Part shown: positions 1-64,000 of the stretch, piece by piece | Layout: each line of letters starts with the position of its first letter | Position numbering within the stretch: the first letter of the stretch is position 1 | NCBI GenBank assembly: GCA_944323265.1 | Contig: CALURX010000002.1 | Location: 1-64,000 of the forward strand | Length of the DNA: 64,000 bases | Direction of reading: 5' to 3' | Origin: Candidatus Gastranaerophilales bacterium | GTDB lineage: Bacteria; Cyanobacteriota; Vampirovibrionia; Gastranaerophilales; Gastranaerophilaceae | Notes under the pieces: generated by a model | The model's database searches: none | Told to the model about the DNA's origin: nothing | What the model saw: the letters and a program-made list of their open reading frames with translations, nothing else | Translations under genes and position numbers: made by a program

Positions 1-208
1 GCGCTAAGAATATTAAGTTTTGATTGCTTTGGGCTCCGCGTTAGCGGGGAAACTTCGTTTCCGGCGCTACCTACCTCTCCAAAAATCCTCAATGGTTCGG
101 ATTTTTCTCGGCAGAGTGCCACAGGCCCGAGGCGCTAAGAATATTAAGTTTTGATTGCTTTGGGCTCCGCGTTAGCGGGGAAACTTCGTTTCCGGCGCTA
201 CCTACCTC
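1..208. repeat. 77-bp exact direct repeat, two copies (1-77 and 132-208)
   Basis: Positions 1-77 recur exactly at 132-208, an offset of 131. The unit begins gcgctaagaatattaag and ends ccggcgctacctacctc. No convincing gene overlaps it; an open frame at 151-510 runs through the second copy and has neither a ribosome-binding site nor recognisable protein sequence. The first copy may extend left of the window. The rest of the gap up to 422 contains inverted repeats (ctccctcccttttgagggag near 275; a ccttccc/gggaagg pair near 340-360), so the whole 1-422 stretch reads as intergenic repeat DNA. Confidence 0.85.
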
Positions 209-422
209 GTCATATTCATTTTACCCCCAAGGCAGGGCGCTGCAAAACCAAAGCGTTACAATATTCAATGTACTCCCTCCCTTTTGAGGGAGGGCTCGGG
301 TGGATGCTAATCCTCTACGTTTTAGCTGTCACCCATCCTATCCTTCCCGCATCTAGGGAAGGAATATCAGATGACAATTTGTCAACCCGACTTTTAAATA
401 TTACCAACTACATACCAAAAAA

Positions 423-671
423 TCAAGCAGTCTTTATTATACCCAATTCGATGAGCATGCCGCTAAGCTTTGTATCACTATTATCAAGTTCTGTGATAAG
501 CGCATCTTGATTCTGTTTCAGAATCTCACAGAGTTCATATATCGCATCTATATCACACGTACCCCCCGGCATTTTCCCTTCGCAATATCCGCTCAGTATC
601 TCAATCAACCCGCTGTTGCGCATAGCAAGTTCTTCGGCATTTTGATAAAGGTTTAAGTAATCGTTTTTCAT
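423..671 (-). CDS. Small acidic hypothetical protein (82 aa)
   Basis: I do not recognise this protein. It is an 82-residue, acidic, mostly helical-looking sequence with two cysteines near the middle (positions about 29 and 39). The start is supported by a clear ribosome-binding site, aaggagg, seven bases upstream on the minus strand. It has no membrane segment or signal peptide. It is transcribed away from gyrB, and the 190-bp gap between them must hold promoters for both directions. Function unknown. Confidence 0.6.
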   Translation of the reverse strand: MKNDYLNLYQNAEELAMRNSGLIEILSGYCEGKMPGGTCDIDAIYELCEILKQNQDALITELDNSDTKLSGMLIELGIIKTA

Positions 672-805
672 TGTTGCCTCCTTACTATAATTTTATAATG
701 TTGTTTAAAGAATAACAATTGCAACAAAATTACAACAAATTTGTCATTTTGCTACACTATCTTTACACACCTTTTGCACACCTATTATAAAGCTATTTTA
801 CATTG

Positions 806-829
806 TTGCTATTGAAAACTTGTTATACT
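806..829 (+). promoter_or_regulatory. Extended -10 promoter upstream of the RHH/gyrB genes
   Basis: The sequence tgttatact at 821-829 is an extended -10 box (TGN followed by TATACT). No good -35 box sits at 17 bp, which is usual for extended -10 promoters. It lies 37 bases upstream of the ATG at 866. Confidence 0.45.
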
Positions 830-865
830 AAAATGGTAAACAAGTTGCAATAAGGTTATAAACTA

Positions 866-1102
866 ATGATAAAAGCAGAAAAACACAGATTTGTTATATT
901 GATTGACAAAGATAGCTATGAAAAATTTAGAGAGCTTGCAGAAGAACAGAACCGCTCCGCGTCAAATTTAGGAGCTATTGTAATCAAAGATTACATAAAA
1001 AACACTCTTAATTTTTATTTTTGTGCTATTATATATAGTATAGAACGCTTTTCGGGCAATATTCCGGAGGGAGAAACTGAAATAATGAAGACCGGAAAAT
1101 AA
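866..1102 (+). CDS. Small ribbon-helix-helix-like protein upstream of gyrB
   Basis: The 78-residue protein begins with a basic strand (KHRFVILIDKDSYEKF) followed by a helical stretch (RELAEEQNRSASNLGAIVI), which resembles the strand-helix-helix layout of CopG/Arc-type DNA-binding proteins. The C-terminal 30 residues do not fit the fold. It ends 27 bp before gyrB on the same strand and may be co-transcribed. The ribosome-binding site is weak (ataaggttataaact). The RHH assignment comes from the pattern only; a role in regulating the neighbours is an inference. Confidence 0.5.
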   Translation: MIKAEKHRFVILIDKDSYEKFRELAEEQNRSASNLGAIVIKDYIKNTLNFYFCAIIYSIERFSGNIPEGETEIMKTGK

Positions 1103-1117
1103 AACCGGATTATATAA

Positions 1118-3565
<2,448 letters not shown>

Positions 3566-3639
3566 GGGGGGGGTAAATATATCATATCGGGCTGGCTGGT
3601 GAGACTACAGGTTTGGCGTTCTCTCTTAGTAGTTGAATA

Positions 3640-3909
3640 GTGGAAAGGTTGAACAGTTGAAAAGTAGTTATAAATTCTTAATCACTTAGTCACCTAGTCA
3701 CTTAATCACTTCCTAAACGCACCCTTCACTCTTCACGCCTCACGCCTCACCCGGTAGGGTTTAGGAGTTGAGTAGTTTAGTAGTTGAGAAGAAGTTTAAA
3801 ATGTTGAAAAGTGGATAAGTTGAATAGTTGAGAAGTAGTTATAAATTCTTGATCACTTGTTCACTTGATTACCTGGTCACTTCATAAACGCACCCTTCAC
3901 TCTTCACGC
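3640..3909. repeat. 99-bp imperfect direct repeat with internal heptads (3640-3738, 3811-3909)
   Basis: Two copies of a 99-bp block lie 171 bp apart with no net gap: each starts gtgga, passes agtagttataaattctt, then a run of seven-base steps related to TCACTTA/GTCACCT, and ends aaacgcacccttcactcttcacgc. The intervening DNA repeats the agttgag/tagttta heptads. The 375-bp gap between gyrB and the next gene holds nothing else that I can see, apart from the ribosome-binding region of the next gene. Confidence 0.8.
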
Positions 3910-3940
3910 TTCACACTTCACGCAAAATACAGAGGAACTT

Positions 3941-5164
3941 ATGGATTACGATTTTAAAACAGCCGAAAAATTTTTAGAAAAAGAATTTGAAGGGGTAAAT
4001 GAAATTAGAGATTTTAATCAAAGAAAAGTTTTACAAGCTTTCTATGATAACCGTGTAGCACCTGAGCATTTTTATACTGTATCCGGCTACGGCCACGACG
4101 ATTTGGGCAGAGAAGTCTTAGATAAAGTCTTTGCGCAGGTTTTCTGTGCTGAAAAAGCACTTGTAAGAATCCATTTTGCCTCCGGCACACACACTCTTGC
4201 GTGTGCGCTTTTCGGCAACTTAAGATACGGAGACAAGCTTCTGTCTGCGGTCGGTGCGCCTTATGATACAATGCAGGAAGTAATCGGAACCGCAGGGGAC
4301 GAAGAAACAAAACGCTCTTCGCTCATAGGTAACGGCGTTTTGTATGACGAAGTCCCGCTTTTGAACGGCAGTGAAGTCGATTACCAGAAACTTGAAGAAA
4401 TGGTTGATGATAAAACGACAATGGTTCTAATCCAGCGCTCAAAAGGATATTCAACCAGAAAATCTTTGACAATTGACGAAATCGGAAAGATTTGTGATAT
4501 AGTGAAACGCAAAAATCCTGACTGTATCTGTTTTGTAGATAACTGTTACGGCGAATTTGTCGATACAAGAGAACCGCTTGAAGCCGGCGCAGACTTAATC
4601 GGCGGGTCGCTGATTAAAAATCCCGGCGGAGGAATCGTGGAAGCCGGCGGATATATTGCAGGTAAAGAACTTTATGTTGAGCGTTCAGCAAACCGCCTCA
4701 CGGCACCCGGAATAGGCTCGGAAGGCGGTGCAATGTTTAACCAGCACAGACTTATTTTTCAGGGGCTTTTTATGGCACCGTCTATCGTATCAGAAGCGGT
4801 TAAAGGCGCAATTCTAGCCTCAAAAGTGTTTGAAGATATCGGGTTTAACTCTGCGCCAAGATATGACGAAAAGCGGACGGATATTATACAAAATATTATT
4901 TTTAACGCGCCTGAGCCTCTGGAAGAATTTTGCAGAACAATTCAGTCTCTTTCTCCGGTAAACGGCTATGTAACCCCGATTCCTGAATACATTCCGGGCT
5001 ATGAGGATAAAGTTATTATGGCAGGAGGAACATTTGTTGAAGGCTCAACTATTGAGCTCTCAGCAGACGGCCCGATGAGACCGCCTTATGTTGCCTACAT
5101 GCAGGGCGGTTTGAATTACGCTCACGTAAAAATCTGCCTTGAAGAAATCGTTAAAAAGTTGTAG
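3941..5164 (+). CDS. Methionine gamma-lyase/aluminium resistance family PLP enzyme
   Basis: The 407-residue protein matches the family of fold-type I PLP enzymes annotated as aluminium resistance protein or methionine gamma-lyase-like (PF06838). Visible features are the N-terminal QRKVLQAFYDNRVAPEHFY segment, RIHFASGTHTLACALFG, the aspartate-containing strand CFVDNCYGEF and the likely PLP lysine in GGSLIKNPGGG. The family probably acts on sulfur amino acids, but its physiological substrate is not established. It is a single cytosolic gene that converges with tagD, their 3' ends overlapping by 14 bp. The aggaac ribosome-binding site supports the start. Confidence 0.9.
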   Translation: MDYDFKTAEKFLEKEFEGVNEIRDFNQRKVLQAFYDNRVAPEHFYTVSGYGHDDLGREVLDKVFAQVFCAEKALVRIHFASGTHTLACALFGNLRYGDKLLSAVGAPYDTMQEVIGTAGDEETKRSSLIGNGVLYDEVPLLNGSEVDYQKLEEMVDDKTTMVLIQRSKGYSTRKSLTIDEIGKICDIVKRKNPDCICFVDNCYGEFVDTREPLEAGADLIGGSLIKNPGGGIVEAGGYIAGKELYVERSANRLTAPGIGSEGGAMFNQHRLIFQGLFMAPSIVSEAVKGAILASKVFEDIGFNSAPRYDEKRTDIIQNIIFNAPEPLEEFCRTIQSLSPVNGYVTPIPEYIPGYEDKVIMAGGTFVEGSTIELSADGPMRPPYVAYMQGGLNYAHVKICLEEIVKKL

Positions 5165-5543
5165 ATAAATATTCTTTTGTCTGAGTAGACGAAACTTCCG
5201 GAGTGCGCGGAAGATAGATTACCTCGCAGTATTTTTTGAGATAATCAAATTTTCCTTTCCAGTCATCGCCCATAACAAAAATGTCAGCTTTGTATTCCTG
5301 AATATCAGAAGGCTTCTGTTCCCAATTGTTCTCAGGAATTATAAGGTCAACATAGCGTATACTTTCCAGCAGATTTTTGCGTTCCTCATAAGAATAAAAT
5401 GATTTTTTGTTCTTAATAAGGTTAAACTCGTCGCTTGAAAGTCCAACAATCAGATAGTCTCCGAGCTCTTTTGCCCGCTTTAAAAGATTTATATGCCCGT
5501 AATGCAATACATCAAATGTTCCGTATGTAATTACTCTCTTCAT
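5151..5543 (-). CDS. tagD: Glycerol-3-phosphate cytidylyltransferase-like protein (TagD family)
   Basis: This 130-residue protein has the nucleotidyltransferase core GTFDVLHYGHINLL, with the HxGH motif at residues 14-17, the RYVD and MGDDWKGKFD segments, and the SSTQTKEYL end that matches the family's ISTT-type motif. TagD-type enzymes make CDP-glycerol from CTP and glycerol 3-phosphate for polymer building; close relatives make other CDP-alcohols. It directly abuts the LicD-like gene with no gap between the LicD stop and its ATG, so the two form an operon for modifying a surface polymer. Confidence 0.92.
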   Translation of the reverse strand: MKRVITYGTFDVLHYGHINLLKRAKELGDYLIVGLSSDEFNLIKNKKSFYSYEERKNLLESIRYVDLIIPENNWEQKPSDIQEYKADIFVMGDDWKGKFDYLKKYCEVIYLPRTPEVSSTQTKEYLSTTF

Positions 5544-6443
5544 CTAATTCCCTTTTACAAATTTTTCTACAGCGCGTTTTTCCTTTGCAGGTAGTCCTTC
5601 AAAATCAATATGCTTCGGCGCTAAGTCCTTCGGCATTGACATATAGTCCCCGAAAATACTTGTCAAAACTTTCTCCGGCTTATTCGGGCAGTAGAAAATC
5701 TCATTTTCAAACTTAATCTGTCCCAGCGGGAAAATGTCATCCCAATTATAAAACTTGTTCTTCCAGGAGTGCGGAAAATCAATTCCCATAAAAATTGCCG
5801 GGTGTGAAGATTTATCAACAGGTTTGTTTAATAAAACTTCTCTGTCCCTGATTTTGCAGGCACAATCGCTAATCGCCTCAAAGTTATCAAATGAATGAAT
5901 CTCATGGCTGTATTTTTTCAAAGTATCGGTTATATTTTGGCTCTCTGTTTGTTTTTCCTCATCTGTCAGGGGTTTATAAAAATAGTCATAAGGGAAAATA
6001 TCAACGAAAATTGATGAAATATCCTTGTGTTTGAGCCTCAGAAAACAGCACTCACGATACCCGAACGCCTCTGTCAGGACTAAATCCTCAGGGAGTTCCG
6101 ATTTGCATATCTCATACAATTTGTCATAATCATCTCTCATCATTCCGATATCCATATCATCATCCCAGGGGATAAAACCTTTATGTCTTACGGCTCCAAG
6201 AAGCGAGCCAAAGTCCAGCCAATACCCGAGCCCATTTTGTCGTGCAAAACGGTCAAATCTTTTTAGTATCGCAAAAGATGTAAGCTGAACAAGTCTTAAA
6301 TTGCCTGTTGCACATGGAACGTCGGCTGGATTTTTGTACTTAGCAAAATTTTTGCGCATTCTTCGTATATGAGGTTTCAGAATGCTTAATCTTATTCCGC
6401 AAAAATTTATCTGATAATGAGTAGGTGATTTTTTCTTTTTCAT
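5544..6443 (-). CDS. LicD family phosphotransferase
   Basis: This 299-residue protein carries the LicD hallmark: WLDFGSLLGAVRHKGFIPW followed by DDDMDIGM, the metal-binding acidic cluster of the nucleotidyltransferase fold. Family members transfer phosphocholine or similar phospho-groups from CDP-activated donors to teichoic acids, lipopolysaccharide or other glycans. Its partner tagD immediately downstream could supply a CDP-activated alcohol. It is probably cytosolic, with a strongly basic N terminus (MKKKKSPTHY). It is the first gene of the pair. The promoter would lie in the 195-bp gap upstream. Confidence 0.9.
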   Translation of the reverse strand: MKKKKSPTHYQINFCGIRLSILKPHIRRMRKNFAKYKNPADVPCATGNLRLVQLTSFAILKRFDRFARQNGLGYWLDFGSLLGAVRHKGFIPWDDDMDIGMMRDDYDKLYEICKSELPEDLVLTEAFGYRECCFLRLKHKDISSIFVDIFPYDYFYKPLTDEEKQTESQNITDTLKKYSHEIHSFDNFEAISDCACKIRDREVLLNKPVDKSSHPAIFMGIDFPHSWKNKFYNWDDIFPLGQIKFENEIFYCPNKPEKVLTSIFGDYMSMPKDLAPKHIDFEGLPAKEKRAVEKFVKGN

Positions 6444-6514
6444 AAAAATTCTTCAGTAAAACTATTGATTAATATACGATAATTATAATATGTAAAAGAT
6501 TTTTGTTATCATCA

Positions 6515-6546
6515 TTTAATATTGACTAAATAAAGATTTAATATTG
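6515..6546. promoter_or_regulatory. Paired 10-bp direct repeats, possible operator
   Basis: The decamer tttaatattg occurs at 6515-6524 and again at 6537-6546, 22 bp apart, which puts both on the same face of the helix. The pair lies in the divergent gap between the LicD-like gene and the XRE regulator at 6638, a typical place for an autoregulatory operator. Binding is an inference. Confidence 0.4.
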
Positions 6547-6637
6547 TTTGTTTAAGCATAAGTGACACTTAAAATAGTAGTAACAAAGAGTAATAGGGCG
6601 GTACCAACCTTCATGCCGGTCAGAATTTGCAGGATAA

Positions 6638-6964
6638 ATGTCAAAAGATATAAATAAAAAGCTGGGTAAACGCATAAAAGAATTACGAAAAATCAAAGGG
6701 TTCAGCCAGGAAAAGTTCGCTGAAGCTATTGATATTGCAACCAACTCCCTAAGCTTGATAGAAACCGGTAATGGATTTATGACACTTGCGACACTGGATA
6801 GAATGTGTAAGGCGCTTGAAGTTGAACCTTATGAAATATTCAAATTCCACGAAGACGTTAATACACAAGAAATGTATGAATATTTAAAGAGAAAAGTAGA
6901 GTTCATAAAAGAGGACGAAGCCAAGCTGAGAAGCGCGTACTCATTTTTTCAGAATCTGATTTGA
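6638..6964 (+). CDS. XRE-family helix-turn-helix regulator
   Basis: The 108-residue protein begins with a classic Cro/CI-type domain: LGKRIKELRKIKGFSQEKFA then IATNSLSLIETG and LATLDRMCKALEVEPYEIF, covering roughly residues 7-68. The C-terminal 40 residues are charged and helical and could mediate dimerisation. The aggataa ribosome-binding site supports the start. It stands alone between the surface-polymer genes and tRNA-Ala, outside the prophage, so it is a host or relic regulator rather than the phage repressor. Targets are unknown. Confidence 0.88.
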   Translation: MSKDINKKLGKRIKELRKIKGFSQEKFAEAIDIATNSLSLIETGNGFMTLATLDRMCKALEVEPYEIFKFHEDVNTQEMYEYLKRKVEFIKEDEAKLRSAYSFFQNLI

Positions 6965-6981
6965 AAGGTCACTTCTATTTT

Positions 6982-7083
6982 CGTAGGACGCTAAAGCTGT
7001 GGTTCTTACCGACCCGCCAAAAATATTTTCCTTTCTCCGCAGGACGCCGAACTTGTGGTTCTTACCAATCCATCAAATATATT
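6982..7083. repeat. Two ~46-bp imperfect direct repeats ahead of tRNA-Ala
   Basis: Copies at 6982-7027 and 7038-7083 are 56 bp apart. Both contain aggacgc, tgtggttcttacc and an AT-rich tail (catcaaatatattt or ccaaaaatatttt). There is no open frame. With only two copies this is not a CRISPR array. Confidence 0.65.
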
Positions 7084-7191
7084 TACCCCCTTTACAAAAA
7101 AAAATCATCATGTAAAATAGAAAATGTAGCCGAAGGGTAAATAAAAATAAATAGTATTTACGGATTTGGTTACGAATTGACAAAAGAATAT

Positions 7192-7267
7192 GGGGGTTTA
7201 GCTCAGCTGGTAGAGCACCTGCTTTGCACGCAGGGGGTCAGGAGTTCGAATCTCCTAACCTCCACCA
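7192..7267 (+). tRNA. tRNA-Ala (anticodon UGC), prophage integration site
   Basis: A full 76-nt cloverleaf can be drawn: acceptor GGGGGTT/AACCTCC with the alanine identity pair G3-U70, D arm GCTC/GAGC, anticodon arm CCTGC/GCAGG with loop TTTGCAC (anticodon TGC), T arm AGGAG/CTCCT around TTCGAAT, and an encoded CCA. The integrase gene of the prophage ends inside the 3' acceptor strand on the opposite strand. Confidence 0.97.
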
Positions 7268-8814
7268 TTATAATCACTCTCGAACACATCGAGAGTGTTT
7301 TTTATTGACAATTCTTTAGTGTCATTTTCTCCGCAATAGTTATATCCTATAAGAATTTTGTCTGTTTTCTCGTTTATGATTATGCAATTTACAAAACTGT
7401 CAATAATTTGGCGTTGAAAAGTAGGATCTGATATATCTTTATTTTTGAAATTGTTTAAATAAAATATTAAGGCCTCTTTTGTTACTGATGGCGCATCATC
7501 TTTAAATTTTTCAGTTTTTATTCTAAAATCAATATCCCGTTTGGTTTGTTCTAAAGTTTCTAAACGTTCTTTTGTTGATTCTGTATAAATACCGTTTTCA
7601 ATAGCCTTTAAAATATTTTCAATTTTATTTTCTATTTCCTTTTTGTTTTTTTGTAATGTAAGTATAAATGTATTATCCTTTCTCTCCTCCTGCAAAAGTT
7701 CAACATTTTTAGTTAAAAATTCATAAACTTTATCTGTTAAAACTTCCTCTTTTGTAATTTTAGTAATAAATCTTTCAAGTTTTTCTTTGGGGTATGATTT
7801 TGCCCGGCACTTTTTACTTAATGTTTTATTCTTTTTATTACAACAGGTGTAATAATAGTATTTTTGTCCTGAACGGCTTGTGCCGCTATCTCCAGTCATT
7901 AAGGAATTACATAAACCACATAACAACTTACCGGATAATAAAAACTCTACATTTTCTTTGTTTTTACGAGGTTTTGATGCTCTTTTATTAAGTTCCATTC
8001 TTTTACCTGCCTTTATAAATAATTCTTCAGTAACAATAGGTTCAATTACATTTTTGTATTCAAGCACTTCAACTTGTTTTTGTTGTGTAACTTCGTCTAA
8101 ATATGTATGATTAAATATGTATGTACCAATATATTTAGGATTTGTAAGCATTTTTGTTAATGAATTTCGTTTAAATTTTTTCCCGAGGGACGTTGTAATT
8201 CCACGACTATTTAAATCATTACATATATCAATAGCGGCTTCACCTGCGGCATATCTTTCAAAAATTTCCCGAACTATTGGAGCATTTATAGGGTGCGGAA
8301 CATACTTTTTATCAACAACTTGCAATCCAAATGGCACAACTCCCCCTACATGGTGTTGTTGCAAAGCCGCATCGTACATTCCACGACCTACTTTTCGGCT
8401 TAATTCTTCACTGTAATATTCGGCCATTCCTTCAAGGACGCTTTCAAGGATTATTCCTTCTGGCCCTGCCGGGATATATTCTTTTGCAGAAATAAGTCTT
8501 GTGCCGGCTTTTTTTAGTTCATTTTTATATCGTGCTATATCGAATTTATTACGACTAAATCGGTCAATAGTATAAACATAGACAATGTCGTACAAGCCCT
8601 TTTTTACATCTTTTATGAGTTCAAGAAATGCAGGCCTTTTATCATTTTTACCGGTTAAATGCCTATCAATATATTCCTTGCGAATAATTGCATTTTGGCT
8701 TTTTGCTTTAGCATAACATTCTCGTCTTTGTCCGGTAATACTTGCCTCAGTTTGGTCGGGTCCTGGAGAATACCGACCATAAAATGCTGCATTATATATT
8801 GGCTTGTTGTTCAT
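7255..8814 (-). CDS. int: Large serine recombinase (phage integrase)
   Basis: This 519-residue enzyme has the large serine integrase plan: a resolvase domain with the nucleophile Ser16 (FYGRYS) and DRFSRN motif, a recombinase DNA-binding domain (FERYAAGEAAIDICNDLNSRG, about residues 190-290 overall), a zinc ribbon with CGLC, CC and C ligands around 300-345, and a long coiled coil after it. It catalyses attP x attB recombination through a serine-DNA intermediate. Its last codons overlap the 3' end of tRNA-Ala, so the frame crosses the attachment core and may change when the phage excises. Its aaaggagg ribosome-binding site lies in the upstream gene, with which it overlaps by 4 bp. Confidence 0.95.
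   Translation of the reverse strand: MNNKPIYNAAFYGRYSPGPDQTEASITGQRRECYAKAKSQNAIIRKEYIDRHLTGKNDKRPAFLELIKDVKKGLYDIVYVYTIDRFSRNKFDIARYKNELKKAGTRLISAKEYIPAGPEGIILESVLEGMAEYYSEELSRKVGRGMYDAALQQHHVGGVVPFGLQVVDKKYVPHPINAPIVREIFERYAAGEAAIDICNDLNSRGITTSLGKKFKRNSLTKMLTNPKYIGTYIFNHTYLDEVTQQKQVEVLEYKNVIEPIVTEELFIKAGKRMELNKRASKPRKNKENVEFLLSGKLLCGLCNSLMTGDSGTSRSGQKYYYYTCCNKKNKTLSKKCRAKSYPKEKLERFITKITKEEVLTDKVYEFLTKNVELLQEERKDNTFILTLQKNKKEIENKIENILKAIENGIYTESTKERLETLEQTKRDIDFRIKTEKFKDDAPSVTKEALIFYLNNFKNKDISDPTFQRQIIDSFVNCIIINEKTDKILIGYNYCGENDTKELSIKNTLDVFESDYNGGG
7257..7269. other. Left attachment core (attL), 13 bp
   Basis: The 13 bases aacctccaccatt at the 3' end of tRNA-Ala recur exactly at 58204-58216, next to another serine recombinase relic. 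The last 10 bases plus one (tccaccatta) also recur at 54999-55008. Serine integrases need only a 2-bp identical core, so the exact crossover point is not defined by the repeat. Confidence 0.75.
7275..7304. terminator. Terminator beyond tRNA-Ala
   Basis: The 9-bp perfect stem CACTCTCGA/TCGAGAGTG (7275-7283, 7289-7297) with loop acaca is followed by seven T residues. On the plus strand it would end the tRNA-Ala transcript. It lies inside the 3' end of the integrase gene on the other strand. Confidence 0.8.
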
Positions 8815-9518
8815 CGTTCAAGCCTCCTTTTAAAAAGATAATATATGCCAATAGGCCAAAAGATAATTAAAAAAATTTTTTTTAATATTGGCATGGCATT
8901 ATTATTTTGAATATCAATATTTTCTTTATTACCCAAATCCAACTTTATTGCAAAAAGTGCATTTGGATCATCTACGTCTATATTTATGTTATGTTCTCTT
9001 AGAATTGGGGTTACTTCATCATTTTTGAGTTCATAATTTGAAGTTTTAGAGTTAAATTTATAATTTGCTTTGATATTCAATTTTCTATTCAAATAAAGTG
9101 TGTAAATATCACCATTTTGAGCAAAAGAGGGGGTATATTCATATGTTGGAAAATCAATAAGAATTTCATCAAACAAATCTAAATATGATTTTTCAATATA
9201 TGCCACCAAATCATCATAACTTGCAGCCTTGCCACGCTTTAAACCCTCATAATTTGGAATTTTTGAAAAAATAAAATCTTTTCTTGCTGATAATTTAGTT
9301 ATGTTATTTTTTTTAAAAAATTTGTTTAATCTATATTTTATAAATTTCCCTTTAGCCGGTTGCAGGACACCTTTATTAAGTAGATCATCTAATAAAGGTG
9401 TTTTTTCAAGTGTATAATTCATTCTAAACAATATTTTTAGAATGTCATTTTGTTGTTCAATGGAATATGTTTTATCCATGAACTCTATAATTTTATTGAT
9501 AGAGAGTATGTCCGGCAT
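8811..9518 (-). CDS. Tail-anchored hypothetical protein next to integrase
   Basis: I do not recognise this 235-residue protein. Most of it is soluble and rich in lysine, aspartate and asparagine; the last 25 residues form a hydrophobic segment (ILKKIFLIIFWPIGIYYLF) followed by KRRLER, which suggests a C-terminal membrane anchor with the bulk in the cytoplasm. It overlaps the integrase start by 4 bp (ATGA) and lies downstream of the repressor, so the three minus-strand genes are probably one lysogeny operon. Membrane proteins in this position often act in superinfection exclusion; that role is a guess here. Confidence 0.7.
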   Translation of the reverse strand: MPDILSINKIIEFMDKTYSIEQQNDILKILFRMNYTLEKTPLLDDLLNKGVLQPAKGKFIKYRLNKFFKKNNITKLSARKDFIFSKIPNYEGLKRGKAASYDDLVAYIEKSYLDLFDEILIDFPTYEYTPSFAQNGDIYTLYLNRKLNIKANYKFNSKTSNYELKNDEVTPILREHNINIDVDDPNALFAIKLDLGNKENIDIQNNNAMPILKKIFLIIFWPIGIYYLFKRRLER

Positions 9519-9534
9519 AAATAAATCCTATATT

Positions 9535-9903
9535 TTATTTTTGGCAGTTTTTCAGAACTGTAAGAACTGTTAATTGAGCATTTCTTGTAGCATTTCTGAA
9601 CATTTTTATAATTTCAATTTCATTCGGTGTAAATCTAAGTTTATTTTGTGTTGGCAACCCGAAAAACGTTGTAATATCAACTTTATAAATATCACATAAT
9701 TGCAGAAGCACATCACCGTAAGGTGTTACCTCGCCATTTTCCCATTTACAAACTGATGCCGGGGATTTGTTAATTTGTTTTGCTACTTCACGCAAACTCA
9801 ATCCTGCATTTTCACGACACATTTTAAGACGGTTTGGCAGGTCGTCAGTCATGGGATTTGTTACTTTTTCTTTAGATTTTTTCATTTCAGTTAACACCTC
9901 CAT
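9535..9903 (-). CDS. Phage CI-like repressor (XRE family)
   Basis: The 122-residue protein contains an XRE helix-turn-helix domain, RLKMCRENAGLSLREVAKQI then SPASVCKWENG, at about residues 26-80. The remaining 40 residues may carry dimer contacts. There is no peptidase domain, so it is not a LexA/CI-type self-cleaving repressor. It is divergently transcribed from the Cro-like gene at 10059 across a promoter-operator region and heads the operon containing the integrase. An alternative start at 9885 (MKKSKEK) is possible; the annotated ATG has gaggtg-like sequence within the frame rather than before it, so the shorter start fits slightly better. Confidence 0.85.
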   Translation of the reverse strand: MEVLTEMKKSKEKVTNPMTDDLPNRLKMCRENAGLSLREVAKQINKSPASVCKWENGEVTPYGDVLLQLCDIYKVDITTFFGLPTQNKLRFTPNEIEIIKMFRNATRNAQLTVLTVLKNCQK

Positions 9904-9967
9904 AGATTAAATATAGCAACTAATTTAATAAAAAACAAATATTTTTAAACAAATATTAAAAAAATAC

Positions 9968-10031
9968 TTGACTTTTTTTCAAAATTGGTTTAATGTTGCA
10001 CATGTTAATTCAAATGAAACAAGTTTCATTT
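9968..10031 (+). promoter_or_regulatory. Early rightward promoter and operator of the lysogeny switch
   Basis: TTGACT (9968-9973) and TAATGT (9991-9996) are separated by 17 bp and would drive the Cro-like gene and probably the structured RNA region beyond. Just downstream is a perfect dyad, AAATGAAAC at 10012-10020 and GTTTCATTT at 10023-10031, separated by 2 bp, a likely repressor/Cro operator. Two copies of aaacaaatatt (around 9934-9957) lie on the repressor side. The binding assignments are inferred from position. Confidence 0.7.
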
Positions 10032-10058
10032 AATTAAACAAGAAGGACAAGAGAATAT

Positions 10059-10280
10059 ATGGCAACAATCGAGGAAAAGGTACAACAATATTTAGTTAAA
10101 AACGGAATTACACAGGTGTTTTTTGCTGATTTAATAGGTATTTCAACAGCAAATGTCGCTGCAATGTTTAAAGGCAAGCGCAGAATGAAGGCAGATGAAC
10201 TTATAAAATTCTGTGAACACTATGGCTTAAACATTGATTTCTTTAAAGAGCAAAAACCAACCCTTCAGAGGTGTATATAA
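10059..10280 (+). CDS. Cro-like small helix-turn-helix protein
   Basis: This 73-residue protein is little more than one helix-turn-helix domain: VQQYLVKNGITQVFFADLIG, ISTANVAAMFKG, then KADELIKFCEHYGLNIDFF. Its size and place, first on the rightward side of the operator, fit a Cro or an early activator. The ribosome-binding site is aaggaca. Its stop codon overlaps the next ATG by one base, so the two are translationally coupled. Confidence 0.82.
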   Translation: MATIEEKVQQYLVKNGITQVFFADLIGISTANVAAMFKGKRRMKADELIKFCEHYGLNIDFFKEQKPTLQRCI

Positions 10281-10438
10281 TGGACATTCAAGTGGACAAA
10301 ATACCGGCAACGGAAGCAAAACTGCTTGCAATGGCACTTCTTGATGGGGCTTTAAAATTTTACGAAGATCCCAAAAATGTCCAAGCCTTCAATGAATGGC
10401 TCAGACAAAAGAATTCAAAGCAATCAGCTTTAATTTAA
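10280..10438 (+). CDS. Small early phage protein (52 aa)
   Basis: A 52-codon frame starts at the ATG that shares its A with the stop of the Cro-like gene (TAATG). The product begins MDIQVDKIPATEAKLLAMAL and ends LRQKNSKQSALI; it is helical with no recognisable domain. Tight coupling and sensible codon use make it a likely real gene. It is the last coding sequence before the long structured non-coding region. Confidence 0.6.
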   Translation: MDIQVDKIPATEAKLLAMALLDGALKFYEDPKNVQAFNEWLRQKNSKQSALI

Positions 10439-11291
10439 GCATAGATTTATGCACATTGAAAATTAAATACCATAAGACGACTGATGCGGAGTAGCACCGT
10501 TAAACTTTGACAAAGTGAGCCGGGAGCGAAAGCTGTGAACAGCGCAGGAAAACAATGTATAAAAATTTGTGTTTTTATATTTGCCGGAAAATGGAAACAT
10601 TTTTCCGGCATCCATAAGGACATAAATTCCATTGATGTATGAAAAAGGAAAATGGAAGTAAGAAAAGAGGGGACCATTCTTTAACCGGTTTTCTGAGGAT
10701 CGGACCCGTAAATTGCAAGAAAACTGGCGCTTACTCTTCGAGCGATAGAGAAATTAGGTGAGGAAACCATGAGCCAACCGGAGAAATAAATGCAAAAACA
10801 CTACTCCTAAAAAGTGTTTAGGCGCAGTCGCCGGTGAGGGAATATCCCTCACCGTGGCAGGACGGCAATAAAAAGAATTGTTTTGTTGATTGTCACAAAA
10901 TCAACGGCAGGGTGAGGGTAAGCGTTATGACTGCCAGAACAAATACTAACGCAGGTCAGGATAAACTCCAGCCGCACGGACTAACCTCGTAAAAAAATGG
11001 GTATGTTGCGGCACTTAAAATAAAATCCAGCGAGGGGAACAACAGGCATGGTTATATGCAGATTTGCTGCAGGATGGCTGACATCTTTTAAACAGTTGAC
11101 CGTAGGGAAAGGCCTACTGCCTGCCCCATTTTTTAATAAAACAACAACTTGGAAAGACAAGTAAGTCGGCAAACTGACTTAAACGAAAGGCCCAGAGTGT
11201 CCGAGGTGGACACCCTTACGAATGGAGGATTTGGACGGCACCAAGGGATAAAAACAGACATTCTGACAGCCCGGAAAGACGGGTATTTTTA
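10439..11291 (+). ncRNA. Candidate giant structured RNA (~850 nt)
   Basis: This stretch has no plausible gene on either strand but is packed with stems: 10439-10452, 10504-10516, a GAAA-capped stem at 10525-10534, a 10-bp stem 10582-10591/10601-10610, a 10-bp stem 10685-10694/10718-10727, a possible H-type pseudoknot at 10798-10822, a 10-bp stem 10832-10841/10845-10854, 10885-10905, 11057-11071, 11102-11117, 11147-11162, 11197-11213, and 11270-11283 followed by tattttt, a likely terminator. A 10-bp long-range helix (10992-11001 with 11125-11134) closes a multibranch domain. Two hairpins share the loop GAAAGA. Length, phage setting and ornate folding resemble the GOLLD and ROOL classes of giant phage RNAs, but I cannot show membership. 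It would be transcribed from the promoter at 9968 or its own. Confidence 0.7.
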
Positions 11292-11319
11292 ATGCTTATG
11301 TTAATTGGAGGAAAGAAAT

Positions 11320-11742
11320 ATGTCAAATGTTATCGAAATGAATCAATTTAAACCACAAAAACAGCAGATTTATGCTCCTATACAGTGGGTAACAAATTTA
11401 TTTGAGGTAAAAATAAAAGATTTTAGAGAGCGAAAAAAGAGAAAAATTGATGCTTTGTTAAATGCAACTTATGATTTTTATTTAGATTTATATTTAACAG
11501 GTGTTGAACAAGATAAATTAGTTGATATTCACCCTGCCCTTTATAAAAAGAGATATACGATATGCACGCTTGCTTATTATCAAGCATTGCAGGCTTTAAT
11601 TCCAATATTAGAACAAGGTCGTATAAATGAATGTTATAAAAATTTGCAAAAAATGTTGAGGGAAAGAGAAAAGGAAAAACAAAAATCTAAAATTAATTCA
11701 AAAATTATTTTTCCTCGCAGAAAAGTATTTGCGTGTAATTAA
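11320..11742 (+). CDS. Hypothetical early phage protein
   Basis: I do not recognise this protein of 140 residues. It is basic, helical and lysine-rich with a charged C-terminal segment (REREKEKQKSKINSKIIF) that suggests nucleic acid contact. The ATG at 11320 is preferred to an upstream TTG at 11305 because ggagg sits at 11307-11311, inside the longer frame. It is the first gene after the structured RNA and heads the replication operon. Confidence 0.65.
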   Translation: MSNVIEMNQFKPQKQQIYAPIQWVTNLFEVKIKDFRERKKRKIDALLNATYDFYLDLYLTGVEQDKLVDIHPALYKKRYTICTLAYYQALQALIPILEQGRINECYKNLQKMLREREKEKQKSKINSKIIFPRRKVFACN

Positions 11743-11753
11743 GAGGAGATTGT

Positions 11754-12527
11754 ATGAGCGAAGAAATCAAACCGGCTTTTTATGCAATCATACCTGCAGA
11801 TGTCAGATATGATAAAAGTTTAAAACCTAATGCAAAATTGCTTTATGGTGAAATAACCGCACTTTGCAATGAAAGAGGTTATTGTTGGGCCGGGAATGAA
11901 TACTTTGCCAAACTGTATGGAGTTAGTATAAAGACAATATCGGCTTGGGTTTCACAATTAGTCGATAAAAAATATCTTCATAGGAAATTGGTTTATAAAC
12001 CAGGAACAAAAGAGATTGAAGCAAGAATACTGAGGCTCCCAATACCTTATCCCCTATCCTTTGAAAACGGCATACCCTCTCCACAAAATAATGGAGAGGG
12101 GGAAACTCCTCAAAACGGGGATTTTAACAAGGAAAATAAAGAAATACCCCCCACCGCTAAAAAAGGGGGAGGTATCCCGAAAAAGAAGGAAGAGAATATT
12201 ACATTAGAATATATAAATGAAGTATTTAATAATAATGAGGTTTTGAAAAAAAATCAGAATTATATACCCTTAGTATTGGAGTGGCTCAAATATAAAAAAG
12301 AAGAGAAAAACCAATACTATAAGACAACCCGATCCTTGACTGCGTGGATTAAAAAATTGATTAGATTTTCCGGCGGCGATTTAAAAATTGCTGAAGAAAT
12401 TATTGAAAATTCAATGGCAAATTTATGGGACGGAATTTTTGAACTTAAAAATAATAAATCAAAACCTGCAACTATAGATTTTACTCCTCGCAATGTGTCA
12501 CAACAGCAAAAATATGGGGGTTTTTGA
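11754..12527 (+). CDS. Phage replication initiator, winged-helix/DnaD-like
   Basis: The N-terminal 110 residues form a helix-turn-helix domain of the phage replisome-organiser type: PADVRYDKSLKPNAKLLYGE, ITALCNERGYCWAGNEYFA, VSIKTISAWVSQLVDKKYL. A proline- and lysine-rich linker follows, then a C-terminal domain (about 160-240) with SLTAWIKKLIRFSGGD and NSMANLWDGIFEL reminiscent of DnaD-type domains. Such proteins bind the phage origin and recruit the helicase loader. The gene for an AAA+ loader follows with a 1-bp overlap (TGATG), which supports this. The ribosome-binding site is agaggag. Confidence 0.82.
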   Translation: MSEEIKPAFYAIIPADVRYDKSLKPNAKLLYGEITALCNERGYCWAGNEYFAKLYGVSIKTISAWVSQLVDKKYLHRKLVYKPGTKEIEARILRLPIPYPLSFENGIPSPQNNGEGETPQNGDFNKENKEIPPTAKKGGGIPKKKEENITLEYINEVFNNNEVLKKNQNYIPLVLEWLKYKKEEKNQYYKTTRSLTAWIKKLIRFSGGDLKIAEEIIENSMANLWDGIFELKNNKSKPATIDFTPRNVSQQQKYGGF

Positions 12528-13315
12528 TGATACAACAAAGAATAGATGAGCTTGCAAAACTTGGCTCTAAAATAATCGGCCCGAGAATAAGTGAGGGGCA
12601 TTGCGTATTTTGTGGCAATGAAGTTGAAAAGGGTGGTTATTGTTATTGTAAAAAAGCAGAAAAAATCAACACGCAGGTTAGAAAACTAAGAAAACTGATT
12701 AATAAATATGGCTATATTACAGATTTAAAGGAATATACTCATGAACAGATAATAGAAGCCCATTTCCCTAAAAAATTTGCCGGAATGGGCTTTGATGATT
12801 ATATAACTGAGACTGATGAACAAAAATATAACTTACAAATAATAAAAAATTATGCAAAAAATGCCCTTGAACACTATCTACATGCAACTAATCTTATATT
12901 TGTTGGTCATTTTGGAAATGGAAAAACAATGTTAATGAGTGTTGCAGGCGATGAAATTATAAGAAAATTTGGCATACAAGTAAAATATGTCAATATTTAT
13001 GATCTGGCAGAGGAAATAAAAAAGACTTTCAACGATAAAAACAAATCTGCATCTGCAGTTATAGAGGGTTATAAAAAAGCACCGATATTGATACTTGATG
13101 ATATAGACAAGGTTAACCCTTCTCCTTTTATGATTGATTTGATGTATGGATTTTCAAACTATCGGGCCGAAAATCAACTACCAACCTGGATAAATGCAAA
13201 CCATTCACTCGAAGATTTATCAGATAAATTTTACCAGGAAGGTACAATTTCAAGATTTTTTGAAAATAGTATTAAGGCTAAATTTACCGGTATAAATTGG
13301 AGATTGAGAGGCTAA
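12527..13315 (+). CDS. DnaC-like AAA+ helicase loader
   Basis: An N-terminal zinc-binding stretch (CVFCGNEVEKGGYCYC, about residues 27-42) precedes an AAA+ ATPase domain with Walker A GHFGNGKT near residue 127 and Walker B PILILDDIDK near 188, followed by FMIDLMYGFSNYRAENQLPT. This is the DnaC/DnaI organisation; such proteins load the replicative helicase at the origin. The true start is the ATG at 12527, sharing its A with the stop of the initiator gene. Confidence 0.9.
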   Translation: MIQQRIDELAKLGSKIIGPRISEGHCVFCGNEVEKGGYCYCKKAEKINTQVRKLRKLINKYGYITDLKEYTHEQIIEAHFPKKFAGMGFDDYITETDEQKYNLQIIKNYAKNALEHYLHATNLIFVGHFGNGKTMLMSVAGDEIIRKFGIQVKYVNIYDLAEEIKKTFNDKNKSASAVIEGYKKAPILILDDIDKVNPSPFMIDLMYGFSNYRAENQLPTWINANHSLEDLSDKFYQEGTISRFFENSIKAKFTGINWRLRG

Positions 13316-13316
13316 T

Positions 13317-13916
13317 ATGGATGACGGCTATAAACTAAGAAAACGAATAGAACAAGGAAAACAAGCAAAATCGGACGGCGATTTTTTTGAAAGGATGATA
13401 CTAGATGCTTGTTTTCGCTACCAAATGAGGGGAGATGCGTTCATAGAAAAGACTCCGGAACCGCTAAAACCTATTAAAAGATTACCCTCCGGCAGATTTT
13501 CTGCAAAATATGACATGAAGGCACAGCCGGATTTTAAAGGCACATTGAACGGCGGACGTGCTATATGTTTTGAAGCAAAAGCTACTAATAGCGACCGTAT
13601 CGCCTGCAACCGATTACAACCTCAGCAAATTGATGCATTATTGCTACATGAAAAATTGGGGGCGGTTGTTTTTATTCTTGTGATGTTTTTAAAGGAAAAT
13701 CAATGTTTTAGAGTTCCGTTAAAATATTGGCTTAGTGCATCGGATTTATATGGTAGAAATTATTTCAAAATGGAAGAACTAAAAAAGTTTTTAATTCCTA
13801 CTGCCGGCATGAAAATAGATTTTTTAAAGGAACCTCAAAAAACGGGTTATGAACTCAATGAACAATTATTTGAAAATTGTATTCAAGAACAAAAAGTAAA
13901 GGAATTTGAACTATGA
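13317..13916 (+). CDS. RecU-like Holliday junction resolvase
   Basis: The 199-residue protein shows the RecU nuclease pattern: QPDFKGTLNGGRAICFEAKA (the catalytic D, E and K of the PD-(D/E)XK fold), then RIACNRLQPQQIDALLLHEK, LGAVVFILVMF and a conserved RVPLKYW. Phage RecU homologues resolve recombination intermediates during replication. It starts immediately after the helicase loader and overlaps the next gene by 4 bp, so it belongs to the replication operon. Confidence 0.88.
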   Translation: MDDGYKLRKRIEQGKQAKSDGDFFERMILDACFRYQMRGDAFIEKTPEPLKPIKRLPSGRFSAKYDMKAQPDFKGTLNGGRAICFEAKATNSDRIACNRLQPQQIDALLLHEKLGAVVFILVMFLKENQCFRVPLKYWLSASDLYGRNYFKMEELKKFLIPTAGMKIDFLKEPQKTGYELNEQLFENCIQEQKVKEFEL

Positions 13917-14518
13917 CGAACTACAAAACAAAGGCAAAACCAAAAGGTACTGCAGATAAAATACCAGTTTTTTGTGCGTATGATAAAATCGTTAAAATTG
14001 AGGAATTAAAGCCAAATCCGGCGAATCCGAATAAACACCCGGCAACACAAATTAAAAAACTTGCCGAAAATATTGCATCTCTTGGCTGGAGAAATCCAAT
14101 TACTGTATCTACATTGTCTGGGTTTATTGTTAAAGGACACGGTAGATTAATGGCCGCACAATTCTTAAACTGTAAAGAAGTACCGGTTGATTATCAAGAA
14201 TATACAACAAAAGAGGAAGAAACAGCAGATTTGCTTGCTGATAATCGGATTCAAGAATTATCAACTACGGATAAAAAAATACTGCTGCAATGTTTTGAAG
14301 AATTTGATAATGGTTCAATTCCCTTTGATTTAAGCGGTTATTCAAACGATGAATACGGAGAACTTGCATCTGCATTTGATGAATATGAACCGAAAAATAA
14401 AGAAGATAAAGCACAAAGTGGAGATTTGGAAGTAAAACAAAAAGACGTTAATTTCAAATGTTGCGACTATAAAAAATGCTGCCCTTGTTTCGGGCAAGAT
14501 GGATGTGCAAGAACATAA
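13913..14518 (+). CDS. ParB-like nuclease-domain protein with C-terminal Cys cluster
   Basis: Residues about 22-130 form a ParB N-terminal-like domain: IEELKPNPANPNKHPATQI, SLGWRNPITVS, VKGHGRLMAAQFL and VPVDYQEY, with ADLLADNR after it. It is clearly a paralogue of the first 130 residues of the ParB-methyltransferase fusion at 28397. Instead of a methyltransferase, it ends in a short cysteine-rich tail (CCDYKKCCPCF, then GC), a possible zinc site. Such stand-alone ParB domains in phages may bind DNA or CTP; the precise role is unknown. It overlaps the resolvase gene by 4 bp. Confidence 0.85.
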   Translation: MTNYKTKAKPKGTADKIPVFCAYDKIVKIEELKPNPANPNKHPATQIKKLAENIASLGWRNPITVSTLSGFIVKGHGRLMAAQFLNCKEVPVDYQEYTTKEEETADLLADNRIQELSTTDKKILLQCFEEFDNGSIPFDLSGYSNDEYGELASAFDEYEPKNKEDKAQSGDLEVKQKDVNFKCCDYKKCCPCFGQDGCART

Positions 14519-14532
14519 AGATGGAGATTTTG

Positions 14533-15051
14533 ATGTTAATGGCGGAGAGAAACGGAGAGCTTACAAAAACACGATTTGAAGAATACTTATGCAGCATAAA
14601 AAAAATTGTAAGAAAAAAAGAACAACTTGCTGTTATATCTGCAAAATTGAGCGGCCCTCATGCCGCAAAATTAAGCGAAATTCCCAAGAGCAAAAAGCCA
14701 TTATCATCGGATAAAACTCTATTTTTAATTCAAGAAAAAATAGAACTTGAAGCACAAATCAAAAAATTAAATGCAAAAAGGGAAAGAGAATGGAACAAGC
14801 TTAATAAAGCAGTTACACAATTAGAAAATCCTCAAATAGCAAAAAATATTCCCAGGGAACTTGATATTTTATCAATCGAGGCAAGCATATTAAGAATGCG
14901 TTATTTTTGTGCTTTGGAATGGCCGGAAATAAACAGGACTTTTTACGGTTCTGAACCGGATTTTGATATAAAAATTGATGATTATATGAAAAAAATATTT
15001 AGGTATCACGGGTATGCTTTTGTTGACCTTCGTAAGATTGAGAGGTATTGA
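14533..15051 (+). CDS. Hypothetical protein, coiled coil plus sigma-like/DUF1492-like end
   Basis: The central part is a coiled coil rich in lysine and glutamate (IQEKIELEAQIKKLNAKRER). The C-terminal end, RMRYFCALEWPEINRTFYG, then YMKKIFRYHGYAF, resembles the C-terminal helix-turn-helix-like end of DUF1492/ArpU-type late transcription regulators of phages, but weakly. The ATG at 14533 is chosen because ggaga lies just upstream; ATG 14521 and 14539 are in frame too. The gene may help switch on later operons; this is an inference. Confidence 0.6.
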   Translation: MLMAERNGELTKTRFEEYLCSIKKIVRKKEQLAVISAKLSGPHAAKLSEIPKSKKPLSSDKTLFLIQEKIELEAQIKKLNAKREREWNKLNKAVTQLENPQIAKNIPRELDILSIEASILRMRYFCALEWPEINRTFYGSEPDFDIKIDDYMKKIFRYHGYAFVDLRKIERY

Positions 15052-15653
15052 TGGATATAAAACAAATAGTTGACGGTAAAGAATATATTGTATGTTGTCC
15101 GGATAGTTGGTATATAGCAAAACAAATTATATCGGAACACCATGAAGATTATGATATAACATACCAAAAAATCGGAACCGCAGCAAAGATAACCCTACAC
15201 CAGAAAAAGAGAATGGTTGATTTTTATGATAAAGAGCATGTGACATATTTACGCAGTAATTCCCCTCCGAAACTTTTAGGCAATTTATATTGGATCGGAG
15301 ATGCTCTTAATAAGGTATCGTTTAGCATAAATGAAGAAGAAACAGTCTGCTGCAGAAAAGAAAGTCCAGACTGTTTTTTTATATCGCACGATATTTTCAA
15401 GCATTTAAGAGAATCCGATATTGTGGAAATTAAGGCTAATCATTTTCATTCTGAATCCGGTAAAGATATTCCGATGATATTTCGAGCAAATAAAAAATGG
15501 ATTATGGAACGTGGCTATAAGGTACAAAATACAGATTTTGGAGTTTGCTGTGTTATAAATAAGTCTGTTTTTTATAAGTCTCCAAATTTGAAAAAAAATA
15601 CAAATCAAAGGAGGTCAAATAAAAAATGGACGAGAAAAAACAAAAAAGGTTGA
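15051..15653 (+). CDS. Hypothetical phage protein (200 aa)
   Basis: I do not recognise this protein. It is a mixed alpha/beta, lysine-rich sequence with several cysteines (CC pairs near residues 15, 103 and 166) and a very basic tail (NQRRSNKKWTRKNKKG). The ATG at 15051 overlaps the previous stop by one base. The last 28 bp overlap the next gene. No motif suggests a function. Confidence 0.65.
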   Translation: MDIKQIVDGKEYIVCCPDSWYIAKQIISEHHEDYDITYQKIGTAAKITLHQKKRMVDFYDKEHVTYLRSNSPPKLLGNLYWIGDALNKVSFSINEEETVCCRKESPDCFFISHDIFKHLRESDIVEIKANHFHSESGKDIPMIFRANKKWIMERGYKVQNTDFGVCCVINKSVFYKSPNLKKNTNQRRSNKKWTRKNKKG

Positions 15654-16102
15654 TAAACAGAAGTTTAAAACTTCTCAATGGAAAAAATAAACAAAAAATA
15701 CGTTCATTTTTGGACCTTGCAAAAGTTTTAAAAATTTCAAAAAATACACTGCAAAATTATGGGCTGAACAAACACCCGGAAATAGTTGAATTGATTAAAC
15801 AAAACAGGCATGCAAAAGTTCAACGAAAAAAGATAAAAAAACAGTGCAAAAAAGTTTTAAAAAATAGCCCTCAAAATGAGGTCAAAATTTCAAACAAAAA
15901 TGATTTGTTAAGACCCTATGAAGAAATCAAGGCAAAACTCTTTGGATATAAGGCCTGGAAACAAAAAAATTACAACAAAATTCACCCTTCGGCAAAAACT
16001 GTAATTGACCGACAAATTGCATTGTTGGAATGGGTAATGAATGAAAATAAAGAAAATAAGGAAGGTGATGAAAATGGTATTCAAAATAACACAGGAATGT
16101 GA
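15626..16102 (+). CDS. Small basic helix-turn-helix-like phage protein
   Basis: The 158-residue protein is lysine-rich, with a possible helix-turn-helix near the N terminus (FLDLAKVLKISKNTLQNYGL) preceded and followed by basic helices. The strong ribosome-binding site aaaggagg lies 14 bases upstream. It could bind DNA; no family is recognised. Confidence 0.6.
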   Translation: MDEKKQKRLINRSLKLLNGKNKQKIRSFLDLAKVLKISKNTLQNYGLNKHPEIVELIKQNRHAKVQRKKIKKQCKKVLKNSPQNEVKISNKNDLLRPYEEIKAKLFGYKAWKQKNYNKIHPSAKTVIDRQIALLEWVMNENKENKEGDENGIQNNTGM

Positions 16103-16385
16103 AACTAAAAATTTCTATGTTTTCAAAAGGGAAGGCTGTTCACAAACTTATGATGTAGATAAAAAAGCACTGTACCGGGCTTTATGCGAAATGGATTATT
16201 GGCAAAATGGCCCGAGAGGAACAGATTTCACTGCAAAATTGTATGAATTGATGGCAAAAGCAGATGAAAATAATTTCGAAAAATTTTTTAAAGGCTTTCC
16301 GGTTAGAACAACAGCATATATCCTATGGTATAACTCAACACACAAAGAAGAACTCTTTAAAAAATATATGGAAACAAGGAGGTAA
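16074..16385 (+). CDS. Hypothetical phage protein (103 aa)
   Basis: Unrecognised protein with the conserved-looking segments FYVFKREGCSQTYDVDKKAL and WQNGPRGTDFTAKLYELMAK. The start at 16074 is chosen from aaggtg at about 16062; longer in-frame starts lie inside the preceding gene. It overlaps that gene by 29 bp and abuts the next, so it is part of the early operon. Confidence 0.62.
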   Translation: MVFKITQECETKNFYVFKREGCSQTYDVDKKALYRALCEMDYWQNGPRGTDFTAKLYELMAKADENNFEKFFKGFPVRTTAYILWYNSTHKEELFKKYMETRR

Positions 16386-16387
16386 AG

Positions 16388-17224
16388 ATGTTAAATCCGA
16401 TAAAATTAGAAGATTATAACAAAAACGATAATTTAACGGTTGTCAATCCTAATAACGATGAAGAATTGGTAGATAATTTAGATGTTTTTTATGAAAAAGC
16501 AGAAAATGATTTTTTAGATGCATATGATAAAATTCAAACAAAAAATTTACAAAATGCACTAAAAACTATTGATACAATTCTTGATGATGATTGCTATAAA
16601 AAAATTATAGTTTCTGAAAAAGATAGAATAAAGATTGAACCACTGCACGTAATTGATTATATAAAAGATACGATCGCTGATAGCGAATATAATTTTGATG
16701 GCATGCAAGATGAAAGTTTGATAGGACTTGAAGATGTGCAAAAAGCCATTGAAGAGTTTAATTCAAAACAAACAGGTTGGATCAACGGCAATATAATCGG
16801 GGTTCTGAATATTGCCGATGATGTAAAAAGATATTTAATAGCACACGTTATCGGCTTACCCGAATTATATGAATACCTTATAAACGGCAATACTGCAATA
16901 TTTGATAGTGGTACGAAATTACGCTTTGATTTTGATAAAAAAGAATTTGAGCTTGAAATTGTATCAACTACCGGACATATTCTTGATTATACTCCATTTT
17001 TAGAAATTGCAAGAGAGTTTGCACCGAAAATATCTTCAACAAAAGAATGGGTAAATTATTGGTGGCTGATGGAACAGGCTAAAAGAATTTTTACAGAAAA
17101 TAATCAATATAAAGATAAAATTGCCGAATTGAAAGAAAATCTTAAAAATGCAGTAAATCAATACAATGCTGTTGTTGAGCAAAATAAAAGCCTGCAATCA
17201 GAACTTATAAACTTTAAAAGATAG
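16388..17224 (+). CDS. Hypothetical phage protein with C-terminal coiled coil (278 aa)
   Basis: Unrecognised acidic protein. A central domain includes TGWINGNIIGVLNIADDVKR and YLIAHVIGLPELYEYLINGN; the last 50 residues form a coiled coil (YKDKIAELKENLKNAVNQYN). There is no signal peptide. The stop codon lies within the first bases of a small RNA motif (17218-17283) that precedes the next gene group. Confidence 0.65.
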   Translation: MLNPIKLEDYNKNDNLTVVNPNNDEELVDNLDVFYEKAENDFLDAYDKIQTKNLQNALKTIDTILDDDCYKKIIVSEKDRIKIEPLHVIDYIKDTIADSEYNFDGMQDESLIGLEDVQKAIEEFNSKQTGWINGNIIGVLNIADDVKRYLIAHVIGLPELYEYLINGNTAIFDSGTKLRFDFDKKEFELEIVSTTGHILDYTPFLEIAREFAPKISSTKEWVNYWWLMEQAKRIFTENNQYKDKIAELKENLKNAVNQYNAVVEQNKSLQSELINFKR

Positions 17225-17283
17225 TGGCGGAAGCAATATGTAAATTGCTTACAAGTTCGCATTAGTTTGGCGACCGGTGCGAA
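17218..17283 (+). ncRNA. Conserved RNA motif, copy A
   Basis: This 66-nt block is closely matched at 28256-28320. It has a 7-bp hairpin (17231-17237 with 17244-17250) and a 6-bp hairpin (17256-17261 with 17278-17283) whose loop keeps ttagtttggcgacc in both copies; the leader aagatagtggcg is also identical. Stems keep pairing although their sequence and loop lengths differ, which suggests a selected RNA. It ends 17 bp before the ATG at 17301, so it is probably a cis-acting leader element. I do not recognise it as a known class. Confidence 0.65.
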
Positions 17284-17300
17284 TTTTTTATGGAGGGGTG

Positions 17301-17486
17301 ATGATACCGAGAGCGTGGACTATATCCGGCATTGAATGTTGGAAACGTGGTTGTGTTTGCGAAGGCTGCAAATACCACCATTTCTTTGAATCATTAAAAA
17401 ACTGCAAGCAAAAAATTGCCGTAATAAAATGTGTCAAAAAATTTGGTCCTCCTCTAAATTATCCCGAAAAAACAATAATAGAATAG
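17301..17486 (+). CDS. Small cysteine-rich phage protein
   Basis: The 61-residue protein starts MIPRAWTISGIECWKRGCVC and has cysteines arranged C-x5-C-x-C-x2-C, followed by another pair about 18 and 30 residues later; it could bind zinc or an iron-sulfur cluster. The start at 17301 follows ggagggg; the longer frame from 17277 lacks such a site. It lies between the RNA motif and the DUF5131 gene, and the pair are probably co-expressed. Confidence 0.7.
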   Translation: MIPRAWTISGIECWKRGCVCEGCKYHHFFESLKNCKQKIAVIKCVKKFGPPLNYPEKTIIE

Positions 17487-17494
17487 GAGCGCAT

Positions 17495-18313
17495 ATGACA
17501 AAAATTGAATGGACATCAATAACTTGGAATATTATCTCTGGATGTACAAAATATTCTGAAGGTTGCAAAAATTGTTATGCTCAAAGAATGCACAAACGGC
17601 TAACCGGCATGGGGCAAGAAAAATACAAAGAACCTTTTAATAAAATTGTATTTCATAGTAAGGAATTAAGTAGAACACTCAGTAAAAACAGACTTGTTTT
17701 TGTTAATTCAATGTCTGATACATTTCATGAAGAAATACAAGATAGTGATATAAATTGTCTATTAGCCGCATGCGCCATACGTCCTTTAAATCAATTTCAA
17801 ATATTGACAAAAAGGGCATACCGGCTGCCTGATTTTAAATATCCTGATAATGTCTGGTTAGGAGTAACGGTTGAGAATTGTAAAAATAAAGAGCGGATAG
17901 AGTATTTAAAAAAGACAAATGCTAAAATTAAATTTTTATCTTGTGAGCCTTTGCTTGAAGATATTGGAACACTTGATTTAAAAGGTATTAATTGGGTAAT
18001 TGTGGGAGGCGAAACAGGACCAAATGCAAGATTAATGCACCCGGATTGGGTACGTAATATTCAAAGGCAATGTGAGCAGCAAAATATTCCATTTTTCTTT
18101 AAACAATGGGGAGAATGGAGTTGCGCAAAACCAGATAATAACAAAAAGTATAAAACTGCTGTTTATAAAACGACTTCAATCGGTGTATCTTCACTTGAAC
18201 AAAACTTATTATTCTATAAAGTTGGAAAGACAAGAGCAGGTAGCCTGCTAGATGGTAAAGAATATAAAGAATTCCCGGCATGGGAACTTTGGAAAGGTGA
18301 GAAAAATGGCTGA
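17495..18313 (+). CDS. Phage Gp37/Gp68-family protein (DUF5131)
   Basis: The protein begins MTKIEWTSITWNIISGCTKY and continues with SEGCKNCYAQRMHKR, giving the C-x6-C-x2-C cluster typical of DUF5131 (Gp37/Gp68). NSMSDTFHE, FQILTKRAYRL, NVWLGVTVE and VGGETGPNARLMHPDWVRN are the other family signatures. The family looks radical-SAM-like, but its reaction is unknown to me. The ATG at 17495 is chosen over an upstream frame because the family starts here. It overlaps the following methyltransferase by 8 bp. Confidence 0.9.
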   Translation: MTKIEWTSITWNIISGCTKYSEGCKNCYAQRMHKRLTGMGQEKYKEPFNKIVFHSKELSRTLSKNRLVFVNSMSDTFHEEIQDSDINCLLAACAIRPLNQFQILTKRAYRLPDFKYPDNVWLGVTVENCKNKERIEYLKKTNAKIKFLSCEPLLEDIGTLDLKGINWVIVGGETGPNARLMHPDWVRNIQRQCEQQNIPFFFKQWGEWSCAKPDNNKKYKTAVYKTTSIGVSSLEQNLLFYKVGKTRAGSLLDGKEYKEFPAWELWKGEKNG

Positions 18314-19108
18314 TTTTATTAAAGAATTTACACAAAAACTTCAAAATGCGAATTATGGGATGCACCATAGAGATATTTTTTCAGATTTTCTAACCTTATC
18401 GGCCAATGCATTTGCTAATATTATTTATAAAGATGAAGAATTGGAAAAGGAATATTTAGATATTATCTCAAAATATAAAAATCCGAGTATTTTTTCAGAA
18501 TTATTGGCGATGATTGCAAACGAATTTGAAAGGGAGAATTTCCAAGATTTAATGGGGAAAATATATATGCAGGGTAATTTTGGCAATTCAAACGCAGGAC
18601 AGTTTTTCACCCCATTTCATGTAAGTGATATGATGGCTCAAATTACAATATACGAAGATGATTTGAAAAAAAAATCCAAGAACACGGATATATCACTGTA
18701 TGTGATCCCTGCGTAGGGGCAGGAGGAATGATAATTGCTGCGGCTAAGACTATTTATAATCTTGGTTATAATCCGCAACAGACAATGTTTTTCTCTGCAA
18801 CAGATATTGATAAAAGATGTGTTGAAATGACCCTTATTCAAACCTCTTTACTTGGCCTGTGCGGTGAGATTAATTGGGGAGATACAATATCGCTTAAAAC
18901 TTGGAGAACATATAGAACAATGTTTTATTATTCAGATCCGTGGCAAGTTCGATTTTTCGTAAATGATATAAAGGATATTTTTAGAAAAACGGATAGAATA
19001 ATCTCAAAGAATGAAAATTCAAACACGCAAGCGAAACCTAAGAGCGTCAAACAGCCAGAAAAGGTTGATTTAATTGTTGATAATAATGGACAGATAAAAT
19101 TATTTTAA
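18306..19108 (+). pseudogene. N6-adenine DNA methyltransferase, frameshifted at A9 (18306-18716 and 18728-19108)
   Basis: Two reading frames together make one protein of the HsdM-like N6-adenine methyltransferase family. The first half carries FQDLMGKIYMQGNFGNSNAG and QFFTPFHVSDMMA and runs out of frame after a run of nine A residues (18666-18674). In the -1 frame the SAM motif DPCVGAGGMIIAAAKTIYN and ATDIDKRCVEMTLIQTSLLG follow directly. Adding one A, or slipping back one base, restores a single frame. No NPPF/Y motif IV is visible in the second half, as in some short phage relatives. Possible causes are a sequencing error, a phase-variable switch or programmed -1 frameshifting. Confidence 0.8.
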
Positions 19109-19122
19109 TTAAGGATTGATAA

Positions 19123-19312
19123 ATGACAGCAGAACAGTTAAGAAGAGTTGATGCTATAAACATTTTTTTCGGCTTCATGTCCAATAGTAAGGCCTATAAA
19201 TTATGCAAGATTTGCAATTTTAAGTGAAATAGAAAGAGAAAATTGCCTAAAAGAGGCTGAAAGTTTAATGTTTAAAGTTAAGGCCGAAAAAGAAAAAATT
19301 TCTTTAAATTAG
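19123..19312 (+). pseudogene. Small gene interrupted at a T7 run
   Basis: A frame starting at ATG 19123 (MTAEQLRRVDAINIF) hits a stop at codon 35 after a run of seven T residues (19164-19170). If one T is removed, the frame continues as SASCPIVRPINYARFAILSE and then EIERENCLKEAESLMFKVKA to the stop at 19310, giving 62 residues. It is the second gene in a row broken at a homopolymer. Function unknown. Confidence 0.55.
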
Positions 19313-19344
19313 CCGAACGTTCAGAAGTACGAAAGGAGGTTTGT

Positions 19345-19425
19345 ATGCAGGAGGTTTATACTCGGGCCGGTTGCACGTGTATTGTAAAAATAAAAGCCTC
19401 TTTGAGTTTCATTTATAAGGTTTAA
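19345..19425 (+). CDS. 26-codon leader-like open frame
   Basis: A 26-residue frame (MQEVYTRAGCTCIVKIKASL...) has a strong aaaggaggtttgt ribosome-binding site. It stands directly before a large hairpin ending in a T run. It may be a leader peptide or chance; no homologue is recognised. Confidence 0.3.
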   Translation: MQEVYTRAGCTCIVKIKASLSFIYKV

Positions 19426-19441
19426 CAATTATATACTATTT

Positions 19442-19502
19442 AAAGGCTCTGAACTTCCGCCCGGTAGTTATTTGGTAAGTTTTACCCAGAGCCTTTTTTA
19501 AT
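19442..19502 (+). terminator. Long branched hairpin terminator
   Basis: The outer stem AAAGGCTCTG (19442-19451) with CAGAGCCTTT (19487-19496) is 10 bp and perfect, encloses a smaller GGTAA/TTACC hairpin and is followed by a T run. It separates the methyltransferase group from the next small genes. The size and branching are larger than needed for termination. Confidence 0.7.
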
Positions 19503-19520
19503 TAGTGAAGGAGAGAAAAT

Positions 19521-19892
19521 ATGAATATTTTAAATATAAAAATAGTTCCGGCATATCAGATGATACCGCATATTTTACATGGTATATCCGCCAATACAAT
19601 GTTTATTTTAATCAATAACGACATTGATACAAAGAACAATTATTATGGAAATACCGCATCAATGGATTTACCATACGATTTGGACGATTTTAGCCGCTGT
19701 GTGAATGCTGCAAATATTTTTAAATGGACAAATGAGGACTTGAAGAAAGCAGTACAGAGGGCAGAACACATAGGTTTAAGCAAAATGTTTATAAATTTTT
19801 ATAAAGAATTTCTGATTTATAAAACTAAGTTTGAAAGTGGTAATGAAAAAGAAGTTCGAGATTGGATTGATTTTATACGTAATAAATCGTAA
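19521..19892 (+). CDS. Hypothetical phage protein (123 aa)
   Basis: Unrecognised. It contains DLDDFSRCVNAANIFKWTNE and ends with an acidic helix (EVRDWIDFIRNKS). Clear ribosome-binding site gaaggaga. First gene after the branched terminator, so it probably has its own promoter in the preceding AT-rich DNA. Confidence 0.62.
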   Translation: MNILNIKIVPAYQMIPHILHGISANTMFILINNDIDTKNNYYGNTASMDLPYDLDDFSRCVNAANIFKWTNEDLKKAVQRAEHIGLSKMFINFYKEFLIYKTKFESGNEKEVRDWIDFIRNKS

Positions 19893-19904
19893 GGAGATAA
19901 AAAT

Positions 19905-20069
19905 ATGACATATACCAAAGAAGCACGGAATTCGATTGATATATCAAATAAAGATATTGATCAATATAACAAAGATATAGGACCAAAATCAGCATCTAAT
20001 ATACTACTTGGTGCAATTATACACCTCTTGCAAGGTCATGTAAGCCTTGGAATTGAAAAAATATGTTAA
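19905..20069 (+). CDS. Small phage protein (54 aa)
   Basis: The frame has an aaggagat ribosome-binding site and encodes a 54-residue product with a polar N-terminal half (YTKEARNSIDISNKDIDQYN) and a weakly hydrophobic C-terminal half (SASNILLGAIIHLLQGHVSL). It overlaps the next small frame by 7 bp. Unknown function. Confidence 0.5.
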   Translation: MTYTKEARNSIDISNKDIDQYNKDIGPKSASNILLGAIIHLLQGHVSLGIEKIC

Positions 20070-20197
20070 TTCGTGAACAAAACGCAGCTATCAAAGAAAA
20101 TTCTCGAGAAATAAAAAGTTTTAAAAATATGCTAAAAAAAACACCTCAAAGAAAATCAAGGAGAACAAAATGTTTAATGATTCAAGAAACTATTTAA
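20063..20197 (+). CDS. Small basic phage protein (44 aa)
   Basis: A 44-residue, strongly basic frame (ENSREIKSFKNMLKKTPQRK) nested between the previous small gene and the gene at 20170, overlapping both (7 and 28 bp). No clear ribosome-binding site of its own; translational coupling is possible. It could be a chance frame. Confidence 0.35.
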   Translation: MLIREQNAAIKENSREIKSFKNMLKKTPQRKSRRTKCLMIQETI

Positions 20198-20865
20198 AAG
20201 CGGAAACATTTTATTGGTACAGACAAGCCCCTAAAGAAGGAGAATATGATTCATACAGAAATTGCTTTGTTTTTACTGATAATTATTTTACCAGCGCCTG
20301 TTATGTGAAGCCGGAAATTTCAAATGTATCACAAAAACAAAAAGATGAAATATATTCTCAAAGTCATATTGTTTATACAGTATATGACGGGCAATTTAAG
20401 TTTCAAGAGTTACCTCAAAACATTATAAATGAAATGGAAAAACAATTAGATAATGCTCAAAAATTTATCCAAAAGGTCAATAGAGGTGAAGTTCAAAAGT
20501 TAAAACGTGCTACAATGCAGTTTGGTAAATTTGCTATTTTATATAAAGACTTTCAAAGCCCTCTTATTTTTATAAATAACAATGAAATTTTAGAGCCCGG
20601 CATGAATTTACTTGAAAACCTGATGGAATGTGCTTGTTTATCTGAAAAAGACGAAATTAGACTTTATTATGATGAAAGCGATGAGATTGTTTATTTGTCC
20701 TGGTATGAGGATATGAGTAAAAGTGATTACTGGATTATGGGTATAAAGCCGGTCGCATTCGCAGATAATAACATACTAAAAAAAGGTCTTGAAGAATTAT
20801 TTGCATTGTCAAATTGCGAACTTCAGGAATATAAATCAATAGGAGATAAAAAATGTACAAAATAA
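20170..20865 (+). CDS. Hypothetical phage protein (231 aa)
   Basis: Unrecognised soluble protein, acidic, with many aromatic residues (FYWYRQAPKEGEYDSYRNCF near the N terminus; IRLYYDESDEIVYLSWYEDM near residue 170). caaggaga ribosome-binding site. It overlaps a small membrane protein gene at its 3' end. Confidence 0.65.
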   Translation: MFNDSRNYLKAETFYWYRQAPKEGEYDSYRNCFVFTDNYFTSACYVKPEISNVSQKQKDEIYSQSHIVYTVYDGQFKFQELPQNIINEMEKQLDNAQKFIQKVNRGEVQKLKRATMQFGKFAILYKDFQSPLIFINNNEILEPGMNLLENLMECACLSEKDEIRLYYDESDEIVYLSWYEDMSKSDYWIMGIKPVAFADNNILKKGLEELFALSNCELQEYKSIGDKKCTK

Positions 20866-20999
20866 TAATTAAAGTTGTCGCCGGCATTATTTCATTTATT
20901 GCACATGTGCTTGTAATAATCTTATTACCTGTAATAATACCTTGTTGTATTGTAGGTGCGGTCCTCGAGAGAATTAAAAGCAATAAAAATATTTCATAA
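20853..20999 (+). CDS. Small membrane protein (48 aa)
   Basis: The 48-residue frame has an aggagat ribosome-binding site and is almost entirely one hydrophobic segment (VVAGIISFIAHVLVIILLPV) with a short basic tail (ERIKSNKNIS). Single-span inner membrane protein of unknown role, overlapping the upstream gene by 13 bp. Confidence 0.6.
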   Translation: MYKIIIKVVAGIISFIAHVLVIILLPVIIPCCIVGAVLERIKSNKNIS

Positions 21000-21026
21000 A
21001 TAAAACATCAAAACTTGGAGGTAAAG

Positions 21027-21296
21027 ATGAAAAACAAACTTACTGATTTATCAGATTATTTATTTGAACAAATTGAAAGAATCAATGATGATTCCCTAAC
21101 TGGAGAAAAATTGGATGAACAAATAAAAAAAACTGAACAAATAAATGCATTAGCTGAAAACATTATAAAAAATGGAGAATTGCAATATAAAGTAATGGTA
21201 AAAGCAGCAGATTATGGCATTGTAAATAACAAACAAATGAAGTTTTTATTAAGCGGCAATAAGGAAGGGAATAAAGATGAAAAAGAAATACAGTGA
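21027..21296 (+). CDS. Small helical phage protein (89 aa)
   Basis: Unrecognised helical protein (DLSDYLFEQIERINDDSLTG, EQIKKTEQINALAENIIKNG). The ATG at 21027 follows ggaggt; a longer TTG-started frame is unlikely. The pattern is similar to small phage proteins of unknown function linked to recombination operons, but I cannot name it. It overlaps the HNH gene by 20 bp. Confidence 0.6.
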   Translation: MKNKLTDLSDYLFEQIERINDDSLTGEKLDEQIKKTEQINALAENIIKNGELQYKVMVKAADYGIVNNKQMKFLLSGNKEGNKDEKEIQ

Positions 21297-22065
21297 TGAA
21301 GTTTATGATTTTATTTCCCGGCATGTAAAAGGCAGAACGATATATGAATTGGTGCAATTAACCAATGAGACTATGGGAACAAATTTCACCGTATCTCAAA
21401 TGCGGTCATATAAACGCAATTATCACTTAAAAAGTGATATAAGATATAACGGGAATAAAGGTTCAAAACTTTTCCCTCCGGAAATTGTCAAATTTATTAG
21501 GGAAAACGCACTTGGACGATATAATAAAGAGTTAACAGAATTAGTAAATAAAACATTTAAAACTAACTATAAAGTTAATCAAATAGATCGTTTTAAGACT
21601 AATAATAAAATTTCAAGCGGCTTAACCGGACATTTTGAGAAAGGACATATTCCTGCAAATAAAGGTAAAAAAATGTCTGCCGAACAATATAAAAAGTGCG
21701 CCGGGACAATGTTTAAAAAAGGGAATACCCCTCACAATTATAGACCGGTTGGAAGTGAACGTGTCGATGCAAAAGATGGTTATATTTTTGTAAAAATAGC
21801 CGACCCTAATAAATGGAAATTAAAGCATGTGGCAATTTATGAAGAGCATTATGGGCCTGTTCCGAAGGGGAACAAGGTCATTTTTTTAGATAAAAATAGG
21901 AGAAATTTTAATATTGAAAATCTTGCACTTGTTTCTAATGGTGAAATGGCAATATTAAATAAAAATCATAGAATAAGTGAATTCCCCGAAGTAACCAAAG
22001 CCGGAATCGCACTTGAAAAATCAAAAACAGCGGTAAAAAAGAGGGTTAATAAAGATGCAAAATAA
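21277..22065 (+). CDS. HNH endonuclease
   Basis: The C-terminal half matches phage HNH_3-type homing-like endonucleases: GHIPANKGKKMSAEQYKKC, GNTPHNYRPVGSERVDAKDG, KWKLKHVAIYEEHYGPVPKG and VIFLDKNRRNFNIENLALVS, in which H-N-(N/H) metal and catalytic positions can be seen (HVAIYEEHYG, NRRNFNIENL). The N-terminal 110 residues contain two similar helix-turn-helix-like repeats (FISRHVKGRTIYELVQLTNE and FIRENALGRYNKELTELVNK), probably for DNA recognition. It may be a free-standing homing endonuclease or a phage nuclease. Confidence 0.9.
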   Translation: MKKKYSDEVYDFISRHVKGRTIYELVQLTNETMGTNFTVSQMRSYKRNYHLKSDIRYNGNKGSKLFPPEIVKFIRENALGRYNKELTELVNKTFKTNYKVNQIDRFKTNNKISSGLTGHFEKGHIPANKGKKMSAEQYKKCAGTMFKKGNTPHNYRPVGSERVDAKDGYIFVKIADPNKWKLKHVAIYEEHYGPVPKGNKVIFLDKNRRNFNIENLALVSNGEMAILNKNHRISEFPEVTKAGIALEKSKTAVKKRVNKDAK

Positions 22066-22234
22066 TGATATTACTTATGAACTTTGTCCGTTTTGTATGT
22101 GCGAGGTCATATTACCTGGAGAAAAACTTGGAAGATATAAATGCCCGGCATGCGGTCAAGAGATAATAAACTGTTCAATTTGCGAAACAATGAATTGTGC
22201 CGATTGTCCAGTTCCGGGAGGTCCAGGCAGATGA
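22055..22234 (+). CDS. Small zinc-ribbon protein (59 aa)
   Basis: The 59-residue product has three CxxC-type pairs: CPFC-x-C, CPAC and CSIC/CADC (ELCPFCMCEV, YKCPACGQEI, INCSICETMNCADC). It is very likely zinc-binding. It overlaps the HNH gene by 11 bp and the next gene by 4 bp (ATGA), a sign of translational coupling. Confidence 0.65.
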   Translation: MQNNDITYELCPFCMCEVILPGEKLGRYKCPACGQEIINCSICETMNCADCPVPGGPGR

Positions 22235-22374
22235 ACCAATATAGCGATAATAATTGTACCTCATGCGGTGTGGAAATAAAAGACAATGATACTTTATGGC
22301 TCGATTCTGAAGACAAACCCTATTGTGAGGATTGTTGGATAGAACACGAAGCGAAATTAAGAAAAATGATTTAA
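22231..22374 (+). CDS. Small LIM/zinc-finger-like protein (47 aa)
   Basis: Two zinc knuckles, CTSCGVEI and YCEDCWIEHE, are separated by DNDTLWLDSEDKP. The ATG at 22231 follows gggaggt and overlaps the previous stop. A longer frame upstream is out of keeping with the composition. Function unknown. Confidence 0.65.
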   Translation: MNQYSDNNCTSCGVEIKDNDTLWLDSEDKPYCEDCWIEHEAKLRKMI

Positions 22375-22384
22375 GGAGATATAT

Positions 22385-22969
22385 ATGCAGAATAATTTTA
22401 AATTCAGAGCGGCATTAAAAGCCGGTAATCGTTCTATTATAGTTATACCGGAACAAATCTTTCAAACCGGCTATATGGTTGATTTAAACAGTGCAGAAAG
22501 AGAATTTGAAAAGAAATATCCGTCCGAATGTTTCTGGGATTTTATAGAAGAAATTAAAAAACAGCCATACATTCAAGAAATTTCCGCTGATTGTGATTTG
22601 ATTATAACTTGTGATTTTACAAATTTAATGCAAAGTACCGGAGTGTATGATTCAACAAAATTCAAAGAACTATCCGCCATGCAGCAAGAAGAGTGGTTGA
22701 AAAACAATAAAGCTGAGGACTGGCATGGAATTGAAATCTTTACTGGTGATGTAACCCAAATAAAATACAGAAAAGAGCATTATTCTTATGGGGTAGTATA
22801 CTATTCAGAAAATGCTGCAGGCTTTTATCGAGGCGGCACCTCCGTTGGAAGTTATACAAAACAGACAAAAATCGTAGGAAATATTTATGAAGGCTGGCCC
22901 GATGCCGCAAATTACGATGTTGAATTTTATTTCAGAGATATTGCAAGAGATGGAGAAGGCAATGATTAA
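22385..22969 (+). CDS. Hypothetical phage protein (194 aa)
   Basis: Unrecognised protein with ribosome-binding site taaggag. It contains QTGYMVDLNSAEREFEKKYP and a glycine/tyrosine-rich section (AAGFYRGGTSVGSYTKQTKI). No membrane segment. The final 8 bp overlap a tiny membrane-protein frame. Confidence 0.62.
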   Translation: MQNNFKFRAALKAGNRSIIVIPEQIFQTGYMVDLNSAEREFEKKYPSECFWDFIEEIKKQPYIQEISADCDLIITCDFTNLMQSTGVYDSTKFKELSAMQQEEWLKNNKAEDWHGIEIFTGDVTQIKYRKEHYSYGVVYYSENAAGFYRGGTSVGSYTKQTKIVGNIYEGWPDAANYDVEFYFRDIARDGEGND

Positions 22970-23042
22970 TTTTATTATAAACGCAATGATATTTATTATA
23001 GGCCTGTCCATTGACCTATTTATAGCAGAAAACACGGAGTAA
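22962..23042 (+). CDS. Tiny putative membrane protein (26 aa)
   Basis: The 26-residue frame (MINFIINAMIFIIGLSIDLF...) is a single hydrophobic helix with a ggagaagg ribosome-binding site and sits in a gap between coupled genes. Plausible small membrane peptide, but too short to be certain. Confidence 0.4.
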   Translation: MINFIINAMIFIIGLSIDLFIAENTE

Positions 23043-23058
23043 AGGAGTTATTTAATAG

Positions 23059-23268
23059 ATGAGCCGAAAGAACTTAATATGGGCATGGATTATGATAATA
23101 TGGCTAATTATAATACCGATATTACAGATTATTGAAGATTATAACCAGAAGAAAGCCCTTTGCTCAAATTTATACAGCAAAACGGTTAATTATGAAGCCT
23201 GCATGAATAAAATATTTAGAGATACTGTAAAACTTGTAAGACCTGTTGATACGGAGGTAGGGTTATAA
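23059..23268 (+). CDS. Small single-span membrane protein (69 aa)
   Basis: The N-terminal segment NLIWAWIMIIWLIIIPILQI is a membrane anchor; the remaining 40 residues are polar with two cysteines. aaaggag ribosome-binding site. Its stop shares one base with the next start. Unknown function. Confidence 0.65.
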   Translation: MSRKNLIWAWIMIIWLIIIPILQIIEDYNQKKALCSNLYSKTVNYEACMNKIFRDTVKLVRPVDTEVGL

Positions 23269-23657
23269 TGACAGATAAAAAAAATACCACAAATGCACAC
23301 AAAAGAAAAATATGTCAATTTTATCAGAAAAGCAAAAAATGTACTAATCCTGACTGTTGCATAGAACAGTTATTGAGTGATCCTAGCGTATGCACTTCTA
23401 ACATTTATTATTGTATGGATTTAGAAGAACAACTTGCTCCATTTCAAGATAAATATTTTAAAGGATTAAACACTTCTGTCATAGCCGAACTTGCAAAAAA
23501 ATCAAATAGGCTAACAACAGAAAACAGAAAACTTGAAGCAGTTCTGCAAGAGATTGAGGAATATGCAAAAACTAATTTAAGAATGCCTTTAGAACGTAAA
23601 GTTATTCTCAATATTATAGGTAAAACGAGCGCTCAGAGCGGAGGTGTGGAAATATGA
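23268..23657 (+). CDS. Cysteine-rich hypothetical phage protein (129 aa)
   Basis: The N-terminal 60 residues hold six cysteines (KICQFYQKSKKCTNPDCCIE, VCTSNIYYC), suggesting a metal site; the C-terminal half is helical. Good ggaggt ribosome-binding site. Coupled on both sides. Unknown function. Confidence 0.62.
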   Translation: MTDKKNTTNAHKRKICQFYQKSKKCTNPDCCIEQLLSDPSVCTSNIYYCMDLEEQLAPFQDKYFKGLNTSVIAELAKKSNRLTTENRKLEAVLQEIEEYAKTNLRMPLERKVILNIIGKTSAQSGGVEI

Positions 23658-24088
23658 CTGAAGAAATAGAAAAGAAATTTTTTGACACGTTTGGGATTAA
23701 ACCAAAACCTAACGAAAGCGGCTATGGACGTTGCTTAAAATATGATAATTTATTGAAATGTGAATCTGAAAAAAAAGATTTAATGGAAGGATGCCCGGGG
23801 TGTGAATACTTTGAGGTATTCAAATTCTATCCTACAATCACCAACCGCATTCTGCTTGAGCTGATTGAAATTATTATAAACAGGGATTTCGATATATTAA
23901 AACTATATAAAGTTAATGGCTCATATCACGGACAATTTGATACAGATATTGACCATTATTTTGCTAATTATCAAAAAGATACTCTTAAAGATTTAATACT
24001 GGATATATGCCAACATAATTATAGAAACTTTTACCATCAAGTCCGTGCGCTATTCGGGGAAAGCGAGGAGAAATGCAACTCGATATAG
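23654..24088 (+). CDS. Hypothetical phage protein (144 aa)
   Basis: Unrecognised. A cysteine pair occurs in DLMEGCPGCEYFEVFKFYPT; the remainder is helical and aromatic. Strong cggaggtg ribosome-binding site, 4-bp overlap with the upstream gene. Confidence 0.62.
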   Translation: MTEEIEKKFFDTFGIKPKPNESGYGRCLKYDNLLKCESEKKDLMEGCPGCEYFEVFKFYPTITNRILLELIEIIINRDFDILKLYKVNGSYHGQFDTDIDHYFANYQKDTLKDLILDICQHNYRNFYHQVRALFGESEEKCNSI

Positions 24089-24348
24089 TTACAGCCTTTA
24101 AAATCTTTAATTATGGTGTGGATTATGGTCAATTACTTATGGAACAGGAACGAGAGAACGAAGAATGGGCAGATGCGTTTAATTGCTGCCTTGTTTCACG
24201 GAAAACTGCAATGCCTTCGATGCCGATTGAACGTAGGCATGCGCATAGTGATAACTGGAAAAATGCAAAAAGGAAAAGTATTGTCGATTTTAAAGAATTA
24301 TTATTGAAAATTTGTGGAGAAGAAGATGCAAATACACGAAATAAATGA
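24073..24348 (+). CDS. Hypothetical phage protein (91 aa)
   Basis: Chosen over a competing frame at 24113-24307 because it has gcgaggaga before its ATG and overlaps the upstream gene by only 16 bp. It contains DYGQLLMEQERENEEWADAF. Unknown function. Confidence 0.55.
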   Translation: MQLDIVTAFKIFNYGVDYGQLLMEQERENEEWADAFNCCLVSRKTAMPSMPIERRHAHSDNWKNAKRKSIVDFKELLLKICGEEDANTRNK

Positions 24349-24577
24349 AACAACACGGAATTATATTATTAGATTAACAGATGAGATGAATGACTTTGAG
24401 GATATTACAGTTGAAATGGCAACCGCACATATTAAGCCCGAAAGTCCATTTTTCACGCATTGTGAGATAAAATTCAACCATAGGCGTAACCGGACAATAG
24501 ACAATCATATAAAGTATTTTGAAACTATTTGCGAAGGTTTGAGAAAGTTAAAAGAAAAATTGGAGGATCCGGCATGA
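24326..24577 (+). CDS. Hypothetical phage protein (83 aa)
   Basis: Start at ATG 24326 follows ggagaag; product MQIHEINETTRNYIIRLTDE then a basic middle (FNHRRNRTIDNHIKYF). It overlaps its neighbours by 23 and 4 bp. Unknown function. Confidence 0.55.
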   Translation: MQIHEINETTRNYIIRLTDEMNDFEDITVEMATAHIKPESPFFTHCEIKFNHRRNRTIDNHIKYFETICEGLRKLKEKLEDPA

Positions 24578-24855
24578 AAACAACATTTGAAATTTTGCAA
24601 GAAACTATAAAAACAGCCAGAGAATTAGGACATCTTGATGAAGAAGAGAAAAGACTAAAAAATAAACCCTTATCAATGCCGGAAATAAAAGGAGAAGGTA
24701 GAGTTGCAGAATTACTGGTTAGGCTTGCACAAATAAAGTCCGAAAGGGAGAGAGAAAATGATATTCATCGATTAGAACTTAGAACATATGAATGCAGCGA
24801 AAAATTAAATGCTTTTCTGTGGCTATTTGAGGATGACAAAGTTGGGAAAAGTTAG
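24574..24855 (+). CDS. Hypothetical helical phage protein (93 aa)
   Basis: Start at 24574, coupled (ATGA) to the upstream stop and preceded by ggagg. Mostly charged helix (DIHRLELRTYECSEKLNAFL). Unknown function. Confidence 0.58.
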   Translation: MKTTFEILQETIKTARELGHLDEEEKRLKNKPLSMPEIKGEGRVAELLVRLAQIKSERERENDIHRLELRTYECSEKLNAFLWLFEDDKVGKS

Positions 24856-25081
24856 AAAATTCCGAAAATGGCGCAATTATAATAAAGAAGATTACAGGAT
24901 AGAGCCTTATTGTAAGGGAGAATGTCCTTATTGTCTGGTCAAAAAAGATAATGGCCAGGCTTTTTGTTATGGAAGATTTGAACGTCTGGAAGATGGTGCA
25001 AGTTTTAATGTTGCCGGATTGGAATGCACAAAAGTGATAAATATTTGTTTTAGCGAAAAATACAGATTGATAGAGAGGTAA
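24833..25081 (+). CDS. Small zinc-binding hypothetical protein (82 aa)
   Basis: The CKGECPYCLVKKD motif and two further cysteines (AFCYGRFE, LECTKV) suggest a zinc site. The start at 24833 (MTKLGKVRKFRKWRNYN) overlaps the upstream gene by 23 bp; a gagg site lies just upstream. Unknown function. Confidence 0.52.
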   Translation: MTKLGKVRKFRKWRNYNKEDYRIEPYCKGECPYCLVKKDNGQAFCYGRFERLEDGASFNVAGLECTKVINICFSEKYRLIER

Positions 25082-25086
25082 ATTAA

Positions 25087-25416
25087 ATGAGTAAGAAAGA
25101 TGGAATTCTCGATCTTCCTATAAAAAAGGAGTGGTTTGATAAAATTAAATCCGGAGAAAAAACACATGAATATCGTAGAGTATGTTCCCATTGGTGCCGG
25201 ATGATAGGTGTACAAACATCTCAACTAAACGAACTAAACGAATATAGAAAAGTTGATAAAATTCGCTTTAGGTGCGGACAGATCGTAAAATCAACAGATA
25301 AAGAAAAAACAATGCTTTTTGAAATAAAGAGCATTTCTTATATAAACGGCATAAAAACCGATTTGAAGATAGATAATATGGTTTTTGATATTGAACTTGG
25401 AAGGAGAATCTATTAA
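25087..25416 (+). CDS. ASCH-domain protein
   Basis: The 109-residue protein has the ASCH signature: LPIKKEWFDKIKSGEKTHEY followed by a core strand region (KVDKIRFRCG) and FEIKSISYINGIKTDL. ASCH domains share the PUA-like RNA-binding fold and are common in phages, where they may act on or bind RNA. gagaggt ribosome-binding site. It precedes the methyltransferase fusion by 6 bp. Confidence 0.85.
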   Translation: MSKKDGILDLPIKKEWFDKIKSGEKTHEYRRVCSHWCRMIGVQTSQLNELNEYRKVDKIRFRCGQIVKSTDKEKTMLFEIKSISYINGIKTDLKIDNMVFDIELGRRIY

Positions 25417-25422
25417 GTCATC

Positions 25423-26607
25423 ATGGCATTTAAAAGATTAAAATATAATTGGAAAGAATTAAATAGACGTGATAAAACCGACATTATGACAGTTGCTATA
25501 ATGCGCCAAATTTTAATGCGCGGGAATAATAGCCGCATCGGAATACGTGAAGTAAATGTTAATATTGGAAAGAATAAAAGTAACTTAAGAATTGATGTGC
25601 TCGAAATTAATAGACAAAAGAATGTGTTAGTTGGATATGAAATAAAATCCTGCATAGAAGATTTTAGAGCTGATAAAAAATGGGAAAAATATTTGAATTT
25701 AATAAATCAATTATACTTTGTTTTTGACATAAATACTTATGAGCAATATACAGCAGAGATTTTAAAAAGAATTGGCGATAAGGCTGGGATTTATGTATTT
25801 AACCCTTTAATAGAGGCAATATATTTAATAATGGGAGTTACATATAAGGAATTACCAGGCAAAGATGAAACCTTTTATAGAACAATTTTGTTTAACTATT
25901 TATTTAGAAAAGCACTAAGAGAAATAAACGGAGGAAATACCGGCATGACAACTCAAGAACATCAAATAACGGTACGAGAAGCCATAAATAATATTGAAAT
26001 TCAACAAATGACTGATGAAGAACTTATTGCTTATGAAAAAGCAATTAAAGAGATTAAGAAAAAAAGAGGTATTGGAGGGAGATATGGCGGTGAGGAAAAA
26101 TATAATTCGGGCCGAGATGATTATATGACACCTCCGGATATATATGAGCCAATATTAAGGCTTTTTGATAAAGATAAGTTTGATATAGACGTTTGTTGTA
26201 CGCAAAAAAATATTCCGGCAAATATATATTACACAAAAAGCGAAAACGGACTGCTGCAGAAATGGAGCGGTCTTTGTTTTTGCAATCCGCCTTGGAATAA
26301 AACACCTTATTGGATCAAAAAAGGGTTTCAGGAATCAATAAATCCAGACACGCATATTTGTTATATCATTCCGTCAAATCGTTTTGAAACAACGTATATG
26401 CAGGATTACATAACAAATAATCCCAATGCCGTATGGCTGATATTGCCGCAAAAAAGAGGGTTTATTATTCCTGGACAAGAAAATGTGCCGCCAATTCCTT
26501 CTGTCGGAGTTGCAATAGCAATTATATCTAAAGATGCAAAAATACTGCAAGAAAAAATAAATAATGAAAATATTTTTAAAACAACCGCCTTTATAGGCAA
26601 CCTTTAA
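25423..26607 (+). CDS. MmcB-like nuclease domain fused to Dam-type N6-adenine methyltransferase
   Basis: Residues about 1-150 resemble the MmcB family PD-(D/E)XK-like nuclease (RIDVLEINRQKNVLVGYEIK, SCIEDFRADKKWEKYLNLIN), where the D, E and K of a nuclease site are visible. Residues about 215-394 are a phage N-6-adenine methyltransferase: SGRDDYMTPPDIYEPILRLF, FDIDVCCTQKNIPANIYYTK and the catalytic CNPPW. An in-frame ATG at 25945 with a cggaggaaa ribosome-binding site just upstream separates the halves and could give a stand-alone methyltransferase. The fusion might couple DNA cleavage or repair to modification; that is an inference. Confidence 0.85.
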   Translation: MAFKRLKYNWKELNRRDKTDIMTVAIMRQILMRGNNSRIGIREVNVNIGKNKSNLRIDVLEINRQKNVLVGYEIKSCIEDFRADKKWEKYLNLINQLYFVFDINTYEQYTAEILKRIGDKAGIYVFNPLIEAIYLIMGVTYKELPGKDETFYRTILFNYLFRKALREINGGNTGMTTQEHQITVREAINNIEIQQMTDEELIAYEKAIKEIKKKRGIGGRYGGEEKYNSGRDDYMTPPDIYEPILRLFDKDKFDIDVCCTQKNIPANIYYTKSENGLLQKWSGLCFCNPPWNKTPYWIKKGFQESINPDTHICYIIPSNRFETTYMQDYITNNPNAVWLILPQKRGFIIPGQENVPPIPSVGVAIAIISKDAKILQEKINNENIFKTTAFIGNL

Positions 26608-26667
26608 AGTCTAAAATTTCTTCACCTCCAAGAAGAACCCTCATTCCATATCTGGTTTGGGGGTTTA

Positions 26668-26724
26668 ATTTTTGTAACAAAATCAAGTTTAAATCTTGAT
26701 TTTTGTAACAAAATCAAGTATAAT
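26668..26724 (+). promoter_or_regulatory. Promoter and repeated operator of the toxin-antitoxin genes
   Basis: TTGATT (26696-26701) and TATAAT (26719-26724) are separated by 17 bp. The 21-bp sequence starting atttttgtaacaaaatcaag occurs twice (26668-26688, 26699-26719), 31 bp apart, the second copy filling the promoter spacer. The inverted pair AATCAAG/CTTGATT joins them. This is the layout of an autoregulated toxin-antitoxin operon. Confidence 0.72.
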
Positions 26725-26744
26725 AAAAATATAAGGAACCATAT

Positions 26745-27080
26745 ATGACAGATGTACAATTATTTACAGCAGAATATACTAATGAAGCACTTGAACAATT
26801 AAGAGCTCTTGAAGATGCTGAATTTGAAAAAATAACTAAGGCTATCTATATCTTTGAACGTGTTGGTAAAAAATACAAAAATATCAATGATTTAGGTAAC
26901 GGTTTATTTGAATTAAAACCAGATAATGTAAGGGCATATTTCAAATATGCTAAAAATAGAATTATTGTTGTAGGTTTGATTGTATTAAAGAAAACTCAAA
27001 AAGCCCCTGCAAGATATATCAAACAAGCACATAAAAATATTGATAAATATATGCAAGAAAATAAGGAGTTACAGCCATGA
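26745..27080 (+). CDS. RelE/HigB-type toxin (phage Gp49-like)
   Basis: The 111-residue protein shows the RelE/ParE fold pattern of HigB/Gp49-like toxins: EALEQLRALEDAEFEKITKA, IYIFERVGKKYKNI, NGLFELKPDNVRAYFKYAKN and RIIVVGLIVLKKTQKAPARY. Members are usually ribosome-dependent mRNA interferases. It lies first, with the antitoxin gene second and overlapping by 4 bp, the HigBA order. It is a likely phage stability or exclusion module. Confidence 0.88.
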   Translation: MTDVQLFTAEYTNEALEQLRALEDAEFEKITKAIYIFERVGKKYKNINDLGNGLFELKPDNVRAYFKYAKNRIIVVGLIVLKKTQKAPARYIKQAHKNIDKYMQENKELQP

Positions 27081-27331
27081 GAAATAAAATATCAACAAAA
27101 GATTTAATTGCAGAAAGATTTTCTAAAGAAAAAACAGAAAAAATCCTTGCCAAAGCCGATGAAGAAATTGAAGAAATTAAATGGGGAGGCAAGCGTGCCG
27201 GCGCAGGCAGAAAACCCAAAGGTAAAGGTGAGGTCTTGGAATTTAACAGACGACTCACCGCAAAGGAAAACCAATTTATTGATTATGCACGTGCGCATAA
27301 CATAAATTATGATGATTTAATGCAAGGATAA
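27077..27331 (+). CDS. Antitoxin-like DNA-binding protein
   Basis: This 84-residue partner of the toxin is highly charged and contains WGGKRAGAGRKPKGKGE, a basic hook seen in many phage and plasmid DNA-binding proteins, followed by EVLEFNRRLTAKENQFIDYA. It does not show a typical HigA helix-turn-helix; the antitoxin role rests mainly on overlap with the toxin gene and the repeated operator upstream. Confidence 0.7.
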   Translation: MRNKISTKDLIAERFSKEKTEKILAKADEEIEEIKWGGKRAGAGRKPKGKGEVLEFNRRLTAKENQFIDYARAHNINYDDLMQG

Positions 27332-27359
27332 TTAAGGCTAAAATCAAATAATAATTTTA

Positions 27360-27391
27360 AAATCCCTCACTTTTAAGTGGGGGATTTTTTT
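27360..27391 (+). terminator. Terminator after the toxin-antitoxin operon
   Basis: aaatcccTCACTT and its complement AAGTGggggattt form a stem around tt, followed by a T7 run. Confidence 0.85.
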
Positions 27392-27523
27392 GTGTTTAAA
27401 TTTGAGTGATTGAGAGTTTATAGGTGTGAATTAAATAAAATTAGATAATTCTTGAGTAAATGCGGTTGAAAAAGACAGGTGCATGCGTTTAAAGTTAGAA
27501 TGAAATAATGGTTCGGCTAAGGA

Positions 27524-27556
27524 AAAAGCACAGATTAACGTCTGTGCTTTTCTATA
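27524..27556 (+). terminator. Second terminator before the gpZ-like gene
   Basis: A perfect 11-bp stem, AAAAGCACAGA (27524-27534) and TCTGTGCTTTT (27541-27551), with loop ttaacg. The 235-bp gap 27332-27566 otherwise holds no gene that I can see. Confidence 0.8.
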
Positions 27557-27566
27557 GGGGGTAAAT

Positions 27567-28196
27567 ATGGAATTCGGTAAAAATTTTCAAATAGATACCT
27601 CTGATATTCAAAAAAAATTTGAACATTTTAAAAAAACTTTGAGTGATCCTTCTGGGGTTTTTACTAAAACGATAAGTGATATGCAACGTAGAGCACCCGG
27701 TAAAGTGGCAGATGCAGTAAGAGAAGTATATAGTATCAAAAAAGCCGATGTAATGCCTACAAAGCAAAAAAGAGATTTAAAAAGAGCCGGTATAATAAGT
27801 GTCAGAGGCCAAACTATTGCAAATTTGGCTATTCATTATCAAGGACGAGTGTTAACTCCATTGCATTTTGGAATGACCCCCAAAGTGCCACCGAAAAAAG
27901 GTAAAAAGTATTCAATAAAAGTAAAAATAAAAAAACAACGAAAAACAGTAAGTTATCCAACCAAAGAAGGTAAATTCCCATTTATTGCACCGGCCAGAAA
28001 AACCAGTTTGAGGTTTATCCCTTGGCTGCGTGATGGTGATGGTGAAATTACCCCAATGAGAACATTATCATTGCCTCAAATGGTCGATAATGAAACTGCA
28101 AGAATAATTATGAATAAAGCAATCGGGGAGTTGCTGCAAGAACGTTTCAATCATCACATGGAACGTCTGTTAAAGGATTCTGTTAAATCTCCTTGA
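27567..28196 (+). CDS. Minor tail protein Z-like protein
   Basis: The protein resembles the prophage minor tail protein Z family (lambda gpZ-like; PF06763): AVREVYSIKKADVMPTKQ, IAIHYQGRVLTPLHFG-type sequence at about residues 85-105, then basic strands and FIPWLRDGDGEITPMRTLSL. Such proteins act at the head-tail connector end of the tail tube. It is oddly placed, upstream of the terminase and far from the other tail genes, between a terminator and an RNA motif; it may be a moved or duplicated connector gene. Ribosome-binding site taggggg. Confidence 0.78.
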   Translation: MEFGKNFQIDTSDIQKKFEHFKKTLSDPSGVFTKTISDMQRRAPGKVADAVREVYSIKKADVMPTKQKRDLKRAGIISVRGQTIANLAIHYQGRVLTPLHFGMTPKVPPKKGKKYSIKVKIKKQRKTVSYPTKEGKFPFIAPARKTSLRFIPWLRDGDGEITPMRTLSLPQMVDNETARIIMNKAIGELLQERFNHHMERLLKDSVKSP

Positions 28197-28205
28197 ACAT
28201 AAGCA

Positions 28206-28230
28206 AAGCGGTTACAATTCGTAACCGCTT
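28206..28230 (+). terminator. Hairpin downstream of the gpZ-like gene
   Basis: Perfect 10-bp stem AAGCGGTTAC/GTAACCGCTT with loop aattc. The T run after it is poor, so termination is uncertain; it could also protect the mRNA end. Confidence 0.5.
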
Positions 28231-28255
28231 AAATCAAATTTAATAAATGTTGTGT

Positions 28256-28320
28256 AAGATAGTGGCGAAAGCAATTTTGTGAATTGCTCACAGCATCGCA
28301 TTAGTTTGGCGACCTTGCGA
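28256..28320 (+). ncRNA. Conserved RNA motif, copy B
   Basis: Second copy of the motif at 17218-17283. The leader aagatagtggcg and the loop ttagtttggcgacc are identical; hairpin 1 (28270-28275 with 28283-28288) and hairpin 2 (28296-28300 with 28316-28320) keep their pairing with different loops. It stands upstream of the ParB-methyltransferase gene and directly before a helix that covers that gene's start codon, so it may be the sensing part of a riboregulator. Confidence 0.65.
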
Positions 28321-28329
28321 TACTGTTAC

Positions 28330-28406
28330 TTTTAGACATAGTAAAAGCACCGCCTTAACCACCGTATCACAAACGGTAGAAAAAGGAAGTATTACTATGT
28401 CTAAAA
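28330..28406 (+). promoter_or_regulatory. 15-bp helix sequestering the start codon of the ParB-methyltransferase gene
   Basis: TTTTAGACATAGTAA at 28330-28344 is the perfect complement of TTACTATGTCTAAAA at 28392-28406, which contains the ATG at 28397. The 47-nt loop holds the aaggaag ribosome-binding site and a small ACCGT/ACGGT hairpin. If the helix forms, the start codon is buried. Fifteen paired bases by chance across a start codon is unlikely, so translational control is a reasonable inference. Confidence 0.6.
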
Positions 28407-29812
28407 AAGAAATGATCAATGTAGTTGAACGTGCTAAAATCGACACAATAAATGTGTTTTGCGCATTTGATGAAATTGTAGAAGTGGAGGTATTAAAAGA
28501 AAATCCTAACAATCCAAACTTGCATCCGGAAGAACAATTAAAATTACTAGCCGATATTATAAAACAAACAGGCTGGAGGGCACCCATTACGGTTTCCAAT
28601 CGTTCTGGCTATGTGGTTAAAGGGCATGGAAGGTTAAAAGCAGCGAAATTAGCAGGCTTTAAAAAAGTACCTGTTGAATTTCAAAATTATTCTTCAGATG
28701 AGGAAGAATTATCAGATATGATCGCTGATAACAAAATCGCAGAATTTTCTGTTATGGACAAAAAAGCAATTGCAGAATTGTTTGATAATTACGAATTTAC
28801 CGAAGATGAAATTATTTTAACTGGTTATAAACCAGAAGAATTTGATGAAATTTATAATGCATTTGAAGAAAATGATGATTCTGTTATCATAAAAGCAAAT
28901 CTCAAAGAAATGTTTATTGCTCCGCCTTTTTCAATATTCAAAGCAAATAGTGGCGATTGGCAAAAAAGAAAAAATGCCTGGATAGCATTAGGTTTAAGGA
29001 GTGAAATAGGTCGAAAGAAAACATTTGAAAGCCTGCAAAAGTTGCATGAAAAAAGGCACGATATAACAGAAAACATGCTTAAAAATGCGTATAAGGCAGG
29101 AGTATCAATCTTTGATCCAGTTCTATGTGAAATTGTTTATTCTTGGTTTAGCAAAGAGAACGATATAATATTAGATCCATTCGCAGGCGGTTCGGTAAGA
29201 GGAATCATAGCGAGTAAATTAAAAAGAAAATATAAAGGCATTGAATTAAGACAAGAACAGGTTTGTGCAAATATAGAAAATGCAAAAGAATTATGTGATG
29301 AGTATTTTCCAGAATGGATTGTTGGAGATAGCAATAAAATACTTGATTCATTGGATAATTCATCATGCAATATGATTCTATCTTGTCCGCCTTATGTGAA
29401 CTTAGAAGTATATTCAGATGATCCAGACGATATTTCAAATATGGACTTCTCTCATTTTAAACAAATTTATACTGAAATTATCAGCAAGTCTTATCTCAAA
29501 TTAAAAGACAATTCTTTTGCTATCTGGGTTGTTGGTGAAGTTCGTGATAAGAATGGCAATTATTACAATTTTATTGGCGAGACAATAAAAGCATTTATAA
29601 ATGCCGGTTATAAATATTATAACGAGATCATACTTGAAACTCCTGTGGGAACGGCCGCACTTCGTGCCGCAAACGGTTTTAAAAATTCCAGGAAAGTTTG
29701 CAAGATACATCAAAATGTTTTGGTATTTCTCAAAGGTGATGCAAAAGTTGCAACCCAAAGATTGGGAGACGTCGCTATAAAAGAATTTGATGAAGATTGT
29801 ATAGAGTTGTAA
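28397..29812 (+). CDS. ParB-domain/DNA methyltransferase fusion
   Basis: Residues about 14-130 are a ParB-like domain (VLKENPNNPNLHPEEQLKLL, QTGWRAPITVS, VVKGHGRLKAAKLAGFKKVP), paralogous to the protein at 13913. The rest is a DNA methyltransferase of the N4-cytosine/N6-adenine beta class: DPFAGGSVRGIIASKLKRKY is the SAM motif and the catalytic motif SCPPY lies about 80 residues later. The order (SAM motif before SCPPY) is visible, though a target-specificity region separates N- and C-terminal parts. Such phage enzymes protect DNA from restriction. The gene lies behind an RNA motif and a start-codon helix. Confidence 0.9.
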   Translation: MSKKEMINVVERAKIDTINVFCAFDEIVEVEVLKENPNNPNLHPEEQLKLLADIIKQTGWRAPITVSNRSGYVVKGHGRLKAAKLAGFKKVPVEFQNYSSDEEELSDMIADNKIAEFSVMDKKAIAELFDNYEFTEDEIILTGYKPEEFDEIYNAFEENDDSVIIKANLKEMFIAPPFSIFKANSGDWQKRKNAWIALGLRSEIGRKKTFESLQKLHEKRHDITENMLKNAYKAGVSIFDPVLCEIVYSWFSKENDIILDPFAGGSVRGIIASKLKRKYKGIELRQEQVCANIENAKELCDEYFPEWIVGDSNKILDSLDNSSCNMILSCPPYVNLEVYSDDPDDISNMDFSHFKQIYTEIISKSYLKLKDNSFAIWVVGEVRDKNGNYYNFIGETIKAFINAGYKYYNEIILETPVGTAALRAANGFKNSRKVCKIHQNVLVFLKGDAKVATQRLGDVAIKEFDEDCIEL

Positions 29813-29881
29813 AAAAGGACTTGAAGTTTCTAAAAAATGCCGTAAACTCAATATTGCCAAGTAATTACAAAGGATAAATAT

Positions 29882-30073
29882 ATGAGCGGTGCATATTATA
29901 GATTTCAATTAGAAACGTTAAAAATGAGAATGCTAAGCGGTTCCTTGACCTATGAGGAGGCGAAACAGGAAGCGCAACCCATTATTGATGAAATGAACAA
30001 AAAAGCTCAAAAAATAGCTCGTAGATACCACAGAAGACATAAAAATTTTACGTTCAGTCAACTTATGAGATAA
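29882..30073 (+). CDS. Small basic phage protein (63 aa)
   Basis: A helical and very basic 63-residue protein (MRMLSGSLTYEEAKQEAQPI, KAQKIARRYHRRHKNFTFSQ). aaaggat ribosome-binding site. Its place before the terminase genes suggests a packaging or morphogenesis accessory, not proven. The 123-bp gap after it is AT-rich; a cos site might lie near here, but I cannot identify it. Confidence 0.55.
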   Translation: MSGAYYRFQLETLKMRMLSGSLTYEEAKQEAQPIIDEMNKKAQKIARRYHRRHKNFTFSQLMR

Positions 30074-30196
30074 AAAAATTCTTGAAAGGTACTGTGACGA
30101 ACCTCAACCTTCTGTGGTGCTTTCGAGCCCAATCTTTATATATTTTTTTGAAAAAATTTTTTAGGTCATTTCGTTACGCAAAATTTGGAGTAGAGA

Positions 30197-30790
30197 ATGA
30201 CAAGTTCAAAAAGTGCCGCAGATAAAGGAACAGGAAAACATGCAGGGCTGCAAAAAGTTGACTATATTGCCAACTTTTTTAATCGTTCTGTAAGACGTAT
30301 TCAACAGTTAACACAAGATGGAGTATTGCCAACGGTAGAGGGGCCAGATGGTAAAAGATACTATGACCTTGTAATGACCATTAAACGTTATATTGGATAT
30401 TTGCAAGATGAGTTGGCAAAAAAGAAAAATCCATTAGAAGAAAAAGAGAAGCAGAGGCTTGAAGCAGAAATCAGATTAAAAGAAGCAAAAGCCGAAAGTG
30501 CAAATTTAGAATTAAAAGAACTCAAAGGGGAGATGCACAGAAGTGAAGATGTGCAAGCATTTACAGAAGATTTTGCAGCAGTTATAAGAAGTATGCTGCT
30601 TGCGTTACCGGGGATGTTGGCGATCGATTTAGCCGAATTAGATAATCCGGCAGAAATTTCCTTACGCATTGAAGAAGAGGTAAACAGAATATTAACTCAC
30701 CTTAGTGAATACACTTATGACCCCTCATTTTTTAAGAAAAAGGTGAGAGAACGTGCAGGATGGCGAAAGAATGAGGAAAACAGCGAATGA
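30197..30790 (+). CDS. Terminase small subunit (Nu1-like)
   Basis: The N-terminal winged helix (VDYIANFFNRSVRRIQQLTQ, DGVLPTVEGPDGKRYYDL) matches the MerR-like DNA-binding domain of lambda Nu1-type terminase small subunits, followed by a long charged helix (EKEKQRLEAEIRLKEAKAES) and a C-terminal domain for contact with the large subunit. It recognises the packaging site. It overlaps the large subunit gene by 20 bp, as expected for the pair. Confidence 0.88.
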   Translation: MTSSKSAADKGTGKHAGLQKVDYIANFFNRSVRRIQQLTQDGVLPTVEGPDGKRYYDLVMTIKRYIGYLQDELAKKKNPLEEKEKQRLEAEIRLKEAKAESANLELKELKGEMHRSEDVQAFTEDFAAVIRSMLLALPGMLAIDLAELDNPAEISLRIEEEVNRILTHLSEYTYDPSFFKKKVRERAGWRKNEENSE

Positions 30791-32708
30791 TGAACCAAAT
30801 ATTAAAACCGAAAAAGAGGCCATTGCAGATTTAAATAGAGTTATAAAAAGTGCGTTTGAATTATTAAAGCCACCTGAGAAATTACATGTTGATGAATGGG
30901 CTGATAAATATAGATGGATAAGTTCCGAAAGTGCATCTGAAGCAGGCCCTTGGAAAACATCAAGAACACCGTATTTAAAAGAAATTATGCGAGCATTTAC
31001 TGATCCTCGTGTAAGAATAATAACAGTTGTTGCACCTTCTCAGGTCGGAAAATCGGAAGTACAGCTTAATTGTTTGGGATATATAATCGATAATGCTCCT
31101 GGATCTACCATGTATGTGCATCCAGATTTAGGAGTTGCCAGAAGTTTTTCGAAGTTAAGAATTGACCCAATGCTGCATGATTGTAAACGTTTGCGTGAAA
31201 AAATGCGCACGAAGAAAAAAAGCAGTTCTTCAAGCACAATTTTACAAAAGAGTTTTCCAGGTGGAATGTTGACTATTGTTGGAACGGAAAGTTCAAAGGC
31301 ATTGTCATCAACCCCTGTAAGATATTTAATTGGTGATGAAAGGGACCGATGGGCTTTCGATGCTGATAATGAAGGTGATCCGTGGGAACTTGCCGAGGCA
31401 AGGCAAACAACATTTTATAATGCTAAGGCTTTAGAAGTTTCTTCTCCAACTGTTAAGGGCGCAAGTCCAATAGTTAAATCCTTTATGCAAGGAACACAGG
31501 CCTATTGGTGCCATCAATGTCCAGAATGTGGAGAATATCATTTTATATTATTTGAACATATAAGATTTGAAACAGAAGTAAAGGAGATAGAAGGGGAAAA
31601 AGTTTATAAAGCAAATATCTTAGGATTTGCGTGTCCTTCTTGTGGTTCAATTACACCAGAGAAAATTATGCGTAAACAATCGCAGAAATGGATATGCAAT
31701 AATCCGGAAGCTTATGAAACTGGGCATGTTTCCTTTTGGCTCTCACCATTTGCACATCCGTGGAGAGCATGGCAAGTAATCGTTGATAAGTTCTTGAAAG
31801 TTAAAGACGATTCTTTAAAATTAAGAGCATTTGTCAATACGGTACTTGGACAAGTATGGGAAGATCGCAGCGAAGTTGCAGACGAAGATACATTACTTGC
31901 AAAAAGGGAACAGTATGATGCCGAATTACCTAATGGAGTATTAGGTTTGACGTGTGGAGTAGATACACAAGATAACCGTCTTGAATATGAAGTAGTCGGT
32001 TTCGGTTTATACGGAGAAACTTGGGGAATAAAAAAAGGCTATATTATGGGCCGCCCTGATTCTCCAGAAGTATGGGCAAGGTTAGATGATGTAATAGACC
32101 ATGTATATCGTTTTAAAAATGGGAAGGGTTTAAAAATCGTTATTACCTGTGTCGATTCTGGCGGACATTTCACGCAAGAAGTTTATGAACAATGCAGATT
32201 AAGACAAAATAAGAGAGTTTTTCCTATTAAAGGTAAAGGTGGCGAGGGTATTCCTTTTGTCGGCAAACCAAGCAAAGTATTTATCAAAGGAGATAGGAAA
32301 AAACCTGTTTGGTTGTATTCACTTGGTGTCGATGCTGGTAAGTCAATAATTATGGATAATTTAAGAGTTCAAAAAGCTGGTGCAAAGTATTGTCATTTCC
32401 CGGCGAATGAAGAATGTAATTATGACTTAAATTTTTTCAATGGGTTGTTATCAGAAAGATTAACCCTTGTAAAAACAAGAACCGGTAATAAATGGTGTTG
32501 GGAAAAAATCACAGGTCACGCAGCAAATGAAGCCCTTGATTGTCGTAACTATGCCCTTGCCGGATTTAGAATTTGGGAACCTGATATGTTTGCGTTACAA
32601 AAACGCTTACAGGATGCAGTTAACCATAATTCAATCCAAACAAAAGTAAAACCAAAACCTAAGCGCAGGACTACAAAAAATCGTTTATTAGATGGCGGTG
32701 ATTGGTAG
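30771..32708 (+). CDS. Terminase large subunit (lambda GpA family)
   Basis: This packaging motor ATPase and nuclease belongs to the GpA family. Visible motifs: LHVDEWADKYRWIS near the start, Walker A-like APSQVGKSE, Walker B LIGDERDRW, two zinc knuckles (CHQCPECG and CPSCG), then the nuclease part GVDTQDNRLEYEVVGFGLYG and VDSGGHFTQEVYEQCRLRQN, and the C-terminal GHAANEALDCRNYALAG. GpA-type enzymes cut cos or similar sites and pump DNA into the head. The ATG at 30771 is preferred; a GTG at 30753 is in frame. Confidence 0.95.
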   Translation: MRKTANDEPNIKTEKEAIADLNRVIKSAFELLKPPEKLHVDEWADKYRWISSESASEAGPWKTSRTPYLKEIMRAFTDPRVRIITVVAPSQVGKSEVQLNCLGYIIDNAPGSTMYVHPDLGVARSFSKLRIDPMLHDCKRLREKMRTKKKSSSSSTILQKSFPGGMLTIVGTESSKALSSTPVRYLIGDERDRWAFDADNEGDPWELAEARQTTFYNAKALEVSSPTVKGASPIVKSFMQGTQAYWCHQCPECGEYHFILFEHIRFETEVKEIEGEKVYKANILGFACPSCGSITPEKIMRKQSQKWICNNPEAYETGHVSFWLSPFAHPWRAWQVIVDKFLKVKDDSLKLRAFVNTVLGQVWEDRSEVADEDTLLAKREQYDAELPNGVLGLTCGVDTQDNRLEYEVVGFGLYGETWGIKKGYIMGRPDSPEVWARLDDVIDHVYRFKNGKGLKIVITCVDSGGHFTQEVYEQCRLRQNKRVFPIKGKGGEGIPFVGKPSKVFIKGDRKKPVWLYSLGVDAGKSIIMDNLRVQKAGAKYCHFPANEECNYDLNFFNGLLSERLTLVKTRTGNKWCWEKITGHAANEALDCRNYALAGFRIWEPDMFALQKRLQDAVNHNSIQTKVKPKPKRRTTKNRLLDGGDW

Positions 32709-32725
32709 TTTGTCAGGAGAATTTT

Positions 32726-32995
32726 ATGAATAAAGATAAAGAAGAAATCAGAAATAAAATTGAGAAGAAAAAAATACGGTTAGCTGCTTATGAAGAAAGA
32801 GAACTCATCATGTTGTCGCCAAAGGGTGTTCAATCTTACGGCATTGGTTCAAGAAATGTCGCACGATACAACACCGACTTAGCGCAGGTAAGAGCGGCGA
32901 TAAAAGAATTAGAAGATGAGATTAAGGAATTGGAAAATTACCTCAAGGGAAAACGTCCACGCAAAGCCTTTGGAATTGTTCCAAGAGATATTTAA
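32726..32995 (+). CDS. gpW-like head-tail joining protein (DUF6148 type)
   Basis: The 89-residue helical protein contains VQSYGIGSRNVARYNTDLAQ followed by VRAAIKELEDEIKELENYLK, the pattern of gpW/DUF6148 proteins that sit at the portal. Start at 32726 follows aggaga. Its location between the terminase and the portal is the lambda W position. Confidence 0.8.
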   Translation: MNKDKEEIRNKIEKKKIRLAAYEERELIMLSPKGVQSYGIGSRNVARYNTDLAQVRAAIKELEDEIKELENYLKGKRPRKAFGIVPRDI

Positions 32996-33007
32996 CCGGA
33001 GGAATAA

Positions 33008-34603
33008 ATGAAGAATAGAAAATTAAAAAAAATATACAATAAAGGCTATTCTCAAGCCGGTGCAAGTTTAACAAAACGTTCTCTAAAAGGCTTTGATGCA
33101 CGCAGCGGCTCGCCAAATGAAGATATAAACTACAATAATAACACATTAAGGCAGCGTTCAAGAATATTAATGGCATCAGGCGGAGTGTCATTATCTGCAA
33201 TAAATACAAACCGTACAAATGTTGTCGGCATTGGTTTATATCCTAAAAGCAGAATAAATCGTGATTTTTTAGGAATGACTATTGAACAGGCTGATGAATG
33301 GCAAGCAAAGGCAGAGATGGAATTTTCATTATGGGCCGAAAATAAACGGGCTTGTGATGCAACCGGAATAAATGACTTTTATTCAATGCAGCAACTTGTA
33401 TTAACAAGTTGGCTTGCCTCCGGAGATTGTTTTGGACTTATCAAAAGATATGAGCCTACAAAATTAATGCCCTATGGGTTGAGAATACATGTTATAGAGG
33501 CTGACAGAATTGCAACACCAGGCACATCAACAAATGGTACATTAAGAATCACGGATGGGCTGTATGAAGGTAATCGAGTTTATGATGGTGTTGAAGTTTC
33601 GGATGATGGTCTAATTCTTGCGTATCACATAAGAAATAATTATCCATTTGAAAACAACTCAAAGATAACAAAATGGGCCAGAGTACTTGCCTATGGAGAG
33701 GAAACAGGACTACCGAATATTTTACATGTCATGAATTCGGAAAGACCAGAACAGTACAGGGGCGTTCCGTTCTTAGCACCGGTTATTGAAGCTGTAAATA
33801 ATATAAAACGTTATACAGAGGCAGAATTAATGGCCGCTATAGTTGAAAGTTTTTATACGGCATTCATTACAACAGAATCCGATACGGGTGGCATTCCTTT
33901 TAATGAGGCGATACCAAATGAAGCACCGGAATATTCTGAAGATGAAGATGAATATGAAATGGGCCCGGCAACAACAATTAAATTAAAGCCGGGAGAAGGT
34001 GTAACATTTGGAGATCCTAAAAGACCTAATGGAGGATTTCCAACATTCGTGCGTGCTGTTGTTACGCATATTGGTGCCGCTTTGGAAATCCCGGCAGATT
34101 TATTAGAGAAGGCTTTTAATTCAAGTTATTCTGCTGCACGTGCTGCATTGCTAGAAGCCTGGAAGGCTTTTAGGATGCGAAGGCGTTGGTTCGTTTCGGA
34201 TTTTTGTAATCCGGTCTGGGAAATTTGGATGTATGAAGCGGTGGCTCGTGGGCGTTTAATTGCTCCGGGCTTTTTTGATGATCCACTAATAAGAAAAGCA
34301 TACCTTGGTTGCACTTGGATAGGACCTTCACAAGGAATGTTGGATCCGACTAAGGAAATTTCCGCAGAGGTTATGGCTTGCGAATATGGTTTAAGTACAT
34401 ACTCCGATTCTGCAACAAGATTAAACGGCTCTGATTGGGATGGAAATATTGAGCGCCTGGCTGTTGAAAATCCTAAACTTGCGGAGGCCAAAGTCAAAAC
34501 TCCTGATGTCCAGGAACTCATCAATGAATCAATAAAGGAAGGTTTGAAAACGGAGGAACAAAATGGCGACAATAACGACAGCTACGCAACAGAAAATAAA
34601 TAA
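33008..34603 (+). CDS. Portal protein (lambda family)
   Basis: The 531-residue protein matches lambda-type portals (PF05136): RQRSRILMASGGVSLSAINT, TNVVGIGLYPKSRI, DFYSMQQLVLTSWLASGDCF, HVIEADRIATPG and a conserved late region IPADLLEKAFNSSYSAARAA and LEAWKAFRMRRRWFVSDFCN. The portal forms the ring through which DNA enters and leaves the head. Its last 41 bp overlap the protease gene in another frame, as in lambda B/C. Confidence 0.95.
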   Translation: MKNRKLKKIYNKGYSQAGASLTKRSLKGFDARSGSPNEDINYNNNTLRQRSRILMASGGVSLSAINTNRTNVVGIGLYPKSRINRDFLGMTIEQADEWQAKAEMEFSLWAENKRACDATGINDFYSMQQLVLTSWLASGDCFGLIKRYEPTKLMPYGLRIHVIEADRIATPGTSTNGTLRITDGLYEGNRVYDGVEVSDDGLILAYHIRNNYPFENNSKITKWARVLAYGEETGLPNILHVMNSERPEQYRGVPFLAPVIEAVNNIKRYTEAELMAAIVESFYTAFITTESDTGGIPFNEAIPNEAPEYSEDEDEYEMGPATTIKLKPGEGVTFGDPKRPNGGFPTFVRAVVTHIGAALEIPADLLEKAFNSSYSAARAALLEAWKAFRMRRRWFVSDFCNPVWEIWMYEAVARGRLIAPGFFDDPLIRKAYLGCTWIGPSQGMLDPTKEISAEVMACEYGLSTYSDSATRLNGSDWDGNIERLAVENPKLAEAKVKTPDVQELINESIKEGLKTEEQNGDNNDSYATENK

Positions 34604-35873
34604 AAAATTCTGGAACATGGCAAATATTGACGGTGAAAATGCCGAATTAACTCTATATGGTGATATTTACAGTGAAGTTCCAAGAGATTGGTGGACAGGC
34701 GAGGCAATCGAAGGGCAATATATTACACCTGAAGGTTTCCTTGAAGATTTAGAAGTTATAAAAAATGCCAAGAATATCACTGTTAAATTAAATTCATGCG
34801 GAGGCGATCTATACACAGGGATTGCCATACATAACGCATTAAAGGCTTTAAAAGCAAATATCAATGTCATTGTCGAGGGAATTGCAGCTAGTGCCGCAAG
34901 TATTATAATGTGTGCCGGTGATACGGTAACGGTTCATGTTGGCTCTTTAATAATGATACATGGGGTCGGTGCGTTCTTTTGTGATTATTTAATGCTCGAT
35001 GATTTGGATAAGCAAATGCGAGCATTTGAAGCCGCAGAAAATGCGATTGCATCAATATATTCACAAAAGACAGGTAAGGACATTGAAGAATTGCGTTCGA
35101 TGATGAAACAAGAAACGTGGATGACCGGAAAACAAGCCGCTGATATAGGATTTGCAGATGAAATTCTTGAATCAGAAACAGCGGAAATAAATATGGTTAA
35201 TAAAAATGTATTGATGGTTAACGGGGTTAAGTTGGATTTTACAGGTCATAACATACCACTTAATTTAATCAAGCAGAAGGTTATAAATAAAAAAACAGGA
35301 GGAAAGAAACCCATGAGTAAAAGTAAAACCGGATTTCAAGAATTTCTTGACGGCATCTCTAAGGTAACAAACAAGTTTATGAACTCAACTGGTACTGAGG
35401 AGGAGCAAGAGTTGGAAAACATTGAAGGCGAACAGGAAGAAGAACAAGATCCGAAAGACATTGAAGGAGAGCAAGAAGAAGAACAAGAACCGAAAAATAC
35501 TGAGGGCCAACAAGAAGATGAGCAGACTCAAAATTCTGTTAAAAAGCAAATTCAAGCGGCTGTTCTTGCAGAAAGGAAACGTTGTCAAGAAATTGATAAT
35601 TTACCTTCAAATGTTTCGCTGGAATTAAAAAACGAGGCAAAATATGGCAAAAAACCTTGTAATGCAGGTGAGTTGGCAATGTTCGTTTTACAACAAAGTG
35701 ATCCAACTAATAAGGCTGCCGTTGAAAAATTAAATAAAGATGCCGAAACATCAAACGCAAAAAATGTTCTAAGTTCATCTGCGACACCTGATGATGTTAA
35801 AGAAGAACAGAAAAAAATAGCGGAAGCAAAGGATTTTGCAGCCCAAAGAAAAGCACGTAAAGAAAAGAAATAA
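34563..35873 (+). CDS. ClpP-like head maturation protease with C-terminal scaffold
   Basis: The first 215 residues are a ClpP/S49-type protease: LNSCGGDLYTGIAIHNALKA, catalytic Ser110 in GIAASAAS and His133 in IMIHG, with a probable third residue about 50 positions later. The C-terminal 185 residues are different: an acidic repeat region (units of EGEQEEEQ-type sequence at about 285-320) followed by a helical domain, i.e. a scaffold tail. A second start inside the gene can make this part alone (35313-35873). It corresponds to lambda gpC with Nu3. Confidence 0.93.
   Translation: MATITTATQQKINKKFWNMANIDGENAELTLYGDIYSEVPRDWWTGEAIEGQYITPEGFLEDLEVIKNAKNITVKLNSCGGDLYTGIAIHNALKALKANINVIVEGIAASAASIIMCAGDTVTVHVGSLIMIHGVGAFFCDYLMLDDLDKQMRAFEAAENAIASIYSQKTGKDIEELRSMMKQETWMTGKQAADIGFADEILESETAEINMVNKNVLMVNGVKLDFTGHNIPLNLIKQKVINKKTGGKKPMSKSKTGFQEFLDGISKVTNKFMNSTGTEEEQELENIEGEQEEEQDPKDIEGEQEEEQEPKNTEGQQEDEQTQNSVKKQIQAAVLAERKRCQEIDNLPSNVSLELKNEAKYGKKPCNAGELAMFVLQQSDPTNKAAVEKLNKDAETSNAKNVLSSSATPDDVKEEQKKIAEAKDFAAQRKARKEKK
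35313..35873 (+). CDS. Nested scaffolding protein (Nu3-like), internal start
   Basis: An in-frame ATG at 35313 is preceded by a near-perfect aggaggaaag ribosome-binding site within the protease gene. The product, about 186 residues starting MSKSKTGFQEFLDGISKVTN, comprises just the acidic repeats and C-terminal helices. Lambda makes its scaffold Nu3 in exactly this nested way from gene C. That the shorter product exists is an inference from the start signal. Confidence 0.78.
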   Translation: MSKSKTGFQEFLDGISKVTNKFMNSTGTEEEQELENIEGEQEEEQDPKDIEGEQEEEQEPKNTEGQQEDEQTQNSVKKQIQAAVLAERKRCQEIDNLPSNVSLELKNEAKYGKKPCNAGELAMFVLQQSDPTNKAAVEKLNKDAETSNAKNVLSSSATPDDVKEEQKKIAEAKDFAAQRKARKEKK

Positions 35874-35882
35874 GGAGGTAAT

Positions 35883-36413
35883 ATGTCCAAAAAATTATCA
35901 GAAACAATTGCAGAAATAAATTATGATCATCTTGTATATTCAAATGATGAAAATATCATAACCGCAGGTATTGTGGTTGCTGCAGGACAAGGCGAATTAA
36001 AAAGAGGTACGGCTCTTGCAAAAACAGCAGATAATCGTTTGGTTATTTTGGGAACAGAAAGAGAAGCCGGCTATGTAAAAGTTGATAGTTCCACTCCTGG
36101 TGCACTAAAGGTTGTTGAATCAAGTCCTGCATCTGGAGAAATTGCAGTAGCGAGCGTTACTCCTGTTGTTGATGATGATTATACTCCGGCAGCAAATGAT
36201 TATGTTCTTTTGCAAGAAGCCGGTTTTTATGAACCAGATTGCATTTTATGTGATGACATTGATGCAACAACTGAAGATGTCGATACGGTTGGTTATATAA
36301 AAGGTCATTTCAATAAGGATAGTTTAATTCTCGCTGAGGATTACACCCTTACTGAAAATGATAAAGACATTTTCAGAACAAAAGGTATTTTGTTAAGTAC
36401 AATTCAAGGTTAA
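35883..36413 (+). CDS. Head decoration protein (lambda gpD-like)
   Basis: The 176-residue protein resembles lambda D-type head stabilising proteins: an N-terminal arm, then ITAGIVVAAGQGELKRGTAL and a beta-rich domain. It is longer than lambda gpD (110 residues), because of an extra region around residues 75-110. It would form trimers at the local three-fold axes. Position between protease/scaffold and capsid genes is conserved. Confidence 0.85.
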   Translation: MSKKLSETIAEINYDHLVYSNDENIITAGIVVAAGQGELKRGTALAKTADNRLVILGTEREAGYVKVDSSTPGALKVVESSPASGEIAVASVTPVVDDDYTPAANDYVLLQEAGFYEPDCILCDDIDATTEDVDTVGYIKGHFNKDSLILAEDYTLTENDKDIFRTKGILLSTIQG

Positions 36414-36431
36414 AAATAGGAGGAAAAATAG

Positions 36432-37493
36432 ATGGGCTTTGATTACAATCATGTACCTTCTTTTATTGCAGCAATAAAGGAAGAAAAACCTTACACCACC
36501 TTTTTAAAGGACAGATATTTCCCGGACGGACAAAATTTTATAACAGATGAAGTCCTTGTTGAATTTAAAGAAGGTGATAAAAAACTCGCACCATTTGTTG
36601 CACCGAGAGTTGGCGGTGTTACAAATAAACGCAGGGGTTATACAGCAAAAACCTTTGCACCTGCATATATTGCACCGAAACGACCACTTACTCTTGATGA
36701 CTTAAAGAAAAAGAGAATGGGAGAGGCATATTATTCGCAATTAACTCCTGAAGATAGAGCTTCGGAAATAATGCTTGATGATGCAAATGAACTCGATGGA
36801 CAAATCGCAAGACGAGAAAACTGGATGGCCGCACAATTATTGTTTAATGCAGCATGTGAAATTGAGGAAAAAACAGACAATCCGGATATATCAGAAAAAA
36901 AAGAAATTTTCTTTTATGATGGGGATGCAAATGATTGGATCTTCACACCTTCTGTAGATTGGGATGATCCAGATGCCGATATTTTAGGTGATGTTGCTGC
37001 AATGTGTAGAGCACAAAAAGCAAGGGGTGTTGCAGCAACTGAAATATTGCTAGATTCTGTTGCTGGCGATTGCGTATATAACAATAAAAAAATTATTGAA
37101 TTGTTAGATAACAGAAATTATAATATCGGTACAATTGACCCTAAACTTGAAGAATTTGGTATTGCAGAAATAGGTGTATTAAACTGCAAGGGCCATAAAG
37201 TTAGATTTCTTCAATATGATGAAGGTTACGAAGATGAAAATGGAGCAAATGTTCCTTATCTTCCTTATGGTACTGCAATATTACTTGCTCCCGGATGTGG
37301 TCAAACTCATTATGGGGCAGTAAGCCAACTTGAAGATGATAGAGAATGGCATACATATGCAGAATCAAGAGTTCCTTTGATATTGACAAATACCAATAGT
37401 CAATCAAAAGAATTAAGGCTGGCATCAGCACCATTGTTAATGCCGGTGCGAAATCACGCATGGATGAGAGCAACAGTTGCTAAAAGCGCATAG
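36432..37493 (+). CDS. Major capsid protein (lambda gpE family)
   Basis: The 353-residue protein is a lambda E-type HK97-fold capsid protein: TFLKDRYFPDGQNFITDEVL, VLVEFKEGDKKLAPFVAPRV, KTFAPAYIAPKRPLTLDDL, ARRENWMAAQLLFNAACEI and a conserved end LPYGTAILLAPGCG ... PLILTNTNSQSKELRLASAP. Length is close to lambda gpE (341). The strong aggaggaaaa ribosome-binding site fits the need for high expression. Confidence 0.95.
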   Translation: MGFDYNHVPSFIAAIKEEKPYTTFLKDRYFPDGQNFITDEVLVEFKEGDKKLAPFVAPRVGGVTNKRRGYTAKTFAPAYIAPKRPLTLDDLKKKRMGEAYYSQLTPEDRASEIMLDDANELDGQIARRENWMAAQLLFNAACEIEEKTDNPDISEKKEIFFYDGDANDWIFTPSVDWDDPDADILGDVAAMCRAQKARGVAATEILLDSVAGDCVYNNKKIIELLDNRNYNIGTIDPKLEEFGIAEIGVLNCKGHKVRFLQYDEGYEDENGANVPYLPYGTAILLAPGCGQTHYGAVSQLEDDREWHTYAESRVPLILTNTNSQSKELRLASAPLLMPVRNHAWMRATVAKSA

Positions 37494-37501
37494 GAGGTAA
37501 A

Positions 37502-37981
37502 ATGACAAAAATAAAAATAATTAAAGGTGTTTATGGTTACAAATCAAAAGGTTCAGTAGTTCCAAAAAGTAAGAACGATGAACCTTTTGAAGTTTCCGAA
37601 ACAGAAGCAAAACGATTGGTTGAGTTAGGTGTTGCAGAAATTGCAAGCAACCTTAAATCACAAGCCGATAAACCGATTAAATATTCGGAAAGCCTTGCTC
37701 CGGTAAAAAATATTGTTGATAAATCCCAAAAGGATAAAGAAGCAAATTTAACTCCGGAAAATGCTAAAGAAATCTCTGAAGATAATACAGAAGATGATAC
37801 CGAAAATAATATCGTGTATAGCATGGATAATACTCAAAAAGAATTATTGGCGATGGCTAAACAATTAGGTTTTGAAGGCAAAGACAATACAACCAAAGCA
37901 GAATTAATTGCTTTCTTAGATGAAGCAACTTCAACAGAAGATGCACCATCTATTGCCGATAATGAAGGAGTTGTTGATTAA
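37502..37981 (+). CDS. Head completion accessory protein with HeH/SAP-like end
   Basis: The first 45 residues (KIIKGVYGYKSKGSVVPKSK, then VSETEAKRLVELGVAEIA) are a common small phage head module. A long acidic linker follows, and residues about 110-145 (STDNTQ-type start, then ELLAMAKQLGFEGKDNTTKA, ELIAFLDEA) look like a HeH/SAP-type helix-extended-helix motif. The position equals lambda FI, which assists packaging. Assignment by position and pattern. Confidence 0.7.
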   Translation: MTKIKIIKGVYGYKSKGSVVPKSKNDEPFEVSETEAKRLVELGVAEIASNLKSQADKPIKYSESLAPVKNIVDKSQKDKEANLTPENAKEISEDNTEDDTENNIVYSMDNTQKELLAMAKQLGFEGKDNTTKAELIAFLDEATSTEDAPSIADNEGVVD

Positions 37982-38299
37982 ATGACTTTTCAAGAAATGC
38001 TTGATGATGATATTAGAAACGTATTCTTGAATATTGATGAATTTGGTTCAAAGCACTTTGTTGAGGGTAAGGAAATTATTTGTATTTTTGATGATGAAGC
38101 ATTGAGGGAGAGGCAAGCCGGTAATGAACTCGGAGTGTCCGAAAGCGCACTGCTTTTATCAGCACATATAAATGATCTTCCCCCTCAAAAAGGTGCCGGC
38201 GAACACCTGTTAATTGATGGCCGAGAATATGTAATTGATGATTGGGCAGTAAATATGGGAATGGCACATATAGCACTTTCACAAACCCGAACGGCATAA
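37982..38299 (+). CDS. Head-tail joining protein (gpFII-like)
   Basis: The 105-residue protein shows the pattern of lambda FII-type connector proteins: MTFQEMLDDDIRNVFLNIDE, FGSKHFVEGKEIICIFDDE and a late GEHLLIDGREYVIDDWAVN. It starts one base after the previous stop. It would sit under the portal and accept the tail. Confidence 0.8.
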   Translation: MTFQEMLDDDIRNVFLNIDEFGSKHFVEGKEIICIFDDEALRERQAGNELGVSESALLLSAHINDLPPQKGAGEHLLIDGREYVIDDWAVNMGMAHIALSQTRTA

Positions 38300-38309
38300 A
38301 GGAGGTATT

Positions 38310-38858
38310 ATGACAATAATTAGTAATCTTGAGGCGGTTGCTGATTGGCTAAGAGAGGAAGTTTGTAATAATTTAACCTTCAAAAAGCCGAATGATGATA
38401 ATGTTGGTCCAGATTATAACTATACATTAGTTCATCCGGAAGTTCACATTATGTATATGCCCACGAAAGATATAATGCCAGGAAACAGGCATGTCGCACC
38501 CTCAATTCTGGTTCAATTTGATAATCAAAAAGAATTTTTAAAACAAAGCAAAGGTCTTATGTATTTCAAATTGGGGTTTTCTGTTTGGAATCCCGGCTTA
38601 CATGACAATGGAAAGTATGAAAGAAATGGCGAAGGCTGGAAAGATGTTTGGAATTTTGTTGATTATACAAAAGATGCGATTGAAAAAACTGAGCTTATCA
38701 AGCACATTAGGGTAAAACTTGATGATGGTATTGAAACCGGTCCTGTAAAAGCACAGGGTGCAATAGCGGATTATTATCCTTATTGGTTTGCATATTTGAA
38801 TTTTACGGGTGAATTTGGTAGGCCAACAGTTCATAGAAAATACGACCATTTATTGTAA
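38310..38858 (+). CDS. Tail terminator/neck protein candidate
   Basis: Unrecognised in detail. The 182-residue protein, with VHPEVHIMYMPTKDIMPGNR and HVAPSILVQFDNQK, lies between the FII-like connector and the sheath, where contractile-tail phages encode the tail completion/terminator protein. Ribosome-binding site aaaggagg. The role is inferred from gene order. Confidence 0.65.
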   Translation: MTIISNLEAVADWLREEVCNNLTFKKPNDDNVGPDYNYTLVHPEVHIMYMPTKDIMPGNRHVAPSILVQFDNQKEFLKQSKGLMYFKLGFSVWNPGLHDNGKYERNGEGWKDVWNFVDYTKDAIEKTELIKHIRVKLDDGIETGPVKAQGAIADYYPYWFAYLNFTGEFGRPTVHRKYDHLL

Positions 38859-38876
38859 TTAAGCAAAGGAGGAAAA

Positions 38877-40580
38877 ATGGCAAGCACGTATAAACATGGA
38901 ACATATGCGTACATTGGCGATTCTGCAGCACAAAGTGCTTCATCTACAGGAACGGTTGCCGTGTATGTTGGGCTTGCACCGGTAAACCTCGTAAAAGAAT
39001 ATAAGGATAAGAATGTTATAAATTACCCTACAAAATTATCCAATTATTCACATGCGCAAAAAACTGTAGGTTATTCATCCAATTGGGATAAATTCACGCT
39101 ATGCGAGGCTATTGGTGCTCACTTTGATAATAAACTCGGTAATGTTGGGCCGATATATATTATCAATGTATTAGATCCGGAGATTCATAAAAAAAATTCA
39201 ATAACAACAAAAACATTGAATTTTGTAAACGGAAAATCTGAATTCATCTCAGATACAATAATTCTTGACACGGTTTCGATTGCTGAAAAGGTACAAGACG
39301 TTGATTTTTCTGTCGATTATAACTTTACCACCGGCAAGGTTATTATAAGTTCAATGGGTTCTGAAACATTGCAAGGCAATATTCAAGTCTCATTCTATGA
39401 AATTGATACCTCCGGAATTGATGAAGATACTATTATCGGCGGAGTTACAGGAAACGGTGAATATTCCGGTATCGGGGCATTACCACTTGTGTATGACAAA
39501 TTAGGACTTGTTCCTAACTTATTATCAGCACTGAAATATAATGAAAATAAAAAGGTTTATAATGAAATGGCAACAGCCATTCAAAGCATAAACGATCAGT
39601 GGGATGCATTTGCGGTTGCAGATATACCGCTTACCGGTGAGGCTGAAACTGAAACCGATATTTATGAATATGCAGGTGATGTAACCGGAACTTTTTACAC
39701 TTCCGAAGCAATTAAAACAGGTATAACCGCTTTTTCTGACAGACTGCTTTCAGATCCTATTGGAGAAATTACAGCCGTTGATACTGAAAGCGACACTGTA
39801 ACGATTGACAGCGGCAATTCAGAAACATTAACAGACAATGGAACGGTTAAAAAAACTGTTGCAACAACCATTGATACCATTGAAGAGGCTATCACATGGA
39901 AAACAAACAATGCTTATGATAGCGAAAGAACAAAAGTTTTCTGGCCGCAGGCATATGATGCCGGAACAGAAAGAATATTTCATCTTTCCACATTGGGAAT
40001 TGTTGAATTTATGCGTGCAGATAACGAGCACAAAAATATTCCGTGTGAAACCTGTTCTAATAAGGAAATACCGTGTACTTCGCAATACTTTGGTGAGGGC
40101 GTGCAAAACCAAGGTTATGGACGTGCTGAAGCAAATAATCTCAATGAAAAGGGGATTTCAACTTGTTATTCAGACGGTGGCACAATGAAATTATGGGGCG
40201 GTCATACGGCAAAATATCAATATGGCTCTGATGATGATCCTCGTTGTATATTTGACACCTACATGAGAACCCTAATGTATTGTGAAAATGGTTTTCAAAA
40301 ACGTCAAGGCAAAAAAATTGATAAACCTTTCAATATTCAACTTAGAGATGCAATTCTCAATGAAGAACAAAATGAACTTGATACTATGGTTTCATTGGGT
40401 GCGTTGGTTGGCGAACCTCAAATTTTATTCCTTGCAACAGAGAACTCTACTTCTGATATGATGCAAGGCGATTTTAAATTTGATTTACCGGTTACAACTA
40501 CACCTCAATTCAAATCTGGTACAGCAGAGGTATCTTATACAGATGCAGGTTTATCATCATTAACGGAAGGAGGAGAATAA
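38877..40580 (+). CDS. Tail sheath protein
   Basis: The 567-residue protein has typical contractile sheath features: TGTVAVYVGLAPVNLVKE at the N terminus, an insertion domain in the middle (VTGTFYTSEAIKTGITAFSD), and the conserved C-terminal region with DTYMRTLMYCENGFQKRQGK and an arm that invades neighbours. The sheath contracts to drive the tube through the cell envelope. It is preceded by caaaggagg and followed by the tube gene after 1 bp. Confidence 0.92.
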   Translation: MASTYKHGTYAYIGDSAAQSASSTGTVAVYVGLAPVNLVKEYKDKNVINYPTKLSNYSHAQKTVGYSSNWDKFTLCEAIGAHFDNKLGNVGPIYIINVLDPEIHKKNSITTKTLNFVNGKSEFISDTIILDTVSIAEKVQDVDFSVDYNFTTGKVIISSMGSETLQGNIQVSFYEIDTSGIDEDTIIGGVTGNGEYSGIGALPLVYDKLGLVPNLLSALKYNENKKVYNEMATAIQSINDQWDAFAVADIPLTGEAETETDIYEYAGDVTGTFYTSEAIKTGITAFSDRLLSDPIGEITAVDTESDTVTIDSGNSETLTDNGTVKKTVATTIDTIEEAITWKTNNAYDSERTKVFWPQAYDAGTERIFHLSTLGIVEFMRADNEHKNIPCETCSNKEIPCTSQYFGEGVQNQGYGRAEANNLNEKGISTCYSDGGTMKLWGGHTAKYQYGSDDDPRCIFDTYMRTLMYCENGFQKRQGKKIDKPFNIQLRDAILNEEQNELDTMVSLGALVGEPQILFLATENSTSDMMQGDFKFDLPVTTTPQFKSGTAEVSYTDAGLSSLTEGGE

Positions 40581-40581
40581 T

Positions 40582-41085
40582 ATGGCATCACTTGATAAAA
40601 TGGGTGCGGTGCTTGCAACAAAAGTATTGTGCGATAACATTGTTGTTGCTGAAGATGTTGTTGTGACACTTCCTGATGTTGAATTTATAACAGCAGAGGT
40701 TAAAGCATTAGGAACATTTAATGTGCCGACTCCTTTAACCAATCCATTAGAACCTGCAATTACAGCGGTAGGAATTGATAAGGGTTTATTTAGTATGCTC
40801 GGTCTAAGTTCTAAAACCTTTGAATTTAGGTTTGTGCAAAATGTCTTAAATACTTCCGGAGATACAGAAGTACAAGGATGTAAGGCCTTTATTAAAGGTA
40901 TTCCAACTAAAATTCCTGGCGGATCAGTGGAGCCTGGAGCAAGTTGGAGTGGAGATGTAACAATATCTGCGACACGTTATCAATTATATGTTGATGGTAT
41001 TGAAAAAATCCTCATCGATAAACTTAAAAATATTTGCAAAGTCGATGGGGTAGATTATGCAAAAGAGATGAAATCACTTTTGTAG
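40582..41085 (+). CDS. Tail tube protein (P2 FII-like)
   Basis: The 167-residue protein matches contractile phage tube proteins of the P2 FII type: VTLPDVEFITAEVKALGTFN, PLEPAITAVGIDKGLFSMLG, FEFRFVQNVLNTSGDTEVQG and RYQLYVDGIEKILIDKLKNI. It forms the inner tube. A strong terminator follows at 41105. Confidence 0.92.
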   Translation: MASLDKMGAVLATKVLCDNIVVAEDVVVTLPDVEFITAEVKALGTFNVPTPLTNPLEPAITAVGIDKGLFSMLGLSSKTFEFRFVQNVLNTSGDTEVQGCKAFIKGIPTKIPGGSVEPGASWSGDVTISATRYQLYVDGIEKILIDKLKNICKVDGVDYAKEMKSLL

Positions 41086-41104
41086 TAACACACAAATGAC
41101 AAAC

Positions 41105-41130
41105 AAGGGCGGGAAACCGCCCTTTTATTT
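41105..41130 (+). terminator. Terminator after the tail tube gene
   Basis: Stem AAGGGCGG/CCGCCCTT with a GAAA tetraloop, followed by tttattt. It probably lets sheath and tube be made in excess over the tail genes downstream, as in other phages. Confidence 0.9.
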
Positions 41131-41145
41131 TAGAAAGGACGAAAA

Positions 41146-41529
41146 ATGAGCAAAGAAAAACTATTATTAACTACTCCGCTAAAGGTTAACGGAGTAGATT
41201 TAACAGAATTAGAATATGACTATTCAGAAATAAATATCAACGATTTGGCAGAAATTGAAAACGAACGGAACAAAGCCATCGGTAAAAATCCGGCTTTAAA
41301 TACTAAAATTGCACAAAATGATTTCTTTTATCACATATTTATTGGAATGATGGCGATTATTAAATGTAACCCTCAAATCGCATTTGAGGATTTAAAGCGG
41401 ATAAAAGGCTATGACTTAACCAGAATTTCAATGATTGGCATGCGTTTTTTCGTGCCGCCGGATTTCCAAGAGCAAAAGAGCTCCGAAGAGCCGCAAGAGG
41501 TTATTCAAGAGAGTTCCACTGTTCAGTAA
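41146..41529 (+). CDS. Tail assembly chaperone (gpE-like)
   Basis: The 127-residue protein, with TPLKVNGVDLTELEYDYSEI, FYHIFIGMMAIIKCNPQIAF and MRFFVPPDF, is a contractile-tail assembly chaperone of the P2 E/Mu gp41 class. It lies just before the tape measure gene. A slippery site near its end allows a longer product (see next entry). Confidence 0.88.
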   Translation: MSKEKLLLTTPLKVNGVDLTELEYDYSEININDLAEIENERNKAIGKNPALNTKIAQNDFFYHIFIGMMAIIKCNPQIAFEDLKRIKGYDLTRISMIGMRFFVPPDFQEQKSSEEPQEVIQESSTVQ

Positions 41530-41663
41530 ATGAAATCCGTAATATGGGAATTTTAAAATTTTTAGATGAATTACAAGAGGCCGTTGAAGATTTAAAAAAA
41601 CAAAAGGAAGCGAGAGAACAATACTTCAACAGCTTAAAAAACAAGCGGAGGTTTAAAAGGTAA
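41445..41663 (+). CDS. E' frameshift extension of the tail chaperone
   Basis: The heptamer T TTT TTC at 41445-41451 lies in frame in the chaperone gene. A -1 slip continues as RAAGFPRAKELRRAARGYSR, then CSVNEIRNMGILKFLDELQE, to the stop at 41661-41663, which overlaps the tape measure ATG. P2 uses T TTT TTG to make E+E' at the same gene position. The extension's EFHCSVNEI and basic C terminus fit E'. Production of the fusion is inferred. Confidence 0.82.
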   Translation, partial: FFRAAGFPRAKELRRAARGYSREFHCSVNEIRNMGILKFLDELQEAVEDLKKQKEAREQYFNSLKNKRRFKR

Positions 41664-43621
41664 TGGCTCAAGAAACAATGAAAACAGTTGTAGAACTTGC
41701 CGGTGCTGTGCACCCTTCGCTTGCAAAAAGTATTCAAACGGCTCAAAAGGCACTTGGAGGAATTGATTTAAAGGCGGCTGCTATGGGGGCCGCCTTTGCT
41801 ACTGCTGCGGTTGTTGCTGTTAAGGCTATATCGGGAATTAGCAAGGCTTTAATTGACTTAGAAGATGAATTTGGAACGGCCTATGATGCGATAAGAGCAG
41901 GAACCGGTGCCACCGGAGAAACATTACATGCACTAGAAAATGATTGTAAAGAAGTTTTCAAAGCAATGCCTATTGATGTTAAGACCGCAGGCGAGGCTAT
42001 TGCGGATTATAATACTCGATTGGGTTTATCCGGTGATGCTGTTCAAGAACTATCAAAGCAAGCCATTGCCTTAAACAAAATATTAGAAACAGATGTTCCT
42101 GCTGTAACAGAGGCATCTTCATTAGCATTTCAACAGTGGAGTATTGCAAGTGAAGAAATGGGAAAATCATTTGACTTTGCGTTTAAAGTTTCTCAGTCAA
42201 CCGGTGTTGAAATCACAAAATTATTAGGAGATGTTACACGTTTCGGACCGGCATTTCAAGAACTCGGATATTCTTTTGAAGAATCTGCAGCTCTAATCGG
42301 TAAAATAACAAAAGCCGGTTATAATGCAGATGAAGTTATGGCAGCCATGAAAAAATCTATCGGAACCCTTGCAAAGGAAGGGATAAATGCTGCGGACGGT
42401 TTCCAATATTATTATGATCATATCAAAAATGCAAAAGATGAAACACAGGCGACACAATATGCAATGGAAATATTCGGTGCAAGAGGTGGTGCTTCAATGG
42501 CAGCTGCAATTCGCAGCGGCGCATTGGAAATAAGCGATTTCACAAAGCAGCTTGAAGATAGTGATGAAACCATTATGGGAGCATATAAAGATATTGAAGG
42601 CTTGCCGGAATATATCATGGAAATCCAGAACAGAGTAAAAGCCAGTTTTGAACCGATGGCTATTGCTTTTGTAAAAGTTCTCGAAGAAATATTACCTCCA
42701 ATAATGGATGTTATTGATAAAATATTGCCAATTTTTGAAGAAATACCGGGATTTATAAAAGCAACTGTGGATAAATTACAACCGATACTTCAACCTATTG
42801 CTGATTTATTTACAGAAGTTATATTTCCGCTATTAGGTGAAGTTATGGAGGCACTTGCACCGGTTTTTGCAACCTTGCAAAAAACTTTAGGGCCTGTAAT
42901 AGATCATTTATTACCTGTTTTAGGCTTTTTAATCGGTGTTATAGTCAATAATATCCGCTTTTTATGCGGTGTTATAGGCGGTGCACTGGTTAACGCTTTA
43001 AATATTATTACTCCTATATTTGATGATATTATGGTTATTTTAACTGGAATTATTGACTTTATAATCAATGTTTTTACACTTCAGTGGGGAAATGCATGGC
43101 AAAATGTTGTCGATGTATTCGGTGCTGCATTTAGTTTGATAGGTAATCTTGCGAAAGCACCATTGAATGTTGTAATTGGACTTATAAATTCTGTAATATC
43201 CGGAATAAATGCTATGAAAATTGAAATACCGGAGTGGATACCTAAACTCGGAGGGCAGTCTTTTGAGTTAAACATTCCACAAATACCAATGTTAGCCGCA
43301 GGAGGATTTACAGATGGTGTAAGTATTGCCGGTGAAGCCGGACAAGAAGCTGTTATCTCCTTTGATCCTTCTTATAGAAGTAGAAATATTGATATATGGA
43401 GAGAGGCCGGCGATATGCTTGGTGTTACAAATAATGAAGATGTGAGCACGATCACATTTGGAGATATTGTATTTTCACCTCAAATTAGCACCATAGCAAA
43501 CGATAGTTTAACTCCGGAGGCATTGTTAAACAAAATAATTGACCAGAAATCAGAGTTTATTGATTTTGTACAGAATGAACTTAATATGAGGATGAAAAAA
43601 GCATATGGCAGCAGTTATTGA
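41663..43621 (+). CDS. Tail tape measure protein
   Basis: The 652-residue protein sets tail length. The N-terminal third (MAQETMKTVVELAGAVHPSL, AFATAAVVAVKAISGISKAL, RLGLSGDAVQELSKQAIALN, QELGYSFEESAALIGKITKA) is the TP901/P2-type tape measure module. Hydrophobic segments occur between about 345 and 470 (VLPILFFLIGVIVNNIRFLC-like region), and the C terminus contains AAGGFTDGVSIAGEAGQEAV, common in tape measures. Its length suggests a short tail of about 100 nm. It overlaps the E' stop by one base. Confidence 0.93.
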   Translation: MAQETMKTVVELAGAVHPSLAKSIQTAQKALGGIDLKAAAMGAAFATAAVVAVKAISGISKALIDLEDEFGTAYDAIRAGTGATGETLHALENDCKEVFKAMPIDVKTAGEAIADYNTRLGLSGDAVQELSKQAIALNKILETDVPAVTEASSLAFQQWSIASEEMGKSFDFAFKVSQSTGVEITKLLGDVTRFGPAFQELGYSFEESAALIGKITKAGYNADEVMAAMKKSIGTLAKEGINAADGFQYYYDHIKNAKDETQATQYAMEIFGARGGASMAAAIRSGALEISDFTKQLEDSDETIMGAYKDIEGLPEYIMEIQNRVKASFEPMAIAFVKVLEEILPPIMDVIDKILPIFEEIPGFIKATVDKLQPILQPIADLFTEVIFPLLGEVMEALAPVFATLQKTLGPVIDHLLPVLGFLIGVIVNNIRFLCGVIGGALVNALNIITPIFDDIMVILTGIIDFIINVFTLQWGNAWQNVVDVFGAAFSLIGNLAKAPLNVVIGLINSVISGINAMKIEIPEWIPKLGGQSFELNIPQIPMLAAGGFTDGVSIAGEAGQEAVISFDPSYRSRNIDIWREAGDMLGVTNNEDVSTITFGDIVFSPQISTIANDSLTPEALLNKIIDQKSEFIDFVQNELNMRMKKAYGSSY

Positions 43622-43829
43622 TGGCTTTATAAATGAAACAGCGATTCAAGGGGAAACTTTTGATAGTCTTTCATATCGTCTTTATGGGGAAGAACGCATG
43701 AGCCATTATATACGACAATACAATACTCAATATTCTGATGTCGTAATTTTTACAGGCGGCGAAAAATTAACAATCCCGGTTTTATCTGAAACCGAATCAA
43801 AAGAATCACTTGCACCTTGGAGAAGATGA
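43605..43829 (+). CDS. Tail protein X (LysM-like)
   Basis: The 74-residue protein has a LysM-like fold pattern (ETFDSLSYRLYGEERMSHYI, then TGGEKLTIPVL) and matches P2 tail protein X, which attaches at the baseplate hub and may contact peptidoglycan. It overlaps the tape measure gene by 17 bp and the next gene by 4 bp. Confidence 0.85.
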   Translation: MAAVIDGFINETAIQGETFDSLSYRLYGEERMSHYIRQYNTQYSDVVIFTGGEKLTIPVLSETESKESLAPWRR

Positions 43830-45142
43830 TGGCTATTATTGCAAAATTTTATACAATTGAGTGGGAAGTTTCTCCGGAAACAATAAAAAATATCGAAGGC
43901 TGGGATAGCGAGTTAAGAATTCGCACTAAAACAGACGGTAATTCGGGAAAACAAACAAGTGGCGGTGCTGAGTTAAGAAAATTAACCCTGCCATATAAAG
44001 CATTTGCAACCGCCGGTGTTGACATAAGAAAAGAGATTGAAAATTTAAGAAAAATAAGAGGGGTTATCGCCCCTCTTTATGTCAATAAAAGACGTTTGTT
44101 AAGTTCTGCTTTTATGTTTGAAAATTGTCAAGTTTCAAACATTGAACTCACTCCGTCTGGAGAAATTATAAAAGGCGATTTTTCATTGTCTTTTATTGAA
44201 GTTCGTACAAGTCTCGGCACCGGAGGAATAAGAGTTTATTACAACAATACGGATATAACAAAAGATATTACAGTTGTTGGATGTGAACATGAAATGAATG
44301 CTGAAGATGTTCCAGATGAGGTAACGATTAAATTTGCTGATAATAATCATTTGTGGGATAAATGGGAACCTAATAAGACTGATATAGTTAAAGTTGTTAA
44401 TGGCGTTGCAAATACAGGCAAAATGTTTATTCAATCCGTATTACCAACTAACGGTTATATGACTTTAACCGCAAGTAGCGTTCCTGAATCAATGCGCAAA
44501 GAAAAAAAAGAAAATAATAAGTCCTGGCAAGGCGCAATGTTTTTGCAGGTTATAACAGAAATTGCAGCACGTAATGGCTTAACTTTAGAATCACACGATA
44601 TTGAAAATCGCATGATACCTTTCGTTGAACTTGAAAATGTGTCGGATTTGGCTTTTTTAACTGAAAGATGCGAATTAGAAGGGTGTGCTTTTGTTGTCTA
44701 TGACGGCAAATTGGTTGTTTATTCCCCGGATAAAATATGCGAGGGCACCCCGTCAAAAACGATTAATGTTCCGGCAGATACAGATTTCAAATATGATGAT
44801 AACTCTGCAAAGGCATATGGCTCATGTGAACTTGATAACGGGAGTATATCAGGCATGGCAAATGCAAATAACGGTATTGAGAATGCAAAAAGAAAAATTT
44901 TGGAAGGGTATATTGATAATCAAGCTGAGGCCAATATGTATGCTCAGAACGTTCTTGCAAAAGCAAACAGAGGCTTAAAAACAGGAGAATTTGAAAGTCC
45001 TATAATGAGAGATTTATCAGCGGCCAGTATTGCCACCTTAAAAACAGCAGCAGCGGCCACCAATAACGGAAAAATCTTTTATACAAAAATAAGACAGGAC
45101 TATGTAAAACAAAAAACAAAGCATTTTTTCAGATTTGTATAG
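43826..45142 (+). CDS. Baseplate hub: N-terminal gpU-like domain fused to late control protein D
   Basis: Residues about 1-135 (KFYTIEWEVSPETIKNIEGW, KTDGNSGKQTSGGAELRKLT) resemble the stand-alone protein at 45548 and fit a small tail/baseplate protein. Residues 140-440 match P2 late control D/T4 gp27-type hub proteins: IRVYYNNTDITKDITVVGCE, AMFLQVITEIAARNGLTLES, FVELENVSDLAFLTERCELE and YAQNVLAKANRGLKTGEFES. The hub carries the spike. Starts at ATG 43826 or 43829, both after ggagaag. Confidence 0.85.
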   Translation: MMAIIAKFYTIEWEVSPETIKNIEGWDSELRIRTKTDGNSGKQTSGGAELRKLTLPYKAFATAGVDIRKEIENLRKIRGVIAPLYVNKRRLLSSAFMFENCQVSNIELTPSGEIIKGDFSLSFIEVRTSLGTGGIRVYYNNTDITKDITVVGCEHEMNAEDVPDEVTIKFADNNHLWDKWEPNKTDIVKVVNGVANTGKMFIQSVLPTNGYMTLTASSVPESMRKEKKENNKSWQGAMFLQVITEIAARNGLTLESHDIENRMIPFVELENVSDLAFLTERCELEGCAFVVYDGKLVVYSPDKICEGTPSKTINVPADTDFKYDDNSAKAYGSCELDNGSISGMANANNGIENAKRKILEGYIDNQAEANMYAQNVLAKANRGLKTGEFESPIMRDLSAASIATLKTAAAATNNGKIFYTKIRQDYVKQKTKHFFRFV

Positions 45143-45149
45143 GTGAAAT

Positions 45150-45539
45150 ATGGCAGATATTCAAAAAGGTAAAATATCCTCAATAGAGGCATCTCCGCTT
45201 GATAATAACGGCTTAGCAACAAAAGCAAAGGTTTTTTCTCTCACAGGAGGTTCTGTAACAATGCCACTTACAATTCCTTGGTATTTACGAGGTACTATGG
45301 GAAATTTAGCAGCAGATGTTGAAGTGGTCTTTGCTCTTTTTGAAGATAAAACCGGTTATATTTTAGGTCGTGCCGATGGGGAGTTTCAAGGACATATGCC
45401 GTACGACACAACCTTTGATAAAGGTGTTGCGGTTACAAAAAATGTAAATGCGGCAGATTTTGTTAGTGCGACTTATGGTTCCACTAATGAACACACCCAT
45501 ACAGACAGTCAAAGCGGAACAACAACACCGCCGAATTAG
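45150..45539 (+). CDS. Baseplate spike protein (gpV-like)
   Basis: The 129-residue protein begins with an OB-fold-like region (KGKISSIEASPLDNNGLATK, PWYLRGTMGNLAADVEVVFA) and ends in HTHTDSQSGTTTPPN. Its HxH is reminiscent of the metal-binding tip of P2 gpV spikes, but the helical/beta spike body is much reduced. Position after gpD and before W fits V. Putative membrane-piercing tip. Confidence 0.78.
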   Translation: MADIQKGKISSIEASPLDNNGLATKAKVFSLTGGSVTMPLTIPWYLRGTMGNLAADVEVVFALFEDKTGYILGRADGEFQGHMPYDTTFDKGVAVTKNVNAADFVSATYGSTNEHTHTDSQSGTTTPPN

Positions 45540-45547
45540 GAGATTTT

Positions 45548-46027
45548 ATGACAATTCAAGCACAGTTTTTGGATATAAAATGGGAAATTTCCGAACAAAA
45601 GGTGATGGGGATTGAAACAATCAATTATTCTTTCGGAGTTAATACTGAAACAAAATCAAGTTCCGGAGGGAATGACAAAGTCGTATTAAAAGGATATAAA
45701 GCCGATGGAATAACCGTATCATATAAAGCAAATCGAATGTGTGGTGTTGATCCGGAACAAGAATTAAAAACAGCAGAAAAATTATTGGGTAAAAAAGGAA
45801 CATTTATTCTTGGGGAAAAAAGGCTCGGCCCGATAAAAACGATGTTGATGTCCGTAAAACCTTCTGAGGTTATGTACAACGATGAAGGTTTGATGATAGC
45901 CGTTACAATAACCTTAACATTCGGAGAGCCGGATGAACAAAAATCAAAATCTTCAAAAAAAGGAAAGGCCGGTAAAAAGGCAACTTTGATGGATCAAATG
46001 AAAAAAGAAAAGGGAATCAAAAAATGA
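45548..46027 (+). CDS. Baseplate/tail protein paralogous to the hub N terminus
   Basis: The 159-residue protein (MTIQAQFLDIKWEISEQKVM, KSSSGGNDKVVLKGYKADG) shares the pattern (F-x2-I-x-WE-[IV]-S, then T-x3-SGG-x4-L-x-Y) with residues 1-65 of the protein at 43826. Its lysine-rich tail is disordered. It may be gpU-like; the paralogy is visible, the function inferred. Confidence 0.7.
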   Translation: MTIQAQFLDIKWEISEQKVMGIETINYSFGVNTETKSSSGGNDKVVLKGYKADGITVSYKANRMCGVDPEQELKTAEKLLGKKGTFILGEKRLGPIKTMLMSVKPSEVMYNDEGLMIAVTITLTFGEPDEQKSKSSKKGKAGKKATLMDQMKKEKGIKK

Positions 46028-46293
46028 GAAGTTCTGGTAATAGCGCTCCTCAAAATTGCGTAAATAATATTTTAAATGTTATACGTGGGGAAGTTCCATA
46101 TTTAAGGGGAATGGGGCTTGATGGTAGTTTATACGATAAGCCCACGGTTGAGGCAGAACCATTATTTATTGCTGATGCAGAGGATCAAATTGAAACCTAT
46201 GAAGAACGTGTTGAAATCAATGATATTACAACCGTGACTTCAAAAGACGGCAATATAACTTTGAAACCCGATATAACAGTAGTGGAGTATTGA
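46024..46293 (+). CDS. Baseplate wedge protein (gpW/gp25-like)
   Basis: The 89-residue protein (QNCVNNILNVIRGEVPYLRG, then EDQIETYEERVEINDI) has the short gp25/W pattern in which an N-terminal helix with RGE-x2-Y and a C-terminal EERV-type strand are conserved. Shorter than typical gp25 homologues. It overlaps its upstream neighbour by 4 bp and lies immediately before gpJ, the canonical W position. Confidence 0.8.
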   Translation: MRSSGNSAPQNCVNNILNVIRGEVPYLRGMGLDGSLYDKPTVEAEPLFIADAEDQIETYEERVEINDITTVTSKDGNITLKPDITVVEY

Positions 46294-46294
46294 T

Positions 46295-47650
46295 ATGGCT
46301 GATAATTTTGAACTTTTTACAACAATAGATGATACCGAAATTGAAAAAATAGTAACCGAAAATTTAGAAGAAACACTATCTGAAACATTGCATCCGGGTG
46401 ATGAACGTCTTATGTTTGCCAATGCCTTTATTGCTTTATTATGTACTGTTTTTGCATATTTAAACGACAGGGCAAAAATGAGGCTTTTAAGATTTGCCGA
46501 AGCTGAAACGTTAGATTATATTGGCGAACGAGTAAATTGTCCCCGATTAGGCAAAGAAAAAGCAACAGCAATAGAACGTTATAAGTTGGCAGCACCTTTA
46601 AGCATAAATGTTCCTATTCCAATGGGTTCAACAGTAACACCGGATGGTGTTTTGGTATATGAAACAACCGTTGCAGCTTCAATACCTGCAGGGGAAACTT
46701 ATATTGATATTCCAATCCAGGCACAAGAAGGCGGAAGTGTCTATAATGATTATGCTTTAGGGTCAATCAACACACAGGTTAGTAATGTTCCTTATATCGC
46801 ATCTGTTGAAAATGTTAGCGTACCGACTGGAGGAGATGACGGTGAACCTTATCCCTTAAGTGATGCTCATCCTGATGGCGATGATGGAACTGGCGATAAC
46901 AACTATCGAGAAAGAATCAGAAAAGCACCTGCTGGTTTTTCAACCGCCGGCCCAGAGGAGGCATATGAATATTTTGCGTTGTCGGCCGATGCAAGTGTCG
47001 AAGATGTTAAAGTTGTATCAGAGCAGGCCGCCGGTCGTATAGATATAACCGTAACAACAACGGGCGGACAAGTTCCAACTGAAGATATTTTACAAAAAGT
47101 TCTCGCAAAATGTTCCGATAAAACGGTGCGGCCAATGAATGATGATGTGCATGTATATGCCCCGGAAGTTGTTGAATATGATATTGAAGTTGAATATTTT
47201 ACAACTGAAGATACAGAAAGCGATGCGATCGCTGCTATTGAAGGTGAAGGCGGTGCTATTGATCAATATATAAGTTGGCAATCAGCAAAAATAACCCGTG
47301 ATATTAACCCGGATAAATTAAAATCACTCATTGTAGCTGCAGGTGCCAAAAGAGCAAATATTATAAGCCCCGTATTTACCGACTTAGACGTTACGGAAAG
47401 CGTTACGTCTTATGAGGTTAAAGATACGGATAACAATATAAGATATGTTGCTGCCGAAGGTGAGGAAGATGCAGCAGTTCCGGTTAATACTGATGTTTAT
47501 ATAAATCCGAGATTGACCGGTGAAAGTTCAAAAGCAACTGAAAACCAATATACATACACTGGGAATAGTATTTTATCCCCAAAAGGAATTGGAGAGCTTG
47601 CTATTTTTTCCGGAACTTTATCTGTTTCGCATCAAGTAGAAGGAGAATAA
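46295..47650 (+). CDS. Baseplate protein J
   Basis: The 451-residue protein matches P2 gpJ/T4 gp6-type baseplate proteins: FIALLCTVFAYLNDRAKMRL, ETLDYIGERVNCPR, PIPMGSTVTPDGVLVYET, PAGETYIDIPIQAQEGGS and FSTAGPEEAYEYFALSADAS. It forms the wedge ring of the baseplate. Acidic insertions around 190-200 and 385-400 are lineage-specific. Confidence 0.92.
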   Translation: MADNFELFTTIDDTEIEKIVTENLEETLSETLHPGDERLMFANAFIALLCTVFAYLNDRAKMRLLRFAEAETLDYIGERVNCPRLGKEKATAIERYKLAAPLSINVPIPMGSTVTPDGVLVYETTVAASIPAGETYIDIPIQAQEGGSVYNDYALGSINTQVSNVPYIASVENVSVPTGGDDGEPYPLSDAHPDGDDGTGDNNYRERIRKAPAGFSTAGPEEAYEYFALSADASVEDVKVVSEQAAGRIDITVTTTGGQVPTEDILQKVLAKCSDKTVRPMNDDVHVYAPEVVEYDIEVEYFTTEDTESDAIAAIEGEGGAIDQYISWQSAKITRDINPDKLKSLIVAAGAKRANIISPVFTDLDVTESVTSYEVKDTDNNIRYVAAEGEEDAAVPVNTDVYINPRLTGESSKATENQYTYTGNSILSPKGIGELAIFSGTLSVSHQVEGE

Positions 47651-47653
47651 AGT

Positions 47654-48217
47654 ATGAAATTAAAAGATGTTAATTTTATAAAACTTCTCCCGGCATTTAT
47701 GCAGAATGATGAATGTGTTAAAGCATTAAGTAAATCCATTGATGAAATATTCCAACCGACAGCGCAAGATTTGGAAAAATTAAGCGATTGGGATCGTATA
47801 GATAACATGACTGAATCAGAGTTGGATTATCTGGCATGGGAATGTGATATTACGTGGTACGACAAAACCGCAGATATTGAAACAAAAAGGAGTATTTGTA
47901 AAAACTCAGACAAAATATTCATGACACGTGCAACGGTTTCAGCAGTCGAAGAAGTTATCTCAACATATTTTTCTAATGCAAGATTAAGAGAATTTTTTGA
48001 AAGGTCTAACGGCCAGCCTCATTATTTCAAAATCGAAACTACGGACGTGAGTTCATACACGAATAAATTAGATCTGTTTTTGAGTACGCTTGAAAAAACA
48101 AAAAGAAAATCCCAATGGCTGGAAGCAATTGTTCTTATGCTAAGCGGTTCCGGTGGATTTTATACCGGTGTGGGCTTAATTGAGCGCAGAAAAACGATCT
48201 TTGATTGCACTGAATAA
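47654..48217 (+). CDS. Tail protein I
   Basis: The 187-residue protein matches gpI: FIKLLPAFMQNDECVKALSK, SELDYLAWECDITWYD, FMTRATVSAVEEVISTYFSN. It helps form the baseplate periphery where fibres attach. It precedes the fibre gene, as usual. Confidence 0.9.
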   Translation: MKLKDVNFIKLLPAFMQNDECVKALSKSIDEIFQPTAQDLEKLSDWDRIDNMTESELDYLAWECDITWYDKTADIETKRSICKNSDKIFMTRATVSAVEEVISTYFSNARLREFFERSNGQPHYFKIETTDVSSYTNKLDLFLSTLEKTKRKSQWLEAIVLMLSGSGGFYTGVGLIERRKTIFDCTE

Positions 48218-48230
48218 GAGAGGGAAATAT

Positions 48231-50186
48231 ATGACAACAAATTCAACCATTCAGACCTGCATGACAAATGCAGGTCTATCTATATTAACGCAAGCACAAC
48301 TTGGAGCAACAATCGAATTTACAAAAGTCAAAATTGGCGATGGACAATTAAACAATATTGATCCTGAAACTTTAACAAATTTAGTTAATCCGCTTCAAGA
48401 ACTTGAAATCTATCAAAAAGAAACTTTAAGTGATACGAGTGTTTCAATAACAGCATTGATAACGCAAGCAGAAACCGGATTTACATTCCGTGAGATTGGT
48501 TTGTATGCGATAGATCCGCAAAGTGAGCAAGAAGTTTTATACGCATATGGCAATAAAGGCGATAGTGCAACATATATTCCTCCAAATACAAGCAGCGTAT
48601 CCGTTGAAGAGGAAGCGTCTATTGTCGTGCAAGTTGCTAATGCAGAAAATGTCGTTATCCAGATATCGCAGGAAACGTCATCAAAAGGATGCGGAATTCC
48701 GCCTTCTATTTGTACAAACCTTAATATTACAGAAGATGGCAATTCCAGAAAATTAACCTGGAACGATCCGAAAAATACTGTAATTGATATGTTTACATTG
48801 TGTACTTGGAAAGGCACGATGATAAGAAAGAAATTTGGCAGCTATCCTCAGAATGAAACTGACGGGATATTCGTAACGGATAGCACTGTATGGGGGCAAT
48901 ATTCTCAAACTCCTTATGTCGATTCAGATGGCGCCGGATATTATTACAAAGCCTTTCCGTATTCAACACATGATGTATATTGCAGAAATGCTCAAAATGA
49001 ATTTGGCACTAAAATCTATGAATTTACAATAGATGATAATGACAGCAATCCGTTTACAGCTGTGCAATATGTCGGTGAGAATGCCGATTATACACCTGCA
49101 TACATGGATTACAACACCGGAAAATTCAATTATGGTTCATGGGAAGGAGCCTTTTTTATGGGGCTTATGCGCCCTTGTATGCTCAAATATGATGGTACTG
49201 TTGATTATTATTTGGATGAAAATGACCTTGGGCTTAAAGCAGATGGTGTAACACCTTCCGATAATAAAAATACCTCTTATGGAGGTAACGCAATGCTGCA
49301 AGTTGGGCAGATTTGGATAAAAGAAGAAAACGTCAACGGCCGAAAACATATTTGTATTGCCAATAAAAAAGTAGATGATGATTATGATTGCTGGACACAC
49401 TTAAAAGCAGACGGTACTTATAAAGAATATTGTTATAGAGCATTATATAACGGTTCTTTGATAGACAATAAAATTCGGTCATTATCCGGTCAAGAATGTT
49501 GTCGAAACGTTGCAGGCAATTTGCAGTTGCAATATGCAAAAGCAAATGGAACCGGCTGGAGGGCAGATGTTTATAACTTCAGAAGATTGATAAACTATCT
49601 CTTAATTTTGATGAGCCGTTCTCTTGATATGCAAACAGCATTCGGAACTGGTCGTTATACAGGTTATGTTAGCACCTCAAATACTGGACAAATTATTACA
49701 ACCGGAACAAATGATAAGAAAGGACGTTTTTATGGTGATGATAGCAACGGCAGAGTTACAGTCTTTTGGATGGAAGATTGGTGGGGTGAAATTTGGAAAT
49801 TCACAGAAGGAATTATACAAAAGAATGGAAAACTTTTGTATAAAATGTGTGAGGGCACTCAAGATGGTTCAACCGTGTCCGATTATAATTCAGACGGCAC
49901 CGGTTATATTGATTCAGGAGTAACATTATCTGGAACAATAACAGAGTTGTATATTAAGAAAATGCAGCTTGTGCCTCATCTCGGCTTAGTTCCTACTGGC
50001 GAATCCGGGGGATCCTCCTCCACTTACTATTGTGATGGAATGTGGTCAAATAGTACTGTGGTAGGCTTCGCTCGTTTTGGCGGTGATCCGAACAACGGGT
50101 TCTTGTGTGGCTGTTTTGCTTTCACGGTGTACACTCCGGTGTCGCATTCCAATTGGCACTATGGCGTTGCGCTCTCTTACTTATAA
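48231..50186 (+). CDS. Tail fibre/receptor-binding protein, DGR target
   Basis: The N-terminal 150 residues are a tail-collar fibre domain (TNAGLSILTQAQLGATIEFT, KVKIGDGQLNNIDPETLTNL, TGFTFREIGLYAIDPQSEQE). A middle fibre region follows. The C-terminal 200 residues have the FGE/C-type-lectin-like fold of DGR targets (IRSLSGQECCRNVAGNLQLQ, NFRRLINYLLILMSRSLDMQ, TVFWMEDWWGEIWKF), ending in the variable repeat VGFARFGGDPNNGFLC ... SNWHYGVALSYL. It would bind the host receptor; the DGR diversifies the exposed residues. The ATG at 48231 follows gagggaaat. Confidence 0.93.
   Translation: MTTNSTIQTCMTNAGLSILTQAQLGATIEFTKVKIGDGQLNNIDPETLTNLVNPLQELEIYQKETLSDTSVSITALITQAETGFTFREIGLYAIDPQSEQEVLYAYGNKGDSATYIPPNTSSVSVEEEASIVVQVANAENVVIQISQETSSKGCGIPPSICTNLNITEDGNSRKLTWNDPKNTVIDMFTLCTWKGTMIRKKFGSYPQNETDGIFVTDSTVWGQYSQTPYVDSDGAGYYYKAFPYSTHDVYCRNAQNEFGTKIYEFTIDDNDSNPFTAVQYVGENADYTPAYMDYNTGKFNYGSWEGAFFMGLMRPCMLKYDGTVDYYLDENDLGLKADGVTPSDNKNTSYGGNAMLQVGQIWIKEENVNGRKHICIANKKVDDDYDCWTHLKADGTYKEYCYRALYNGSLIDNKIRSLSGQECCRNVAGNLQLQYAKANGTGWRADVYNFRRLINYLLILMSRSLDMQTAFGTGRYTGYVSTSNTGQIITTGTNDKKGRFYGDDSNGRVTVFWMEDWWGEIWKFTEGIIQKNGKLLYKMCEGTQDGSTVSDYNSDGTGYIDSGVTLSGTITELYIKKMQLVPHLGLVPTGESGGSSSTYYCDGMWSNSTVVGFARFGGDPNNGFLCGCFAFTVYTPVSHSNWHYGVALSYL
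50064..50178 (+). repeat. DGR variable repeat (VR)
   Basis: 115 bp at the 3' end of the fibre gene match the template TR1 at 50433-50547 without gaps. The five differences are at 50085 (G), 50130 (T), 50134 (C), 50157 (C) and 50175 (T); at each, the template has A. All non-adenine template positions are identical. This is the signature of adenine-specific retrohoming. The frame continues four codons beyond the repeat. Confidence 0.97.
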
Positions 50187-50207
50187 CCTCTTTGAGGGGG
50201 GTGAAAT

Positions 50208-50245
50208 GGGGGGAACCTTCCCCCCTTATTGAGCCGTAAGGCTCA
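50208..50245 (+). promoter_or_regulatory. Two hairpins downstream of VR (termination or DGR recognition)
   Basis: GGGGGGAA/TTCCCCCC (50208-50215, 50218-50225) and TGAGCC-GTAA-GGCTCA (50230-50245). A stem with a four-base loop just beyond VR is a known requirement for retrohoming in the Bordetella phage DGR; the second hairpin fits that form. The pair may also end the fibre transcript, as a T run follows at about 50253. The rest of the gap 50246-50430 includes a degenerate template-like unit (see findings). Confidence 0.6.
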
Positions 50246-50432
50246 TGAAAATATTTTTTTTAGGGGTGGCATGTAAAAAATGGCGGATTTTTTCTGTTCA
50301 TGATATATTTTTCATGTCATTTGATTGTGTTGCACATTTAAATAAGGATAATAAATTGCGGGCTGTACTCCTTTGGGTTTGTCCTAATTGAGTTTAGTGT
50401 TGCACACTCGCTTATAAGGGCAATAAATTACA

Positions 50433-50547
50433 GGCTTCGCTCGTTTTGGCGGTAATCCGAACAACGGGTTCTTGTGTGGCTGTTTTGCTTTCACGGTGAA
50501 CAATCCGGTGTCGCATTCCAATTGGAACTATGGCGTTGCGCTCACTT
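50433..50547 (+). repeat. DGR template repeat 1 (TR1)
   Basis: 115 bp, identical to VR apart from five adenines. In the VR frame it encodes GFARFGGNPNNGFLCGCFAF onward, with adenines concentrated in AAC/AAT codons, as in other DGR templates. It has 18 adenines, so five have been changed in the present VR. The flanking gcaataaattaca is shared in part with TR2. Confidence 0.97.
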
Positions 50548-50567
50548 GCTAAGGGTAATATTTTACA

Positions 50568-50682
50568 GGCTTCGCTCGTTTTGGCTCGAATCCGAATGAC
50601 GGCTTTTTGGTCGGTCCGTTTTCGTTCAATGTGAACAGGGCGGTTTCTCACTCGAATTGGAACTATGGCGTTGCGCTTACTT
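50568..50682 (+). repeat. DGR template repeat 2 (TR2)
   Basis: A second 115-bp unit starts 135 bp after TR1. Both ends match TR1 (ggcttcgctcgttttggc; ttggaactatggcgttgcgc), but the interior differs at many non-adenine positions and encodes GFARFGSNPNDGFLVGPFSF onward. AAC/AAT codons are kept. No matching variable repeat is present in this window. It may be a template for another target or an alternative template for the same gene. Confidence 0.85.
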
Positions 50683-50802
50683 GCTAATTTTATAAATACT
50701 TACAATGTAAATTATTGTCCTCGCCCCTTGGCGAAAATCAGCCGAAAAAGAGGCATGGATTAGTAGCAGAGTTGAAAGTCCGTGAGGCATTAGTAAGAGA
50801 TA

Positions 50803-51957
50803 ATGAAAAGTTATAACCACCTCTTTGAAAAAGCTATAAGTGATGAAATAATGAATGCAGCATTAACATGTGCTGCGGAAGGAAAATATAAACGTCCGGA
50901 AGTTCAATATATCCTTAAAAACAGAATCAAATACAGGAAAGAGCTCCGACAAAGATTAATTGACGGGGCTCTCGTTCCCTTAGTTCATAATGCCACGATA
51001 AGAAAAGACGGTTATAGAAATAAAAAAAGAATAATTGTAAAGCCTTATTTTAATAGAGATGAACCGGAACAATGGATTCACCATATTGTTATACAAACAA
51101 TCAAAGATATATTACTAAAAGGAATGTATGATTATTCATGCGGTTCAATTCCCGGACGTGGGATACATTATGGCAAAAGGTATCTTGAAAAGTTTATCCG
51201 GAATAATCCTAAAGAATTGAAGTATGTTCTTAAAATAGACATTCATCACTTTTATGAAAGTGTAAATATTGAGATTTTAAAAGAACGTTTCAGAAAAATA
51301 ATTCACGATGAAAGAATGTTGGATTTAATTTTTTATATCCTTGATTCTAATGAGTATATTTTAGAGGGAAAACATTATAAAAAAGGTTTGGTGATTGGAT
51401 TTTACCCTTCGCAGTGGTTTGCAAATTTTTATCTGCAGCAATTTGATCATTATGTAAAGGAAGTATTAAAAATAAAATGTTATGTAAGGTACATGGATGA
51501 TATTGTTATCTTCGGAAAAAATAAAAGGGAATTGCATCGACAGTTAGAGGTAATAAAAGAGAAATTAGCCGAATTAGATCTTGAACTAAAAAGCAACTAT
51601 CAAATTTTTAAATTTGATTATGTTGATAAGAATGGCAAAAGACATGGGCGTTTTATTGACTTTATGGGGTTTAAATTCTATAGAGATAAAACGACTATAA
51701 GAAAAGGGGTATTTTCAAGGGCTGTTAGAACAGCACGCAAGATAAGCAGGAAAGACAAGCCTACCTGGTATGATGCTGCAAGAATTTTTAGTTATGTCGG
51801 TTGGTTTAAGCATACTGACACATATAAAGCATTTCAGAAATACGTTGTGGCCAATGTTAATTTTAAAGTGCTGCGAAAAGTAATGAGTAATTATTCAAAA
51901 AGGAGGGCCAATGGCAGAAAATTGGAGAAGGGTCGAGAGCCTTGTAAAACCGGTTGA
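50803..51957 (+). CDS. DGR reverse transcriptase
   Basis: The 384-residue enzyme shows reverse transcriptase motifs: LVPLVHNATIRKDGYRNKKR, the SIPGRGIHYGKRYLEK region, motif 3 LKIDIHHFYESV, the DGR-typical motif 4 GFYPSQ at 199-204 and the catalytic YMDD at 230-233, followed by FIDFMGFKFYRDKTTIRKG. It lies right after the two templates. It copies TR RNA with adenine mutagenesis and the cDNA replaces VR. I see no Avd-like accessory gene beside it. Its end overlaps the next gene by 47 bp. The 120-bp leader includes cgcc/ggcg pairing and is probably part of the template RNA. Confidence 0.95.
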   Translation: MKSYNHLFEKAISDEIMNAALTCAAEGKYKRPEVQYILKNRIKYRKELRQRLIDGALVPLVHNATIRKDGYRNKKRIIVKPYFNRDEPEQWIHHIVIQTIKDILLKGMYDYSCGSIPGRGIHYGKRYLEKFIRNNPKELKYVLKIDIHHFYESVNIEILKERFRKIIHDERMLDLIFYILDSNEYILEGKHYKKGLVIGFYPSQWFANFYLQQFDHYVKEVLKIKCYVRYMDDIVIFGKNKRELHRQLEVIKEKLAELDLELKSNYQIFKFDYVDKNGKRHGRFIDFMGFKFYRDKTTIRKGVFSRAVRTARKISRKDKPTWYDAARIFSYVGWFKHTDTYKAFQKYVVANVNFKVLRKVMSNYSKRRANGRKLEKGREPCKTG

Positions 51958-52474
51958 GGTTGATAAAAATAGTACTGCATCCGGTGTTTATGTGCGAAAA
52001 AATATTGAGAAAATAACGACACAGACTGAAACAGAGGAGGAAATTGAAAAATATTCATACTTAGAATGTTTGATGACACCAGAAGAATATCAGTCATATG
52101 AATTGAGTAACAACATTGTAAATACAGTTTTGGATAAAGATATATCCCCTGAAGGTCAAAAATATGAATCAGATTTAGATGAGCCCGTTCTATATACGAA
52201 CGGGCTTTATTATAAGCCGAGTTACATAAATGACTATAAAAAGGTAATGGATGATGTTAAAACAGCCCTTGATATTTTGGAAAAGTGCGGAGGTGAAACT
52301 ACTCAAATAATAGGAATGAAAGTTACGGTTTATGATGCGACCGGGCTCCCTGCAAATGCAAGACAAATGTCCATTGCTGAAATTATCCAACTTTATTTTT
52401 TCCTATATTTGAAAAAAGAAGAATTGTATAACACTTATAAAGCAAGTAAAGCAGGAGAAACGGAGGAAGAATGA
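51911..52474 (+). CDS. Hypothetical phage tail-region protein (187 aa)
   Basis: Unrecognised. It is acidic, with NNIVNTVLDKDISPEGQKYE and LDEPVLYTNGLYYKPSYIND. It has aaaaaggagg before its ATG, inside the reverse transcriptase gene. It lacks the four-helix pattern expected of the DGR accessory protein Avd, so I do not assign it that role. Possibly a fibre assembly protein. Confidence 0.62.
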   Translation: MAENWRRVESLVKPVEVDKNSTASGVYVRKNIEKITTQTETEEEIEKYSYLECLMTPEEYQSYELSNNIVNTVLDKDISPEGQKYESDLDEPVLYTNGLYYKPSYINDYKKVMDDVKTALDILEKCGGETTQIIGMKVTVYDATGLPANARQMSIAEIIQLYFFLYLKKEELYNTYKASKAGETEEE

Positions 52475-52719
52475 GAAAATTAACTATTTTATTAGCAATT
52501 TTAACGTGTATCAATGGCGCAGTTTTTGCCAGCGAAAATACTGTAGCAATGCCGGAACAAAATTTTGATGATAATAGGGCTGTTGTTTCCATACAAAAGC
52601 AGCCATCAACTGAAAATATGCAAAAACAGGGGGTTAAAAATAACTGGTTCTGCATAGTGGTACAGGTGAACGGGAAAATTGACGGCATAAAAAATAATGC
52701 TGAAGAACCTGCAAAATAA
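52471..52719 (+). CDS. Small secreted or periplasmic protein (82 aa)
   Basis: A clear signal peptide (MRKLTILLAILTCINGAVFA) would be cleaved after about residue 20 before SENT. The mature part is 62 residues with one cysteine. A phage-encoded exported protein expressed in the lysogen could alter the envelope; alternatively it could be a spanin- or lysis-type accessory. Coupled (ATGA) to the upstream gene. Confidence 0.65.
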   Translation: MRKLTILLAILTCINGAVFASENTVAMPEQNFDDNRAVVSIQKQPSTENMQKQGVKNNWFCIVVQVNGKIDGIKNNAEEPAK

Positions 52720-52730
52720 AAGGAGGAACA

Positions 52731-52910
52731 ATGTTCAATTTTATCAAAAAAAGAATTTTAAAAAGTATTATAAATGACGTGGTTAAAAGCATTCCGAATT
52801 TAAAGGCAAAAGCACGTCTATATATAGAGGAACACAAAGATGAAATTATTGAAAAGGTTAAAGAAACTATTAAAGACACCATTCTTAAAATTATCAAAGA
52901 AAAATTTTAG
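52731..52910 (+). CDS. Small amphipathic helical protein (59 aa)
   Basis: The 59-residue frame has a near-ideal aaaggaggaaca ribosome-binding site. The product (MFNFIKKRILKSIINDVVKS ... IEKVKETIKDTILKIIKEKF) is almost fully amphipathic helix, with no strong membrane span. It could associate with the membrane surface, e.g. as a lysis accessory. Function unknown. Confidence 0.6.
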   Translation: MFNFIKKRILKSIINDVVKSIPNLKAKARLYIEEHKDEIIEKVKETIKDTILKIIKEKF

Positions 52911-52969
52911 TGGGTGGGTTCTTCCAACAAAAAATGGGTTTCGATTTAACATAACGTGGAGATTTTGAT

Positions 52970-53527
52970 ATGGTACAAGTGCATTTTAATACTGCATTTG
53001 CCGGCATGAAACCGGAAGTTTTGAGAACTTGGTTAGATTTTGATAGGGCGCAGCTTATTGGCAGCGCCATTTTTACGCAAAATGATTCCTTAACCTCAAA
53101 AATTGTAAGATGGGCGGAAAGCTGGAGATGCGATGAAGGCGGTTTTATTCCTTCACACACAGGTTCTATAATTGAATATAAAAACGATTTGTATATTTTT
53201 GATATGAAACCCATGAGGGCATCTGTTCAACCTTTATATGATTATCTATTGAATACAGATGATAAATATGCGATTGTTCTAAGAAATTTCAACCTTGATA
53301 CAAAAATGTTTTCTTTAAATGTAGCAGAGCATATTGGAGAGTTTTATCCGTTTTTATCAGCAATAAGAAGTGTTTTAACCAAAAGACAAACTAAATGGGT
53401 AAGACATTGCTCAGAATTGCATCTTCGTGAGCTACAAAAACAGGGATTATTCACTGACTTAAACCCAGAAATAACTCCAGATGAATTGTATCATGCACTA
53501 ACTGAATCCTGCGAGGTGAAAAAATGA
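52970..53527 (+). CDS. Papain-like (NlpC/P60/YiiX-type) enzyme
   Basis: The order of likely catalytic residues is that of the permuted YiiX/BtrG-type papain fold: a histidine in FIPSHTGSIIEYKND, a downstream D/E region, and a cysteine in RHCSELHLRELQKQG. The usual permuted family has H before C, as here. Such enzymes hydrolyse amide bonds; in this lysis-gene setting it may act on peptidoglycan peptides, but substrate is unproven. ggaga ribosome-binding site. Confidence 0.68.
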   Translation: MVQVHFNTAFAGMKPEVLRTWLDFDRAQLIGSAIFTQNDSLTSKIVRWAESWRCDEGGFIPSHTGSIIEYKNDLYIFDMKPMRASVQPLYDYLLNTDDKYAIVLRNFNLDTKMFSLNVAEHIGEFYPFLSAIRSVLTKRQTKWVRHCSELHLRELQKQGLFTDLNPEITPDELYHALTESCEVKK

Positions 53528-53964
53528 CAACAGAACAATCAAAAGAATGTTTTGAGCAGCATAAAGTATTAAAAATATCATTTGAATCATCATTTAAAGA
53601 ATTAAAAAAAGATTTTGATAATCTCAAAAAAGAAATAAAAACAATAATAAGGAACTGTATAACTATGCATTGCTTCTTTTTCGGAGGACCAAATCAAGAG
53701 GCCGAACATATTTCCTTTGTCGATAAGGTTAATATCATGTATGAAAATCAGAAAAATAGCAGAACCTTATTGTTAACTTTTTTAAGCGTTTTCGGCGTGC
53801 TGTTCATCAGTTCATTAATAGGTGTAGGAGTTCAAATACACACTATAAATAGGACATCAGAAGATTTAGTTGCAGTTGTTAAAAATTTAAAAGAAATACA
53901 AGAACAACAAAACAACATGCAAGTTGAAATAGCAAAATTGAAAATTAAAATTGGCGAAAAATAG
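53524..53964 (+). CDS. Single-span membrane protein with coiled coil, holin-like position
   Basis: The 146-residue protein has charged helices at the N terminus, one membrane segment (LLLTFLSVFGVLFISSLIGV at about 87-106), and a C-terminal coiled coil (NLKEIQEQQNNMQVEIAKLK). It lies directly before the amidase, where phages encode holins. The size and single span differ from most holins; hemolysin-XhlA-like proteins have a comparable layout with coiled coil and membrane helix. Confidence 0.65.
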   Translation: MTTEQSKECFEQHKVLKISFESSFKELKKDFDNLKKEIKTIIRNCITMHCFFFGGPNQEAEHISFVDKVNIMYENQKNSRTLLLTFLSVFGVLFISSLIGVGVQIHTINRTSEDLVAVVKNLKEIQEQQNNMQVEIAKLKIKIGEK

Positions 53965-53985
53965 GATAAATGAATGGAGGTGCAA

Positions 53986-54510
53986 ATGAAGATTTTTATA
54001 AATCCGGGGCACGGGGGCAGTGATCCGGGCGCAGTTTCTAAAAATGGATTAAAGGAAGCCGAAGTATGTGCAAAAGTCTGTGATATTTTGGCCAACAGAT
54101 TAAAATTAAACGGATATTCATATCAATTATATCAACAAAAACACAGCCTTTTTGAAGTTTCAAGAGAAGAAAATGAAAGCAATTCAACATTGTTTATATC
54201 AGTTCATTGCAATTCTGCTGTAAATCCAAAGGCCGAAGGAACGGAAACCTGGTATTATAAATATTCAATTCCAGGTGGTAATGCAGCACAAATTATGCAA
54301 AAGGAATTGGTTAAAAACTTAGGTTTAAAAAATAGAGGTATAAAATCAAGCGAGGATCTGCACGTGCTAAAAAGAACGAAAGCCACGGCAATACTTATTG
54401 AGTTGGCTTTTATATCGAATTCAAAAGAGGAGATTTTGTTGAGAGAGCAACCTGAACTATTTGCAAATGCAATATGGGAAGGAATTAAAAAAATCAAAGA
54501 AAGCATATAG
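53986..54510 (+). CDS. N-acetylmuramoyl-L-alanine amidase (endolysin, Amidase_3)
   Basis: The 174-residue enzyme is a single Amidase_3 catalytic domain: zinc ligands in INPGHGGSDPGA, the glutamate in GLKEAEV, and FISVHCNSA, plus the catalytic glutamate in ILIELAFISN. It cleaves the amide bond between MurNAc and the peptide stem. There is no cell-wall-binding domain, as is typical of endolysins acting on thin peptidoglycan. ATG 53986 follows ggaggt. A terminator ends the operon at 54551. Confidence 0.93.
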   Translation: MKIFINPGHGGSDPGAVSKNGLKEAEVCAKVCDILANRLKLNGYSYQLYQQKHSLFEVSREENESNSTLFISVHCNSAVNPKAEGTETWYYKYSIPGGNAAQIMQKELVKNLGLKNRGIKSSEDLHVLKRTKATAILIELAFISNSKEEILLREQPELFANAIWEGIKKIKESI

Positions 54511-54550
54511 TCTTATTATACATTGTTTTCTTTGTTCATATCGGACATTC

Positions 54551-54582
54551 TGGAGGGTAAATTTTTACCCTCCATTTTTTTT
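54551..54582 (+). terminator. Terminator at the end of the lysis module
   Basis: Perfect 11-bp stem TGGAGGGTAAA/TTTACCCTCCA with a two-base spacer, then a T8 run. It marks the end of the late operon and faces the minus-strand gene at 54591. Confidence 0.92.
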
Positions 54583-54590
54583 GTGCTTTT

Positions 54591-54824
54591 TTAGATTCTT
54601 TCAATATACCAAGCAGAGATGCCAAAGTTGTTAAAGTTCCATTGAAATTGAAAATAAAAGTTATATTCCATAGAATTATCATCTTTGAAATTGTACGAAT
54701 ATTTGTTTAACTGTGTTTTTCTGTAACTTTCAAAAGCATCTTGTATAGCATTTGCAAATTCTTTTCTAAAATCTGCATATGAAATTTCTCTTTTTTGTCT
54801 TGTATTTCGATTAACTATAATCAT
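54591..54824 (-). CDS. Small hypothetical protein (77 aa)
   Basis: Unrecognised. Helical N-terminal half (KREISYADFRKEFANAIQDA) and aromatic-rich C-terminal half (YNFYFQFQWNFNNFGISAWY). Ribosome-binding site ggaggttta. It may be a lysogenic-conversion gene since it is transcribed against the late operon. Function unknown. Confidence 0.55.
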   Translation of the reverse strand: MIIVNRNTRQKREISYADFRKEFANAIQDAFESYRKTQLNKYSYNFKDDNSMEYNFYFQFQWNFNNFGISAWYIERI

Positions 54825-54998
54825 TTAAACCTCCAGTAGTAGTTTTATATTTTTTAGTCTAAATTTTAATATTTTTCTTTCAAGCATAATATTCTGTTAT
54901 GCAACGAGTTTAAGATTGAAGGCCATATAAAAAACTCTGTTCTTTCTATCAATATATATTTTATGCTTCTTTATGTGTTCGAGAAGTGATGAATACCG

Positions 54999-55044
54999 TC
55001 CACCATTACTAACAAAGACCGATTTCAAAATCGGTCTTTTTGTT
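54999..55044. other. att-like core followed by a terminator
   Basis: tccaccatta at 54999-55008 equals the tRNA-Ala 3' end plus three bases (7261-7270). It is followed by the 12-bp perfect hairpin AAAGACCGATTT/AAATCGGTCTTT (55014-55025, 55028-55039) and T5. This 'tRNA end plus hairpin' unit is also seen at 7257 and 58204. It could be a relict right end of an ancestral insertion. The remainder of the 364-bp gap 54825-55188 is AT-rich with no gene seen. Confidence 0.5.
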
Positions 55045-55188
55045 TGTTTTTGATAAGTTTTTAGCTTTAAAAACCACCTGACAAATTATGTTTTAAAAGA
55101 TTTATGCCTATTTATTAGATTAATTTTTTGCTTTTATTTTATTTTTATTATTTTGTTTATGTTATTCTAAAGAAAAAGGAGTTTAAGA

Positions 55189-56082
55189 ATGGCTATACCT
55201 GATTTTCAAACTTTAATGTTACCACTACTAGAGTTACTAAAAGACAGGACTGTAATAAAATTATCAGAAATGGTTGACATCATGTCAGATAAATATAATT
55301 TGACCAAAGAAGAAAGAAATGAGTGGTTACCAAGCAAAGTCCAAAAAACTATGTATAACAGAGTTGCATGGGCCAAGCAATATTTAAAAAATTCCGATTT
55401 AATAGAATCTCCCGAAAAAGGCTCATTTAAAATTACTCAAAAAGGTTTAGATATTTTAAAAGAACATCCAAATAGAATTGATTTACGTTTTTTAAAAAAT
55501 TTAGACAAAGGTTTTTCTAATAAGGAAGTTGAAAATACTGAGTTGCATATTGAAGAAAATAAAACTCCAGAAGAATTAATTGAAAGTGCTCAAAGTCTTT
55601 ATTTCGAAAGTTTACAAAAAGAATTATTATCAAAATTGAAATTGGTTGACCCTGTAAGGTTTGAGCGTATTGTTATTGACTTAATGGAGAAAATGAATTA
55701 CGGTATAGGCTCAATGACTCAATTAAGTCATGATGGTGGAATAGATGGTATAATCGATGAAGACGAATTAGGATTAGAAAAAATTTATTTACAAGCAAAA
55801 AGATACACAGATAACAAAGTTAACGAAAGAGAAATGCAAAACTTTGTTGGTGCGCTTGGTTGTAAGCCAGCTAAAAAAGGGGTTTTTATAACAACAAGCT
55901 ATTTTTCTGAAAAAGCGGAAGCTGCTGCAAAAGCATCATCACTAGGTGGTAAAGTAATAAAATTAATTAACGGTGAAGAATTAACTAAATTAATGATTAA
56001 ACATTGTGTGGGTATTCAAGTCAAAAAATTAATTGAAATTAAAAAGTTAGATGAAGACTATTTTAATGACGAAGAAATATAA
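55189..56082 (+). CDS. Mrr-like type IV restriction endonuclease
   Basis: The N-terminal 90 residues are the winged-helix Mrr_N domain (MLPLLELLKDRTVIKLSEMV, YNRVAWAKQYLKNSDLIESP). The C-terminal nuclease domain has the PD-(D/E)XK pattern: VRFERIVIDLMEKMNYG, HDGGIDGII with the catalytic D, LQAKRY with Q-x-K, and MQNFVGALGCKPAKKGVFIT. Mrr enzymes cut methylated DNA. A prophage carrying it would act against incoming modified DNA; note the phage's own three methyltransferase genes. Own promoter upstream likely (AT-rich), aaaaaggag ribosome-binding site. Confidence 0.92.
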   Translation: MAIPDFQTLMLPLLELLKDRTVIKLSEMVDIMSDKYNLTKEERNEWLPSKVQKTMYNRVAWAKQYLKNSDLIESPEKGSFKITQKGLDILKEHPNRIDLRFLKNLDKGFSNKEVENTELHIEENKTPEELIESAQSLYFESLQKELLSKLKLVDPVRFERIVIDLMEKMNYGIGSMTQLSHDGGIDGIIDEDELGLEKIYLQAKRYTDNKVNEREMQNFVGALGCKPAKKGVFITTSYFSEKAEAAAKASSLGGKVIKLINGEELTKLMIKHCVGIQVKKLIEIKKLDEDYFNDEEI

Positions 56083-56121
56083 TTTGAGATAAATAATTAG
56101 TATTATGTATTATTTAGATAT

Positions 56122-56832
56122 ATGAAAAATCAGTTAGATAAATATCAAGAGTGGATAACACAGATAAATAGGGAAGCACTACGCTTAAATAATACTCAAC
56201 AAGTTTGGAATAAATTAACAACCATACAAAATAATAGCAAACATTTTAAACGAACTGGTCGACACCTACAAGAGTGGATTCAAGATAACTATGTTTGCAA
56301 TTTAATAATGATTATATCAAGAATATGTGATCCAAAAGGTTCACGCGATTCTGATAGAAATTTAAGTAAATTTTTAAGAGAAATAAAAACATATCATTAT
56401 ATTACATTTGAAAGGTTTTTAAACACATATAATCCTTTACCTCCAAAAGATTGCGAACGTAAATTTATAGAAGTTAACGGGATAAAAATAAAAGAAATGT
56501 GTTTAACATATGAAGAAGTAGAACATAACTACATAGAAATAACACAAATTTCCGAAAGTACAGATTCTTGTGATGAAATGATAACAAATGATTTAATTGA
56601 AATTAAAAATATATTTGATACCGTGAGTACTTTAAGAGATAAGCGTATCGCTCATTTAACAAGTACTGAAATAAATAAAATTCCGACCTTTGAAGAAGTA
56701 AATATTAAAGTAGATAAATTGCTTAACATAATAAGAAAATATAATTTATTAATATTTAATAATCATGAAACATTTGAGTATGCAGATTTGAATATTCATA
56801 CAGTCTTTGAAAAACCTTGGATAGAAAATTAA
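56122..56832 (+). CDS. HEPN/AbiU2-like protein
   Basis: The 236-residue helical protein has an early MIISRICDPKGSRDSDRNLS segment and, near residue 175, TLRDKRIAHLTSTEI, containing the R-x4-6-H pattern of HEPN RNases, resembling AbiU2-type proteins. HEPN proteins cut RNA in anti-phage abortive systems. It follows Mrr by 40 bp on the same strand and is probably part of one defence cargo. Ribosome-binding site is weak. Confidence 0.7.
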   Translation: MKNQLDKYQEWITQINREALRLNNTQQVWNKLTTIQNNSKHFKRTGRHLQEWIQDNYVCNLIMIISRICDPKGSRDSDRNLSKFLREIKTYHYITFERFLNTYNPLPPKDCERKFIEVNGIKIKEMCLTYEEVEHNYIEITQISESTDSCDEMITNDLIEIKNIFDTVSTLRDKRIAHLTSTEINKIPTFEEVNIKVDKLLNIIRKYNLLIFNNHETFEYADLNIHTVFEKPWIEN

Positions 56833-56899
56833 AATTTGGTTTTAGAAACCTTTACTTATTTTCTATTCGAAAAATAATAAACTCAAAGGAGATGAGTTT

Positions 56900-57199
56900 A
56901 TGAACACAAAATAAGATTTTGAAACCATTGATATGCTATCTAAAGGTATTACACAATGTGCTTTTCGCAGTGGACTTATTGAAGAAATGCAGGCAAAGAA
57001 TAAACTTACACACAAAGATATGGAAACTTTAAATAAAGACATGGTAAATCGCATTGCCGGATTACTAACAGTTATATCCAATGGTGATATCGACAAAGCA
57101 CTCAAAGTCTTAACTTTCTATGCCTCGCGATCTTCCGATTGGGATTCAGCAAAACCTGATACAGAAAATTTTTATTTGTCAAAAATGCTTTTTCCATAA
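56900..57199 (+). pseudogene. Small gene with a stop at codon 5
   Basis: ATG 56900 has a good aaaggagat ribosome-binding site but meets TAA at codon 5 (56912-56914). The same frame then stays open as DFETIDMLSKGITQCAFRSG to residue 99, ending YLSKMLFP. Either a nonsense mutation destroyed a 99-residue gene or translation restarts at ATG 56933 (88 aa). Helical product, no recognised family. Confidence 0.6.
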
Positions 57200-57228
57200 A
57201 GAAATGTTAAATATTTCTCCATCATATA

Positions 57229-57313
57229 TTGAAAACTTTGTAACAATATGTTAAAATATTTACATGGACTGGTCTTTTGACCTCGGTCCACCACGGCAGG
57301 TGTTATACCTGCC
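57229..57313 (+). promoter_or_regulatory. Promoter and two-hairpin leader of the DUF3800 gene
   Basis: TTGAAA (57229-57234), a 17-bp spacer and TAAAAT (57252-57257) form a good promoter. The predicted transcript starts near the first of two stems: GGAC/GTCC plus GGTC/GACC (57266-57289) and GGCAGGT/ACCTGCC (57295-57301, 57307-57313). The leader runs about 70 nt to the ATG at 57337. The purpose of the hairpins is unknown. Confidence 0.6.
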
Positions 57314-57336
57314 TTTCAAATTACTATAGGGAATTT

Positions 57337-58041
57337 ATGGGGAAAGAACTAAGTATTTTTATTGATGAATCTGGTGATTTAGGTAATTACCAAAACCACT
57401 CTCCATTTTATATTATTTCTCTAGTTTTTCATAAACAAAATAATGATATTAACAACGCAGTCAAAAAACTTGATAATTATTTAGCAGAGCAGGGTTTACC
57501 AAACCATACAATACATACTGCCCCATTAATAAGACAAGAACAAATATATAGAAATCTTGATTTAAGTTTAAGAAGTAAACTGTTCCGACAATTATTTAAT
57601 TTTATACGAAATGTAGATGTATCATATAAAACAATAGTTGTTGATAAAAAGATGTACTCAAAACAAGTAGATATAACTAATATGATTACAAAAGAGTTAT
57701 CCTCTTTTATAAAAGCAAATCTTCAATATTTTTTACAGTTTGATAAAATTATCATTTATTATGATAATGGACAAGTTAAATTGACTAATATTTTAATTGC
57801 GATTTTCGGTTCATTGTTAGATAATTCCGAGTTTAGAATAATTACTCCTAATAATTACAAGTTATTTCAAGCTGCAGATTTGATATGCACATTAGCTCTA
57901 ATTAAAAATAAATTATTAAGCAATAAACCTTTAAACAATTCTGAAGAAATATTTTTTGGTTCTGCGGGAAAATTGAGAAAAAATTATTTGAAGTTTTTCG
58001 AAAAAATAGAATTTCATCAAAAAACAAAAATACTTTCGTAG
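57337..58041 (+). CDS. DUF3800 family protein
   Basis: The N terminus LSIFIDESGDLGNYQNHSPF is the DUF3800 signature (DESGD), with later KIIIYYDNGQ and LFQAADLICTLALIKNK (acidic, RNase H-like). The family is often found in mobile elements and defence islands; its activity is not established. ATG 57337 is chosen as the family starts here and aggga lies 6 bp upstream; a longer frame from 57277 would run through the leader hairpins. Confidence 0.85.
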   Translation: MGKELSIFIDESGDLGNYQNHSPFYIISLVFHKQNNDINNAVKKLDNYLAEQGLPNHTIHTAPLIRQEQIYRNLDLSLRSKLFRQLFNFIRNVDVSYKTIVVDKKMYSKQVDITNMITKELSSFIKANLQYFLQFDKIIIYYDNGQVKLTNILIAIFGSLLDNSEFRIITPNNYKLFQAADLICTLALIKNKLLSNKPLNNSEEIFFGSAGKLRKNYLKFFEKIEFHQKTKILS

Positions 58042-58085
58042 TTTTTTATTTTCTAACTTTTAAGCTATTAAAGCTTTTTAATATA

Positions 58086-58205
58086 TACATTTTTTCACGA
58101 AAAATTTTTCAAAACTTCAAATCTAAAAAATGTGGATGTCTGACCTCCTTAAATTCTAGACTATTAGGCAATTTGAGCGATTGCGAGTTTTAAGTCGTAT
58201 GTCAA
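58086..58205. repeat. Right-end arm of the prophage element (copy 1)
   Basis: This 120-bp block aligns with 62127-62246, differing by scattered substitutions and balanced small gaps; the last 22 bases, cgagttttaagtcgtatgtc plus aa, are identical. Copy 1 ends exactly where the tRNA-Ala core begins. The repeat therefore looks like the conserved attachment arm of a family of elements. Confidence 0.8.
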
Positions 58206-58216
58206 CCTCCACCATT
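58204..58216. other. Attachment core (attR of prophage / attL of second element)
   Basis: aacctccaccatt is identical to 7257-7269 in tRNA-Ala. It is bordered on the left by the 120-bp right arm and on the right by the recombinase relic. This is the best candidate for the prophage's right end, giving an element of about 51 kb. Confidence 0.75.
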
Positions 58217-58241
58217 TAAAACAAATAGAACTATTAAAATC

Positions 58242-58264
58242 AGAGCCTTCGGGCTCTTTTTTAG
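58242..58264 (+). terminator. UUCG-loop terminator beside the attachment core
   Basis: AGAGCC-ttcg-GGCTCT followed by T6. In plus orientation it would end a transcript from a restored tRNA gene or the DUF3800 gene. It equals in position the terminator at 7275. Confidence 0.85.
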
Positions 58265-58647
58265 TATGTTCGAGTCCACTCCCCCATGAAGAAATTATGT
58301 TTTGCTTGAATTCAGCCAGTCCAATTTCTGCAATTCCTTGTTTTGCAAGCTTAATCAGTTTTTCTATCGTTGCAAAGGGTTCACGAAAAACAACTTTAAC
58401 CTTTTTGTTTTTTACCATTGCCGATAAATAAACTTCTCTAATAATTTGAGCCACTTCTTCCGCTTTTAGTTCGGTGGCTGGTAAGCTTGCTCTATGGCAT
58501 AAATCAAGGATTTTCAGCCCTGTATCTAAATAATTTGTATTAGCATTATTATGTTTTTGCAGCTCTGCAGACAATCGGCTTAATTTTACCTCATATTCAT
58601 TCTTCAAATTAACCCATAAATCGTATTCTAAGACATTGTTTAACTGG

Positions 58648-59024
58648 TCAAAGTACATTTTCTTCAATTGCCCTAACTAAAATAGCCCTAACATAGTATC
58701 GGTTAAAATCAGAGAAGGCAAGCATTTCACGAATATTTAAAGGAATTTTCTTACCATTTTGTCCTTGTCTTTAAAAAAGTTCGGAATAAGATTCCTCATC
58801 AAACTTTCTACATCTCCCCTTTCAAAAGCATTTCTAAGTATTCTTTTATAAGCACATACAAAATCCGGCTTTATTGATTTAGAGATATAGAACAAGCCTT
58901 TTTGATTAGGAAGAGTCGTTAATTGGTTGGGCTTACTAACTTCATTTACCCCATTTAAATCCCATTCTAATTTAGAAATCATAATCAAGCGTGTTGTGTT
59001 ATCTAGATTTGGGAAATAGTACAT
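58648..59024 (-). pseudogene. Frameshifted mobile-element gene
   Basis: The first 95 codons (MYYFPNLDNTTRLIMISKLE, WDLNGVNEVS, then FERGDVESLMRNLIPNFFKD) end in a stop at 58737-58739. In the -1 frame the protein continues as GKKIPLNIREMLAFSDFNRY, then YVRAILVRAIEENVL, to 58648, where it stops at the edge of the recombinase relic. The N-terminal pattern and the FNRYYVRAI block are typical of one conserved mobile-element protein of unknown function. It is therefore frameshifted and truncated. Good aaggag ribosome-binding site. Confidence 0.65.
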
Positions 59025-59078
59025 AAAAACTCCTTAAATTCATTTGAATAAATTTAAGGAGTTCACTGTTGTTATTTT

Positions 59079-59939
59079 TTATTCTGAAAATCCCATTTGT
59101 TTAATATCAATATTTGGATATTTCAGTAATAGTTCTTTAAACCTTTCTTCAAAATCATTATATGGGTGATTCCTAAGTAATACCGAAATTACAAAACAAA
59201 CCGCAGATACCTTATTATTTTTAATCTCTTTATTGTACCATTCATCAATTTTTTGTGGTTCAGAAAACTTAATTTTTAACTCCCTATTCCATAATCTTGA
59301 ATGATGAGCACAAATATTTCTAACGGTAGCAAGAACATGCACCCAATTTGCCAAAACTGGATAGACAAAATAATCAGGTGCTAAATCTTTAGCAATTTCT
59401 TTTAAGTCTTTAAAATTAAGCCCATTAAGTATTTTTGACAAGTCTCCCATTGACAAAACTTCTGAAATCATCCAAAATGGCGGCAAGCTAGGCTCGGAAT
59501 ATTTTTCAAAATAGTATTTAATAAAAGTATCTTTTTTAAGCCCCTTTTCATTTTCTAATATTTCTAAAGTCTTTCTATAATCTTTTTCTGACTTAAAATT
59601 ATTCTTGTCATAAAACCAGTGCGAACCGTAATTTGTACACATATGTAAACATATTTTAGCTCTTAAAGAAACTTCTAACAGTCTTATATAATCAAAGACT
59701 AGAAGTTTTAATTCTTTATCAAAATTGTAAAGATTTACTATATCTTCAAAAGTTGTGTTTTTAGAAAAGTTATCATTTACTTGAAAGTATTTCATATAAG
59801 CTGATAATCTGTAGTATGTGATATTGCTTAAAATGTTTTCAGCGAAATTTTCATCAGCAATTATTAATCCTCTTGATTTGAGTAATTCAATTTGTTCTTT
59901 GACACAAATTGCAGGTTTATTAAATCTAATCTTTTCCAC
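59079..59939 (-). CDS. Abi family protein (Abi_2, AbiD/AbiF-like)
   Basis: The 286-residue protein matches Abi_2 (PF07751): KEQIELLKSRGLIIADENFA, NITYYRLSAYMKYFQ, FDKELKLLVFDYIRLLEVSL, PPFWMISEVLSMGDLSKILN and the C-terminal ATVRNICAHHSRLWNRELKI. The RNICAHH block is an R-x4-H HEPN-type motif. AbiD/F proteins cause abortive infection in lactococci. It is the most clearly intact gene of the second element's minus-strand side. Start near the edge of its 5' gap; no strong ribosome-binding site. Confidence 0.92.
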   Translation of the reverse strand: MEKIRFNKPAICVKEQIELLKSRGLIIADENFAENILSNITYYRLSAYMKYFQVNDNFSKNTTFEDIVNLYNFDKELKLLVFDYIRLLEVSLRAKICLHMCTNYGSHWFYDKNNFKSEKDYRKTLEILENEKGLKKDTFIKYYFEKYSEPSLPPFWMISEVLSMGDLSKILNGLNFKDLKEIAKDLAPDYFVYPVLANWVHVLATVRNICAHHSRLWNRELKIKFSEPQKIDEWYNKEIKNNKVSAVCFVISVLLRNHPYNDFEERFKELLLKYPNIDIKQMGFSE

Positions 59940-60134
59940 GTATAATCCTTATTATAAAAAAGACTCGCTGATTTGAGCATTGTTAAGAGGCTTAGCGAGT
60001 ACTATTAATATAATTGTAACATAATTTTTACTTGAATGCAAGATTAGTTATTATTGAAAAATTTTATCGCATAGAAAGTTAACAATACTTCACTAAGTAT
60101 TTTAATAGCTCCAATATATGTTATAATAGAATAC

Positions 60135-60680
60135 ATGAAAGAGTTTTTAAGTGTTTTTCTTAAAAATATGATTAGTTCTTTAGTTATTATGATGGGAATT
60201 GTTGGATTTTTTATCACAGCGTGTTACCCTAAAATTAGTGAACAAAGTATAAATATTCCAATTTCAACTATTGTTTGTTTTTCTATTTTTTTAGTTAGTA
60301 TTATATGGGCAGTTTATAAATCTAGGTATATGTCTTGTCGTAACAACTTAACATATATTGAAATGGGAAAAACTGAACAAGATAATGATATTTTTTGGTT
60401 TTCTTCTAATTATTTTTTTAATGTTGGAGATATAATAAAGCTTTTAGAGTGTAGAGATAATGGAACTACAACTTCTATATGTACCGCTAAAATTCAATCA
60501 ATAAATCAAAATGGACATGTTGCATTACTTCCTCTTGCAAACTATAAAACACTAGAAATTTTTCGAAATAAAGACCAAGCAAATAAGACTAGATTTAAAT
60601 CAATACATATTAATATTGATGACATTACGGTTGTTATGAAACAAGCTCAACAAGATTGTACAAAAACAAATATATTATAA
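60135..60680 (+). CDS. Two-span membrane protein, first gene of a three-gene cluster
   Basis: Two hydrophobic segments (SLVIMMGIVGFFITAC and ISTIVCFSIFLVSIIWAVY, about residues 15-60) precede a soluble domain of 120 residues (NVGDIIKLLECRDNGTTTSI, NGHVALLPLANY). The soluble part has a strand-rich look. I do not recognise the family. A TATAAT box lies at about 60122-60127. It is followed after 10 bp by the FlgT-like gene and then a HEPN-like gene. Confidence 0.65.
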   Translation: MKEFLSVFLKNMISSLVIMMGIVGFFITACYPKISEQSINIPISTIVCFSIFLVSIIWAVYKSRYMSCRNNLTYIEMGKTEQDNDIFWFSSNYFFNVGDIIKLLECRDNGTTTSICTAKIQSINQNGHVALLPLANYKTLEIFRNKDQANKTRFKSIHINIDDITVVMKQAQQDCTKTNIL

Positions 60681-60690
60681 GGGAATAAAA

Positions 60691-61080
60691 ATGACAGAAC
60701 CTAAAATAGCAAAAATACTTGATGAATATAATTTAGTACTAAATAAAGGTAAAAATGATAATATTGAAATTGGACAAAAATATTTAGTTTATCAACAAAC
60801 AGAAGAAATAAGAGATCCTGATACAGGGGATATTCTTGAATGTTTGTTTGTCCCTAAAGGAACAGGTATAATAATTAGAGTTCAAGATAAAATATCAATC
60901 CTTCGTTCAAATGAATGGGAAAAACCTTCTTCACTTGCAGAGGCTTTTGCTGTTTTTGCACAACCTCAAAAATTAAAAGCTTTCGATAGACCAGAAAGAG
61001 GAGATTGTGCCAAATTTATAGAACAAGTATCAAATGATATTGAAGAAGAAAATAGCGAGAATTCAGAAATTGAAGATTAA
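60691..61080 (+). CDS. Small protein, FlgT C-terminal-like strand pattern
   Basis: The 129-residue protein starts with a beta-rich segment (KIAKILDEYNLVLNKGKNDN, IEIGQKYLVYQQTEEIRDPD, TGDILECLFVPKGTGIIIRV), the pattern of FlgT_C-like or similar small beta-barrels, in which 'KG...I..G..F.VY......DP.TGE' recurs. The tail is acidic (EEENSENSEIED). taaggga ribosome-binding site. Function unknown. Confidence 0.65.
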   Translation: MTEPKIAKILDEYNLVLNKGKNDNIEIGQKYLVYQQTEEIRDPDTGDILECLFVPKGTGIIIRVQDKISILRSNEWEKPSSLAEAFAVFAQPQKLKAFDRPERGDCAKFIEQVSNDIEEENSENSEIED

Positions 61081-61108
61081 ATAAAGAGTTATACTTATAG
61101 GTTAAATA

Positions 61109-62122
61109 TTGTTAGAGCAAGATTATTCAAAACATTCTAAATACAAACAAAGTGCTTTTTCCTTAGACATGGGTAGTCCTACTAGAGGTTTTATAAAAGT
61201 CAATAATAAACTATATGTTGTCTGTGATGATAATATAAGTTTAATTGAAACAGGTATTGAGAAAGACCCTCAAAATAAATATCCATTTGCTCCAAATACT
61301 TCACAAAAAGTGTTGAATAAAGGGGTAAAAAGTGAGGTAGTAAAAGAAATTTATGATTTATTTGAATCAATTAAAAATAGAGAATTAGGTCAATATAAGT
61401 GTATAACTTTAAAAAAAACTCTTGATATAGAAAAGAGTAAATCAGTACTTTGGGAAATTCTTATTAACCTTTCATCTTTTGAAGATTCCTATAAAGAATT
61501 AATAAATTCATATAATCGTCAGATTGAAACTATAAATAATGAGAGCTTTGTTGGTAACAATTTTGAAGTAAAAGCTTTTATACCAAATATTGATAAAAAA
61601 GTGAAAGATTTTATTGTTTCAGATGCAGGGGGGGTATTAAATAAGTTAACAAATTTGTTAATCATTTTTTATGATAAAAACTTATCAAAAAATAAAAAAG
61701 ATAAAATACTACAAAATGATAAACGTTTATTCTTCGCCTTGGATAGTTTATCAAGCCTTGGATTAATAGATAAAAATTCAAGTATTTATAAATATATAAA
61801 AAAACAAAATGATGATTTTTTAAACGAGTTTATTGATATTAGAAATGCACTTAAGCATAAACAAGAAACTAAATTTGTAAAAATTAGAAATTTTAGTTTA
61901 GGTGCTGATAGACATTTAATTCCACCAATATGGGAAATTAATGTAAAGGGAAATGCCTGTGCAAAAGATTTAATTAAAGATATTGTTATGTACTCACAAA
62001 AAATATTTAGTTTAGTTATATGTTTTATACGTTTGTTATTAATTGAGCAAATAGATTCGTACTATATCATAGAAAATGGAGCGATTTATTATATGCCACC
62101 TAAAAGCAAAAGAAATAATTAA
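61109..62122 (+). CDS. HEPN-like protein, third gene of the cluster
   Basis: A 337-residue protein starting at a TTG (61109), or at ATG 61169. It is soluble and helical. NDDFLNEFIDIRNALKHKQE near residue 245 has an R-x3-5-H pattern seen in HEPN or Apea/MAE-like domains (RNALKH). The first 60 residues are beta-rich (FSLDMGSPTRGFIKVNNKLY). Family not identified. Its placement with two other unknown genes beside Abi_2 suggests a defence role. Confidence 0.6.
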   Translation: MLEQDYSKHSKYKQSAFSLDMGSPTRGFIKVNNKLYVVCDDNISLIETGIEKDPQNKYPFAPNTSQKVLNKGVKSEVVKEIYDLFESIKNRELGQYKCITLKKTLDIEKSKSVLWEILINLSSFEDSYKELINSYNRQIETINNESFVGNNFEVKAFIPNIDKKVKDFIVSDAGGVLNKLTNLLIIFYDKNLSKNKKDKILQNDKRLFFALDSLSSLGLIDKNSSIYKYIKKQNDDFLNEFIDIRNALKHKQETKFVKIRNFSLGADRHLIPPIWEINVKGNACAKDLIKDIVMYSQKIFSLVICFIRLLLIEQIDSYYIIENGAIYYMPPKSKRNN

Positions 62123-62126
62123 AACC

Positions 62127-62246
62127 TACATTTTTTCATACAAAATTTTTTCAACTTCCAAATCCAAAAACTGTGGATTTCTGACATACTTCAATCCTGT
62201 GCCGTTAGGCGATTTTAACTATTTCGAGTTTTAAGTCGTATGTCAA
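62127..62246. repeat. Right-end arm of the second element (copy 2)
   Basis: Copy of 58086-58205 (see that entry). It ends at gtcaa; what follows is ggtccaaaaata rather than the tRNA core. It marks the probable right limit of the second, smaller element. Confidence 0.78.
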
Positions 62247-62251
62247 GGTCC

Positions 62252-62290
62252 AAAAATAAAAGGTTCATCTTTGATGAACCTTTTATTTTT
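62252..62290. terminator. Bidirectional terminator
   Basis: An 18-bp perfect stem begins aaaaataaaaggttcatc and its complement follows after three bases (62273-62290). A and T runs flank both sides, so it can end transcripts from either direction, notably the minus-strand DUF1643 gene. Confidence 0.92.
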
Positions 62291-62333
62291 GGTTTAAGTT
62301 TATGGTAGGTACGCTATACAAAGTTGAAAACAA

Positions 62334-62936
62334 TTATTTCCGATTTAATGTAGCTTTGCCCACTCTGCCTGGCTCAATATATTTTTTTAAATCAAACTTT
62401 TCAAACTCAGCTTCTATAGCAGTCGTAACCGGATGGCGCGGATTAATGGATTTGGCTTGTATCCAATTAATCTTTAACCCTTCGTTTTTCAAAGCCTCAT
62501 ATAGTTTATTAAGAGCACATTTAAAATATTGCTTTTCTTCAATTGAACTTCCCCAGGCGCACCATACGTCAAAAGAATTACCATTGTAATATTGACTTAT
62601 CTTTATTAATACATCTTTAATTATCCCTAAATTTTCATCAGACAAATGAGAATCTGCTTCATTAGGTAACTTACTAACATCTTCGCTCACTTCGGGATAT
62701 AAATTTAGCATTATCCAGCTATCATACTTTTTATTGTATTCTTGAATAGCCTTAACCCTATCAATAGTTTTATCCGTTTTATCCTCTACATTAATAGCAT
62801 CACTTGGGTTAGTTCCAATACAAATAAGCGGTCTATCACCTGTTGTTCCTAGAATATATCGATAATTTTTTTCTTTTCCTTTATAATAGTATTCTTTTGT
62901 GTTCTCTTCCAAATAATCATTCAAACTTTCAATCAT
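62334..62936 (-). CDS. DUF1643 family protein
   Basis: The 200-residue protein has the DUF1643 pattern: YRYILGTTGDRPLICIGTNP, SDAINVEDKTDKTIDRVKAI, YDSWIMLNLYPEVSE, FDVWCAWGSS and a late NWIQAKSINPRHPV. The family is common in mobile or accessory DNA; its reaction is unknown. agaaaggaga ribosome-binding site upstream. It is transcribed towards the element boundary and may be the first host gene. Confidence 0.88.
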   Translation of the reverse strand: MIESLNDYLEENTKEYYYKGKEKNYRYILGTTGDRPLICIGTNPSDAINVEDKTDKTIDRVKAIQEYNKKYDSWIMLNLYPEVSEDVSKLPNEADSHLSDENLGIIKDVLIKISQYYNGNSFDVWCAWGSSIEEKQYFKCALNKLYEALKNEGLKINWIQAKSINPRHPVTTAIEAEFEKFDLKKYIEPGRVGKATLNRK

Positions 62937-62962
62937 AGTTTTCTCCTTTCTTATTGTTTCGG

Positions 62963-64000
62963 TTAACTAAAAATATCCGGGTTTAATTCGATTGAGGGAT
63001 AATTCTGTTGAAGATAGGCTTTGATTTGAGGATAAACTGTTTCATGATTGTTAAGAATTGAACATATCACAATATCAGGTTTCAGTTCCTTCAGTTGTTC
63101 AACAGGATAAATTGTATAATCTCCCATCCTCTTGTAGTGTCTTTGGGTATTTTTATCTATAATACCAAGAATATTTTTATTCTTAATATTGTACTTTTGC
63201 AAAAGGTTAGACAAAAAACAACTTGCACCCCAGAAGACTATTTTTTTCTTCGAATATTTTAGTAGAAATAAAAGTTTTCGATTATTGTATAAGGAAATCA
63301 GGTATCTTAAAACTATGAAATTAACAGCTTGAAATCTTAGTTCTGCAAAAATATTTCTTAAAGTGAATTTTTTAGGTGAGTTTACAGCTTTTTCAAACCA
63401 ATTTTCAGCTTTAATTCGTTCTTTATTAATCACATCCTCAATTTTATCTCTGTCATATTCTGCAAAAAGGTCTTTTTTGGTATAAATTTCATTCCAGCTG
63501 TTTACAAAGAGTTTTTCTATGTCAAAAAGTTCTATCAGACTGTCAAATCTTGCCGGAGCAAGCTCTGAATCTTTCACGCAAAGAACTTTTTTATTGAAAA
63601 TAAGAGAAAAACACATTCCATGGAAAGAATTTGTAATCACAAAATCCGCATTTTTTATTGCTGATAAAAACTCCTCCGGCGGAATTTCCCCATTAATTAA
63701 ATCAATCGATTCCTTATTGTATTTGGTCTTTAAAAACTCTTTTACTTTCAATATTTCGTCATTAGAATGGAAAATATATGTTACAATTTTACCTTGATAC
63801 TTACTTCCGGTATCAGATGCCATATCATTCCACAGAGATTTATCAACCAAAAACACCGGATCAATAATATACTCAGCCTTGATATTGAATTCTTTTTTAC
63901 ATATATCAACGCCGGAAGTTTCTCTTGTTGAAATATAATCAAATCTCTGTATGACTGTTGAGTATGCTTTTTTATCTATAAATCGCAGTTTATCAAGATT
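62963..64000 (-). CDS. Polysaccharide pyruvyl transferase-family protein (5' end outside the window)
   Basis: The frame is open to the window edge, giving at least 346 codons. The N-terminal part matches polysaccharide pyruvyl transferase-like proteins (AYSTVIQRFDYISTRETSGV, EFLSAIKNADFVITNSFHGM, CFSLIFNKKVLCVKDSELAP). The last 110 residues are a different domain with a Rossmann-like start (KKKIVFWGASCFLSNLLQKY, GIIDKNTQRHYKRMGDYTIY, KPDIVICSIL), typical of sugar-polymer proteins that refer to modified sugars. It would act in surface polysaccharide synthesis, like the LicD and TagD-type genes left of the insertion. Confidence 0.88.
   Translation of the reverse strand, partial: NLDKLRFIDKKAYSTVIQRFDYISTRETSGVDICKKEFNIKAEYIIDPVFLVDKSLWNDMASDTGSKYQGKIVTYIFHSNDEILKVKEFLKTKYNKESIDLINGEIPPEEFLSAIKNADFVITNSFHGMCFSLIFNKKVLCVKDSELAPARFDSLIELFDIEKLFVNSWNEIYTKKDLFAEYDRDKIEDVINKERIKAENWFEKAVNSPKKFTLRNIFAELRFQAVNFIVLRYLISLYNNRKLLFLLKYSKKKIVFWGASCFLSNLLQKYNIKNKNILGIIDKNTQRHYKRMGDYTIYPVEQLKELKPDIVICSILNNHETVYPQIKAYLQQNYPSIELNPDIFS

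Follow-up and report, generated by a model that had tools for sequence, protein, structure and literature searches.

The window analysed here, a 64,000-nucleotide stretch of a Candidatus Gastranaerophilales contig, contains a prophage that adjoins a tRNA-Ala gene. On the minus strand the prophage encodes a serine recombinase (7255-8814) and a divergently oriented CI-like repressor (9535..9903; HTH_3/HTH_31 in Pfam and repressor PHROGs), and on the plus strand a Cro-like HTH protein (10059..10280; HTH_3 in Pfam) and a small protein (10280..10438, the open reading frame being called from 10271) whose counterpart in a related prophage, L010, is 50% identical. A gene-free stretch (10439..11291, plus strand) separates the small protein gene from that of a basic protein of 140 aa (11320..11742, plus strand), which is 37% identical to its L010 counterpart and is followed on the same strand by genes for a replication initiation protein (11754..12527; phrog_19658, phrog_270) and a DnaC-like helicase loader (12524..13315; phrog_50), RecU also being among the early genes downstream. 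The stretch is thus situated after the early promoter and 5' of the early operon. In both phages the protein directly after it is basic and all-helical according to a predicted model of low confidence (pLDDT 66.6); no match to the 140-aa protein was found in Pfam or PHROGs, and we regard it as a candidate partner of the RNA described below. Elsewhere in the window, Rfam matches to RT-18 RNA (a retron-like reverse transcriptase RNA; 50722-50797, plus strand) and abiF RNA (59963-59999, minus strand) were observed, which would point to the presence of defence elements.

The first-pass annotation had described 10439-11291 as free of credible genes and rich in stems, and both observations were borne out. 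The longest open reading frames starting at ATG, GTG or TTG measure just 52 aa on the plus and 76 aa on the minus strand, while comparison with the homologous region of L010 gave no protein-coding signal, as 14 of the 15 internal indels would shift the reading frame and substitutions are spread evenly over the three phases (43/45/42) without codon periodicity. At -248.2 kcal/mol, the minimum free energy of the plus strand is lower (z = -4.1) than that of sequences shuffled by dinucleotides (-208.0 +/- 9.7 kcal/mol), the minus strand folding just as strongly (z = -4.35), and 23 perfect stems of at least 6 bp are present as against 7.3 in the shuffled sequences (shuffle maximum 14).

The homologue was found on an IMG/VR contig (L010) that had been reached through a search with the replication initiator. 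It is non-coding, occupies the same place in its prophage (L010 3237-4140/4540) and is 76% identical to the window over 757 nt (E 1.5e-130), in an alignment starting inside the upstream gene. The L010 sequence is also present in the metagenome-assembled genome "Cyanobacteria bacterium SIG32" and in a genome of the same family as the window, which points to a host among the non-photosynthetic cyanobacteria of the gut (Gastranaerophilales). The shared 5' ~590 nt are more conserved than the neighbouring proteins (37-67% identical between the window and L010), and for this part RNAalifold returned 118 base pairs of which 16 are compensatory, as compared to 8.0 +/- 1.9 after shuffling and at most 2 when the pairing partners were slid, these values being drawn from two distinct full-length sequences and from a structure derived from the same alignment. 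The homologue in the same position and the covariation support the earlier proposal of a giant structured phage RNA.

Several of the individual helices recur in L010. At the 5' side, the invariant element TAAGACGACTGATGCGGAGTAG (10473..10494), a part of which (GTAAGACGAC) is also present in the leader of a further prophage locus, L153, may pair with the core (helix 1). The hairpin GCCGGAAAATG / CATTTTTCCGGC (10582..10610, helix 5), annotated earlier as a stem at 10582/10601, is conserved with one compensatory change, the stem at 10685/10718 can still form in the homologue when read by hand, and the hairpin at 10832/10845 carries six compensatory pairs in its stem, helix 11 as a whole (10822..10866) having eight. 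A proposed H-type pseudoknot at 10798-10822 survives in part: ACACT/AGTGT is invariant, while CCTAA is changed to CATAA in L010 with the loss of one of the five pairs. A long-range helix between 10992-11001 and 11125-11134, previously thought to close a domain, is not conserved, as the 3' half of L010 differs. The most conserved part is an 84-nt core (10870..10953), where just two positions differ from L010 and where interlocked pairs GGCAG/CTGCC and GCGTTA/TAACGC can be drawn by hand from invariant sequences; this interlocked pairing is possible but competes with a long-range helix to the invariant 5' element, the two sequences being compatible with either.

Within the homologous RNA of L010 a tRNA-like element, GCAGATG...CCGGTTCAATTCCGG...CATCTGC (L010 3941-4002), was seen by eye; it was not called by ARAGORN, and a tRNA-like model in Rfam matched weakly in antisense. 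A further RNA module, GGACCTTGAACCCAYAGGA...TTAGACAAA, is located inside the giant RNA of L010 (4260-4345) and stands alone between two genes in another prophage locus (L151 4826-4908), in both instances preceding the 3' hairpin described below; no credible Rfam match was obtained for the L010 module or for the similar, separate L151 RNA.

A covariance model of the core (R1) identified no third homologue among 383 genomes of the family and 382 of the class, recovering just the window and the SIG32-type phage; likewise, the true homologues obtained by pattern scans of viral and genome collections were L010 and its SIG32 twin, and blastn of the whole RNA against phages and plasmids gave no match. 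Protein queries with the 140-aa protein, Cro and DnaC retrieved no relatives from viral contigs, as opposed to the replication initiator, which did. Four short matches in genomes of the same genus look like chance, as the other features of the RNA are absent around them, and a match in Chloroflexi (L015) has the same appearance.

The 5' end of the RNA carries a boxA-like element, CACATTGAAAATTAAATAC (10452..10470), matching 15 of 19 positions of a consensus for the host lineage that was built solely from two rRNA sites of one genome of the same genus, namely TACCTTGACAATAGAATAG in the 16S leader and TACATTGACAACTGCATAG in the 16S-23S spacer, both of which we take to be boxA from their place and from general knowledge of rRNA boxA. 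On its own the match in the window is modest, since 118 of 5000 Markov leaders reach at least the same score (p about 0.024), and the case for boxA therefore rests on its recurrence across loci. A search for the 3' hairpin in the 383 family genomes yielded five further prophage loci (L149 to L153), and in six of the seven loci (the window, L010, L149, L150, L152 and L153) the best plus-strand site of the entire locus is at the start of the leader, with 15 to 17 of 19 positions matched, the leader of L151 being without boxA. The sister leaders begin with sequences like TACATTGACAATTTAATA, and after its boxA L152 shares AAAGCGTA-A--CG with the 16S-23S spacer of the host rRNA. L149, L150, L152 and L153 each encode a repressor-like protein on the opposite strand, and in each a noncoding leader that contains boxA and hairpin precedes recombination or replication genes; these leaders are shorter, extending about 130-520 nt from boxA to hairpin, and the giant central module is absent from them.

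At the 3' side, the GAAAGA-loop hairpins and the terminal stem with its U run noted in the first-pass annotation proved to be real. ACTTG-GAAAGA-CAAGT (11147..11162) is common to the leaders L150 and L153, both of which have the same tandem hairpins as the window, with the ACTTG/CTTG stem first and the GCCCG/CCCCG stem second. The last hairpin, UGACA-GCCCG-GAAAGA-CGGGU followed by AUUUUU (11264..11284), belongs to a widespread phage motif: the form TGACAGCC-N-GGAAAGAC-N'-GG, in which N and N' always pair and a T run follows, was found exactly in 26 IMG/VR contigs. BLAST revealed further carriers among phages of Escherichia, Cronobacter, Klebsiella, Stenotrophomonas, Pseudomonas and Acinetobacter, a crAss-like phage, a Pseudanabaena phage and plasmids, with phage hosts thus spanning Gammaproteobacteria, Bacteroidota and cyanobacteria, the stems compensated and the copies mostly located where no gene is annotated. 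As controls, a reversed 30-mer gave 15 weak BLAST records and the reversed pattern had no site in the 383 family genomes, as compared to eight for the real pattern. A scan for any stem around GAAAGA detected additional copies in which the stem is unrelated and UGAC again comes first, and the motif was therefore defined as UGACA-stem-GAAAGA-stem. At the loci inspected it is often situated in gene-free stretches, among them 3.3 kb before the terminase of ESP2949-1, 2.2 kb on a Rhizobium plasmid, 1.8 kb on an Acinetobacter plasmid, 1.2 kb in cr55_1 and 0.8 kb in Medea1; it is also present in the tRNA clusters of Pokken and Mwe-JY26 and in the early operons of mEp390 and Klebsiella prophages, while in several IMG/VR contigs it is close to gene ends or starts instead. 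E. coli-type boxA was mostly absent beside the hairpins of Gammaproteobacterial phages, so that boxA and hairpin need not be coupled. A literature search for the hairpin sequence found no relevant paper. The possibility of a CsrA sponge, raised by the GGA in the hairpin loops, was discarded, as the motif is also present in the crAss-like phage and a Phocaeicola plasmid, the hosts of which we presume to be without CsrA, and as UGACA is unfit for this role.

Membership of the GOLLD or ROOL classes, as entertained by the first-pass annotation, was not supported: neither the GOLLD (RF02032) nor the ROOL (RF03087) model of Rfam matched 9800-11800 at E<=1, L010 at E<=10 or the window at the gathering threshold. 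As no other Rfam family fits either, the two distinct full-length sequences known of this RNA may represent a new class. The ROOL model also matched nothing in the whole genome from which the window derives, in a search whose control likewise matched nothing. The RNA resembles GOLLD as a giant structured phage or prophage RNA of over 800 nt with a modular, partly variable architecture, yet conservation lies to the 3' side in GOLLD (PMC12286853) and to the 5' side in the window RNA, which has a boxA start; furthermore, GOLLD is found near tRNA islands, whereas the one tRNA in the 64 kb is 3 kb from the RNA region, beside the integrase. With ROOL it has in common that it is a large, ornate phage RNA without a known protein partner, differing in the lack of a match to that model of 574 positions. 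An unclassified giant RNA of ~800 nt in phage ICP1 is very abundant and also occupies an ORF-less gap (PMC7567579), in that instance at the lysis cluster, and the UGACA-GAAAGA hairpin is absent from it. The region probably specifies a real structured RNA of ~850 bases at the head of the prophage replication genes, unrelated by these comparisons to the known giant phage RNAs.

Likeness to antitermination sites is of a different kind. In common with lambda nut and rRNA boxA leaders, the RNA has a post-cro position in the early operon, a boxA-like element and GNRA-like purine-rich hairpin loops, but it is ten times larger and its hairpins are hundreds of bases from boxA, the nearest GAAAGA hairpin at ~680 nt as compared to the ~10-20 nt that separate boxB from boxA in lambda; nor did any of the early genes that were compared with Pfam and PHROGs encode a recognisable N-like protein. 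HK022 put likewise consists of structured RNA in the early transcripts of a temperate phage, although with ~70 nt and two stem-loops (PMC9378689) as against ~850 nt here, and assignment to the put type was rejected for this reason. In the part of HK022 that was inspected, no UGACA-GAAAGA hairpin was seen.

Two features missed in the first-pass annotation, the rRNA-like boxA with which the RNA starts and the widespread hairpin with which it ends, suggest how it may work. The reading that we tentatively prefer, at a probability somewhat below even, is that the region belongs to the early lytic transcript of a temperate phage, of which it forms a long untranslated part; an rRNA-like boxA would there load the host Nus complex, and a giant RNA module would be embedded inside. 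RNA polymerase from the Cro-side promoter would meet boxA, NusB-S10 and other Nus factors would bind the nascent RNA as on rRNA, and the polymerase so modified would resist Rho throughout the untranslated RNA and still do so in the replication genes, with the tethered Nus complex aiding the folding of the large RNA. The region would thus be the cis-acting equivalent of a giant nut site or of an rRNA leader, its 3' hairpins serving as recognition or processing elements and its central module being an additional RNA domain that may itself have a task in trans. As a long untranslated RNA is open to Rho, and as boxA is reported to shield an extended untranslated 5' leader against Rho and to promote rRNA folding (PMC4807359), the region can be read as an early-operon leader that imitates rRNA. 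Further support comes from the recurrence of boxA, from the layout shared by four sister prophages and from a position matching that of lambda nutR, which is located between Cro and the replication genes as is the RNA region. Counted against this reading are the modest boxA of the window, the boxA-less leader of L151 and the Gammaproteobacterial hairpins that are mostly without E. coli-type boxA. Since lambda nut and HK022 put are both under 100 nt, antitermination alone fails to explain 850-1300 nt of conserved structure, and the size of the giant module together with its absence from the short sister leaders suggests a task of its own, possibly that of a GOLLD- or ROOL-like RNA, a reading with which the leader reading is compatible. 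We know of no function for the giant phage RNAs; if the present one is led by an rRNA-like boxA, these RNAs would be tied to Nus antitermination and to the RNA-folding machinery.

The main alternative, which we consider a realistic possibility well short of even, is that a discrete, stable and abundant RNA is set free from the early transcript and has its role in trans, perhaps as a homo-oligomeric particle of the GOLLD or ROOL kind, with boxA and the 3' hairpin merely serving its synthesis and 3' end. Its size, ornate structure and phage setting, the highly conserved core and the terminator-like 3' hairpin with its U run would all fit, as would the absence of the giant module, in the manner of cargo, from sister leaders in which boxA and hairpins are retained; the tRNA-like fold seen by eye in L010 recalls the tRNAs that GOLLD linkers sometimes contain (PMC12286853). 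In addition to the failure of the GOLLD and ROOL models to match, this alternative is opposed by a gene start with GGAGG ~35 nt after the last hairpin, leaving no room for a separate promoter, and the RNA is therefore probably part of the mRNA unless processed.

Phage origins often lie before the replication initiator, as does this region, and folding is as good on the minus strand as on the plus. A DNA element 5' of the initiator gene, be it a replication origin or a regulator array whose hairpins are DNA structures or binding sites, is nevertheless unlikely, given that the compensatory changes in the stems include G-U pairs, that T run and gene orientation always follow one strand, and that in the examples inspected the hairpin motif shares its strand with the gene downstream. 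An improbable explanation to the same degree is a riboswitch-like or attenuator leader that controls the replication genes and responds either to a ligand or to a protein of the phage, for instance that of 140 aa: the leader position, the terminator-like hairpin just 5' of the start codon and the basic protein directly downstream in both phages agree with it, but 9800-11800 contains no Rfam riboswitch match and no alternative antiterminator stem was identified. Chance structure or a decayed gene, at which the short open reading frames on both strands might hint, is highly improbable in view of the out-of-frame indels, the lack of codon periodicity, the threefold excess of stems and the compensated pairs.

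For the 3' hairpin, we put at slightly less than an even chance that it is a mobile RNA module of a large, undescribed group of structured phage non-coding RNAs extending across bacterial phyla, the window RNA being one of giant size that has taken over a boxA of the host's rRNA type for its transcription and folding. If so, the hairpin would be recognised either by one and the same host factor, be it RNA polymerase, a Nus factor or the ribosome, or through a shared RNA-RNA contact, and it offers a sequence handle with which many unannotated phage non-coding RNAs may be gathered and a common partner fished out. Unrelated phages and plasmids carry copies in noncoding stretches, some of these kilobases long and unannotated (L124 2502; L125, L128, L129 and L130, each at 2501; L132 2830-3022; L133 and L134, each at 3001). 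In the early leaders of mEp390 (L124 2500-2900) and Klebsiella phage P7641 (L137 2580-3100), repeated long helices GGAAGCGCA...GTGCGCTTCC precede GTTGTG near the hairpin, and one hairpin-carrying IMG/VR contig contains a hatchet ribozyme (L111 6721-6858, minus strand).
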